DNA of 43,417 bases from Flavobacteriaceae bacterium (GTDB taxonomy: Bacteria; Bacteroidota; Bacteroidia; Flavobacteriales; Flavobacteriaceae). A model generated the notes under the pieces. The model saw nothing but the letters and a program-made list of their open reading frames with translations. It had not been told where the DNA came from and searched no databases. The position numbers were made by a program, and so were the translations under genes. Positions 1 through 43,417 of this stretch are shown one piece after another (positions within the stretch are counted from its first letter, which is position 1; every line of letters begins with the position of its first letter). Location of the stretch: contig CANHRI010000016.1 of the NCBI GenBank assembly GCA_947463515.1, forward strand, positions 1-43,417, read 5' to 3'.

Positions 1-98
1 ACACTGAACACTGAACACTGAACACTGAACACTGAACACTGAACACTGAACACTGAACACTGAACACTGAACACTGAACACTGAACACTGAACACTGA
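1..98. repeat. Tandem heptamer array, 14 copies of ACACTGA
   Basis: Fourteen perfect, uninterrupted copies of the 7-mer ACACTGA run from the window edge to position 98, so the array may continue upstream. The last base of the final copy is the A of an in-frame ATG at 98. The array therefore fills the space where the promoter or leader of the downstream sensor kinase gene should lie. Seven is not a multiple of three, so copy changes would not preserve a reading frame running through the array. It has no spacers and is not a CRISPR array. Confidence 0.97.
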
Positions 99-118
99 TG
101 TTAACCTTCAAAATATCC

Positions 119-1567
119 ATGCTCTCCCTTCGTATCCGGATTTTCCTGGCGATGATTGTATTGATTTTGATTGCATCGATATTAATGGCGTCGATTTCGT
201 TGTTTCAGTTCAAAAGTGAAGCGCGAAATTACCATCAAGAGCGTTTGGAGCGCAAGGAAGATGCGGTTCGGGAGCACATCAATTACATTTTATCCAATAC
301 CACTTACCCGTTAACGGAGAAAAATTTACCGTTGATTTTTAAGGATAAAATTCACGAACTCTCCGATATTCACAGTGTCGAAATTAATATTTACAGTTTA
401 AAAGGAAATTTGTTGAAATCGTCCAAAGCTTCCTTTGCAGTCGATAGCATTTCGCCTCCCATTCCAAAATACATACTCAAACTCGTACAATCCTCGATTG
501 AGAAACGGTATGTCGACATCAAAAATATGGATGGGTTGAAAATTCGTTCTTCGTTTACCCAAATCAAAGACGATCGATTTAAACCGCTTGGAATCCTTAA
601 TCTTCCCTATGTTGAAGACGACAGTATTTACGAGAATGAAATCCAGAATTTCTTGGTGCGGTTGAGTCAGGTGTATTTTTTTATGCTAATTATCGCCTTT
701 GCCTTGGCGTATTTCCTTTCCTCTTACATTACCCAATCGCTAAAAACGATTTCCGACAAAATCAATGAAACGAGTTTGAATCAAAAAAATGAAAAAATCA
801 TGATTGAAGACAACAGTCGTGAGATCAACTCCTTGATTAAAGCGTACAATGCGATGGTAGATAAACTGGAAGAGAGTGCTTCGATGTTGGCGCAATCGGA
901 ACGGGAACAAGCTTGGCGCGAAATGGCGAAACAAGTCGCTCATGAAATCAAAAATCCGTTGACTCCCATGCGCTTAACCGTTCAAAGTTTTCAACGAAAA
1001 TTTGATGAAAACGATCCGAATTTAAGACAAAAACTCAACGATTACACCAAAACCTTAATCCAGCAAATCGATACGATGACGGCAGTGGCTTCCGCGTTTT
1101 CTAACTTTGCCTCGATGCCTGCACAGCAAAATGAAACACTCAATGTAGTTGAAGTTGTAGAATTCTCCTTAGATATTTTTAATGAAGATTTCATTGAGTT
1201 TCGATCTGCCGAATCAGAAATCATCACGGTCATGGATCGCACGCAACTCATTCGTATCATTACTAATTTGGTCAAAAATGCCATTCAAGCCATTCCAGAA
1301 ATTCAAGAGGAAAAGCGAATTCAAGTTAGTGTTTATCAAAACTGGGAAGGGGTGGTTATTTTGGTTAAAGACAACGGGATTGGAATTGACCCTGATTATC
1401 AAGAGCGAATCTTTGAACCTAAATTCACCACCAAAACGAGCGGTATGGGACTCGGGTTGGGGATTATTAAAAATATTATTGAAAATTATAAAGGAACCAT
1501 TACTTTTGAGTCCGAATCCCATAAAGGCACTACGTTTAAAGTAACATTACCGCGCATAAATCCTTAA
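119..1567 (+). CDS. NtrY-like membrane sensor histidine kinase
   Basis: Predicted inner-membrane two-component sensor kinase of the NtrY type. It has a membrane span near residues 7-29, a periplasmic region of about 150 residues, a second span near 185-204, a HAMP-like linker and a HisKA domain whose phospho-accepting His275 lies in HEIKNPLTP. The HATPase domain shows an N-box (Asn383 region, NLVKNAIQAI), DNGIGID, the F-box IFEPKFTTK and the G2 box GMGLGLG. HEIKNPLTP is characteristic of NtrY-like kinases, which normally pair with an NtrC-type sigma-54 activator; none is visible here and it may lie upstream of the window. An alternative ATG at 98 abuts the heptamer array. I prefer 119 because the protein then begins directly before the first membrane span. 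The stop is 11 nt before the enoyl-CoA hydratase gene. The signal sensed is unknown. Confidence 0.9.
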   Translation: MLSLRIRIFLAMIVLILIASILMASISLFQFKSEARNYHQERLERKEDAVREHINYILSNTTYPLTEKNLPLIFKDKIHELSDIHSVEINIYSLKGNLLKSSKASFAVDSISPPIPKYILKLVQSSIEKRYVDIKNMDGLKIRSSFTQIKDDRFKPLGILNLPYVEDDSIYENEIQNFLVRLSQVYFFMLIIAFALAYFLSSYITQSLKTISDKINETSLNQKNEKIMIEDNSREINSLIKAYNAMVDKLEESASMLAQSEREQAWREMAKQVAHEIKNPLTPMRLTVQSFQRKFDENDPNLRQKLNDYTKTLIQQIDTMTAVASAFSNFASMPAQQNETLNVVEVVEFSLDIFNEDFIEFRSAESEIITVMDRTQLIRIITNLVKNAIQAIPEIQEEKRIQVSVYQNWEGVVILVKDNGIGIDPDYQERIFEPKFTTKTSGMGLGLGIIKNIIENYKGTITFESESHKGTTFKVTLPRINP

Positions 1568-1578
1568 AAAATATACCT

Positions 1579-2361
1579 ATGACATTTGAAAATATTCTCG
1601 TAGCCACCGAAGGTCATTTGGCCACCATCACCATCAATCGTCCGAGCAAACTCAATGCATTGAACAAAGCAACGATTCAAGAATTGCACGATGCATTAGC
1701 ACAATTGGATGCCGAAGCGACGATCAAAGCGATTATTTTGACTGGATCGGGTGAAAAAGCCTTTGTTGCAGGAGCTGATATCTCAGAATTTGCGCATTTC
1801 TCTATTGAAGAAGGCGCGCAATTGGCTGCTTTAGGGCAAGAAATCCTATTTGATTTTGTCGAAAACATGAAAACGCCCGTCATTGCAGCAGTCAATGGTT
1901 TTGCTTTGGGTGGCGGCTTGGAATTGGCGATGTCTTGTCATTTTCGAATAGCTTCAGACAATGCCAAAATGGGCTTACCCGAAGTGACCTTAGGCGTTAT
2001 TCCAGGTTATGGAGGTACGCAACGTTTACCACAGTTGGTTGGAAAAGGGCGCGCCATGGAAATGATTATGACGGCGGGCATGATTGATGCCGAAACCGCC
2101 AAAAATTATGGTCTCGTTAACCATGTAGTGCCACAGGCTTCCTTACTCGAGTTTACCCAAGAAATCGCTATTAAAATTGCCAAAAATTCACCCGTAGCCA
2201 TTAGTTATGCCATCAAAGCGGTTAATGCAGGGTTGATAGATACCAAAGAGGGATTCAAAACCGAAATCAAGTCGTTTGGAAAATGTTTTGGAACCGAAGA
2301 TTTTAAAGAGGGTACTACGGCTTTTTTAGAAAAACGTAAAGCAACTTTCCCTGGAAAATAA
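1579..2361 (+). CDS. Enoyl-CoA hydratase/isomerase family protein (crotonase fold)
   Basis: A 260-residue crotonase-family protein, probably hydrating trans-2-enoyl-CoA in fatty-acid or amino-acid breakdown in the cytoplasm. The CoA and oxyanion-hole motif AFVAGADISEF lies near residues 61-71. Both catalytic acids of true hydratases are present: Glu115 in GGGLELAMSC and Glu135 in PEVTLGVIPGYGGTQRL. Length is normal for a monofunctional hydratase. The start is the only sensible one and matches the family N-terminus. It follows the kinase gene by 11 nt and precedes a lipoprotein gene by 17 nt, so co-transcription is possible without an obvious functional link. The exact substrate cannot be read from sequence. 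Confidence 0.93.
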   Translation: MTFENILVATEGHLATITINRPSKLNALNKATIQELHDALAQLDAEATIKAIILTGSGEKAFVAGADISEFAHFSIEEGAQLAALGQEILFDFVENMKTPVIAAVNGFALGGGLELAMSCHFRIASDNAKMGLPEVTLGVIPGYGGTQRLPQLVGKGRAMEMIMTAGMIDAETAKNYGLVNHVVPQASLLEFTQEIAIKIAKNSPVAISYAIKAVNAGLIDTKEGFKTEIKSFGKCFGTEDFKEGTTAFLEKRKATFPGK

Positions 2362-2378
2362 TACCTAATCTCAAATAC

Positions 2379-2792
2379 ATGAAAAAAATTCTATGCATTG
2401 CCTTTTTGGCATTTACCGTTTTAAGTTGTAGTAAAAATGACAATGATGAAGCCCAAGCACCATCTATTGTGGGTAAATGGCAATTTACCCAAGAAGGAAG
2501 TATCGTTAACAATCAAGAAATTTTAGAACCCTATGAGCATTCTCCGGGTTGTGTGAAAGATTTTTCAGAAATTGCTGCTAATGGAGCGCTTCGGGATCAT
2601 TATTATGATTTGGATTGTGAGGAAACAATTGATATTGGCGTTTGGACCAAAAACAACAATACCTTTACCATCACGTATGCCGACAACAGCTCGGTAACAG
2701 GGGAAATCCTACTACTCAATGCGACTACATTAAAAGTACGATTTGATATTGGGGGAGTTCCTTACCTCTCGGTGTTGACCCGAATCCCTTAA
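2379..2792 (+). CDS. Lipocalin-like lipoprotein
   Basis: A 137-residue predicted lipoprotein. The signal peptide MKKILCIAFLAFTVLSC has a lipobox (LSC) with the lipidated Cys near residue 17, followed by an acidic SKNDNDEA stretch. The mature part opens with IVGKWQF and has alternating beta-strand character, resembling the lipocalin-like small lipoproteins common in flavobacteria. Ligand and role are unknown. A strong intrinsic terminator follows at 2802. Confidence 0.75.
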   Translation: MKKILCIAFLAFTVLSCSKNDNDEAQAPSIVGKWQFTQEGSIVNNQEILEPYEHSPGCVKDFSEIAANGALRDHYYDLDCEETIDIGVWTKNNNTFTITYADNSSVTGEILLLNATTLKVRFDIGGVPYLSVLTRIP

Positions 2793-2801
2793 ACAAATAA
2801 A

Positions 2802-2828
2802 AAGAGAACCTCATCGGTTCTCTTTTTT
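2802..2828. terminator. Bidirectional intrinsic terminator
   Basis: A perfect 9-bp stem AAGAGAACC (2802-2810) and GGTTCTCTT (2816-2824) with loop TCATC is followed by T residues on the plus strand and by a run of A before it, which is a T-run on the minus strand. It sits between the convergent lipoprotein and HD-phosphohydrolase genes and could serve both. Confidence 0.88.
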
Positions 2829-3471
2829 ATTTTTCCCCGTCCCATTCGGCATAGAATTGGGCTAAAAAAACTTCCATAAAACGATGACGGTCCTCGGCCA
2901 ATTTTTTTCCTTTAGAAGTATTCATTCGGTCTTTCAACAAGAGGAGTTTTTCATAAAAATGATTAAGCGTAGGAGCGTTGCTAGCCTTGTATTCTTCCTT
3001 GGTCATGTGCATGTTGGGCGCAATAGCGGGATCATACAAGGGTCGATTTTTGAAACCGCCATAGGCAAACGTTCGAGCTATTCCAATCGCGCCAATGGCA
3101 TCCAAACGGTCGGCATCTTGCACAATATCGAGTTCTAACGAAGAGAACGTACGTGCTGTATTTCCGCCTTTAAACGAAATATTTTCGATGATTTTCACGA
3201 CGTGATCTATCGTTGCCTCTTCAACGTATTGACTTTCTAAAAAAGCACGAGCCGTTTTGGGTCCAATGGTTTCATCGCCCCCGTGGAACTTACTATCGGC
3301 AATGTCATGCAATAAGGCGGCCAATTGCACCACCTCTCGGTTGCACTGTTCTTGATCGGCGATATGAAGGGCATTTCGATAAACCCGTTCAATATGAAAC
3401 CAATCATGCCCCGCTTCGGCACCTTCCAGCTGTTGTTTTACAAAAACAACAGTCGCATCAACAATCCCCAT
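2827..3471 (-). CDS. HD-domain metal-dependent phosphohydrolase
   Basis: A 214-residue soluble protein of the HD superfamily, resembling the YedJ-type hydrolases. Metal ligands are visible: His22 and His26 in GHDWFHIERV, His55-Asp56 in ALLHDIADSKF, and a later Asp in VQDADRLDAIGAIG. The family removes phosphate from nucleotide-like or other phosphorylated small molecules; the real substrate is unknown. Its start is 1 nt after the stop of the acyl-ACP desaturase gene, so it is almost certainly the last gene of the PlsC-desaturase operon. Confidence 0.85.
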   Translation of the reverse strand: MGIVDATVVFVKQQLEGAEAGHDWFHIERVYRNALHIADQEQCNREVVQLAALLHDIADSKFHGGDETIGPKTARAFLESQYVEEATIDHVVKIIENISFKGGNTARTFSSLELDIVQDADRLDAIGAIGIARTFAYGGFKNRPLYDPAIAPNMHMTKEEYKASNAPTLNHFYEKLLLLKDRMNTSKGKKLAEDRHRFMEVFLAQFYAEWDGEK

Positions 3472-3472
3472 T

Positions 3473-4462
3473 TTAAATTGTTAAAGCTGGTTGTACCCAC
3501 TTGAATTTTTTGGTTTCTTCTGGCAAGACCAAACGATCGGAAATCCGTGCCATACGATCGGGTAATTTCATCAAATAATCACGAGCGCGTTCCGCTTCAT
3601 CGGTCAAACTTGAAATCTTGTCAATTTCCCAAGTGTCAGTTAATTTGCGAAGAATATCCACGTAATCGTTGGCTGTATAAACCCCTATTTTCTGTGCTGA
3701 ATTTGAAAACTCCTCAAAAGCAGAACTAATTTTCTCTCCCGATTCACGCAAAAAATGGGCAGGCATGGTAATTTTTTGTTTCATCATATATTGAAACGCC
3801 AACATCATTTCGCTAGGATCTACTTTAAAAATACGATTTACAAATTCGCTATACGCCAAATGGTGACGCATTTCATCCCCAGCGACCATTTTACACAAAC
3901 GCGACAACTTTTTATCTCCAAATTCTTTGGCCAATTGTGACACACGGTTGTGCGAAATATAGGTGGCCAATTCTTGAAAGCTGGTATATACAAAGTTTTT
4001 GTACGGGTCTTTTCCAGTGCCGATATCAAAACCGTCATTGATCAAATGTTGCGTTGTAATTTCTACTTCTCGCATATTGACACGGCCCGACAGGTATAAA
4101 TATTTATTCAAAGCATCCCCATGACGGTTTTCTTCACCGGTCCAATGCCGCACCCATTTCGACCAGCCGTTGCGACCTTCATTGTCGACGCCTTCTACTT
4201 CCATTAACCAGGATTCATAGGTGGGTAACGCTTCTTCAGTTATGGTATCGCCTACCATCACGACCCAGAAATCATAGGGTAAGTCATTAGCAATTTCACG
4301 CAATTCGCGCACTTCTTCGATAAAATTCTCTTTCTGAGAATCAGGCAACATATCAGTAGGTTGCCAAATTTTTTCAACGGGAACGAGGTATTCGTCAACA
4401 AAGCTATCGATGCTTTTTTCAAGGAATTGCATCACTTCCAATCGGATGTTTTTAATAGACAT
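3473..4462 (-). CDS. Acyl-ACP desaturase (soluble di-iron type)
   Basis: A 329-residue ferritin-like di-iron protein of the stearoyl-ACP delta-9 desaturase family, which would introduce a double bond into an acyl chain carried by ACP. The iron-binding motifs are EENRH at residues 110-114 and DEMRH at 196-200. An open frame extends 29 codons upstream, but that extension runs through a 7-bp periodic sequence and overlaps the plsC stop. The family N-terminus MSIKNIRLEV marks the ATG at 4462 as the real start. It lies between plsC and an HD hydrolase, consistent with unsaturated phospholipid synthesis. The electron donor is not encoded nearby, although a PaaE-like ferredoxin-domain reductase lies at 40.6 kb. 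Confidence 0.93.
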   Translation of the reverse strand: MSIKNIRLEVMQFLEKSIDSFVDEYLVPVEKIWQPTDMLPDSQKENFIEEVRELREIANDLPYDFWVVMVGDTITEEALPTYESWLMEVEGVDNEGRNGWSKWVRHWTGEENRHGDALNKYLYLSGRVNMREVEITTQHLINDGFDIGTGKDPYKNFVYTSFQELATYISHNRVSQLAKEFGDKKLSRLCKMVAGDEMRHHLAYSEFVNRIFKVDPSEMMLAFQYMMKQKITMPAHFLRESGEKISSAFEEFSNSAQKIGVYTANDYVDILRKLTDTWEIDKISSLTDEAERARDYLMKLPDRMARISDRLVLPEETKKFKWVQPALTI

Positions 4463-4466
4463 TATA

Positions 4467-4494
4467 GGTAATTGTAAATTATGAGTTATGGATT
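4467..4494. repeat. Four-unit degenerate heptamer array
   Basis: Read on the plus strand the units are GGTAATT, GTAAATT, ATGAGTT and ATGGATT, all fitting NNNANTT with a strict 7-base period. The array spans the plsC stop codon and the leader of the desaturase gene. It is degenerate, so it is less certain than the perfect array at 1-98, but it shares the period and the position just ahead of a start codon. Confidence 0.6.
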
Positions 4495-5216
4495 GAACCG
4501 GTAACGGCTTGTTGTGTTTTCTCAAATAAAGCTGGAAAGTCGAACTCACTTACGGCTAAAGGTTCATGAATGATAAACTTCAAATGGTTGCCCAACCCCA
4601 TGGGGAACGCTCCAAACTTGGTCATTTTCCAAGAATTATTAATCGTAATAGGAACTACATACGCGTTGGGAGCAAATTTGCATAGTATTTTCAGGCCATT
4701 TTCTGAAAATGGTTTGGGTGCACCCGTTTTGCTGCGCGTTCCTTCGGGAAAAATAACGGCGGATCGGTGGTGCTTTTCAATATATTCGCTCAACCCTTTG
4801 ATCGTAGGTAAGGCTTGTTTTGGATCTTTACGGTCAATTAAAGCGGAACCGCCATGGCGTAAATTGTAGGAAACCGAGGGAATGCCTTTTCCGAGTTCCT
4901 TTTTACTGACAAACTTGGCATGATGGGCACGTAGGTACCAAATAATTCCAATAATATCAAACAAACTTTGATGGTTCACCACGAAAATAATGGGAGCATT
5001 TTGGGGAATTTGAGTTCGGTTATAAAACGTCCAACGCGTGCCTAAAATTCGGGTGCAACCAATCAAAAGCCAATTTAAATAATCGACACTTTTTTTATGC
5101 GCTTGATAGCCAAAAACGTTAAAGCAAATCCACTGTATCGGATGGAAAATCACCAAAGTTAGTCCAAAACAAAGGTAATAGACAACAGAGATGGGATACG
5201 AAATCAGTTTTTCCAT
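4479..5216 (-). CDS. 1-acyl-sn-glycerol-3-phosphate acyltransferase (PlsC family)
   Basis: A 245-residue membrane-associated acyltransferase that would convert lysophosphatidic acid to phosphatidic acid in phospholipid synthesis. A hydrophobic N-terminal region (residues about 6-38) anchors it. The catalytic HX4D motif is NHQSLFD (His82, Asp87) and the glycerol-phosphate-binding motif is FPEGTR (156-161). It is the first gene of the minus-strand lipid operon; the desaturase begins 16 nt after its stop. A second PlsC-type gene lies at 9.1-9.8 kb, so the two may differ in substrate. The start ATG is divergent from recA with 125 nt between. Confidence 0.92.
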   Translation of the reverse strand: MEKLISYPISVVYYLCFGLTLVIFHPIQWICFNVFGYQAHKKSVDYLNWLLIGCTRILGTRWTFYNRTQIPQNAPIIFVVNHQSLFDIIGIIWYLRAHHAKFVSKKELGKGIPSVSYNLRHGGSALIDRKDPKQALPTIKGLSEYIEKHHRSAVIFPEGTRSKTGAPKPFSENGLKILCKFAPNAYVVPITINNSWKMTKFGAFPMGLGNHLKFIIHEPLAVSEFDFPALFEKTQQAVTGSIHNS

Positions 5217-5263
5217 GTGAAAAAAAATTGACTGTAAAAGTACGGCTTCTCATTGTTTAAAAC

Positions 5264-5271
5264 TACTTTTG
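5264..5271 (+). promoter_or_regulatory. Candidate -7 box (TACTTTTG) for recA
   Basis: TACTTTTG is an exact match to the Bacteroidota -7 consensus TAnnTTTG, 70 nt ahead of the recA ATG. A weaker TACTTTTA lies at 5303-5310, and the reverse complement of TACTTTTA at 5235-5242 could serve plsC on the other strand. I see no convincing TTG -33 box at standard spacing for any of them. Confidence 0.4.
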
Positions 5272-5341
5272 AGAAAACTAATTTAGTCCTGAAAAAAATA
5301 GTTACTTTTACGGCTTTAACAGCCTTTAATTTTTATGTAAA

Positions 5342-6346
5342 ATGAGTTCAGAAAAAGAAGCAAAATTGAAAGCGTTACAGCTGACGTTAGACAAGCTGGA
5401 CAAGACCTACGGTAAAGGTACCGTAATGAAGATGGGAGACAAAGCGGTGGAAGAAGTCGAAGTGATTCCATCTGGTTCGTTGGGATTGGACCTTGCCTTA
5501 GGGGTGAATGGGTATCCAAAGGGTCGTATTATTGAAATCTATGGGCCAGAGTCGTCGGGTAAAACGACCTTGACCCTCCATGCCATTGCCGAAGCACAAA
5601 AAGCAGGGGGCATTGCAGCGTTCATTGATGCGGAACATGCTTTTGACCGTCATTACGCGGCCAAATTGGGTGTAGATATTGAAAACCTGATTATTTCACA
5701 ACCTGATAACGGGGAACAAGCGTTGGAAATAGCCGAGAACTTAATTCGTTCTGGAGCCATTGACATCGTGGTGATCGACTCGGTCGCAGCCTTGACTCCA
5801 AAAAGTGAAATCGAAGGAGAAATGGGCGATTCCAAGATGGGATTACATGCCCGTTTGATGTCGCAAGCCTTGCGAAAGTTAACAGCAACCATCAGCAAAA
5901 CCCATTGTACCGTATTCTTCATCAACCAGTTGCGCGAAAAAATCGGAGTGATGTTTGGAAATCCCGAAACGACAACGGGAGGAAATGCCTTGAAGTTTTA
6001 TGCTTCGGTGCGTTTGGACATCCGTCGTTCATCGCAAATTAAAGATGGAGAAAATGTGTTGGGGAACCGCACCAAAGTAAAAGTGGTAAAAAACAAAGTA
6101 GCTCCCCCGTTCAAAACCGCTGAGTTTGACATTATGTACGGCGAGGGCGTTTCCAAAACGGGTGAAATCTTAGATTTAGCCGTCGAGTTTGAAATCATCA
6201 AAAAATCAGGGTCTTGGTTTAGTTACGGTGACACCAAGTTGGGACAAGGTCGCGATGCGGTGAAATTGTTGATCAAAGACAATCCCGAATTGGCCGATGA
6301 ATTGGAACAAAAAATCAAAGACCTTATAAAAGAACAAGCCAATTAA
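5342..6346 (+). CDS. recA: Recombinase RecA
   Basis: A 334-residue RecA, the ATP-dependent strand-exchange protein of homologous recombination and repair. Walker A is GPESSGKTT (residues 68-76), Walker B is IVVIDS (142-147), and the conserved blocks [46 protein letters not shown] and [12 protein letters not shown] are all present in order. The C-terminus is short and mildly acidic, ending LIKEQAN. No LexA-like box was recognised upstream, so SOS-type control cannot be claimed. It is a single gene with its own terminator, divergent from the lipid operon. Confidence 0.99.
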
Positions 6347-6359
6347 TTTGGCCTAAGAG

Positions 6360-6389
6360 TCCCGGTTTGAAAAAATCGGGATTTTTTTT
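6360..6389 (+). terminator. Intrinsic terminator of recA
   Basis: TCCCG (6360-6364) pairs with CGGGA (6377-6381), with three further inner A-T pairs across a one-base mismatch, followed by eight T residues. It lies 14 nt after the recA stop. Confidence 0.85.
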
Positions 6390-6443
6390 GATCTTCACGC
6401 AACCTTTTTAATGTCAGTGCATCCTAATAAAAAAGTAATATCC

Positions 6444-6857
6444 ATGATTAAAAAATTTCTATTAACCGTAGTATTCCTTGTTGGATTGGTGTTTACCGGT
6501 TGCGACCTTTCAGAAGATGAACCCATCTACATTCAGGTTTCAGCCATTACAGAAGTAACCAATCCGAATCAATATGCTAAAGACAGCATCACAGAAATTC
6601 CGGTGAAATTTAAGTTACCCAGTCAATGTCATGTTTTCCGTAAATTTTACTACGAATCCCATGATTTTGACCGAGTGGTTGCTATTGAAAGTCTAAAAAG
6701 CGGAAACAATACGTGTCCCATAGATGAAGAATTGTACACGGCTACATTGCGATTTAGACCGACCACTTTGGGTACCTATCACTTTAAATTTTGGTTGGGC
6801 GAAGATGCACAAGGTGTAGATCAGTATGTAGAATTTGATGCTGTAGTGGATCATTAA
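6444..6857 (+). CDS. Uncharacterised lipoprotein
   Basis: A 137-residue predicted lipoprotein. The signal peptide MIKKFLLTVVFLVGLVFTGC carries a lipobox ending at Cys20, followed by the acidic DLSEDEP. An in-frame ATG at 6411 would add 11 polar residues ahead of the signal peptide, so I prefer 6444. The mature part is predicted to be mostly beta strand and contains two further Cys (PSQC and NTCP) that could form a disulphide. I do not recognise the family. It ends 11 nt before the sigma factor start and may be the first gene of that operon. Confidence 0.75.
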   Translation: MIKKFLLTVVFLVGLVFTGCDLSEDEPIYIQVSAITEVTNPNQYAKDSITEIPVKFKLPSQCHVFRKFYYESHDFDRVVAIESLKSGNNTCPIDEELYTATLRFRPTTLGTYHFKFWLGEDAQGVDQYVEFDAVVDH

Positions 6858-6868
6858 AATGAAGCTGG

Positions 6869-7411
6869 TTGGATTTAGAACAAATCATACAAGGATGTCA
6901 AAAAAAAGACATTCAAGCCCAAGAACATTTGTACCGGCAGTATGCGGGTAAAATGTTTGCGGTTTGTTTGAAGTATGTTCCCAATCGTGATGAGGCCCAA
7001 GACTATTTTCAGGAAGGGTTTTTGTTGGTCTTTGATAAAATTGCACAGTACGAATTTAAAGGTTCCTTTGACGGATGGTTGCACCGGGTTTTTGTAAACT
7101 ACTTGTTGCAACAATTTCGAAAAAAAAACTACTTAAATGTAGTAGATGAAAATATCCCCGACGAAGTCGAAGTAGAAATTGATGAGGGTATCCCGCCCGA
7201 GTTTTTATTTCGTATCGTGCAAGAACTCCCCGAACGCTATCGACTGGTTTTTAACCTGTATGTGTTTGAAGAGTACAGTCACCAAGAAATTGCTGATGCG
7301 CTCGGAATTACGGTTGGTACTTCCAAATCCAATTTATCCCGAGCGAAATTAATTTTAAAACAAAAAATCGAACTCCATACCGGAAGTTCAAAAATGCCCA
7401 AACTACAATGA
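6869..7411 (+). CDS. ECF-family RNA polymerase sigma factor
   Basis: A 180-residue group IV sigma factor. Region 2 spans about residues 24-90 (YVPNRDEAQDYFQEGF, then FDGWLHRVFVNYL). Region 4 spans about 115-175 (LPERYRLVFNLYVFEEYSHQEIADALGI, with helix-turn-helix TVGTSKSNLSRAK). The only start that fits is TTG at 6869: an in-frame stop lies just upstream at 6860, and MDLEQIIQGCQKK matches the usual N-terminus of flavobacterial ECF factors. The stop overlaps the start of the next gene (ATGA at 7408), so the two are translationally coupled. The downstream membrane protein is the likely regulator of this sigma factor. Confidence 0.93.
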   Translation: MDLEQIIQGCQKKDIQAQEHLYRQYAGKMFAVCLKYVPNRDEAQDYFQEGFLLVFDKIAQYEFKGSFDGWLHRVFVNYLLQQFRKKNYLNVVDENIPDEVEVEIDEGIPPEFLFRIVQELPERYRLVFNLYVFEEYSHQEIADALGITVGTSKSNLSRAKLILKQKIELHTGSSKMPKLQ

Positions 7412-8919
7412 AACATCCACACGAATTCAAAAAGCGATTTCAAGAGTCCCTCGAGGACTTCGAGGTGCAGCCCGACGAAGCGTTGTGGTTGAACATCAAA
7501 GATAAACTACAGGAGAAAAAGAAACGACGCGTTATTCCCATTTGGTGGTTCTATAGCGGTGTCGCTGCGGCCTTTTTGGTCGGACTCTTTCTCCGTGTCC
7601 CGTTTTGGGAAACCGTAACTCCCCGTTCTCCCGAAACGAACCCAACCGTTGTTAACGTACCCGGAAAAGGGAACGCTCCTTCACCCGCTGTACCCAATGG
7701 CTCGACTGCTTCGAAAAGTTCAAGAGACAACGAGGCGGTAGCTACCCTGCCGAATACAGCAACAAAATCCGCCTATTCTACTGATGTCTCTCCTTCTGCT
7801 CCAGTAAATAGCAAGGGATATACTACCAATGAAGCGGTTGCTTTGTCTCCAAAAAAAGAACGGAAAAACAAAAGTTTTAATGGGCAAGTAAATACCCCGT
7901 TGGTAAGCCCGCAAGACGCTGTAGGGACCCGCAATGCCATTCAACCGGACAATAACAACGGTACAGTTATCCCTGAAGAGAAACAACTTCCTCAAGCGGT
8001 TCCCACTTCTGGATCTGAACGATTGGCATTGAATACTGAGAAGACATTGCTTCCCGACACAACCAACCCCGTGACCAACCCTGTCATATCCTCACCCATT
8101 GTTTCCAATACCCCTTTACATACGGCCAAAGACAGTACTGCTGTTGCCGAAAAATCTAAAAATGCGTTGGAAGAATTGCTACATGAAAAAGAAAAGAAAA
8201 CCTTTTCCGAACCGAATTTAAATAGGTGGCTAGTTGGTACACAGCTCGCCCCTATTTACTTCAGTTCGTTGTCGCAAGGCTCTCCTTTAGATCCATCCTT
8301 AACGGAAAATGAAAAGCGTTACACCGCGGAGAATTTCAGTTATGGTGTGGGTGTTGGCTATGCCTTAAACGATAAACTCACCCTTCGATCGGGAGTCAAC
8401 ATGGTTCGTTTAGGCTATGAAACCGATGGTATTATGTATTACATGCGCCCAGAAGTAAGCAGTAGAATTCAAAACATATCATTAAATGCTGTAGGCTCCA
8501 ACATTGTAATTGAAAGTCTCAACAACGTTCGCCCCTACAACCGAATGATGGAAATGTTTGAAGGATCGATAGTGCAACGCACTGGCTATTTGGAAATCCC
8601 AGTGGAATTGGCTTACCAATTTGGATCCAAAAAATGGGGTTTGCAAGTATTAGGCGGTATGAGTACGTTTGTTTTGAATCAAAACGAAGTCTATTTACAA
8701 TCCAATACGCTTAATCTACTCATTGGAGAAGCGACCAACCTCAACCCAGTTCATTTTAGTGGAAACTTAGGTTTGGGCATGCACTATCGTTTTTTCAAAA
8801 ATTGGCAAGCGCGGATTGAACCCACATTCAAATACCAATTTAATCCCTACCGTAGTGATGCTGGAAATTTCAGACCGTACCTCATGGGATTGTATACAGG
8901 TGTGATGTATACCTTCTAA
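7408..8919 (+). CDS. Envelope-spanning protein: anti-sigma-like N-terminus, one membrane span, linker and outer-membrane beta-barrel
   Basis: A 503-residue protein. Residues 1-41 are charged and cytoplasmic (FKKRFQESLEDFEVQPDEALW). A single hydrophobic span lies at 42-62. About 200 residues follow that are rich in Pro, Ser, Thr and Asn, with a Lys/Glu-rich end. From about residue 272 the protein has alternating aromatic strands typical of PorT-like or OMP_b-brl outer-membrane barrels, ending in an aromatic residue (GVMYTF). It overlaps the ECF sigma gene by four bases. The N-terminal segment is therefore a plausible sigma-binding domain linked to an outer-membrane sensor; that role is inferred and no catalytic motif is present. 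Confidence 0.8.
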   Translation: MKHPHEFKKRFQESLEDFEVQPDEALWLNIKDKLQEKKKRRVIPIWWFYSGVAAAFLVGLFLRVPFWETVTPRSPETNPTVVNVPGKGNAPSPAVPNGSTASKSSRDNEAVATLPNTATKSAYSTDVSPSAPVNSKGYTTNEAVALSPKKERKNKSFNGQVNTPLVSPQDAVGTRNAIQPDNNNGTVIPEEKQLPQAVPTSGSERLALNTEKTLLPDTTNPVTNPVISSPIVSNTPLHTAKDSTAVAEKSKNALEELLHEKEKKTFSEPNLNRWLVGTQLAPIYFSSLSQGSPLDPSLTENEKRYTAENFSYGVGVGYALNDKLTLRSGVNMVRLGYETDGIMYYMRPEVSSRIQNISLNAVGSNIVIESLNNVRPYNRMMEMFEGSIVQRTGYLEIPVELAYQFGSKKWGLQVLGGMSTFVLNQNEVYLQSNTLNLLIGEATNLNPVHFSGNLGLGMHYRFFKNWQARIEPTFKYQFNPYRSDAGNFRPYLMGLYTGVMYTF

Positions 8920-8951
8920 GGGCATCGTAGTTATTAATTTAGTTAAGTGGT

Positions 8952-8974
8952 GTTACTCCTCTCCGGAGGGTAAC
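8952..8974 (+). other. Hairpin after the barrel gene
   Basis: GTTAC, a bulged T, then CCTC pairs with GAGG and GTAAC around the loop TCCG. It directly precedes the terminator stem at 8976 and may be part of the same 3' structure. Confidence 0.55.
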
Positions 8975-8975
8975 A

Positions 8976-9006
8976 AAAAAGAGTGTCTCGGCCGGATACT
9001 CTTTTT
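8976..9006 (+). terminator. Intrinsic terminator after the sigma/barrel operon
   Basis: The 12-bp stem AAAAAGAGTGTC (8976-8987) and GATACTCTTTTT (8995-9006), with one G-T pair, encloses the loop TCGGCCG. The 3' arm ends in a T-run, so this is a good intrinsic terminator. Confidence 0.85.
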
Positions 9007-9017
9007 GTTTGCGTTAA

Positions 9018-9085
9018 GGATTGTAGTGGAAATCCCGGCGCCGTAGTTTACGGAGGTGCCGGATTGCAACGGAAAGCCTGACCCC
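9018..9085 (+). repeat. GC-rich intergenic element, copy 1 (possible structured RNA or REP-like repeat)
   Basis: This is the first of three related copies (others at 22379-22441 and 40486-40530, both on the minus strand). It holds two related 18-mers matching GGATTGNANNGGAAANCC, at 9018-9035 and 9061-9078. Between them is a hairpin: CCGGC (9035-9039) with GCCGG (9058-9062), enclosing CCGTA (9041-9045) with TACGG (9049-9053). It lies in the convergent space between the barrel gene and plsC copy 2, and is more GC-rich than the adjacent sequence. It has no open frame of note. Confidence 0.6.
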
Positions 9086-9107
9086 GGAAGTATGGAGGGG
9101 GAACGCC

Positions 9108-9842
9108 CTACTGATGGGCTTGCAAATCTGTTAAAATGATTTGTCTAGCCCGATCTTTGAGCTCTTTTTTTGCCTCTAAAGGCAGCCCTTTTGTTTCTAT
9201 AAAAGGATGGATTTTTACCCGCATTTTACCGGGGCTACCACTAAAAAAGGTATAGGAAAAACGCTCTTTATTGTCAAAAAATGTAATCGGAACAATCGGA
9301 ATTTGGTGTTCAATAGCCAAGCGGAAAGCGCCGTCTTTAAATTCGTCCAATAGCACCCTTTCATCGGGGACACCGCCTTCAGGAAAAATACAAATACTCA
9401 AACCCATGTTCAAACGGCGTTGAGCGCGTTCGTACACGGCCATCCGACTCTTTTGATTGCCGCGATCGACCAAAATACTGGTTCGCTTGTAAAAAAAGCC
9501 AAACAAAGGAATCTTCGCCAACTCTTTTTTACCCACAAAAACAAAAGGGTTGCGAACCGTTGCCAACATCAGCATAATATCGGTCATCGAGGTGTGGTTG
9601 GCAATAAACATATAACTCTTCCCGGGTTCAGGTTCTTGTAAGAAGGTAACTTTACACCGAAAACCCATACCAAAAAGAATACATCTTGCCCAAATACGAG
9701 CCAACCTAAAAAAATAGGGATACCAACGTTCTTTTAAAATGGAGACCACTAAAAACGGGAATAATACCAAAATGGGTACCGCTACTAGAATGTAAAACCA
9801 AATCCGATAAAGGGTCCAAAAAAATATTTTAAACGCACGCAT
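9108..9842 (-). CDS. Lysophospholipid/1-acylglycerol-3-phosphate acyltransferase (PlsC family), second copy
   Basis: A 244-residue PlsC-like acyltransferase anchored by a hydrophobic N-terminus (residues about 7-36). The catalytic motif is NHTSMTD (His83, Asp88) and the second motif is FPEGGVPDE from residue 153. The usual Thr-Arg after FPEG is replaced by Gly-Val-Pro, so specificity probably differs from the copy at 4.5-5.2 kb. It is a single gene, divergent from trpS with a 53-nt spacer. Confidence 0.9.
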   Translation of the reverse strand: MRAFKIFFWTLYRIWFYILVAVPILVLFPFLVVSILKERWYPYFFRLARIWARCILFGMGFRCKVTFLQEPEPGKSYMFIANHTSMTDIMLMLATVRNPFVFVGKKELAKIPLFGFFYKRTSILVDRGNQKSRMAVYERAQRRLNMGLSICIFPEGGVPDERVLLDEFKDGAFRLAIEHQIPIVPITFFDNKERFSYTFFSGSPGKMRVKIHPFIETKGLPLEAKKELKDRARQIILTDLQAHQ

Positions 9843-9847
9843 AGCCC

Positions 9848-9855
9848 CAAAAATA
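9848..9855 (-). promoter_or_regulatory. Candidate -7 box (TATTTTTG) for plsC copy 2
   Basis: On the minus strand TATTTTTG matches TAnnTTTG and ends 5 nt before the gene's ATG, so the transcript would have almost no leader. No clear -33 box was found. Confidence 0.4.
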
Positions 9856-9869
9856 AAGCAATTTTAGTT

Positions 9870-9877
9870 TACATTTG
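9870..9877 (+). promoter_or_regulatory. Candidate -7 box (TACATTTG) for trpS
   Basis: An exact TAnnTTTG match, 18 nt before the trpS ATG. A -33 TTG at standard spacing is not evident. Confidence 0.5.
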
Positions 9878-9895
9878 CGACACAATTGAAAAACT

Positions 9896-10867
9896 ATGGC
9901 AAAAATTCTAACGGGCATACAAAGTACAGGCACGCCTCATTTAGGCAATCTTTTGGGCGCCATACTTCCAGCCATTGAAATGTCGCAAACACCAGACAAC
10001 GAAACGTTTTTATTTATCGCCGACTTACATTCGGTCACCCAAATCAAAGACGGAGAAACCTTACGGGCTAATACCTATAGCACCGCAGCCGTGTGGTTGG
10101 CGTGTGGATTAGATACCGACAAAGTGATTTTTTACCGCCAAAGCGATGTGCCGCAAACGGCAGAATTGTCGTGGTATTTGAGTTGCTTTTTCCCTTTTCA
10201 ACGCCTTACGTTGGCGCATTCGTTCAAGGATAAAGCCGATCGTTTGGAAGATGTCAATGCTGGATTGTTTACCTATCCTATGTTGATGGCCGCCGATATT
10301 TTATTGTATGATGCCGAATTTGTACCGGTGGGAAAAGATCAATTGCAACATTTAGAAATCACTCGCGATGTAGCGGCGCGTTTTAACCACCAAATGGGAG
10401 AAACCTTTGTACTGCCCGAAGCGACCATAAACGAAGAAACACAATATATTCCGGGTACCGACGGTCATAAAATGAGTAAATCTCGAGACAATACCATTAC
10501 CATTTTTGTAGACGACAAAGCGTTGCGCAAGCAAATCATGCGTATCGAAACCGATAGTACACCGCTTGAAGAACCGAAGAATCCCGATACTTGCAAAGTA
10601 TTTGCCTTATACAAATTATTGGGTGATACCGCTCAAGTGGCTCAAATGCGGCAAAATTATGAAGGAGGCAATTATGGGTATGGCCATGCGAAACAAGCCT
10701 TGTTTGAATTGATTTGTGAAAAATTCAAAACCGAACGCGAGCGCTACGAATACTACATGAATCACTTGGATGAAGTCGATGCCTTTTTGGCGAAAGGAGC
10801 AAGCAAAGCTAGCGCCATTGCTGAGGGTGTTTTGCAACGGGTTCGCCAAAAACTTGGATTTGAATAA
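9896..10867 (+). CDS. trpS: Tryptophan--tRNA ligase
   Basis: A 323-residue class I aminoacyl-tRNA synthetase that charges tRNA-Trp. The HIGH-type motif is TPHLGN (residues 13-18) preceded by the TrpRS-typical GIQSTG. The KMSKS loop is present exactly (192-196). The segment MAADILLYDAEFVPVGKDQLQHLEI is the conserved tryptophan/ATP-site block. Length and start fit bacterial TrpRS. It is a single gene with its own promoter box and terminator; no tryptophan-responsive leader was seen. Confidence 0.98.
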   Translation: MAKILTGIQSTGTPHLGNLLGAILPAIEMSQTPDNETFLFIADLHSVTQIKDGETLRANTYSTAAVWLACGLDTDKVIFYRQSDVPQTAELSWYLSCFFPFQRLTLAHSFKDKADRLEDVNAGLFTYPMLMAADILLYDAEFVPVGKDQLQHLEITRDVAARFNHQMGETFVLPEATINEETQYIPGTDGHKMSKSRDNTITIFVDDKALRKQIMRIETDSTPLEEPKNPDTCKVFALYKLLGDTAQVAQMRQNYEGGNYGYGHAKQALFELICEKFKTERERYEYYMNHLDEVDAFLAKGASKASAIAEGVLQRVRQKLGFE

Positions 10868-10873
10868 TCTGAT

Positions 10874-10900
10874 AAACCCGACCCCACGTCGGGTTTTTTT
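10874..10900 (+). terminator. Intrinsic terminator of trpS
   Basis: A perfect 9-bp stem AAACCCGAC (10874-10882) and GTCGGGTTT (10888-10896) with loop CCCAC, followed by more T residues. It also sits at the 3' end of the convergent minus-strand gene but has a poor T-run in that direction. Confidence 0.9.
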
Positions 10901-12359
10901 ATTCGATTACCGCTTTGTCTTGTATCGATTGGACTACCGAGTTTCCTCCCTTTTCTTCAAATTGAAGAACACCATTTTCTGCAACGAGTTCGATTGTCCC
11001 TGTATAACGACAATCCTCTTGAATGAGTGTTTTTGCGTTGGATGCCAAGACGCTAAATCGGTATTCCACTTCCGAATGATTGCCAATAAAATAATGCTTG
11101 GATGGGTCTTGAAATGAGGCCAGCTGTCGTCCAGCGTAAAAGTTCAAAATCCGTTTGGCTTGGTCACTCGTGTTGAGTTGCAAGGTGGAATAAGGTTTGA
11201 TGTAATGCGCTTTGGTCGGCATTTTTATACTGTCGTACACCACAATATGTTCCAACACAATCACTTCATAATCCGACTTGTTCCGAATGGTTTGGAAGGT
11301 CTTCATTTCTCTATCTATTGGAGGATCATTGTAAAAGGTGGTAAATGGATTACTCCCCGTAACCAAACGATCTTTGGGTTTGACCTGCGTAATTTTTGAC
11401 GGATCAAATTGGGTTAAAAACACCTGAAAACTGTCTATTTTAAATCGCATTTGGGTGTAATAGCGATCGAGCTTTACCCCCGAAGAATCTACCGTTAACC
11501 CTTCAAATTCGACGGGGGACGCACTGGAATCATTGTCACATCGATTGGATAAAACTGCTATTTTAAATAAGATAAAAACAATGACAAAAAAAACGCGCCA
11601 ATTGAACCCGGAGGTCGATTGAGAAGTGGTGTTCGGATTTCCAAAAACAACATCACGATTGTTTAGCAAGGTTTCCTCCAGCTCCTCATCAAAGGGTTTA
11701 TACGCCGCCATGGCCACCATGACCGTGTCGGCTGAAGAATGCGTTTTGTCGTTGTACGCATCGACGACAATGTTTAAAAGCGTTCGAATTTTATCATCCA
11801 ATTCATGTGTGGTGAAAAAATTTAGAAATCGGTAAAAACTGCTGGTTTTAATATAGGCAATGCGAGCGGTATCGGTGCGCGAATTATGAAATTGACTCAC
11901 CGCAAAATCGATTTTTTGGGTACATTTTCGCAAAATCCGTTGCTGAAGCTCCTCCGGGAAAAAAGCGTGATATGCCATTAATTTTAGGAGATCTTCAAAC
12001 TTGTTTTCGGTCATTTTTTGCTCTATCGCCAAGGCCAAATCATCCAACAAATAGGCCTGAATTAAAGCATGTATCGCATCAAAATCTGTAGGGAGTTCGA
12101 CGGCAATAAAATGAGAATCAGGATACGATGTTCCCGCCCATAAATTATACAATTCGGACTGTTGTATGAGTATATAAAAAGCCTCTGGATAACGGCGAAG
12201 CGCTTCGATCAAATAGGCCGATACATTGGCGTCAATAGACGCATCCAGTCGCTTGGCGATGTTGATTTGCTTTTCAATACGAATGATGTCGCTTTCCGAA
12301 ATAGTACGTAATTGCGCGGTATCGAGAGCGAGACTTTCATACAAACGAATAATATTCAT
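10899..12359 (-). CDS. Uncharacterised single-span membrane protein
   Basis: A 486-residue protein I do not recognise. Residues 1-250 look helical and soluble with leucine-rich repeating helices (for example SAYLIEALRRYPEAFYILIQQ). A single membrane span lies at about 255-271 (FFVIVFILFKIAVL), then a beta-rich C-terminal half of about 210 residues. There is no N-terminal signal peptide, so the helical half is probably cytoplasmic and the C-terminal half periplasmic. It is divergently transcribed from the GrpE-like/Hsp70 pair, 112 nt away, and may work with them; that link rests on position only. Confidence 0.7.
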   Translation of the reverse strand: MNIIRLYESLALDTAQLRTISESDIIRIEKQINIAKRLDASIDANVSAYLIEALRRYPEAFYILIQQSELYNLWAGTSYPDSHFIAVELPTDFDAIHALIQAYLLDDLALAIEQKMTENKFEDLLKLMAYHAFFPEELQQRILRKCTQKIDFAVSQFHNSRTDTARIAYIKTSSFYRFLNFFTTHELDDKIRTLLNIVVDAYNDKTHSSADTVMVAMAAYKPFDEELEETLLNNRDVVFGNPNTTSQSTSGFNWRVFFVIVFILFKIAVLSNRCDNDSSASPVEFEGLTVDSSGVKLDRYYTQMRFKIDSFQVFLTQFDPSKITQVKPKDRLVTGSNPFTTFYNDPPIDREMKTFQTIRNKSDYEVIVLEHIVVYDSIKMPTKAHYIKPYSTLQLNTSDQAKRILNFYAGRQLASFQDPSKHYFIGNHSEVEYRFSVLASNAKTLIQEDCRYTGTIELVAENGVLQFEEKGGNSVVQSIQDKAVIE

Positions 12360-12384
12360 TGTGGCTGGAATTTAATGCGTAAAG

Positions 12385-12392
12385 CAAAAATA
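12385..12392 (-). promoter_or_regulatory. Candidate -7 box (TATTTTTG)
   Basis: An exact TAnnTTTG match on the minus strand, 25 nt ahead of the ATG of the 486-residue membrane protein. No clear -33 box. Confidence 0.4.
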
Positions 12393-12471
12393 GAATAATC
12401 GTGGATTTATCAGAATTGATGGTCGACAAAAAAACAATAAATTGTATCTTGCTGACTGAAAATAGTACGCT

Positions 12472-12759
12472 ATGGAAGCCTTAATCAATCAATTTTTTGA
12501 AATCGAAAAAAAATCTCTGGAGCATCAACTCTCCCATTTTGAGCGCAACTTTAATCGTATCCATCATGAATTCACCGAAATGGGTTACAAAATCGTAAAT
12601 CCCTTGGGGCAACCGTATGATGAACGCGACACAGCGCTGGAAGCCAACTTAATGCATCCTGGGGCCAAAAAAATCACCAAAGTCCTCAAACCCATCATCT
12701 ATCGCGAAGAGGCCAACGGGTATGTATTGATTCAAAAAGGGGTGGTAATCGTAGAATAA
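12472..12759 (+). CDS. Small GrpE-like protein (candidate Hsp70 cofactor)
   Basis: A 95-residue protein. Residues 1-45 form a charged amphipathic helix, probably coiled coil. The C-terminal half (GQPYDERDTALEANL, then KVLKPIIYREE and YVLIQKGVVIVE) loosely follows the GrpE beta-domain pattern: a G-x-x-Y/F-D motif, a V-x-x-P-x-I strand and a closing hydrophobic V-x-V strand. It is half the length of normal GrpE and lacks the long N-terminal helix. The gene ends 6 nt before an Hsp70 gene, which supports a nucleotide-exchange-like role. The similarity is by eye, so the name is tentative. Confidence 0.55.
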   Translation: MEALINQFFEIEKKSLEHQLSHFERNFNRIHHEFTEMGYKIVNPLGQPYDERDTALEANLMHPGAKKITKVLKPIIYREEANGYVLIQKGVVIVE

Positions 12760-12765
12760 ATCAAC

Positions 12766-15249
12766 ATGAGTAATATCAATTTTGGAATCGACTTGGGCAC
12801 AACCAACTCGGCCATAGCCCGGTATGAAAACGGGAAAATAACCTTGTATAAAAATCCAGTAGGGTTCAAAGATACCCTGCCCTCGGTGGTATCCTTTCGA
12901 AAAGGTCGCATTCAAATTGGCGACAAAGCCCGTGAATTGATGCTCACCCAATCGGAAAATGTCTTTGCCTCGTTCAAAAGAAAAATGGGATCAGACAGTA
13001 CATTTACGGTTCCCGATTGGGAAAAACCGCTGACACCCGTAGATCTTTCTTCCATGGTATTGAAAGAATTGGTCAACTTTACACAACCCGAACAACCCAA
13101 AGCGGCCGTCATTACGATTCCAGCTTCCTTTGACACGATTCAAACCAATGCAACCAAAAAAGCAGGCTACTTGGCTGGCTTTGATGAAGTCGTTTTATTG
13201 CAAGAACCTATTGCTGCTTGTTTGGCGTATTCCAATAGTCAATCGATGGATTTGACCGAAGTGCAACATTGGTTGGTGTACGATTTTGGAGGCGGTACTT
13301 TTGATGTCGCCTTGGTACGTATCGACCATCGGGAATTGAAAGTATTGGACCACAAAGGCAACAATTTTTTGGGTGGTGTTGATTTGGATAATCTTTTGGT
13401 TGAAAAAATTATTTGCCCCAAAATAGAACAGGCAACAGGACAAACCCAACTGTGGAGAAGAATGCTTTCGGGTGAAGAGGCCGATTGCAAAAAACTCTAT
13501 TTTGAAGTATTATTCAAAGCCGAAGAAGCCAAAAAAGAGCTTTCGATAAAAACACAAACCTCGATTGAATTGGACATTCCCGTTTGGGATGCCTTCATCG
13601 ATATTGACATTAGTCGTGTGGAATTCGAATCTGTGCTGCGGGATAAATTTGAAGAATCCTACCAACTCACGGAAGGCTTGTTGGCAGATAATGCGATGCC
13701 TTTTTCGGCGATCAACCGAATTATCTTGGTGGGAGGCACTACGTATATTCCGTATATCCGAGAGCAATTGGGTTTGCGCAGTGGCATCCCTGTCGATACC
13801 GGTGTCGACCCAACGACAGCAGTGGTCATCGGAGCAGCTTATTATGCTGGTGCCAAACCGTTGGAGCGTAAAGAAGTTACCGCAGCTCCAAGCACAACCC
13901 CGCAAAATGAACCCGCTGTTGAAATTGTTTTTGAACCCCACTCCAAAGACGCTGAGGAGCTGATTGCCGTTTTGATTCAATCGCCTTTTCAGGGCTTTTA
14001 TCGTCTTACTCGGGCCGACGGCGGATTTGACACGGGCGTGCTTCGGGCCAGTTCAAAAATTACCGAATTTGTGCCGTTGTTGGAAAAAGCCACCAACCAA
14101 TTTACACTCTATCTGTTGGATGAACACCAAAATATAGTGTATCAAAATACATCGATTGCTATCACCAACGGACTCTATAACATCATGGGGCAACCTTTAC
14201 CCAATGACATTTGCTTGGAAGTTGATGAAGAGGCTGGAAAAACATTTATGGAACGGATTTTTAAGAAAAATGACATCCTGCCCTTAAAAAAAACCGTGTA
14301 CAAAACCACGTCCAAAAATATTCTAAAAAACTCCGACGAAAAGTTAATCATCAATATCGTCGAAGGCAATGCCGGGGGTATGATTGGAAGCAACCTCAGT
14401 ATTGGATACATTGAAATTACAGGTAAAAACCTTCCCATGGATTTGATTAAAGGAATGGATATTGAACTTCATTTCAAAATCTCTGAATCCCGTGATTTGA
14501 GTGTTAGTGTTTACATTGGCGCTTTGGATTTAGAAATCAACGAAGTGTTCAACCCGCATCAACGGCACGTCGCTTTAGACAAAGTAGCCTTTGAAATCAA
14601 TGCGGTGATACAAGAAATTGAGGCTGAAATGAACGACTCCGAAGACGAGGAAAACTTTACCTATTTGGCGCAACTCAAACGCATCAAAGATCATCTCATA
14701 GTGCTACACCAAGAAGCGCTAGAGGGAGCCTTTGACCAATCGACCGATCGGAAATACCAACTCGATGAAATGAAACGGTTGACCATTCAAGCCTATGATG
14801 ATTTGGTGCGTCACAAACATGTTTTACAAGAAATCGAAGAATACCAAAACACTCGAGAGGCTTTAGAAAATTATTTGGATGTCGCCACGCCCAAACAGAA
14901 AGAAGAATTTGAAAAAATTATCCGTAACGAGAAGGAAGTTTTACAATCGAACAATAAATACATGATTCGTCAAAAAACAAAAGCCTTAGATGATTTGTAC
15001 GACAGTATTTATATGAAGCAAGACCAACGTTACTACAATGCATTCTATTACTACCGCTTTTTGGATGAAAACGAATATATGGATACCCAAAAATTTATGA
15101 AACTGGTGGAATTGGGAGAAACCGCGATTGAACGCGAGAATATTCCTGAACTGAAAGCCATTTGCTATCAATTGTGGGATTTATTGCGGGTAAAACCGAA
15201 ATCGCGGGACGAATGGGAAAACTTCGATGGCGATTTGGGATTAAAATAA
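12766..15249 (+). CDS. Non-canonical Hsp70-family chaperone with coiled-coil C-terminus
   Basis: An 827-residue protein. The N-terminal ATPase domain (about residues 1-365) is intact: phosphate 1 FGIDLGTTNSA, the EPIAACLAY block, phosphate 2 DFGGGTFD (173-180) and the adenosine motif LVGGTTYIPYI (from about 321). The usual DnaK linker and DVTPLSLG start of the substrate domain are absent; a Thr/Pro-rich stretch (residues 370-385) leads into a beta-rich segment. The last 220 residues are charged long helices (QEIEAEMNDSEDEENF, KQKEEFEKIIRNEKEV). It is not housekeeping DnaK. It is in an operon with the GrpE-like gene, with no DnaJ nearby. Its stop touches the dprA stop with no base between. Confidence 0.88.
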   Translation: MSNINFGIDLGTTNSAIARYENGKITLYKNPVGFKDTLPSVVSFRKGRIQIGDKARELMLTQSENVFASFKRKMGSDSTFTVPDWEKPLTPVDLSSMVLKELVNFTQPEQPKAAVITIPASFDTIQTNATKKAGYLAGFDEVVLLQEPIAACLAYSNSQSMDLTEVQHWLVYDFGGGTFDVALVRIDHRELKVLDHKGNNFLGGVDLDNLLVEKIICPKIEQATGQTQLWRRMLSGEEADCKKLYFEVLFKAEEAKKELSIKTQTSIELDIPVWDAFIDIDISRVEFESVLRDKFEESYQLTEGLLADNAMPFSAINRIILVGGTTYIPYIREQLGLRSGIPVDTGVDPTTAVVIGAAYYAGAKPLERKEVTAAPSTTPQNEPAVEIVFEPHSKDAEELIAVLIQSPFQGFYRLTRADGGFDTGVLRASSKITEFVPLLEKATNQFTLYLLDEHQNIVYQNTSIAITNGLYNIMGQPLPNDICLEVDEEAGKTFMERIFKKNDILPLKKTVYKTTSKNILKNSDEKLIINIVEGNAGGMIGSNLSIGYIEITGKNLPMDLIKGMDIELHFKISESRDLSVSVYIGALDLEINEVFNPHQRHVALDKVAFEINAVIQEIEAEMNDSEDEENFTYLAQLKRIKDHLIVLHQEALEGAFDQSTDRKYQLDEMKRLTIQAYDDLVRHKHVLQEIEEYQNTREALENYLDVATPKQKEEFEKIIRNEKEVLQSNNKYMIRQKTKALDDLYDSIYMKQDQRYYNAFYYYRFLDENEYMDTQKFMKLVELGETAIERENIPELKAICYQLWDLLRVKPKSRDEWENFDGDLGLK

Positions 15250-16356
15250 TTATACCGCTTCAAACCATTTGCCCGGTAAAGGACGCACTACGCCTTTGAG
15301 TTCCATGTTCAGCAAAAGCATAGACACTTTGGAAACAGGAAATTGACCGTGTAATGCCAATTCGTCCAAAAGCATTTTGCCGTGTTGTTGTAAAATCGTG
15401 TACAGTTGTTGCTCTTCCGAGTTTAATTCAATAAACAATTGCTTTTGAACCCCGTGCGAATTGGATTTAGTTTCTAACTCCCAGTTCAAAAGGTACATTA
15501 AATCGGCGGCACTATTGAGCAAATGTGCACGCTGGGTTTTGATCAAGGTGTTACAGCCTTGACTAAATCGATCGGTACAACGCCCCGGAACCGCAAACAC
15601 CTCCCGATTGTATTCGTTGGCCCATTGCGCAGTTATTAGCGAACCTCCTTTTTCGGCGCTTTCGATAACAATAGTGGCCTCCGACATCCCTGCAACGATA
15701 CGATTTCGTCGTACAAAATTTTCCCGATCAGGATTGGCATCACTGCGAAACTCCGTTAAGAATCCGCCGCACGCTTCCATTCGTGAACGATATTTCTTGT
15801 GGGGCTTGGGATACATTTGATTGAGTCCATGCGCCAGTACACCAATCGTTTGAAGCCCCAACTCCATAGCCGTTCGATGAGCCACAATATCCACACCATA
15901 GGCAAAGCCACTGACAATAACGGGGTTAAGTGGAGCCAAATCCTCCAATAATTTTCGGGTAAAATCAACACCATACGGCGTAATTTCTCGGGTTCCCACG
16001 ATGCTAATCATGCGTTGGGGATTCAAATCCATCTGACCTGATCCAAACAACAAGACAGGACCATCGTAACAATGCTTGAGACGTTCGGGATAATCCGACG
16101 CCATAAAATAATGCGCCGTATAGCCTTTTTGTTCCAAAAAAAGAAACTCATTTTCGGCTTTTACAAACAAATCTGGACGCTTAAACTGGCGCGCTACTTG
16201 AGAACTAAGTCCTTCTATGGCGGCAATGTGACGTGGTTTTGCATGAAAAACTTCGGCAGCCGAACCGAAACGTTTAATGAGTTTTTTGGCTAAAACGGAA
16301 CCGATTCCGTCGACCTGTAGTAAGGCCAAGGTGGCAATTAAATCTGTATGGCGCAT
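15250..16356 (-). CDS. dprA: DNA-processing protein DprA
   Basis: A 368-residue DprA/Smf, which protects incoming single-stranded DNA and loads RecA during transformation. An N-terminal helix-hairpin-helix-like region (LLQVDGIGSVLAKKLIKRFG) precedes the Rossmann-fold core with SIVGTREITPYG, VSGFAYGVDIVAHRTA, GGFLTEFRSD, FVRRNRIVAGMS and EKGGSLITAQWANEYNREVFAVPG. A C-terminal winged-helix segment (residues about 305-368) completes the usual architecture. A TACTTTTG -7 box lies upstream at 16374. It is convergent and end-to-end with the Hsp70 gene. Confidence 0.96.
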   Translation of the reverse strand: MRHTDLIATLALLQVDGIGSVLAKKLIKRFGSAAEVFHAKPRHIAAIEGLSSQVARQFKRPDLFVKAENEFLFLEQKGYTAHYFMASDYPERLKHCYDGPVLLFGSGQMDLNPQRMISIVGTREITPYGVDFTRKLLEDLAPLNPVIVSGFAYGVDIVAHRTAMELGLQTIGVLAHGLNQMYPKPHKKYRSRMEACGGFLTEFRSDANPDRENFVRRNRIVAGMSEATIVIESAEKGGSLITAQWANEYNREVFAVPGRCTDRFSQGCNTLIKTQRAHLLNSAADLMYLLNWELETKSNSHGVQKQLFIELNSEEQQLYTILQQHGKMLLDELALHGQFPVSKVSMLLLNMELKGVVRPLPGKWFEAV

Positions 16357-16373
16357 AAATTAAATTTGAAAGG

Positions 16374-16381
16374 CAAAAGTA
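16374..16381 (-). promoter_or_regulatory. Candidate -7 box (TACTTTTG) for dprA
   Basis: An exact TAnnTTTG match on the minus strand, 17 nt before the dprA ATG. A TTTG lies 24 nt further upstream (16406-16409), slightly wide for a -33 box. It is back-to-back with the promoter of the SPOR gene. Confidence 0.5.
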
Positions 16382-16424
16382 TAAAAAGGATTTGAAAAAT
16401 GTTAACAAAGTTTGTTGATAAAAT

Positions 16425-16454
16425 TTTGTTAGCGTCTCGAATTCTTTAAATTTG
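16425..16454 (+). promoter_or_regulatory. Promoter of the SPOR gene: TTTG, 18-nt spacer, TAAATTTG
   Basis: This is the best complete flavobacterial promoter in the window: -33 TTTG at 16425-16428, an 18-nt spacer, and -7 TAAATTTG at 16447-16454. The ATG of the next gene begins only 6 nt after the -7 box, so the transcript may start at or within the first codon. Confidence 0.65.
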
Positions 16455-16459
16455 CCTTT

Positions 16460-17425
16460 ATGAAGATTGAACCATATATCGCGCAATTGCTGTACCGTTA
16501 CCAATGTGTTACGGTGCCGGGATTGGGTGCCTTTCTTACGGAAACCCAGTCCGCTCAGTGGCATGGGGCCGCTCAAACCTTTTTTCCGCCCAAAAAAGTA
16601 ATTTCCTTTAATGCGTATTTAAAAAACAACGATGGCCTGTTGGCAAATCATATTGCGCAAACAGAGAAAATTCCCTACGAGGTGGCTGTAACCGGAATTG
16701 AACATGCCGTGCACGAATGGAAAATGCGTCTTCAAGAAGTGGGAACTATCGCGTTGCGTAATATTGGTGAACTTCGCTATACGGCCGATAAAAATGTAGT
16801 CTTCACGCCTCAAGAGCAGGTCAATTATTTGACAGAAGCTTTTGGACTCAGTGCGGTAATTTCACCCGCTGTACAACGGGAAGTTCTTGTGCATTTGGAA
16901 GCCGTAGCGCCAGAGATTTCCACCGAGGAAACACCCGTGATTCCATTGGTAGCTGAAAAAACAAGCGCACCGTGGTTAAAGTATGCCGCGATTTTTGTTT
17001 TCGGCGCGGGACTTTTAGGATCAGGCGGCTATTTTGGCAATCAATATTACGAAAAACAAGTGCAAGAAGCCACTTTGGCTGTACAACAAAAAGTACAAAG
17101 CCAAGTGCAACAAAAAATAGCAACCGCTACATTTCTATTGGACAACCCCATTGAAACGCTTCCCGCAGTTTCCTTATCAGTTCACCAAGAAAAATTACCC
17201 TACCATGTTGTTGCAGGCGCTTTTCGTTTGGAAGCCAATGCAGATCGTATTTTATATGAACTAAAAAAATTAGGGTTTCCTGCGCGAAAAATAGGGCCGA
17301 ACAAACACGGACTTTATCCCGTTTTGTATGGCAGTTATGCACGATACAATGAGGCCCGAAACCAAATGGAAACCGTACAAAAATCGCATAACCCTGAAGC
17401 TTGGGTGCTGATTGAAGAACTATAA
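16460..17425 (+). CDS. HU-CCDC81-like and SPOR domain membrane protein
   Basis: A 321-residue bitopic protein. Residues 1-120 match the bacterial HU-CCDC81-type domain (IEPYIAQLLYRYQCVTVPGLGAFLTE, later LRNIGELRY). One membrane span lies near 175-193 (IFVFGAGLLGSGGYFG). A Gln/Val-rich coiled linker follows (QQKVQSQVQQKIATA). A C-terminal SPOR domain (about 247-321, YHVVAGAFRLEANADRIL to WVLIEEL) should bind denuded peptidoglycan in the periplasm. A role at the division site is inferred from SPOR. The start is fixed by the conserved domain beginning at residue 3. Confidence 0.88.
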   Translation: MKIEPYIAQLLYRYQCVTVPGLGAFLTETQSAQWHGAAQTFFPPKKVISFNAYLKNNDGLLANHIAQTEKIPYEVAVTGIEHAVHEWKMRLQEVGTIALRNIGELRYTADKNVVFTPQEQVNYLTEAFGLSAVISPAVQREVLVHLEAVAPEISTEETPVIPLVAEKTSAPWLKYAAIFVFGAGLLGSGGYFGNQYYEKQVQEATLAVQQKVQSQVQQKIATATFLLDNPIETLPAVSLSVHQEKLPYHVVAGAFRLEANADRILYELKKLGFPARKIGPNKHGLYPVLYGSYARYNEARNQMETVQKSHNPEAWVLIEEL

Positions 17426-17427
17426 AG

Positions 17428-17452
17428 AATCCCATTTTTTGGGATTTTTTTT
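17428..17452 (+). terminator. Intrinsic terminator of the SPOR gene
   Basis: A 7-bp stem AATCCCA (17428-17434) and TGGGATT (17440-17446) with a T-rich loop, followed by a T-run. Confidence 0.85.
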
Positions 17453-17487
17453 GCTTTTTACCCTGCATTAAACCTTAGTGGTTTTAG

Positions 17488-17495
17488 TACCTTTG
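17488..17495 (+). promoter_or_regulatory. Candidate -7 box (TACCTTTG) for the thioesterase gene
   Basis: An exact TAnnTTTG match, 16 nt before the ATG at 17512. No clear -33 TTG at 17-23 nt. Confidence 0.55.
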
Positions 17496-17511
17496 CGGCA
17501 AAATTCATCCT

Positions 17512-18027
17512 ATGACACCGAAATATCCTGCCGATTCGTTAACCGTTTTAACCGATTTAGTGCTTCCCAGCGAAACCAATCCGTTGAATAACTTGTTTGG
17601 TGGCGAACTCTTAGCACGCATGGATCGTGCGGCAAGTATTGCCGCCCGTCGGCATTCCCGTCGTATTGTGGTGACGGCTTCTGTTAACCATGTGGCCTTT
17701 AATCGTTCGATTCCTCTTGGAAGCGTAGTGACCATTGAAGCCAAAGTATCTCGTGCTTTCACCTCTTCTATGGAAATTTACCTTGATGTGTGGATTGAAG
17801 ATCGGGAGTCTGGGATACGCACCAAAGCCAACGAAGCCATTTACACTTTTGTTGCCGTAGATGAAATGGGAAATCCTGTACCGGTCCCGCCGTTGGAACC
17901 TCAAACCGAGGAAGAACAAGCCCGTTTTGCTGCTGCTTTGCGTCGGAAACAACTGAGCTTGGTATTGGCAGGAAAAATGAAAGCCAATGATGCTACGGAG
18001 TTAAAAGCGTTATTCACTGAAAATTAA
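17512..18027 (+). CDS. Hotdog-fold acyl-CoA thioesterase
   Basis: A 171-residue cytoplasmic thioesterase of the BACH/YciA type, cleaving acyl-CoA to free acid and CoA. The signature N-x-L-x-G-G-E-L-L-x-x-M-D is present (NLFGGELLARMD, residues about 27-38), with the following helix AASIAARRHSRR and strand VVTASVNHVAF typical of this clan. A C-terminal helix (EEEQARFAAALRRKQL) probably mediates oligomerisation. It has its own -7 box and stands 50 nt ahead of the DUF3857 pair. Chain-length preference cannot be told. Confidence 0.9.
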   Translation: MTPKYPADSLTVLTDLVLPSETNPLNNLFGGELLARMDRAASIAARRHSRRIVVTASVNHVAFNRSIPLGSVVTIEAKVSRAFTSSMEIYLDVWIEDRESGIRTKANEAIYTFVAVDEMGNPVPVPPLEPQTEEEQARFAAALRRKQLSLVLAGKMKANDATELKALFTEN

Positions 18028-18076
18028 TTTTTTGTGTTTGCTTAGAATTTACTATTTTTCGCAAAAAAGTTACTTT

Positions 18077-19984
18077 GTGAAAAATCGTATTGCATTCCTA
18101 TTCGCCCTATTCGCCTTTACTTCCTTTGCCCAAAAAAATCTTGATCCTACACCAGAAGAGGTTAGCAAAGCCAAAGTTTTACGTGAAAAATACAACAAAG
18201 ACGATATTGCCGTTTTGAGCAGTATTGACGATGTGCGTTTTGATTTTAATAATCGGGATGAAAAAGTGACGGTCCGAATTGACACCAAAGAACAGCTGAT
18301 GAACATCAACCATCGAGCCGTTATTCAGAAATACGAGTTTTACGACAGTGAATCGTCCATCAATGATTTTTCATTTAAATTTAGAAATGATAAAAAAGCG
18401 CTTTTCTATGTCAATGACGAACTCTATAAAGATTCCGATTTATTTTACAATGATGCGCGGGTAAAGTACAGTACGTTGGACTTCCCCGTTCAAGGCTATA
18501 CCTACTTTTATGAGTTGACCAAAAATTACCGCGATGTCAAATACTGCACCACGTTTTATTTTCAGGATGAATTTCCTGTAGTTTCCAAAAAAATCGTGTT
18601 TACAGTTCCCAATTGGCTCGAGGTTGAATTAAAAGAATTTAACTTCAACGGATTTGCCATCCAAAAAAATGTAGTCAAACAAGACGACGAAACGGTATAC
18701 ACGTACACATTAGAAAATGCTCCCGCTTTATTTAAAGAAGAAGACGGTCCGGGGCGAACCTATTTGTATCCACATATCATGGTAATTGCCAAAGGGTACC
18801 AAAAGAACAATAAAAAAACAACTTTGTTTCAATCGCATGAGGACCTTTACCGCTGGTATGCCTCGTTGGTGGGATTGATGAAAAATGACCCGGCTGCTTT
18901 AAAGGCTAAAGTTACGGAATTGACCGAGAAAGCCACCACCGATGAAGCCAAAATCAAAGCCATTTACTATTGGGTTCAAGACAACATTCGATACATCGCT
19001 TTTGAAGACGGTATTGCTGGTTTCAAACCCGATGAAGCCCAAAATGTGTATGAAAAAAGATATGGCGATTGTAAAGGAATGGCCAATTTGATCAAAGAAA
19101 TGTTGGTGCTGGCCGGATTTGATGCCCGACTCACATGGATTGGCACCAAGCATATAGCGTATGATTATAAAACGCCTTCCTTAGCAGTCGATAATCACAT
19201 GATTTGTACGGTAATTTACAAAGGAAAACGACTCTTTTTGGATGGAACCGAAAAATACAATGCCTTAGGAGAGTATGCCGAACGCATTCAAAACAAAGAA
19301 GTGATGATTGAAGATGGTGCTAAATGCATTATCGACAAGGTCCCTTTGGGTTCGGCGACGGCCAATAAAGAGCTTTTTACGGTCCATCTTACATTGGATG
19401 GCGACCGCATGAAAGGTTCAGCGCATCGTTCGTATTTTGGGGAAAGTCGGGTATACTTTCAAAACGTGTATAATCATTTTGAAAGCAATAAAAAGAAGGA
19501 ATTACTCGATAATTATCTTGCGCGGCAAAATAAAAACATCAAAGTGGATGGCGTGAAAACATCCCATTTAGAAGCCCGTGAAGAAAAACTTACCATCGAT
19601 TATACGTTGGAAATTGCCAACAAAGTTTCTTCATTTGACAATGAGATTTATGTTGACTTGGACTTTTTAAATGAATACAAAGGGTTTCAATTGACCGATC
19701 GAAAAACCGATTATGAATTTGATTATAAAACCCATTATGAATCGCATATTCATCTAACCCTTCCCGCAGGATACAAAGTGACTAAAATGCCCGAAAACAT
19801 CATAGAAAACACACCCAATTATGACGTTAGTCTTACTTACACCTTGGAAGGCAATGTTTTGGTCTACAAAAAGAAATTTTCTTTCAAAAATGCCGTATTA
19901 AAAACAACCGATTTTGAGCCCTGGCGTGCCCTTCAAAAACGTATCGTCGAAGCCTATAATACCCAAGTAATATTAACCCAATAA
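18077..19984 (+). CDS. DUF3857 and transglutaminase-like domain exported protein
   Basis: About 635 residues. The start is taken as GTG at 18077 because a clean signal peptide (KNRIAFLFALFAFTSFAQ) begins there; an ATG at 18032 would add 15 residues. The N-terminal DUF3857 part spans about residues 40-290. The transglutaminase-like core has a full triad: Cys332 in YGDCKGMA, His374 in DNHMIC and Asp389 in LDGTEKY. A beta-rich C-terminal domain follows. Probably periplasmic; the substrate is unknown, and such folds often act as proteases or transglutaminases. The next gene starts 7 nt on and is a paralogue. Confidence 0.85.
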   Translation: MKNRIAFLFALFAFTSFAQKNLDPTPEEVSKAKVLREKYNKDDIAVLSSIDDVRFDFNNRDEKVTVRIDTKEQLMNINHRAVIQKYEFYDSESSINDFSFKFRNDKKALFYVNDELYKDSDLFYNDARVKYSTLDFPVQGYTYFYELTKNYRDVKYCTTFYFQDEFPVVSKKIVFTVPNWLEVELKEFNFNGFAIQKNVVKQDDETVYTYTLENAPALFKEEDGPGRTYLYPHIMVIAKGYQKNNKKTTLFQSHEDLYRWYASLVGLMKNDPAALKAKVTELTEKATTDEAKIKAIYYWVQDNIRYIAFEDGIAGFKPDEAQNVYEKRYGDCKGMANLIKEMLVLAGFDARLTWIGTKHIAYDYKTPSLAVDNHMICTVIYKGKRLFLDGTEKYNALGEYAERIQNKEVMIEDGAKCIIDKVPLGSATANKELFTVHLTLDGDRMKGSAHRSYFGESRVYFQNVYNHFESNKKKELLDNYLARQNKNIKVDGVKTSHLEAREEKLTIDYTLEIANKVSSFDNEIYVDLDFLNEYKGFQLTDRKTDYEFDYKTHYESHIHLTLPAGYKVTKMPENIIENTPNYDVSLTYTLEGNVLVYKKKFSFKNAVLKTTDFEPWRALQKRIVEAYNTQVILTQ

Positions 19985-19991
19985 CAATTCA

Positions 19992-22148
19992 ATGAAATTA
20001 AAATGCATTGGCTGGTTGCTGTTATGCTGTACCGCCTTAAGTTGGGGACAAACCGCTGACGAAGTTCGTCAAATGATGTGGGGTCCTGGAGACAAATACC
20101 AAAAAGTGACAACTTTTCCCGAGAAATGGAACAATGAATCGGCGGTCATTTTGTATAAAAACGAAGTGTACGATTACCATAAATTTGGGACCAATGTTAC
20201 CTATACCCGATCGATTCGTAAACGCATCAAACTGTTGGATGCTGCTGCGGTGAAGGAGTTTTCGGAATTCTCCTATAGTACCAAATTTTACTCCAATAAA
20301 GCGATGGGGTCTTTTTGGCGAAGAGGGTCAAATTTTATTGGCGTTCGCGTAATCAAACCCGATGGAAAAGCGTTGGACATCGATGCCGATAAAGAAGCCA
20401 AAGAGGTCAATAACGAGAAAAAATTAGCTATCCCTAACTTGGAAATCGGCGATATTATTGATTTTTATTTTTACTCCGTAGAACCTTTTAAATCGGTGTA
20501 TGACTATACCTTTGAGGCGGTTGAAACCCCTTTGGGAGATGTGTATCCTACAGTAGATTTGAAAATCACGTTACGCACAGAAAACGACTTCTTTGTCAAC
20601 TTCAACACCTATAACGGAGCGCCCGATTTAAAGGAAATTCCTACCGGGAAAAGCAACGATCGGTTGTATGAATTAACCGCTAGTGATCTTGCCAAAAACG
20701 AATTTCCACGATGGTTTTACCCGCTAAACGAACTCCCTTGTTACAAATTTCAGGTGATTTTTGCCCGCTCTGGAAAATTTGAACGGTTGTCGGATGGCTT
20801 TTTGTCGGAAAAGGAAAGTGTAATTAAAAAGACGGTCGCCAAGGAAGATATTTTTAATTACTACAATGAAAAATTCTATCCTGAGGGCGATATGGGACCC
20901 ATCAATAAATTCCTGAAAGACAAAACCTTTGCCTCGGATGAAGAAAAAATACAAGCCGTGTATTACTTCTGTCGTCATGAATTTTTTACCCGATACTTTG
21001 AAGGATTTGCGGTCAACGATGCCAATATCATGTACCCTTGGGGCATGTATAGTAATGTAATTTTCTTTCGCAATGAAGTTCCCTTCGTGAACTACTTTAT
21101 GCAGTTTTTGAAACGACAAGAAATCAGTTTCGATATTATCATTGCAACTCCGCGCTACAATGGATCAATCGACGACTTACTGATTCAAGAAAACGTGCGC
21201 AAAATGATTCGCGTAAACACCAAAACCCCTGTGTATTTGGAGTATTTTAATCCCTATACTGGCGCCGATCAAATTAGTTATACGATCGAAAACTCAAAAG
21301 CGTATGTGTTGGAAATTGTAAAAGGCAAACGGGTGACGGATGCTTCAACCGTAACCTTACCATCGAGTACGTACAAAGACAACCTTTCAAAAATCAAAAC
21401 GCAAGTATCGTTGGTGGATTTCAACGGATATAAAGTTACACGTGATGCCTCGTACTATGGACATTTGAAAGAATCTGAACAGGAGGACAAATTGCGTTTT
21501 TACGATTTTGTGTATGAAGATTACGAAAAATACGGGACACCCAAACTGATGGAATTGGTGCGCAACAATCGCCAACGAACCCAATACACGAAAGAATTGG
21601 AATCGCTGATTTTGAAAATGAAGGAAAAGCAAAAGGAAAATTTTGAAGACAACGTAGAAGGCGAATACGATGTTAAGGTTGATGATTATGTTTTTGCAAT
21701 CAAAAATACAGGGCGTTTTGGCAAAGAAAATGCTTTGGAAGTGAACGAAACATTTACCATTAATGCCAATTATGTGAAAAAGGCTGGGGACAAATACTTA
21801 TTAGAATTGGGGCGTTTTCTCACGTCTCAGATAGAAATTGACAAAAAAGAAATCGAGCGCAAAAACAATATTTACATGGGATACCCCCGCTCGTTTGAAA
21901 ACGAAATTATTTTCACCATTCCCGAAGGGTACAGCGTTTCGGGCTTAGACAAATTGAATAAAAAAGTAGAAAACGAAACCGGCGGATTTACTTCTACTGC
22001 CGAAGTACAAGGCAATCAATTGGTGATTAAAACCTTGAAATACTATAAAAATTACTACGAACCCAACGGCAACTGGAACAAAATGATTCAGTTTCTCGAC
22101 GCTGCGTACCAATTCACCCAAGAAAAGGTCTTGTTGAAAAAGAATTAA
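19992..22148 (+). CDS. DUF3857 exported protein with degenerate transglutaminase-like core
   Basis: A 718-residue paralogue of the preceding protein. The signal peptide (KLKCIGWLLLCCTALSWGQ) is followed by the DUF3857 part (TYTRSIRKRIKLLD, then FSEFSYSTKFYS, then LEIGDIIDFYFY). Where the upstream protein has YGDCKGMA, this one reads FFRNEVPFVNYFMQFL, with no Cys; the His and Asp motifs are also not apparent. It is therefore probably non-catalytic and may bind or assist its neighbour. The stop codon TAA is the start of a 163-nt hairpin region. Confidence 0.83.
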   Translation: MKLKCIGWLLLCCTALSWGQTADEVRQMMWGPGDKYQKVTTFPEKWNNESAVILYKNEVYDYHKFGTNVTYTRSIRKRIKLLDAAAVKEFSEFSYSTKFYSNKAMGSFWRRGSNFIGVRVIKPDGKALDIDADKEAKEVNNEKKLAIPNLEIGDIIDFYFYSVEPFKSVYDYTFEAVETPLGDVYPTVDLKITLRTENDFFVNFNTYNGAPDLKEIPTGKSNDRLYELTASDLAKNEFPRWFYPLNELPCYKFQVIFARSGKFERLSDGFLSEKESVIKKTVAKEDIFNYYNEKFYPEGDMGPINKFLKDKTFASDEEKIQAVYYFCRHEFFTRYFEGFAVNDANIMYPWGMYSNVIFFRNEVPFVNYFMQFLKRQEISFDIIIATPRYNGSIDDLLIQENVRKMIRVNTKTPVYLEYFNPYTGADQISYTIENSKAYVLEIVKGKRVTDASTVTLPSSTYKDNLSKIKTQVSLVDFNGYKVTRDASYYGHLKESEQEDKLRFYDFVYEDYEKYGTPKLMELVRNNRQRTQYTKELESLILKMKEKQKENFEDNVEGEYDVKVDDYVFAIKNTGRFGKENALEVNETFTINANYVKKAGDKYLLELGRFLTSQIEIDKKEIERKNNIYMGYPRSFENEIIFTIPEGYSVSGLDKLNKKVENETGGFTSTAEVQGNQLVIKTLKYYKNYYEPNGNWNKMIQFLDAAYQFTQEKVLLKKN

Positions 22149-22310
22149 ACCCAGATTGCGTAGTAAAACTTCGTTATGAGAGTTAAATATCTTTAAATCA
22201 GCTTATTAATTTTTAAAAAGCATAGTCTTAGCTATGGTTGAAAAAAGAAATAAATAGCTGATTTGAAAAGATTTAGCTCGGAATAGATTTTTTACTGCGT
22301 AATCTGGGTT
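22148..22310. repeat. 163-nt imperfect palindrome (long hairpin)
   Basis: The outer arms AACCCAGATT (22148-22157) and AATCTGGGTT (22301-22310) pair perfectly and extend through G-T wobbles into TAGTAAAA and TTTTTACTG. The middle arms AAATCAGCT (22195-22203) and AGCTGATTT (22256-22264) pair perfectly. The tip is CATAG (22221-22225) with CTATG (22232-22236) around TCTTAG. TTAA is present at both ends. It encodes nothing visible. It may be a miniature inverted-repeat element or a structured 3' UTR. Confidence 0.75.
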
Positions 22311-22315
22311 AAAGC

Positions 22316-22341
22316 AAAGCGCTCTTCGGGGCGCTTTTTTT
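22316..22341 (+). terminator. Intrinsic terminator with TTCG tetraloop
   Basis: The 9-bp stem AAAGCGCTC (22316-22324) and GGGCGCTTT (22329-22337), with one T-G pair, closes a TTCG loop and is followed by a T-run. It ends the DUF3857 operon after the long hairpin. Confidence 0.92.
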
Positions 22342-22378
22342 ATACGGCAGCAAGAACGTTGTGCCCCGTTACACGCGC

Positions 22379-22441
22379 GGTCCCGTCATCCGTTTCAATC
22401 TGCTCCGCTGCGCTCCACAGGATTTCCACTACTACCGGGGC
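22379..22441 (-). repeat. GC-rich intergenic element, copy 2
   Basis: On the minus strand TAGTGGAAATCC (22431-22420) matches copy 1 exactly over 12 bases. A different inner hairpin region, rich in GAGC and GCGGAGC, follows. Then comes GATTGAAACGGA (22400-22389), one base different from copy 1, and GGACC. GCCCCG (from 22363) and CGGGGC (22436-22441) could close the whole element with an outer stem. The rest of the gene-free stretch 22342-22516 shows nothing else I can name. Confidence 0.6.
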
Positions 22442-22516
22442 TGTATCGGCGTTTTATTTTCAAAGAGGAATAAATATAGTGCTTTTTTACAATAAGCGCT
22501 TTTTAAACGCTGCTGC

Positions 22517-23767
22517 CTATCGTTTTAACCACGGTGAAGGATTGACATAACTCGCGTTTTGTGAAATCATAAACCGCAATACCGCCTTGCCGTCGGCGTC
22601 GGTTTTTACACGACCCAACGATTGTTTGGCGCTAACGTTTTCGCCTTCTGTTACAGAGACCGAGCTCAAGTTATGGTAGATGGTAAAATAATCCCCGTGC
22701 TTGATCAATACGGCAAACTTGTTTCCAATCTTCTGAATTTGAGCTACTTCACCTTTGAAAACAGCGCGTACATTGGCGTTGGCATCGGTAGTAATATCAA
22801 TACCACTGTTATGCACCACAAGCGATTTGTACACGGGATGCGGTTGGTCTCCAAACCCGAGGCTAATCACCCCACGCTCCACAGGCCATGGTAAACTTCC
22901 GCGATTGGCTTTGAAATTGTCGGAAATGATTTTTCCTTCGGGCGTCAACACGATTTTGGTTGAAGACTCGATTTTTTTGGTTTCAGCAGCGGTAGTTGTT
23001 TTCGGATTGGCTTTGGCTTTGGCGGCCGCGGCTTTCCGGTTGGATTCAGCGATGGCTTCCCGAATCAATTTTTGAATTTGAGCGTCAATTTTGCGCGACT
23101 CTTGTTCTTTTTTACGAATCTCAGCGGCTAATTGTTTTTTATTCTTTTTGAGACTATTGGCTAATTTCTCTTGCTCTTGGCGTTCTTTTTCTAAATCTTC
23201 GCGCTGTTTTTGTTGCTCGGCCAACAAGACTTCTTTTTCCTCTTTTTGTTTATTGAGTTCGGTATAATGGTTGGCCAATTTATCGGTTTTATCCTTGATT
23301 TCTTGCCCTTGCATTTTCCGATACCCCGCATATTGCTTCATATATTGCAAGCGTTTGTAGGCCTGAGTAAAATTTTCTGAAGACAATAAAAACATGGCGC
23401 GGCTATGCTGGGAGCGGCTTTTATAGGATTTGAGAATCATTTCGGCATAATCCTTTTTCAGGATTTCCAAATCTTTTTTCAAGCGATTGATTTCGAGTTG
23501 ATTCAGGTAAATATTGTCGTTGAGAATTTTGGTCTGCTTGGTGGTGGTGTTAATCAACTTTTCTTTGAGCCCAATCTTTTCCTTTTGGATATCCAACAAC
23601 TTGGTCACCGATTTTTCTTTGGAACGCACTTCTTGCAATAGGCGTTCTTTTTCGATGATTTCCTGTTGCAACTTTGCTTTGCGTTGTTCCAACTCTTCTT
23701 GGGTGAGCTGGGCTGTGGCCAAAACCGTGCATAACAAGGCGATAAGAGTACTAAACTTGTGCGACAT
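22517..23767 (-). CDS. EnvC-like murein hydrolase activator (coiled coil plus degenerate LytM/M23 domain)
   Basis: About 416 residues. An upstream ATG (23785) would add six residues before the signal peptide SHKFSTLIALLCTVLATAQ, so 23767 is preferred. A long coiled coil (residues about 20-240) is followed by a Lys/Ala-rich linker and a C-terminal M23 domain (about 300-416). The domain keeps HNSGID and YHNL, but the last metal-binding His motif reads LRFMI instead of L-H-F/Y-E-x. As in EnvC, that suggests a non-hydrolytic activator of a cell-wall amidase in the periplasm. It is the last gene of the 28.9-22.5 kb minus operon, starting 4 nt after the DUF4292 gene. Confidence 0.9.
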   Translation of the reverse strand: MSHKFSTLIALLCTVLATAQLTQEELEQRKAKLQQEIIEKERLLQEVRSKEKSVTKLLDIQKEKIGLKEKLINTTTKQTKILNDNIYLNQLEINRLKKDLEILKKDYAEMILKSYKSRSQHSRAMFLLSSENFTQAYKRLQYMKQYAGYRKMQGQEIKDKTDKLANHYTELNKQKEEKEVLLAEQQKQREDLEKERQEQEKLANSLKKNKKQLAAEIRKKEQESRKIDAQIQKLIREAIAESNRKAAAAKAKANPKTTTAAETKKIESSTKIVLTPEGKIISDNFKANRGSLPWPVERGVISLGFGDQPHPVYKSLVVHNSGIDITTDANANVRAVFKGEVAQIQKIGNKFAVLIKHGDYFTIYHNLSSVSVTEGENVSAKQSLGRVKTDADGKAVLRFMISQNASYVNPSPWLKR

Positions 23768-23771
23768 GGGC

Positions 23772-24572
23772 TTACTTCTTTTCAATTTCTATACGTTCAA
23801 ATCCTTCGGGTACTTGATACGGAAACGTGAGCTCCTCGTTGAAGTTGACGTTTTTATATTCTACATCAATAATGGTTTTTTGCTCTTGCAAACGGGCTTC
23901 CAACAGCATTTGCAAGGGTAAATACTTTTCGTTCGTTTTGCTGTAATCGGGATAGGTTACTTGTAAGGCACGATCCAATTGAGGCTGATTGATTTCTTGC
24001 TTTTTGATCAAATAATTATCGCCTTCTAAATAGAAAGATTTGTCGATACCTTCGGTTTCAAGCGCTTGTAAACGGTACCATTTATCGGCGATGGAAACCT
24101 TATATTTACCTTTAGAAAAATCGTCTATGGATTTGCCTAAAAACAGACTTTGAATTTTGAAAAAATCCAAATCGGTTCCCAACCAACGGCTTAGCGAAGA
24201 GTAATCCCCTTCAAAATACTTATTCCCAATTTTATCGTAATAGCGCACCGATTCGGGGGTAATCAAGGCTTTGGCCATAGTGATCCCGAGCACGCGGATA
24301 ATAACCATGATTTTTTCATTTTTCTTCATCCGAATTTCTGCCATCACATTTTGCGATTGGTTGGCATCTTCAAACTTAGCAGACGCTTTGATATTCAAGG
24401 TATTAAAATCAATTGCGTTGACATTATACTTATCAATGATTTGAAGGGCTGGAATCTCATTAGTTACCGCAGCACTTTCGGCGATAGCCAATGCTTTGGA
24501 TTTACAGGAAGTCAATCCGAACAACAAACTCACACTGAGAAGATAAAAAGGATATATAATCGTACGTTGCAT
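23772..24572 (-). CDS. DUF4292 family lipoprotein
   Basis: A 266-residue lipoprotein. The signal peptide ends at the lipobox LTSC (Cys near residue 23). The mature protein is beta-rich with repeated anti-parallel strand patterns (NIKASAKFEDANQSQNVMAEIRMKKNEKIMV), recalling LolA/LolB-like lipid-binding half-barrels. It matches what I know of the DUF4292 family, conserved next to an EnvC-like gene in flavobacteria. It overlaps the TPR gene by one base and precedes envC by 4 nt. A role in outer-membrane or cell-wall assembly is inferred from fold and neighbours. Confidence 0.83.
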   Translation of the reverse strand: MQRTIIYPFYLLSVSLLFGLTSCKSKALAIAESAAVTNEIPALQIIDKYNVNAIDFNTLNIKASAKFEDANQSQNVMAEIRMKKNEKIMVIIRVLGITMAKALITPESVRYYDKIGNKYFEGDYSSLSRWLGTDLDFFKIQSLFLGKSIDDFSKGKYKVSIADKWYRLQALETEGIDKSFYLEGDNYLIKKQEINQPQLDRALQVTYPDYSKTNEKYLPLQMLLEARLQEQKTIIDVEYKNVNFNEELTFPYQVPEGFERIEIEKK

Positions 24573-25918
24573 TAGCGTTTTTTGGTTTTTTCTAAAAGCT
24601 GATTGGCTTTTTCAAAGTATTCATTTTTCTTTTTCATGTCCCCAAAACCGGCACAAGCCTCTCCCAATTGTAGCGAAAAATTGATTTCCAAAACCAAATC
24701 GTCTACAATAAAATCGAGTCCCGCTTCGAGTATTTCTTTTGCTTTTTTAAACTGCTGTTGTTGGTTGAGTGCCAATCCACGGAAATAGTACAACTGCGGT
24801 TGGGTTGGAAAAAGCTCTAATTGTTCTTGCGAAAAACGGCCTACTTGATCAAACTGCAAATGGTCGGTGTAGGCTTGTAGTAAAAGCAAAATACCTTCCA
24901 TATCGTCTTGATGGGAGCGATGGTGCATTTCGTAGTACTTTATGGCTTTGGGCGCGTTTTTCTTCGCTTGATAAAACTTTCCAATTTCTTTGGCCACAAG
25001 GATGGTTTTGTCGTCATCAAAATAAGCGATGGCACGATCAAGTTCGCTTTCGTAGTTGGGATTATTTTTGGTAAAAATCAAAAACTCATTAAGGATACGA
25101 TGCTTGATTTTTTTATCAATTTTATCCGACGCCAAAACGATATGCATCGATTTCACCGCTTTGTCGCCTTCATTGGCATTCAAATGGTATTTAAACAAAC
25201 TCACTTGAGCCCACTCCGAGGTGGGAATCTCTTTCTCCAATTGACGGGCCACCTCAAGCGCTTTTTCCTCTTGATTGCTTTGAGAATAGAGGTAAATCAG
25301 GGCGATATAGTTGGCTTCATCTTTGGGGAATTTTTTAATTTTTTCGACCAAATCATTCTTCTCCGGACCTTGGAATTTGGCGTCTTGAAGAATTTGTGCT
25401 TTATACAACTCGCGTTTTTCCGATTTCCCTACCGTCGCATTTAAGGTGTTGATTAAGTCCAAGGCTTTGTCGTACTGTTGCGTCAACATATACAACGAGC
25501 ACAAGTCTTCACGGTAATCGCCTTTGAATTCAATCAGTTTTTCCACGATGCTAATCGCGCGGTTATAGTCTTTGGTATCGTAACAAATATCATACATTCC
25601 CGCCCAAGCCCAACGATTATTGGGATCCATTTCGGTGACTTTTTTGAACATATCAAAAGCCTCTGGATAGCGTTTCATGAAATAGAAATTCTTGCCTTTT
25701 TCAAAATACACTACGGCATTGTTGGGTTGAATTTTTTCACATTGATTCAACGCTTCGATGGCCTTGTCGTAATTTTCAATTCCTTTTTGTTTCAACGCTT
25801 CATAATAATGGTTTTGAAACTCATCGGGTGCCAACGCCGTATCCTCAGGCTCTTGTGCCCAAAGCGTGCTGGAAATCAGAAGTGTCCAAAAACCACTATA
25901 AAGAATTCGTTGTATCAT
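24572..25918 (-). CDS. Exported tetratricopeptide-repeat protein
   Basis: A 448-residue protein with signal peptide (IQRILYSGFWTLLISSTLWAQ) and several TPR units: YEALKQKGIENYDKAIEAL, then AVVYFEKGKNFYFMKRYPEA, then WAWAGMYDICYDTKDYNRA, and more to residue 440. TPR proteins are scaffolds for protein complexes; the partner here is probably one of the two envelope proteins encoded immediately downstream. It begins 3 nt after the nucleotidyltransferase stop. Confidence 0.85.
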   Translation of the reverse strand: MIQRILYSGFWTLLISSTLWAQEPEDTALAPDEFQNHYYEALKQKGIENYDKAIEALNQCEKIQPNNAVVYFEKGKNFYFMKRYPEAFDMFKKVTEMDPNNRWAWAGMYDICYDTKDYNRAISIVEKLIEFKGDYREDLCSLYMLTQQYDKALDLINTLNATVGKSEKRELYKAQILQDAKFQGPEKNDLVEKIKKFPKDEANYIALIYLYSQSNQEEKALEVARQLEKEIPTSEWAQVSLFKYHLNANEGDKAVKSMHIVLASDKIDKKIKHRILNEFLIFTKNNPNYESELDRAIAYFDDDKTILVAKEIGKFYQAKKNAPKAIKYYEMHHRSHQDDMEGILLLLQAYTDHLQFDQVGRFSQEQLELFPTQPQLYYFRGLALNQQQQFKKAKEILEAGLDFIVDDLVLEINFSLQLGEACAGFGDMKKKNEYFEKANQLLEKTKKR

Positions 25919-25921
25919 ATT

Positions 25922-26935
25922 TTATTCTAAAACGGAATAGTCGCCGATGCTAATACTGGTGAAATTTCCATCAAATGAGGTATGATTACCAATCATCGCA
26001 TTGTCTAATTGCGCGTTTTTGACGTGCGAATGGGTTTGCACCAAACTGTTTTTAATCGTGCTGTTAACCACGTGAGTTCCTTTTCCTAGAGAAACATTAG
26101 GTCCCACAGTGGAATTTACCAAAATCACATCCTCCCCAATATGACAAGGAGGAATAAGGGTACTGTTTTCCAATTTTACATTGGCAGCCACCAAAGCTTC
26201 TACCCCATCTTGATGCAAAAAGTTCAGCATACGAGAATTGGTTTCTACGGTTACATTTTTATTCCCGCAATCCATCCACTCGTCTACTTTACCTGGAACA
26301 AATTTCATGCCTTTCTGCTTCATGTTTTCCAACGCATCGGTCAATTGGTATTCACCGCCTTTTACAACGTTGTTATCGAGTAGGTATTGCAATTCAGAGC
26401 GTAAAGTTTCCCCTGACTGAAAATAGTAAATCCCAATAATGGCTAAATCGGAGACAAAGGTTTTGGGTTTTTCGACAAAATCAACAATTTGGTTTTGGTC
26501 GTTTAATTGCACCACTCCAAAAGCACTTGGATCGTCTACTTGTTTGACCCAAATCACTGCATCGGCTGACGTATCTAAGGAAAAGTCCGCGCGAAATAAA
26601 GTATCGGCATAGGCTACAACAATCGGTCCCGTCATGCTTTCTTTGGCACATAAAATCGCATGGGCCGTACCTAACGCTTCATTTTGATAACAAATGGTAC
26701 CGCGTGCGCCCAATTTTTCAGCAATAGCAATTAAGTCTTCTTCCACTTTTTTGCCAAAATCTTTATGAATGATAAAGGCAATTTCCTCAATTTTTTGGTT
26801 GATGACTTGTGCAATATCTTCCACCAAACGATGAACGATGGGTTTTCCAGCGATAGGAATTAAAGGTTTGGGTACAGTAAGCGTATGAGGTCGAAGGCGT
26901 GATCCGCGTCCGGCCATAGGGACGATAATCTTCAT
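25922..26935 (-). CDS. Sugar-1-phosphate nucleotidyltransferase with left-handed beta-helix tail
   Basis: A 337-residue NDP-sugar pyrophosphorylase. The nucleotide-binding signature is GRGSRLRPHTLTVPKPLIP (from about residue 8), with GTAHAI and the metal-site block VAYADTLF. The C-terminal 80 residues are hexapeptide-like repeats (VNSTVGPNVSLGKGTHVVNSTI). It would couple a sugar-1-phosphate to a nucleotide for polysaccharide or LPS synthesis; glucose with dTTP or mannose with GTP are both possible. A 14-residue upstream extension is unlikely because MKIIVPMAGRGSRLRP is the family start. It lies in the operon with a flippase. Confidence 0.9.
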   Translation of the reverse strand: MKIIVPMAGRGSRLRPHTLTVPKPLIPIAGKPIVHRLVEDIAQVINQKIEEIAFIIHKDFGKKVEEDLIAIAEKLGARGTICYQNEALGTAHAILCAKESMTGPIVVAYADTLFRADFSLDTSADAVIWVKQVDDPSAFGVVQLNDQNQIVDFVEKPKTFVSDLAIIGIYYFQSGETLRSELQYLLDNNVVKGGEYQLTDALENMKQKGMKFVPGKVDEWMDCGNKNVTVETNSRMLNFLHQDGVEALVAANVKLENSTLIPPCHIGEDVILVNSTVGPNVSLGKGTHVVNSTIKNSLVQTHSHVKNAQLDNAMIGNHTSFDGNFTSISIGDYSVLE

Positions 26936-27004
26936 GGTTGTTTTTGTTTTAAGAGTTCCAATCTGAAAAAAATTCAATTAGAAAAGTGTTATGCTATTTT
27001 TTAT

Positions 27005-27439
27005 TTATTTGACTCCAGTACTTCCAAATCCGCCCGTACCCCGGGAAGTTTCCGACAATTCGTCGACCTCAATCCATTCGGCACGTTCGTGTTTGGCAAT
27101 CACCAATTGGGCAATTCGTTCCCCGTTTTCAACCACAAAAGGTTCTTGGGATAAATTTACTAAAATGACCCCAATTTCACCCCGATAATCGGCATCGACG
27201 GTGCCTGGCGAATTCAATACGGTAATCCCTTTTTTGGCGGCCAAACCGCTACGGGGACGCACTTGGGCTTCGTAACCGATGGGTAATTCAATAAATAATC
27301 CTGTTTTGATAATGGCACGACCTAACGGCTGAAGCGTAACGGGTTCAGACAATTGCGCCCGTAAATCCATTCCCGCAGAAGCCAAGGTTTCATACGCAGG
27401 TAAGTCGTGCTCGGAGGTGTTGATAATTTTAATTTGCAT
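27005..27439 (-). CDS. dut: dUTP diphosphatase
   Basis: A 144-residue trimeric-type dUTPase, hydrolysing dUTP to dUMP and pyrophosphate to keep uracil out of DNA. Conserved motifs appear in order: ASAGMDLRA (motif 1), [11 protein letters not shown] (motif 2), [17 protein letters not shown] (motif 3), GERIAQLVI (motif 4) and the glycine-rich [10 protein letters not shown] tail (motif 5). Length is standard. It begins 6 nt after the flippase stop, within the envelope operon. Confidence 0.97.
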
Positions 27440-27445
27440 AGCTTG

Positions 27446-28906
27446 TTATTTACGGCGAAGAATACGCAAAAGCGACTCTTTTTCACTTCTATAAATAAAG
27501 AACAAAAATACGAGTAATAAAAGTACTTTAAGGGGATAATTATCACGAATATAATCCACATAAAATGCCAATACAGAAAGCCCAATAGAAAGTCCGAGGT
27601 AACTGAAAATCCGATAAAAATCATAGGGAATGGGGTATTTCTTTTTTCCCCATTGATAGGAGATAATCATCATGCTTCCATAGGCTGCAATGGTCGCCAA
27701 GGCCGATCCGTAATAGCTGTATTTTGGAATCAACAAGTAATTCAGCGCCAGCGTTACCAAGGCCCCAACAAAGGAAATATAAGCGCCAAATAAGGTTTTA
27801 TCAATCAGTTTATACCATACGGATAAATTGGTGTAAATGCCCAAAAAGAAATTAGCAAACACTATTAACGGTACAACTTTAATCGCGTCCCAATAGGCGG
27901 CATTAGGCACCAAAGGTTGCTTTAGTAAATCGATAAAGGCAATGACGGCCAAGGAAATAAAGGACCCGAAAATAACAAAATACTTGGTGATGGTGGCATA
28001 GGTTTGCGGCGCATTTTCATTCCCAGCATGGGAGAAGAAGAAGGGTTCGATGCCCAATGAATAGGCCGTTCGAAACAACACCATAAACATCCCGATTTTG
28101 TAACAAGCAGAATAGGCCCCGATATCGGCTAAGGGAACGTGAAACCAATCCAATAAAATTTTATCAAAATGTTCGTTGATGGCAAAGGCTATACCCGCAA
28201 AAAGTATAGGATAGCCATAGCGCATCATTTGTTTCCAAAGCGCAAAATCAAATTGCCAACGGATTTGCGTATAATTGGGAATTAACACCAAAAAAGTCGC
28301 CAAACTAGCCATTAAATTGGCAATAAAAATATAGCCAATCTGAAAGTTAGGGTAGTAAAGCGTTGCTAAAAAACCACTTGGATCACTCTTGGCCCATTGG
28401 GGAAGAAAGGCCAAAAAGAAAACGCTTAAAAGAATTTGAAGGCTAACATTTCCAATTTTGATCACCGCATATTGCATGGGTTTCCGTTCGGCGCGGAGCT
28501 TTGAAAAGGGAATAATCGCCAGCGCATCAAAAGCTACAATCCAGAGTGCATAGGTAATGTATTCGACTGCAAAACCGGTCGTATGGGCGAGCGTGTTTCG
28601 AAACAAAAGTGCGAGTACCAGAAACCCTAACGTGGACCAAAAAAGCGAAATTGTACTGGTGGATATGACCTTATTTTTATCGGCTTCTTTATTGAAAAAA
28701 CGGAAAAAAGCCGTTTCCATGCCATACGAGAGAAATACATTGCAAAAAACGAGGTAGGAAAAAAGTACCGAAACAATTCCCATCTGACTTTTATCTTCTA
28801 AATAATAGATATAAAGTGGATTGAGTAAAAAGCTAATAATCCGCGGTAAGACGGTAGCTAGACCGTAGATTAAGGTTTGTTTAAAAAGGTTCTTATACAG
28901 ACTCAA
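27446..28906 (-). CDS. Polysaccharide/oligosaccharide flippase (MOP superfamily)
   Basis: A 486-residue multi-pass inner-membrane protein with about 14 hydrophobic spans, starting LFKQTLIYGLATVLPRIISFLLNPLY, the typical Wzx/RfbX-like N-terminus. It is expected to move lipid-linked sugars across the inner membrane. It is the first gene of the minus-strand operon that continues with dut and the sugar nucleotidyltransferase. The ATP synthase terminator lies just upstream. Confidence 0.88.
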   Translation of the reverse strand: MSLYKNLFKQTLIYGLATVLPRIISFLLNPLYIYYLEDKSQMGIVSVLFSYLVFCNVFLSYGMETAFFRFFNKEADKNKVISTSTISLFWSTLGFLVLALLFRNTLAHTTGFAVEYITYALWIVAFDALAIIPFSKLRAERKPMQYAVIKIGNVSLQILLSVFFLAFLPQWAKSDPSGFLATLYYPNFQIGYIFIANLMASLATFLVLIPNYTQIRWQFDFALWKQMMRYGYPILFAGIAFAINEHFDKILLDWFHVPLADIGAYSACYKIGMFMVLFRTAYSLGIEPFFFSHAGNENAPQTYATITKYFVIFGSFISLAVIAFIDLLKQPLVPNAAYWDAIKVVPLIVFANFFLGIYTNLSVWYKLIDKTLFGAYISFVGALVTLALNYLLIPKYSYYGSALATIAAYGSMMIISYQWGKKKYPIPYDFYRIFSYLGLSIGLSVLAFYVDYIRDNYPLKVLLLLVFLFFIYRSEKESLLRILRRK

Positions 28907-28945
28907 GGGTAGGAATTTTTTAACAAAAATAACGATAATATAGAT

Positions 28946-28976
28946 GCAAAAAAAAGAGCCGACAATGCCGACTCTT
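28946..28976 (-). terminator. Intrinsic terminator of the ATP synthase operon
   Basis: On the minus strand AAGAGTCGGC and GTCGGCTCTT form a 10-bp stem with two G-T pairs around ATT, followed by eight T residues. It lies 20 nt after the atpG stop and separates the ATP synthase genes from the flippase operon. Confidence 0.92.
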
Positions 28977-28996
28977 ATTTATATCGCTGAGGATAA

Positions 28997-29854
28997 TTAG
29001 CCTTTTAATGCTTCGGCACCTCCAACAATCTCTAAGATTTCGTTGGTAATGGCAGCCTGACGCGCTTTATTGTACGTTAATTTCAACTGGTTACGTAATT
29101 CAGTTGCATTGTCGGTCGCTTTATGCATGGCGGTCATTCGCGCACCGTGTTCAGCGGCAAACGAATCGCGAATCGCTTTGTACAACTGTGTTTTCAATGA
29201 TTTTGGAATCAATGTCAACACAATTTCTTCTTTGGTCGGTTCAAAAATATAGTCTGCGCTACTTGTTTGTGCTGAAGTTCCCGATGCCAAAGGAAGGAAT
29301 TGTTCCGTTTTGATAATTTGGGTGGCTGCATTTTTAAATTGATTGTATACCAATTCAATTTTATCAAATTCGCCAGCAGCAAATTTATCCATCAAATCTT
29401 GGGCAATTGATGCGGCATTCTCAAAGGTAAGTTGATCAAAAATAGCTGTGTTTTCACCCGCAAGCGTATTGGTCTTACGGAAAGCATCGCCTGATTTTTT
29501 CCCGATCGTATAAATCGTTACTTCTTTTCCTTTGTAGCTTTCTTCCAACGCACGAACTTGTTTGATTACGTTGGCGTTGAACGCACCACATAATCCACGA
29601 TTGGAGGTAATGGCTACAATCAATACCTTTTTTACTTCCCGTTGTTCGGTAAAGCTTCCGCCTAAATCTCCTTCAATGGTAGCGCTAAGGTTTTGAAGTA
29701 ATTCCGTTAACTTCTCGGCATAAGGACGCATGGCTGTAATAGCATCTTGCGCTTTTTTTAACTTGGCAGCAGAAACCATTTTCATCGCCGATGTGATTTG
29801 CATCGTTGATTGTACCGAGGTGATTCTATTGCGAATTTCCTTTAAGTTTGCCAT
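28997..29854 (-). CDS. atpG: ATP synthase F1 subunit gamma
   Basis: A 285-residue gamma subunit, the rotating central stalk of F1. The N-terminus MANLKEIRNRITSVQSTMQITSAMKMVSAAKLKKAQ and the C-terminal helix (MTAMHKATDNATELRNQLKLTYNKARQAAIT, ending EIVGGAEAL) are diagnostic; the middle has SNRGLCGAFNANV. It is the last gene of the minus-strand operon. The beta and epsilon genes that usually follow are not here. Confidence 0.98.
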   Translation of the reverse strand: MANLKEIRNRITSVQSTMQITSAMKMVSAAKLKKAQDAITAMRPYAEKLTELLQNLSATIEGDLGGSFTEQREVKKVLIVAITSNRGLCGAFNANVIKQVRALEESYKGKEVTIYTIGKKSGDAFRKTNTLAGENTAIFDQLTFENAASIAQDLMDKFAAGEFDKIELVYNQFKNAATQIIKTEQFLPLASGTSAQTSSADYIFEPTKEEIVLTLIPKSLKTQLYKAIRDSFAAEHGARMTAMHKATDNATELRNQLKLTYNKARQAAITNEILEIVGGAEALKG

Positions 29855-29863
29855 TATTATGTA

Positions 29864-29921
29864 GTAATTAGTAATTAGTGACTAGTGATTAGCTAATTAC
29901 TAATCACTAGTTACTGTTCAC
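29864..29921. repeat. Heptamer array folded as an inverted repeat between atpA and atpG
   Basis: The left half reads in 7-base units GTAATTA, GTAATTA, GTGACTA, GTGATTA. After GC, the right half reads TAATTAC, TAATCAC, TAGTTAC, TGTTCAC. The halves are near-perfect reverse complements over about 22 bases (three transition differences, each allowing a wobble pair in one strand). The transcript can form a strong hairpin between the two cistrons. Confidence 0.8.
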
Positions 29922-29927
29922 TTTTTA

Positions 29928-31502
29928 TTAATATTTTGCTGCGATTTCTTTAGCGACTTTTTCCAATACATCTGTAATTGTATCGTCAAATTTACCGGCT
30001 TTCAAAGCGTTTAACGTGTCGCGGTGTTTGTTGTTCAAATAGTCTAAGAAATCTCTTTCGAATTCTTTTACTTTATTCACAGGAACATTACGCAACAAGT
30101 TTTTAGACCCGGCATAGATAATCGCTACTTGGTCTTCAACAGTAAACGGATCGTTCACCGATTGCTTCAAGATTTCAACGTTACGTTTTCCTTTTTCAAT
30201 CACATTCAACGTTGCCGCATCCAAATCGGAACCAAATTTTGCAAACGCTTCCAATTCACGGTATTGCGCTTGGTCTAATTTTAAGGTACCCGCTACTTTT
30301 TTCATGGATTTGATTTGTGCATTACCTCCTACACGCGATACGGAAATACCTACGTTGATCGCAGGACGCACCCCAGAGTTGAACAAATCGGATTCCAAGA
30401 AGATCTGACCGTCTGTAATCGAAATTACGTTGGTAGGGATATAGGCCGAAACGTCACCCGCTTGGGTTTCGATGATCGGAAGTGCTGTTAATGAACCGCC
30501 TCCTTTAACAATAGGTTTCAAGGATTCAGGTAAGTCATTCATGTTTTTGGCGATATCGTCATCGGCGATCACTTTTGCTGCTCTTTCTAACAAACGAGAG
30601 TGCAAGTAGAAAACGTCTCCAGGATAAGCTTCACGTCCTGGTGGACGACGTAACAACAACGACACCTCACGGTACGCAACCGCTTGTTTTGATAAATCAT
30701 CATACACAATCAAAGCGGGACGTCCTGTATCACGGAAGTACTCCCCGATAGCCGCACCGGCCATAGGAGCATATACTTGCATTGGAGCTGGGTCAGAAGC
30801 ATTTGCCGCTACAATAGTAGTATAAGCTAAAGCACCTTTTTCTTCTAATGTTTTAGCGATAGCTGCCACGGTAGAAGCTTTTTGTCCCACTGCAACGTAG
30901 ATACAATATACGGGTTGACCTGCGTCAAAAAATTCTTTTTGGTTCAAAATGGTATCGATACAAACGGTTGTTTTTCCGGTTTGACGGTCACCGATAACCA
31001 ACTCACGCTGACCACGACCTACTGGAATCATAGCATCAACCGCTTTGATACCCGTTTGAAGTGGTTCGTTTACAGGCTGACGGAAAATTACCCCCGGCGC
31101 TTTACGTTCCAATGGCATTTCATACAACTCACCGCTGATCGGTCCTTTTCCATCGATAGGATTTCCTAGCGTATCCACAACACGTCCTACGATTCCCTCA
31201 CCGACTTTCAAAGAAGCGATACGTTGGGTACGTTTTACGGTTGAACCTTCTTTGATTCCTGTAGAGGGTCCTAAAAGAACCACCCCAACGTTATCTTCCT
31301 CAAGGTTCAATACAATCGCCTCGAGTCCGTTATCAAACTGCACTAACTCACCGTATTGTGCATTGGATAATCCGTAAACGCGTGCGATACCATCCCCCAC
31401 TTCGAGTACGGTTCCTACTTCTTCCAAAGAAGCTCCCGATTCAAAACCGGTTAGTTGTTTTTTAAGGATTGCTGAAATTTCAGCAGCTTTAATTTCTGCC
31501 AT
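29928..31502 (-). CDS. atpA: ATP synthase F1 subunit alpha
   Basis: A 524-residue alpha subunit with non-catalytic nucleotide site. The P-loop is GDRQTGKT (residues 171-178); [32 protein letters not shown] and the alpha signature [14 protein letters not shown] all fit. It lies 23 nt after atpH. The spacer to atpG is unusual, holding a 7-bp periodic hairpin. Confidence 0.99.
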
Positions 31503-31525
31503 TGTAATATATCTTTAATGATGTA

Positions 31526-32053
31526 TTAGTTACTAAACTCTCTTTTTAACTCATTTAAACGACCGGAAACAGAAGCATTGTACTGCATATCACCGATTCG
31601 TAAGATAAAACCACCAATAATAGATGGATCTACGGTATTTTCTAGGGTAATTTTCTTGGATGACATTTCTGCAATTTTGGCGCTTATGGTTTTTTCCATT
31701 TCGGCAGTCATGGGAATTGCAGTGGTCACTTTGGCAATTTCAACCCCGATACTTTCATCATACAAATGACCGTATTGTTTGGCAATTGCCCCTAATATTT
31801 CAAAACGTTTGTTGGTAAACAACAATTGAAACAAACTTTGCGTTTCTTGTTGAACGCCTGCGAAAATTTCAAGTAAAGCATTTTTCTTAGCCTCTAAACG
31901 AACTACAGGGCTGGATAAAAACACTTGTAACTCGTGACTTTCCGCTAAAGCGGCTATAATCGACTTCATATCGGCATTAACCGCTTCGGATTTCCCAGAA
32001 GCCGTGGCAATATCTAAAATCGCTTTCGCGTATCGAATCGCTGCTCTTGACAT
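31526..32053 (-). CDS. atpH: ATP synthase F1 subunit delta
   Basis: A 175-residue delta (OSCP) subunit of the peripheral stalk. It has the family start RAAIRYAKAILDIA, the central FLSSPVV and the C-terminal IIGGFILRIGDMQYNASVSGRLNELKREF. It starts 6 nt after atpF, suggesting coupled translation. Confidence 0.97.
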   Translation of the reverse strand: MSRAAIRYAKAILDIATASGKSEAVNADMKSIIAALAESHELQVFLSSPVVRLEAKKNALLEIFAGVQQETQSLFQLLFTNKRFEILGAIAKQYGHLYDESIGVEIAKVTTAIPMTAEMEKTISAKIAEMSSKKITLENTVDPSIIGGFILRIGDMQYNASVSGRLNELKREFSN

Positions 32054-32059
32054 ACGTTA

Positions 32060-32560
32060 TTAGTTTAATTTGGAATCACCCAACATTTTTTCTACCAATT
32101 TAGATTGCGCTTCTTTGTTGGATAATTCATCACGCAATAATTTTTCAGCAATTTCTAATGAAAGAGCCGAAACTTGGCTTTTCAATTCAGCCATAGCTGC
32201 ATTTTTCTCGCCTTCGATAGCCGCTTTTGCTTGGGCAATCATTTTCTCGCCTTGTGCTTGAGCGTCTGCCTTAGCATCGTTGATCATTTTTTCTTTGATC
32301 TCACGCGCCTCCTTCAATAGTGTATCGCGTTCTGCACGGGCATCTGCCAATAATTTCTCATTATCAGATTTTAAATTGGCCATTTCTTGACGCGCTTGTT
32401 CCGCTGATTGCAACGCATTTTTAATCCCTTCTTCGCGCTCATTTACCGCGTCTAAGATAGGTTTCCATGCAAATTTTTTCAACAACAGAATTAAACCCAC
32501 AAAAATGAGAACCTGCCAGAAAAACAGACCGAATTCAAACTGATTTATTAATTTTTCCAT
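32060..32560 (-). CDS. atpF: ATP synthase Fo subunit b
   Basis: A 166-residue b subunit: a membrane span (FGLFFWQVLIFVGLILLLKKF, residues about 8-28) followed by a long charged helix rich in Ala, Glu and Lys that dimerises as the peripheral stalk. The typical RxxxIxxxLxxAE pattern appears as REEGIKNALQSAE. An upstream ATG at 32611 would add 17 residues and enter the 3' arm of the atpE-atpF hairpin, so 32560 is preferred. Confidence 0.95.
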   Translation of the reverse strand: MEKLINQFEFGLFFWQVLIFVGLILLLKKFAWKPILDAVNEREEGIKNALQSAEQARQEMANLKSDNEKLLADARAERDTLLKEAREIKEKMINDAKADAQAQGEKMIAQAKAAIEGEKNAAMAELKSQVSALSLEIAEKLLRDELSNKEAQSKLVEKMLGDSKLN

Positions 32561-32598
32561 GAGATATATGTATATAATTTCTGTTAGACGTAAGGAAA

Positions 32599-32631
32599 GC
32601 AACAGATACAACCAACCGTTATATCTGTTGC
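32599..32631 (-). promoter_or_regulatory. Intercistronic hairpin between atpE and atpF
   Basis: GCAACAGATA (32599-32608) and TATCTGTTGC (32622-32631) form a perfect 10-bp stem around a 13-nt loop, 12 nt after the atpE stop. On the transcribed strand it is followed by TTTCC, not a real T-run, so it is more likely an mRNA stabiliser or a partial terminator than a full one. Confidence 0.65.
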
Positions 32632-32643
32632 TGTTTTTTTAGA

Positions 32644-32847
<204 letters not shown>

Positions 32848-32868
32848 TTAAATTAAACAAATACGTAA

Positions 32869-34044
32869 TTAATGATGTGCCTCTTCATGGTGGTGCTCCT
32901 CATTCGCAGAACCAAAATAAAGTGCTGACAACATCGTAAATATATAGGCCTGTAAAAAGGCAACTAAAATTTCTAATATCGAAAGTACAAAAGCCAATCC
33001 GAATGATAATGGACTACCAATCCAGCTCTTGAAAATAAACATCAACCCGATTATACTCATGATTACGATGTGACCCGCAAAGATATTGGCATACAAACGA
33101 ATCATCAATGAGAATGGTTTGATAAACACTCCTAATAATTCAATTGGAGCTAATACAATACGCATCAAATAAGGAACTCCTGGCATCCAAAAAATGTGTC
33201 CCCAGTAATTTTTATTTGCCGTTAAATTGGTGATCAAAAATGTTAAAATCGCCAATGAAAACGTAATGGTGAAATTACCTGTTACATTTACTCCAAGCGG
33301 CGTCAATCCAAAAATGTTTAAAAACAAGATGAAGAAGAAAATGGTCAACAAATAACTCATATACTTCTTGTAATTCTTCTCTCCAATATTAGGGATAGCA
33401 ATTTCATCCCGAATAAAAACAACTAGTGGTTCGAATATACGCACCATTCCTTTTGGAATTCCTCGGTTTTTAGCGTACGATTTTGCCAAACGCGTGAACA
33501 TGAAGAACATCAAAAGTGCGGTAATGATAATAAATAAAACACTTTTGGTAATCGAAAAATCAATGGGGCGAACATTGGTAGGATGACCTGATTTAGCATC
33601 TTCTATCAATGTACCCGAAGCATCTGTTCTGTAGATTTTTCCATCGTGATGACTCAATACATAAAACTTCCCTTTGGAAGCAACTGCACCATTTTCTGCA
33701 TGATGAAATTCCGATGAAGAAAAAATATGAAGCCCTTCGTCCCAAAGAATTACAGGCAACGGAAACCCAAAATGTTTTCCTGTTTTATCATCTGCAAACA
33801 AAGTAAAATCGTGTGAATCTAAAACGTGGTGATTGATATGTTGTTTAATTTCACTGCGGATATCGCCTTCGCCATGTCCTTCATGATGACCTTCCTCATG
33901 TCCTTTCTCCACAGCAGTCGTTGCTTCTTGTGAAGCCGTCGTTTGCGTATGTGCTCCGTGATTGTCATTCGCGAATGAAAGTAAGGGCATAAAAGCCAGT
34001 AGGGCAGCTACAATGAAGTGGCTTGGTTTTCTAGAAATCACCAT
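32869..34044 (-). CDS. atpB: ATP synthase Fo subunit a, with long N-terminal extension
   Basis: A 391-residue a subunit, about 120 residues longer than the E. coli protein. It begins with a signal-peptide-like segment (ending LLSFAN) and a His/Glu/Gly-rich region (HGAH, then GHEEGHHEGHGEG), then a soluble domain before the first membrane span near residue 170. The essential arginine is Arg316 in IRLYANIFAGH. The C-terminus is also His-rich (EEHHHEEAHH). The long extension with signal peptide is common in Bacteroidota; the His clusters suggest possible metal binding. Confidence 0.96.
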   Translation of the reverse strand: MVISRKPSHFIVAALLAFMPLLSFANDNHGAHTQTTASQEATTAVEKGHEEGHHEGHGEGDIRSEIKQHINHHVLDSHDFTLFADDKTGKHFGFPLPVILWDEGLHIFSSSEFHHAENGAVASKGKFYVLSHHDGKIYRTDASGTLIEDAKSGHPTNVRPIDFSITKSVLFIIITALLMFFMFTRLAKSYAKNRGIPKGMVRIFEPLVVFIRDEIAIPNIGEKNYKKYMSYLLTIFFFILFLNIFGLTPLGVNVTGNFTITFSLAILTFLITNLTANKNYWGHIFWMPGVPYLMRIVLAPIELLGVFIKPFSLMIRLYANIFAGHIVIMSIIGLMFIFKSWIGSPLSFGLAFVLSILEILVAFLQAYIFTMLSALYFGSANEEHHHEEAHH

Positions 34045-34116
34045 TTTTATTCACGTAATTTTAAGGTTTCCAAAATTTGGTGCAAAGGTACATCTTTTAG
34101 AAAAAAAACAATGGGA

Positions 34117-34551
34117 TTACCGTTCTTTTTTGAATTTTTCGTTAAAAGTGGGCTTTTGAGGCGTATTATTCAATAGTTGAATGGTTAAAACCGTCTCCAC
34201 CACAAGAAAAAATGCAAAAATGCTGTAAAAATTAATTTTTTCCTGAGCGCTTGAAAAACCGTAGATTATTTCTTTTCCGAACGCAAAAGCGAGAGCCATT
34301 TTTATCGTAGTCACCACCAAAAAAGTCATGCCGACTTGATCGAAGTTTTTGTGTTTTACGCCCACTAAAAAAGTTAGAATGGCTAGAGATAAAATTCCAA
34401 AAATGAAAAATAAGGATTCCACCGACCAATAATAGCGTTGGGCCAAACTGGAAAAAGGTTCATGTAAGGCAAAAACCAAGCGATTTATGCTATAGCCAAC
34501 CAAAGCACAAAGCAATCCTTTGAAGCAAACGTTACGGCATTCACGAATCAT
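34117..34551 (-). CDS. Small membrane protein in the ATP synthase operon (DUF6168-like)
   Basis: A 144-residue protein with four predicted membrane spans (FKGLLCALVGYSI; SLFFIFGILSLAILTFLVGV; TFLVVTTIKMALAFAFG; FYSIFAFFLVVETVLTIQLL). Size, topology and position between AtpZ and subunit a resemble the AtpI-like slot, and I tentatively match it to DUF6168. The start at 34551 overlaps the atpZ stop by 11 bases; a longer frame from 34608 would lie fully inside atpZ. Confidence 0.75.
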   Translation of the reverse strand: MIRECRNVCFKGLLCALVGYSINRLVFALHEPFSSLAQRYYWSVESLFFIFGILSLAILTFLVGVKHKNFDQVGMTFLVVTTIKMALAFAFGKEIIYGFSSAQEKINFYSIFAFFLVVETVLTIQLLNNTPQKPTFNEKFKKER

Positions 34552-34768
34552 GTTTATCGATTTCTTGGACTTGTCGGTATACATTATAGAGTGCCACAAA
34601 AACACCAAACACGGTGACTCCCTTGGTATACCATTGATTGGAATTGGGATACTTACTGTCTAACCATTGTCCTAATAGCGAAAATAAAAAGATAATAATC
34701 CCCATTTGAAGGGGAATATTCAACAACGCAATCCAGCGGTTAGGCTGTTTTTTCGGTGACGGACTCAT
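34541..34768 (-). CDS. AtpZ/AtpI family protein
   Basis: A 75-residue protein with two membrane spans (LLNIPLQMGIIIFLFSLLGQWLD and TKGVTVFGVFVALYNVYRQV). It fits the AtpZ/AtpI family, which helps ATP synthase rotor assembly or ion uptake. It overlaps the bactofilin gene by 29 nt and the next membrane protein gene by 11 nt, so the set is translationally coupled. Confidence 0.88.
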   Translation of the reverse strand: MSPSPKKQPNRWIALLNIPLQMGIIIFLFSLLGQWLDSKYPNSNQWYTKGVTVFGVFVALYNVYRQVQEIDKHDS

Positions 34769-35144
34769 GGGGTTGCGAAATGGGTTTCACCTGTGGCTTC
34801 ATCACACAAGTAGCCGAAAACTCAGCGCCGGGTTCGACCGCCAATTTTCCACAGACCACTTCTCCTTTGATAACGGCCTTCGATTTTACACTTAATAGGT
34901 CTGAAATTTGAAGTTTCCCCTCCACGCGACCTTCAATATCGCAATTTTTACAAATAATATCGCCTTGAACACTGCCCGCGGGACCAATAACTAATTTTCC
35001 TTTGGTTTCAAAATTCCCCACCAATTGTCCGTCCAAACGAAAATCGGCTGGAGAAACAATATTCCCCTGAATGGTCGTGCCTTCCACGATCCGGTTGGTC
35101 TTTCCTAATAAATCGGTATACGATTTGGTTTTTTTCTCAAACAT
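34740..35144 (-). CDS. Bactofilin (polymer-forming cytoskeletal protein)
   Basis: A 134-residue bactofilin. The central right-handed beta-helix shows the regular pattern of the family (TTIQGNIVSPADFRLDGQL, then GPAGSVQGDIICKNCDIEG, then KAVIKGEVVCGKLAVEPGA). Bactofilins polymerise without nucleotide and scaffold envelope machinery. The longer frame from 35189 would overlap the SprE-like gene; MFEKKTKSYTDLLG is the natural start, at 35144, 1 nt after the sprE stop. It lies between a type IX secretion lipoprotein and ATP synthase genes. Confidence 0.92.
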   Translation of the reverse strand: MFEKKTKSYTDLLGKTNRIVEGTTIQGNIVSPADFRLDGQLVGNFETKGKLVIGPAGSVQGDIICKNCDIEGRVEGKLQISDLLSVKSKAVIKGEVVCGKLAVEPGAEFSATCVMKPQVKPISQPHESVTEKTA

Positions 35145-35145
35145 A

Positions 35146-38025
35146 TTACTTATTGTTAGGATTAAAGCCCGGCGCTGGGGGTAACGCATTCATAGGCGCG
35201 TCTTCCGCAGCATTTGATTTTGTAGCGGGAACCGAGTTGGAAGGATTGCCTGTGGTTGTCGGTTTCGATCCTTGGGTGCCTTTGGGTGTATCTCCCGCTG
35301 GAGCCGCAGGATCTTCCCCAAACAATTCCTCTTTGGTTACGGTACCTGAATTTTTTCCTTTGGGAACCACTTTTGGAATTTCTTTTTCAATTTCAAGGTT
35401 ACGCTGAATAGGAACAATGGGTTTATTCAACCAATCGCCCGTCACATAATCCTCAAAATTTTTCATCACCTGTACCACCTTATAATTTTCATTTGAAATA
35501 ATCACATAAGGTTCGGCGATTTTGTAATCTTTAAATTCTTTCAATACTTGAGCAATCCCTTTGGCATTGTCTAAATTTTTGATTCCGTGAAGCACCACAA
35601 AATTTTTATCCAACATATAAATGTCTTCCGACAAAGTCATCGTTTCAATGGTTCGCTCCTGAATAAATTTCTTCAATTTATCCACCAACTTTTGTGTAGC
35701 CGCTGTCGTTGGGAAAGCCACGGGATAAATAATGTTCCAGGAAGTAACAGGTTCTGAATTAAATGACAACGATTCTAAATAGGGGATTTTTTTCTGAATA
35801 AACAACTCCGTTTTCTTCCCTTCCTCCGAATTAGGATAGGTTAAGGCCACATAGTTCAGCGCCTTTTTATATTCTGACAATCCTTTGAGTTTCCCCAACA
35901 ATTGGGCTTTCAACAACTCGTATTTGGGCACCAACTCTTCGCCTGTAAACTGCTCGATGGCTTGTTCGGTTTGCGGTAAAACTTCGCGGTACTTACCCGA
36001 ATCATAAGCGCGGTAAAGCGCATCATACGTTGCCTCGGGTGTCGTGGCTATAGCCGCTGCCGAAGTGTTTCCACTGACAATTTGCGCATAACGGGTGTCG
36101 GGATATTCATTGAGAATTCGACTCTTTATCGCCGCCGCTTTGGTGGGGTCGATGATTTGATAAACTTTGTACAAGTTATACAAACTTGGCAAGACCAATC
36201 GCTCTTCGGGTTTGTTTTTGAGTAACTGTTCAAACTTGCTCGCCGAACGCGTGTACTCTTTGAATTTTTCTTTGTAAATAACGCCCAACTGGTAATACGC
36301 AAAGTTTCGTTCTTTGGCTAGAGAATCCAACACTTTTACGTTCGTAGGCAACTGTTTGAGGTAAAATTCGGTGGTGTGCATCGGATTGACCGTTTTAACC
36401 TCCTCTTCTTTTTCCGCATTCGCATTTTCGTCCTCTTTATCGGGATTAGCGCCTTTGCTTACCGTTGAAGACCAACGCCAATTTTCACCATAGGTCCGTT
36501 TCCCCCATTTTTTGCCAAATTCAACTTTCCCTATTTCAACGGTATTGGGATTGTAAAAGTAAAAATTGCTAACCTCGTTGCTAGAGGCTACAGGAGCGAT
36601 AATACTTTTCTTTCCGCCGCCCAATTTATCTGCCCCTGATGCGTCTTTGCCTTGGTTGGCATTCGCTTCGGCAGCCGCTTTTTCCTGGGCTATTTTTTCA
36701 GCAATGAGTTTCAACGCTGCCTCCTCTTTTTTCAAACGGTCAATATGTTTTTGAAAAAAAGCTTCCCGATCGGCCAACGACATGCCTGTGAGGTTGAGAA
36801 TACTATCGTTGCGTTGTGCGATGCCTTCAAACTTGATAACGTCTTGAAGATTTTCACGTTTTTTGGTAATCAATCGGAATTCTCGTGTCCGCGGATTCAA
36901 AACGGTCAAGGTACTGTCAAAATATTTTCCGGCCACCACGTATTTCGCTTCATTGAAATGAAGTTCGGCTAAATTTCGGTAATTGGAAGCTACCAAATAC
37001 TGATCTTGTGGCTTGGCTTTAAGCGAGGAATTATACGATAATTTGGCCTGTTTGGGTTTGTTTACTTTTTCATAATACAAGGCCATTTGATGGTGCAATA
37101 CATCCATAAAAGGACGGTTTTCACGGTCTTCCATTAAGTCCTTATATTTTTTTAAAAAAGCCACGGTATCGCCTGTTTTGGGATTAAACTGACGGGCTTG
37201 TCGCGCATGGGCTTGGATAACATACTGACGGGCAGCTTTGCGATTCATATCGATAACCCGTTGGTACTCGATAAATGCACTGTCTTTTTGGCCGCGATCT
37301 TCATACAACTGCGCCGTGATAAAGCGGTAGCGTGACTTTTCCTCGTCGAGTTTGGTAAATTCGGTAGCCAAACGCAACTTGGCAATCGCACTGTCAATTT
37401 CTTTTAAGTTGATAAACGCTTGGGCAAGGGTAGCGTTGGCATCGGCATAAACTTGGTCTTTAAACTTGATTTCTTTCAACAACTTGCGAAGATTATTAAC
37501 GGCTAATTCGTCATTTTCCAATCGCATATTGGTTTTTTCACGCCAAATTTTAACCAAATTAATTTTATTGCTTTGCGGATACTTATACAAAACATAGTTG
37601 AACGCTTCCAAAGCAGGCACAAAACGTTGCTCATAATACCGCGCCTGTCCCAGCATTAGGTGCGCTTCATCCATTTGGGGATTGCGTTCCACCCCATCAA
37701 TATTCATCGAATGCTTTTGAATCGCTTTGATCGCTTTGGTTTCAGCCCGATCAAAATTGGGATTCTTTGTGTCGCCGGGCAATGCTTTTTCCTCTGTAAC
37801 TTGCATACGCTCCACGGGCAGTACCTCCCAAAAGTTATCTTTATACTGGTTGCGTAAATCCACGACCCCTTGGTCCATCGCTACTTCACCATTGTATAAA
37901 ATATTGTATTTGGTATTTAATGCGTGAAATTTTCGATTGACAAAGGCATCTTTTTTCGTTGAACAAGCCACGAGTACGGCAGCAAATCCGAAAAAAAGGA
38001 AATATTTTGGGGTTGAGTTTTTCAA
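35146..38025 (-). CDS. sprE: SprE/PorW-like TPR lipoprotein (type IX secretion, gliding motility)
   Basis: A 959-residue lipoprotein with lipobox VAC (Cys at 21) followed by STKKDAF. Many TPR-like helices fill residues 100-720 (AHLMLGQARYYEQRFVPALEAFNYVLYKYP, then AFIEYQRVID). The C-terminus is Pro/Gly/Asn-rich and disordered (residues about 900-959). Length, architecture and N-terminus fit SprE (PorW), needed for type IX secretion and gliding in Flavobacterium. The start is TTG at 38025: the signal peptide begins right there and no ATG or GTG is in frame nearby upstream. It is the first gene of the run reaching atpG. Confidence 0.75.
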   Translation of the reverse strand: MKNSTPKYFLFFGFAAVLVACSTKKDAFVNRKFHALNTKYNILYNGEVAMDQGVVDLRNQYKDNFWEVLPVERMQVTEEKALPGDTKNPNFDRAETKAIKAIQKHSMNIDGVERNPQMDEAHLMLGQARYYEQRFVPALEAFNYVLYKYPQSNKINLVKIWREKTNMRLENDELAVNNLRKLLKEIKFKDQVYADANATLAQAFINLKEIDSAIAKLRLATEFTKLDEEKSRYRFITAQLYEDRGQKDSAFIEYQRVIDMNRKAARQYVIQAHARQARQFNPKTGDTVAFLKKYKDLMEDRENRPFMDVLHHQMALYYEKVNKPKQAKLSYNSSLKAKPQDQYLVASNYRNLAELHFNEAKYVVAGKYFDSTLTVLNPRTREFRLITKKRENLQDVIKFEGIAQRNDSILNLTGMSLADREAFFQKHIDRLKKEEAALKLIAEKIAQEKAAAEANANQGKDASGADKLGGGKKSIIAPVASSNEVSNFYFYNPNTVEIGKVEFGKKWGKRTYGENWRWSSTVSKGANPDKEDENANAEKEEEVKTVNPMHTTEFYLKQLPTNVKVLDSLAKERNFAYYQLGVIYKEKFKEYTRSASKFEQLLKNKPEERLVLPSLYNLYKVYQIIDPTKAAAIKSRILNEYPDTRYAQIVSGNTSAAAIATTPEATYDALYRAYDSGKYREVLPQTEQAIEQFTGEELVPKYELLKAQLLGKLKGLSEYKKALNYVALTYPNSEEGKKTELFIQKKIPYLESLSFNSEPVTSWNIIYPVAFPTTAATQKLVDKLKKFIQERTIETMTLSEDIYMLDKNFVVLHGIKNLDNAKGIAQVLKEFKDYKIAEPYVIISNENYKVVQVMKNFEDYVTGDWLNKPIVPIQRNLEIEKEIPKVVPKGKNSGTVTKEELFGEDPAAPAGDTPKGTQGSKPTTTGNPSNSVPATKSNAAEDAPMNALPPAPGFNPNNK

Positions 38026-38136
38026 GTCAAAAACGTTTATGTAACTAACTGCAATTTGGCGCTTTTAGTATATCTAACGGGTAAAAATACATTTCTTTTT
38101 GTAAAGTGAAAAAAATTAGGGAGAAAATCGAAAATA

Positions 38137-38170
38137 GTACACCCCAACAGCCGAAACCATTGGGGTGTAC
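38137..38170 (-). terminator. Hairpin after the ABC exporter operon
   Basis: A perfect 11-bp stem GTACACCCCAA (38137-38147) and TTGGGGTGTAC (38160-38170) around a 12-nt loop. On the minus strand it is followed by TATTTTCG, so the T-run is weak. It is the only terminator-like structure after the ABC genes, 19 nt past their stop. Confidence 0.7.
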
Positions 38171-38189
38171 ATGAGATGATATAGGAACC

Positions 38190-38888
38190 TTATACCGCAA
38201 AAAAGGCTTCCAACTCTTGAAGCGTCTCTGGGCTGGTTTGAATGTCTTTGACCACCTCACCCAAATGCAGTGCCACTATGCGATTACAAACCTCAACGGT
38301 ATGTACCAAATCGTGGCTCGATACCAACAAGGTTACGTTGGGGTCTTCGGCCAATTCTTTTAAAATCTTTTTCAGACGATTCACCGTCGTTGGGTCTAAA
38401 TTCGCAAAGGGTTCGTCCAAAATAATCACTTCGGGATTGCCAATTAATGTAGCAATAATTCCCACTTTTTTCTGATTCCCTTTCGATAAATCGCGCAAAT
38501 ATTTTTTCTTGGTCAAAATCTCTCCATTGAAAAAATCTTCATGCTTAGCCAACAAGGCATCTACATCGGCTTTGTTCAGGCCTCGAAGTTCCCCGATAAA
38601 ATAAAAGTATTCTTCCGCCGTCAAGTAACCGATTAAAAAACTCTCGTCCAAAAATGCGGCGGTAAACGGTTTCCAAGCCTCGCTCGAACTTACCGCAACG
38701 CCATTATTAATCACTTTTCCCGTTGTGGGCTGAATCAAATCTAGCAGCAAACTAAACAACGTGGTTTTCCCTGCACCGTTGTTGCCTACCAATCCAAAAC
38801 TCTGTCCCTTAGGAATTTCCAATTCGTTAATATCTAAAACTTTGACGCCATTAGCGTACATCTTACTTAATTGTTGTACTTGTATCAT
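38190..38888 (-). CDS. ABC transporter ATP-binding protein
   Basis: A 232-residue ABC ATPase. Walker A is GNNGAGKTTLF (residues about 35-45), the signature motif is LSKGNQKKVG (a variant of LSGGQ) and Walker B is VIILDEPFANLD, followed by VSSHDL. The pattern is that of exporters such as the CcmA/NatA group. It is paired with the DUF5687 membrane protein encoded 18 nt upstream and would energise it. The substrate is unknown. Confidence 0.93.
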   Translation of the reverse strand: MIQVQQLSKMYANGVKVLDINELEIPKGQSFGLVGNNGAGKTTLFSLLLDLIQPTTGKVINNGVAVSSSEAWKPFTAAFLDESFLIGYLTAEEYFYFIGELRGLNKADVDALLAKHEDFFNGEILTKKKYLRDLSKGNQKKVGIIATLIGNPEVIILDEPFANLDPTTVNRLKKILKELAEDPNVTLLVSSHDLVHTVEVCNRIVALHLGEVVKDIQTSPETLQELEAFFAV

Positions 38889-38906
38889 GAGGAAGGAAGT
38901 TTATCG

Positions 38907-40376
38907 TTATGCTTTTTGTTTGTATGCCGCCAACGTTGCATACTTTTCTACTTTATAAATTTTTTCAATTTGCGAAAACACGCGATCGCGGAAGGCAAAA
39001 CCCAATACGCCAGCACCCGCCACCAAAAGCGCTCCTAAATCGGAAGAATGGGTATAATACCCCACCGAATACAATCCCATAGGAAGCAACATTTTGGGCA
39101 AAGAAATCAACATCGTCTTGGCATTAAAGGCCTGTTTGTTGCCAAACGCTTGTTTGCTCGTTGTCAAATCAATCGGTGTTTTAACATACGCACCGCCCAA
39201 CATGACTAAATGCGAATTGAATCCCATATTGAAAATCGCGCCCACAATGATCATTTTGTAAACGTCCCAGCCGAAATACAAATAAAAAGAAGCAATCAAC
39301 GTAGAGACAAACGTCGCCAACACCATCAACCACCATTTCGACATTAAATAATCGCGGTACTGAATGTTTTGACTCATCATCAACGGGTAATAGGCGCTGT
39401 CCCAACTCGGAATAAATTGTCCAAACACAAACAAAAATCCACCCGTACAAAAAATCGCCGCAAACATTTGCATCGGCGCCGATTGATAGGCTTCAATCGA
39501 ATTGGTATAAAACAACAACCCATAAGCAATAAACAACACACTCATCACCAAAGTTGTTTTGGAACGTTTATTTCGCTTGAGCAAGCGAATGTCATTTTTC
39601 AAAAACGTTCCCAAAGTGCCAAACTGATTCAACCACGTTAGATTTTCAGTTTGCGCGATTTCAGCTTTCGAAGCCAATTTCTCATCCAAATGCATGTGAC
39701 CTGCAAAATAGCGGTAGGTCGCATAATACAAAAGCCCCAAAAACACTACGGGTACTAGCGCCACAATCGGGGTGTCAAATACAGCTTGAAACAACGGATA
39801 CGTATACTCCGTAATATCAAACCATCCATAGTATTGCGAAGCGGCCAAAAGCAACACCAATCCCGCCATCGGATAAAAAACAGCATCCTTGTTGTTGAGT
39901 AGAATATTGGTAAAATTACAGCAATAAATCAATGCGCTAATGCCCAACCACCAAGCCAATGTCGACCCCACAGGCTCCCCTTTGTAAAGCATCATTGCCG
40001 TAAAAGGAACTAGAAAAAAAGCATGAAGGATGTTGAAGAAGGAAAACCATGTTTTTCCCAACAAAAAGTGAATCACAGTACTTTTTTTGAGCGGAGTCAC
40101 CAACAGCGGACGAATATTCATCACCGGCATTTTTTGCATAAAATACCGTACAATCAAATCGGCCATCAAATAATAAATCATGATGCGATTAATGGTTTGC
40201 ACCGGATTGTACCCTTGCTCTTTCAAAATCGGATAGACTGCCAATCCAAGGATCAAAAAACAAACAATAAAGTACAAAGCCCCCAAAGCCATCAAAATCT
40301 TTAAGGCGAGGTTGGTTTGAAACGATGCCGAACGGGCAAACGATTTCCATTCCAACGAAAGAAAACGACGTATCAT
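38907..40376 (-). CDS. DUF5687 family ABC transporter permease
   Basis: About 489 residues with 10 to 12 predicted membrane spans. It starts MIRRFLSLEWKSFARSASFQTNLALKI, which fits what I know of DUF5687 proteins in Bacteroidota; six residues upstream are probably untranslated. It forms an ABC exporter with the ATPase encoded immediately downstream. There is a cytoplasmic loop around residues 240-270 with a run of basic residues (DIRLLKRNKRSK). The cargo is unknown. Confidence 0.85.
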   Translation of the reverse strand: MIRRFLSLEWKSFARSASFQTNLALKILMALGALYFIVCFLILGLAVYPILKEQGYNPVQTINRIMIYYLMADLIVRYFMQKMPVMNIRPLLVTPLKKSTVIHFLLGKTWFSFFNILHAFFLVPFTAMMLYKGEPVGSTLAWWLGISALIYCCNFTNILLNNKDAVFYPMAGLVLLLAASQYYGWFDITEYTYPLFQAVFDTPIVALVPVVFLGLLYYATYRYFAGHMHLDEKLASKAEIAQTENLTWLNQFGTLGTFLKNDIRLLKRNKRSKTTLVMSVLFIAYGLLFYTNSIEAYQSAPMQMFAAIFCTGGFLFVFGQFIPSWDSAYYPLMMSQNIQYRDYLMSKWWLMVLATFVSTLIASFYLYFGWDVYKMIIVGAIFNMGFNSHLVMLGGAYVKTPIDLTTSKQAFGNKQAFNAKTMLISLPKMLLPMGLYSVGYYTHSSDLGALLVAGAGVLGFAFRDRVFSQIEKIYKVEKYATLAAYKQKA

Positions 40377-40485
40377 AGGTTTTAAGTTTTTCAATTAGTG
40401 AACAAGATAATGTTTTTGTTACAATTGGGGCGGTCCGGCAAATGAACTTTTTTTGTCTATCCACCCACCCCTTGCCGTCGGGTGT

Positions 40486-40530
40486 TCCGCTTCAAGTCCG
40501 CACTCATACTTCGCTTGCGGGCTTTCCCCT
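40486..40530 (-). repeat. GC-rich intergenic element, copy 3
   Basis: On the minus strand GGGGAAAGCC (about 40529-40520), an inner stem CCGCA and TGCGG with an unrelated loop, then GGACTTGAAGCGGA (40499-40486) follow the order seen in copies 1 and 2. It is the most divergent copy. It lies between the divergent starts of the DUF5687 and PaaE-like genes. The whole spacer 40395-40615 is C/G-rich compared with neighbours. Confidence 0.5.
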
Positions 40531-40615
40531 TCACCCCCTACCGCAAATTTACTGCCTGGAACCACATCCTATAAACATCGGCAATTTCTACTCCAAACTT
40601 TTAAGGGAGTCTTCG

Positions 40616-40623
40616 TACCTTTG
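40616..40623 (+). promoter_or_regulatory. Candidate -7 box (TACCTTTG)
   Basis: An exact TAnnTTTG match, 17 nt before the ATG of the PaaE-like gene, identical in sequence to the box at 17488. Confidence 0.55.
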
Positions 40624-40640
40624 CCAAAATTTTTAAAGCT

Positions 40641-41687
40641 ATGTCTACTTTTTATAAACTCTTGATAAAAGATGTGCGTCGCGAAACCGAACAGTCGGTC
40701 TCGTTGGCGTTTCAAATTCCCGCCGAATTACAAGCGGCTTACACGTTTGTAGCCGGGCAATATGTAACCTTAAAACTCACCTTAGACGGACAAGAAATTC
40801 GTCGCGCCTATTCGATTTGTGCCTCGCCCAAAAGCGGAGAACTGCGCATTGCTGTAAAGGCGGTTAAATTTGGACTTTTTTCTTCCTTTGCCAACCGAAA
40901 TTTAAGACCCGGTGATGTCCTTGAAGTGGGCGTTCCCGAGGGAAAATTTACCTTCGAACCCCAAGCCGATCGGCAACGTAACTATGTTGGATTTGCTGCC
41001 GGTAGCGGCATTACTCCCGTGCTCTCCATCCTTAAATCGGTTTTGGAAAGCGAACCCCAAAGCACCTTCGTTTTGGTCTATGGGAATAAATCGGTAGCCG
41101 AAACTATTTTTCACCACGAATTGCACGAATTGCAACAACAGTATGTGGGCCGTTTTTTTGTACACTATGTCTTTAGTCAAACCCAAGAAAGCGAATTGTT
41201 TGGCCGTATTGATAAATCCATTGTCAATTTTGTAGTAAACAACAAACACAAGGAAAAAGAATTTGATAAATTCTATTTGTGTGGTCCCGAGGAAATGATT
41301 ACTACTGTTTCCAACACTCTGAAAGAGCACAATATCCCTGAAAAAGCGATAAAATTTGAATTGTTTACGTCTTCCAGTCAAAGTGGTGCCGCGCCCACAG
41401 GAGAAGGACATACTGCGATAACGCTGCAAGTCGATGGCGAGGAAACAGCCTTTGAAATGAGCCAAAAACAAACCATTTTGGAAGCCGCTTTAAAACAAGG
41501 AATCGACGCCCCATATTCCTGTCAAGGGGGAATTTGCAGCAGTTGTCTCGCGCGGGTGACCAGCGGTGCCGCAACCATGAAGAAAAATGCTATTCTCACC
41601 GACAGTGAAATCGCCGAGGGATTAATCCTTACCTGCCAAGCGCATCCTACAACCCCCGAAATTTATGTCGACTTTGATGATGTATAA
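40641..41687 (+). CDS. PaaE-like ferredoxin--NAD(P)H reductase (FAD, NAD and 2Fe-2S domains)
   Basis: A 348-residue fusion oxidoreductase. An FAD-binding beta-barrel (residues 1-100; RRAYSICASP is the flavin motif) is followed by an NAD(P)-binding domain (about 108-235; GFAAGSGITPVLSI, then YLCGPEEMI). A C-terminal plant-type 2Fe-2S ferredoxin domain (about 262-348) has cysteine ligands in YSCQGGICSSCLA and a distant Cys in ILTCQAHP. It is like PaaE/PaaK, but no other phenylacetate genes are seen here. A general electron-donor role, for example to desaturases, is possible. Confidence 0.9.
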   Translation: MSTFYKLLIKDVRRETEQSVSLAFQIPAELQAAYTFVAGQYVTLKLTLDGQEIRRAYSICASPKSGELRIAVKAVKFGLFSSFANRNLRPGDVLEVGVPEGKFTFEPQADRQRNYVGFAAGSGITPVLSILKSVLESEPQSTFVLVYGNKSVAETIFHHELHELQQQYVGRFFVHYVFSQTQESELFGRIDKSIVNFVVNNKHKEKEFDKFYLCGPEEMITTVSNTLKEHNIPEKAIKFELFTSSSQSGAAPTGEGHTAITLQVDGEETAFEMSQKQTILEAALKQGIDAPYSCQGGICSSCLARVTSGAATMKKNAILTDSEIAEGLILTCQAHPTTPEIYVDFDDV

Positions 41688-41705
41688 ACAAGGAGATAAA
41701 GCGTT

Positions 41706-42752
41706 CTAACGCTCCTCCGATACAATGCTATAAATCTTTTGAAGAATTTGTTGCGGTGTTATGGTACGCATGGCTTGCTCATAGCCCGCAACTTTTTTAT
41801 TGCCATAAATGGAAGTAGGCAAAAACGGATATTGGGAACGATCGGCGGTAAGACAATACTCCAACGGTTGTCCATACGGAGCAAATCCCGCATACGGATG
41901 GGTGGCGCCCCATAGCGTAATCGTTTTTACACCATACAATGCCGCCAAATGCGCATTTCCACTGTCCATCGAAACCATCAAGTCTAAGTTGGCAATGAGT
42001 TCCAACTCGTGCTCAAAGGAGATTTTATTGGCCATATTCTTGATATGCTCCCCCAAAGGCGTAAGCGTATCCAGAAGTTCCGACTCGCGACGACCGCCAC
42101 CCAATAAGAAAATACGATAGGGTCCTTGGGCCAACTCAGCAACGACATTTTGCAATAAATCCATCGGATAGACTTTGGCCGAATGCTGTGCAAAAGGAGC
42201 AATCCCAATCCACAATTGCTGCTTGGGGCCGGTTTGCTCCACAACACTGGGAGACAGCACCTCTTTTGGAAGGTAATATAGCGTGTCAAAAGGAACGGTA
42301 TACCCCAATTTTTGAAGGGTTTCGACATGTCTAACCGTCATCGGCTTAAGCGGCGCAATGGTTTTTTCCTCAAGTCGGGTCAACTGCTGTTTTTCCAAAC
42401 GCCCTTTGTCGGTATACGCTGTTTTTTGACCACTTATTGCAAAAAGAAAGCGTAGTATTTTGGATCGCAACACATTGTGAAAATCGGCGATTTCAGATAC
42501 ACCCAGCGCTTTCAATTCGCGGTACAAACGAAAAATACCCCACAATCCTTTGTGTTGATGATGGGTATGAACCGAAATAAATTGAATTTGAGGAATCTGT
42601 AAAAAAATGGGTTTAAAAAAGGCACGGGAAACGACCGTCACTTTTACTTCAGGATGGTGTTGCATGAAGGCCAAAATAACCGGCACCGTCATCGCAACGT
42701 CGCCCATGGCTGAAAGGCGAATAAAAGCAATATGTCGTGTTTTTTGCGCCAA
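41706..42752 (-). CDS. Glycosyltransferase family 9 (heptosyltransferase-like)
   Basis: A 348-residue GT-B fold enzyme of the heptosyltransferase family. It opens IAFIRLSAMGDVAMTVPVILAF, the family's N-terminal motif, and has the nucleotide-sugar site region LMVSMDSGNAHLAALYGVKTITLWGATHP near residues 250-280. It would add a heptose-like sugar to LPS core or another glycan at the inner face of the membrane. Its ATG directly follows the stop of the DUF4254 gene with no gap, so the two are coupled. Confidence 0.9.
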   Translation of the reverse strand: MAQKTRHIAFIRLSAMGDVAMTVPVILAFMQHHPEVKVTVVSRAFFKPIFLQIPQIQFISVHTHHQHKGLWGIFRLYRELKALGVSEIADFHNVLRSKILRFLFAISGQKTAYTDKGRLEKQQLTRLEEKTIAPLKPMTVRHVETLQKLGYTVPFDTLYYLPKEVLSPSVVEQTGPKQQLWIGIAPFAQHSAKVYPMDLLQNVVAELAQGPYRIFLLGGGRRESELLDTLTPLGEHIKNMANKISFEHELELIANLDLMVSMDSGNAHLAALYGVKTITLWGATHPYAGFAPYGQPLEYCLTADRSQYPFLPTSIYGNKKVAGYEQAMRTITPQQILQKIYSIVSEER

Positions 42753-43358
42753 TTATTTTTTCTGCTGATACAACACCGGATTCAAATCCTCGTCGTTATA
42801 CATTTTCATCTGTTTGTAAACTTTCATGTACTTGTCGCCATTTTCAATATCGGTCAACAACTCACTGATAGAGGTAAACATATCGTTCTTTTGATCCAAA
42901 AGTACATTGAGCTTTTCTTGGCATTTGGCACGGTGCTCGTCGGAAGCATCGGGACGCGTAGCTTCTTCGTGCATATGATAAATTTTCAACGCCAAAATAG
43001 ACAAGCGGTCGATTGCCCACGCAGGACTCTCGGTATTAATTTTTGCATTGGGCTTTACTTGAACTCCACTATATTTTTGAAGAAAATAACTGTCAATATA
43101 CTCCACCATGTCAGTGCGAACCTGATTGGAAGCATCGATTTTACGCTTTAAATCCAAAGCGGCTACAGGGTCAATTTGCGGGTCCCGAATAATGTCTTCA
43201 TAATGCCACTGCACCGTATCGACCCAGTTTTTGGCGTACAATAAATATTCGATACTTCCCTTTTCATATGGATTCAAAGTAGGTTGATATACGTCGTTAA
43301 TGACATGATACTCACGAATACATTGTTCAAAAATGGGAAAAGCAAATTCAGCAAACAT
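42753..43358 (-). CDS. DUF4254 domain protein
   Basis: A 201-residue, mostly helical, soluble protein (IDPVAALDLKRKIDASNQVRTDMVEYIDSYF) recognised as DUF4254. It has no signal peptide or membrane span. It is encoded directly upstream of, and abutting, a GT9 glycosyltransferase, an arrangement seen in other Bacteroidota, which suggests a helper role in LPS or glycan synthesis. No catalytic motif was recognised. A TATCTTTG box lies upstream. Confidence 0.85.
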   Translation of the reverse strand: MFAEFAFPIFEQCIREYHVINDVYQPTLNPYEKGSIEYLLYAKNWVDTVQWHYEDIIRDPQIDPVAALDLKRKIDASNQVRTDMVEYIDSYFLQKYSGVQVKPNAKINTESPAWAIDRLSILALKIYHMHEEATRPDASDEHRAKCQEKLNVLLDQKNDMFTSISELLTDIENGDKYMKVYKQMKMYNDEDLNPVLYQQKK

Positions 43359-43374
43359 AGGTGTAGTTTTTTTG

Positions 43375-43382
43375 CAAAGATA
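43375..43382 (-). promoter_or_regulatory. Candidate -7 box (TATCTTTG)
   Basis: An exact TAnnTTTG match on the minus strand, 16 nt before the DUF4254 ATG. A TTTG at 43408-43411 is 25 nt further upstream, wider than usual for a -33 box. Confidence 0.5.
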
Positions 43383-43417
43383 GTTTTTATCCCGTTACTT
43401 TGACAGACAAAATCCGC

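Follow-up and report, generated by a model that had tools for sequence, protein, structure and literature searches.

Flavo-1 in Flavobacterium: a larger, two-subfamily dispersed repeat that is probably mobile

Three copies of a Flavo-1-type element

The window, i.e., the whole 43,417-nucleotide stretch analyzed here, comes from a Flavobacterium draft genome of 2.45 Mb and carries three copies of a repeated element, at 9018–9085 (+), 22379–22441 (−) and 40486–40530 (−). Reading of the sequence bore out the original prediction in these coordinates and in the shared motifs: A 5′ motif (GGAAATCC in copies 1 and 2, GGAAAGCC in copy 3) is followed by a hairpin and then by a 3′ motif (GATTGCAACGGA, GATTGAAACGGA and GACTTGAAGCGGA in copies 1, 2 and 3, respectively). 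The inner stems predicted for copy 1 (CCGTA/TACGG) and copy 3 (CCGCA/TGCGG) are likewise present, as are two half-repeats in copy 1. The true ends lie further out than these intervals, at about 9011–9106, 22348–22446 and 40430–40544.

Copy 1 (9011–9106, +) belongs to what we call the second subfamily and is laid out as a three-way junction. Its outer stem P1 is formed by GCGTT (9011–9015) and AACGC (9102–9106), a pairing that came from a complement test and from DNA folding. Enclosed are the left half GGATTGTAGTGGAAATCC (9018–9035) and the right half GATTGCAACGGAAAGCC (9062–9078), both seen by sequence reading and in the alignment to our model R1, with the variable hairpin between them (9036–9061, from sequence reading and the DNA fold). 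A third arm, P3, follows at 9082–9100, where CCCC (9082–9085) pairs with GGGG (9097–9100). Copy 2 (22348–22446, −) is a member of the first subfamily, with an outer stem of CAGC (22443–22440) and GCTG (22351–22348); the R1 alignment places its left half at 22420–22439 and its right half GATTGAAACGGATGACGGG at 22382–22400. Copy 3 (40430–40544, −) is a probable divergent element on the second-subfamily plan, with the outer stem GCGGT (40544–40540)/ACCGC (40434–40430), a third arm CGGCAA/TTGCCG, and the left half (40520–40538) and right half GGACTTGAAGCGGAACACCC (40480–40499) found by sequence reading and R1 alignment. Copy 1 adjoins a gene of 503 aa, whose named relatives are from F. fontis and two metagenome-assembled genomes (85–88% identity). 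Just upstream of the copy, a terminator-like inverted repeat at 8975–9008 is well conserved in three relatives. Elsewhere in the window, a spacer holds a nearly perfect, AT-rich inverted repeat of 48 bases (29869–29916), which matched an Rfam miRNA family weakly, with 26.9 bits at a threshold of 74.

Weinberg et al. (2010, PMC2864571) described Flavo-1 (Rfam RF01705), which has since then been carried as a structured RNA with no function assigned; among bacterial sRNA families it ranks as one of the most abundant (PMC9029176). The original prediction had raised this family as a guess, and scanning with its Rfam model upheld the guess for copy 1, came close for copy 2 and gave no support for copy 3. 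Copy 1 passed the gathering score of 42 with 45.9 bits (E 7.2e-7, at 9002–9087) and is a Flavo-1 member by score. Copy 2 reached 38.6 bits (E 7.7e-5, at 22446–22375), just below that score, and copy 3 had no match at E ≤ 1. These scores argue that copies 1 and 2 are not chance matches. With R1, which we built from 53 copies leaving out those of the window itself, copy 1 was found at E 4e-11 (9018–9078) and copy 2 at E 2.5e-12, so that by this model copy 2 is a clear relative despite falling under the Rfam threshold. Copy 3 received only 9.4 bits from R1 (E 0.68) and ranked one place below a chance-like match. We nevertheless place it in the group, because it shares the anatomy, i.e., both halves and the outer stem GCGGT/ACCGC, and because it is conserved in F. 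fontis, where its orthologue is 90% identical. Copy 3 is thus probably a divergent Flavo-1 cousin with the same plan.

Inner fold, outer stem and third arm

For a larger view of the fold, we gathered elements through a search for nothing but the two half-sites, leaving their variable positions free and making no use of the fold. This half-site search returned 211 matches, 195 of them distinct (28 from our genome, 52 from the F. fontis clade and 115 from others), and none in a control with reversed sequences on one strand. At the four variable core pairs, 753 of 780 cells were Watson–Crick, with 10 G-U, 3 A-C and 14 other combinations. Core position N6 was AT in 97 elements, TA in 47, GC in 30 and CG in 13, next to 8 AA mismatches, and the Y-R position was CG in 101, TA in 53, GC in 29 and AT in 7, with 5 others. 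The types of the left and the right internal loop, which had been matched independently of each other, agreed in 192 of the 195 elements; the left loop reads GNA followed by G or A and does not sit at the hairpin foot.

The half-sites enclose 163 distinct hairpins. Stems of at least three pairs were present in 176 elements; together they comprise 1623 Watson–Crick, 32 G-U and 7 A-C pairs, and 175 of these stems carry a bulged C. The picture was similar on cluster representatives (877, 16 and 3) and outside our own clade (1228, 17 and 1). In the 53-sequence alignment, 97.7% of cells were paired, compared with 75.7% upon shuffling (0 of 500 shuffles reached the observed value) and 38.7–53.3% in slid versions, and double-change cells numbered 202 versus 60. 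Two conserved half-sites, with GNA/GNA internal loops, surround a hypervariable, nearly always complementary hairpin, and the covarying stems proposed from three copies hold at the scale of 195 elements.

Copies 1 and 3 share the five-pair outer stem and third arm of the second subfamily. Among 34 sequences of this subfamily (11 from our genome and 23 from relatives, many of them orthologous) we counted eight different outer stems. The complement of an element's own left arm lay downstream in 33 of the 34, as opposed to 3 of 238 trials with swapped types; left arms were picked by eye, and the first match for one locus (L018) is an unlikely partner. For the first subfamily, that of copy 2, CAGC is accompanied by GCTG in 11 of 19 sequences, whereas TAGC is so in 1 of 149. 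By this modelling, the outer stem is predicted to close a three-way junction in the second subfamily. The outer stem, the third arm and the second subfamily were found here in addition to the Rfam model, which spans 76 positions and ends at the inner helix; the two half-sites, the internal loops and the variable hairpin are common to both descriptions. Of the terminal inverted repeats that would mark a MITE, only AGC/GCT is seen near the element ends. Three near-identical second-subfamily copies (L023, L024 and L025) lie near contig ends, beside AT-rich tails.

Folded without guidance, copy 1 as DNA adopted the three-way junction of P1, P2 and P3 as its minimum-energy structure (z −2.35, opposite strand z −0.14); as RNA it showed the same outline (z −0.81). 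Copy 2 did not yield the element structure unaided (DNA z 0.79, RNA 0.17, opposite DNA strand 0.87). The modelled strand of copy 3 formed the inner hairpin without the outer stem (DNA z −1.42, RNA −1.34), and its opposite DNA strand folded equally well (z −1.67). Among the three window copies, free DNA folding thus favors the modelled strand for copy 1 only.

Rfam's entry type, "Gene; sRNA", implies another reading. Flavo-1 would then be transcribed, whether on its own as an sRNA or within a 5′ or 3′ UTR, and its fold would bind a protein or ligand. The elaborate fold speaks for this reading, and so does non-Watson–Crick covariation, as seen in the agreement of the loop types. Over all pairs, G-U exceeds A-C in the modelled strand (42 versus 10), which points to folding of one strand and fits RNA as well as DNA. 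At the same time, G-U makes up less than 2% of pairs, and a comparison of orthologues on per-copy folds gave no G-U excess (20 G-U versus 29 A-C). Apical loops are T-rich, and among 144 distinct hairpins a GNRA loop occurred once and UNCG never, which leans weakly to DNA. Together with the placement data given below, we consider a structured RNA unlikely.

Dispersal, placement and stability

The original prediction had staked itself on further genomic copies and on covariation; both were found, the copies in tens by genome-wide search. With the Rfam model, the genome gave at least 48 matches at E ≤ 10, 41 at E ≤ 0.01 and 16 over threshold (150 of 583 first-look candidates scored). Control genomes matched at E ≤ 10 as well in 10 of 14 cases, none of them over threshold. 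R1 returned 46 matches at E ≤ 0.01. Matches at E ≤ 1e-3 occurred in 26 of 40 genomes including our own; of 24 relatives of the same genus, 22 were positive and 20 held ten or more matches, where at most 89 candidates were scored per genome and high counts are hence lower bounds. Two genomes (G018 and G020) had no Flavo-1 and a third (G024) had one, with the Rfam model and R1 alike, and for G002 the Rfam model gave 4 matches and the new one 8. Across the phylum, at least 40 of 296 genomes matched at E ≤ 1e-5, including our own and 17 more from the genus, in a scan with stricter filters that scored 15 candidates per genome. Cargo of phages or plasmids was considered and rejected: The Flavo-1 core matched one viral contig exactly and no phage or plasmid record, with one short query each and hence limited sensitivity.

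With enough flank to judge, 171 of 182 elements lay outside ORFs of at least 90 aa, and 11 overlapped one. Flavo-1 is therefore high in copy number, palindromic and extragenic, as REPs and REPINs are, and it behaves as a dispersed repeat, unlike the sRNA gene that Rfam takes it for. The 171 spacer elements comprise 66 antisense-tandem, 50 sense-tandem, 37 convergent and 18 divergent cases. Antisense placement is as frequent as sense (66 versus 50 in tandem spacers, p 0.16), which does not suit a transcribed RNA. Nor does the promoter analysis: At fixed distance upstream of 118 representatives, no column from −45 to −7 exceeded 0.27 bits, a test that a promoter at variable distance would escape, and conservation sets in with TAGC, four bases ahead of the core. 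A promoter of its own, as an sRNA gene should have, was thus not seen. A study of the F. psychrophilum transcriptome (PMC9723704) reports matches that fall sense and antisense alike, many of them outside transcribed regions, which argues against a consistent strand.

Compared with background spacers of at least 90 bases taken from 20-kb stretches (304 tandem, 56 convergent, 105 divergent), convergent spacers are enriched in elements (37/171 versus 56/465, Fisher p 0.003) and divergent ones depleted (18/171 versus 105/465, p 0.0004); orthologues in the sample mean that its elements are not independent, and simple ORFs stood in for genes. Such a location bias could mean that Flavo-1 is a DNA site maintained by the host at gene ends, where a chromosomal protein would bind it, folded or double-stranded, in the control of supercoiling, replication or transcription end. 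Any insertion tolerated only away from promoters is expected to give the same bias. Further points for a host site are the persistence of the element across species and its substitution rate, which at 5.6% was below that of the remaining spacer (9.0%) and of ORFs (8.6%) over 73 alignments with some overlapping loci. Slower substitution may indeed mean a host function, although a count over the 28 alignments that contain enough spacer has the element slower in 16 and faster in 12. Two genomes of the same genus do without the element and one keeps a single copy by both models, and presence varies at one and the same site, the serA spacer described below. We hence regard a host-maintained site as doubtful, a shade more so than the structured RNA. 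A bias in replication strand looked promising on the best-scoring matches of one genome (G010) and was gone once all 60 were placed on replichores by GC skew (p 0.44).

Immediately downstream of the element, eight bases are A-rich in every gene context (A 0.53–0.72 versus 0.28–0.43 further on, as counted in those elements whose 3′ end is clear, 112 of 171). An A-rich end is what a retroposon comparable to a SINE might leave, if folded Flavo-1 RNA were reverse transcribed and inserted. The G-U excess and the copies lacking a promoter would also agree with this, but an A-rich target would look alike, and neither a target-site duplication nor a 5′ truncation series is in evidence. Retroposition thus appears very unlikely to us. 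In their wider surroundings, pairs of Flavo-1 copies flank single ordinary genes in two relatives (L258 and L259, from G125 and G330) and in our genome (L002 and L018); the enclosed gene we take to be TonB-like in both relatives and ahcY in our genome. Two further copies (L068 and L074) adjoin heptamer-like AATTATG repeats.

Most of our copies are found at the same place in close relatives. Judged by long flanks on one side or both, 36 of 46 have the element at the matching position in F. fontis or another close relative. Targeted retrieval found it in at least one relative for six more (L026, L063, L064, L070, L075 and L077), all six being among the ten copies that had seemed to be missing in F. 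fontis; the region of another of the ten (L073) aligns across in two relatives. A looser spanning test gave 41 of 46 and may include paralogues. Movement must hence be rare. Within 44 pairs of elements that have both neighbor genes in common between species, some entering twice via overlapping loci, orientation was the same in 39 and inverted in 5, representing four spacers. A flip of this kind is another point against a transcribed RNA. The inverted elements differ in sequence, and separate insertions thus cannot be told from inversion in place.

At a single site, the spacer upstream of serA, presence of the element varies. Among 29 species including our own, scored by templates and the new model and with a varying gene before serA, the element is present in 5 and absent in 24, one of which has it at the other end of serA. 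Where present, it is always in sense, which would suit a structured RNA. Related filled and empty spacers differ, by eye, by a block near the element that MAFFT did not align cleanly, and no target-site duplication could be resolved at this site. In the serA spacer of one genome (G062; L341, 2513–2643), the right half of Flavo-1 is interrupted by about 45 bases. The gene next to copy 1 occurs in 60 of 61 genomes; at the 30 loci read, the element stood at that gene end in our genome only, and it is present in the three close relatives. A further palindrome, some 20 bases long (CCTGCCTGCCGGCAGGCAGG or a variant of it), sits inside Flavo-1 after GA, in either half, at six loci (L026, L066, L072, L073, L076 and L077). 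Since at two of these (L026 and L077) the corresponding position in a relative is without it, this palindrome was cleanly gained or lost.

Copying is most evident from near-identical elements. Twelve pairs within the same genome are at least 94% identical, and 11 of them have unrelated flanks, six of these among four copies in one genome (G298). Identity drops 5 nt upstream of the core and fades about 8–14 nt downstream. We regard these near-identical copies at unrelated loci as the main evidence for copying.

Mobility and the question of a partner

The original prediction had left the choice between a structured RNA and a REP-like mobile repeat. The mobile repeat fits better, as orientation is neutral, no promoter motif was seen and near-identical copies occur at unrelated loci; the strict sense of REP, with a RAYT transposase, found no support. 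REPINs consist of two conserved sequences around a spacer and form a hairpin (Bertels and Rainey 2011, PMC3116915). Flavo-1 is alike in being a short, dispersed, non-autonomous unit with two conserved sequences around a middle and one hairpin, and differs in its half-sites, which pair via GNA/GNA internal loops, in its outer stem and third arm, and in that no RAYT partner was found. With GTAG- and CGTC-tagged REPs it shares the palindromic, extragenic, high-copy character, yet as described in PMC3733652 these measure 20–40 bp with the tag at one end, whereas Flavo-1 has 80–120 bases and its GNAG in an internal loop; CGTC-tagged REPs are described there as also lacking a dedicated transposase.

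A different likeness is to the attC sites of integrons, where conserved boxes surround a variable terminal stem, bases are bulged and one strand folds. Flavo-1 may resemble them in these respects and is unlike them in occurring as single dispersed units, not in arrays.

Our genome contains one Y1 match, at 21.9 bits and under the family cut-off, and the palindrome flanking it is not Flavo-1: The RAYT-like gene here, of 195 aa (G000:C29; L031, 1420–2092), is bracketed by inverted copies of GACCTAACAGGTTT, which is likely its own REP; a RAYT of this type is present in 8 of 25 genomes, ours included. Four Flavo-1-bearing genomes (G004, G011, G012 and G016) gave no Y1_Tnp match at E ≤ 1e-3. Beside Y1 genes, the Rfam model found no Flavo-1 (18 of 31 loci), and R1, run on up to 1.5 kb on each side of 42 Y1 loci, some with the same gene, gave three matches at E ≤ 1. 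One is a real-looking copy about 800 bases from the Y1 gene (L047, 20.4 bits), one lies 64 bases away with poorly matched half-sites (L058, 15.3 bits) and one is a poor match (L377, 10.8 bits). At none of the 42 loci did Flavo-1 stand on both sides, i.e., no cognate RAYT gene flanked by the repeat, as known for REPs and REPINs, was found. We hence reject a RAYT as the evident mover, because Y1 genes do not track Flavo-1 and none of the 42 loci has it on both sides; a lost or distant partner is possible. In one of the genomes free of Flavo-1 (G018; L051, 1738–1856), a group II intron domain match lies beside a Y1 match with an internal stop.

We thus see about an even chance that Flavo-1 is a dispersed, foldable repeat of roughly 80–120 bases that is moved in trans as a REPIN-like non-autonomous mobile element, probably as single-stranded DNA. 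From the covarying stems, one strand is predicted to fold into a hairpin closed by the outer stem, and this fold itself might be the substrate of the mobilizing enzyme. Its recognition code could lie in the bulged C together with the internal GNA/GNA loops, which are conserved. The intermediate would be single-stranded DNA, although an RNA form also fits the G-U excess, and the enzyme would act in trans, the way RAYTs are believed to move REPINs. A more far-reaching version we offer tentatively, as a minority possibility: Flavo-1 may be the first known mobile element with a three-way-junction, one-strand substrate, moved in trans by a Bacteroidota enzyme outside the Y1/RAYT family, with the GNA/GNA half-sites and bulged C as the code and the hairpin free to vary. 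Given its persistence, the element might have a host function.

The initial observation is hence real, and in part it had been catalogued already; we re-describe Flavo-1 as a larger element with two subfamilies that is probably mobile. Among the titles and abstract openings listed for Flavo-1, RF01705 and Flavobacterium repeats, none presents it as a mobile repeat; two Flavobacterium genomes appear in a table of RepRanger (PMC12306157). The extended structure should provide a better search model, and the near-identical copies in some genomes are sites for direct tests of movement. If Flavo-1 is mobile DNA, its sRNA annotations mislead, and the spacers of Flavobacterium genomes are strewn with a mobile repeat.
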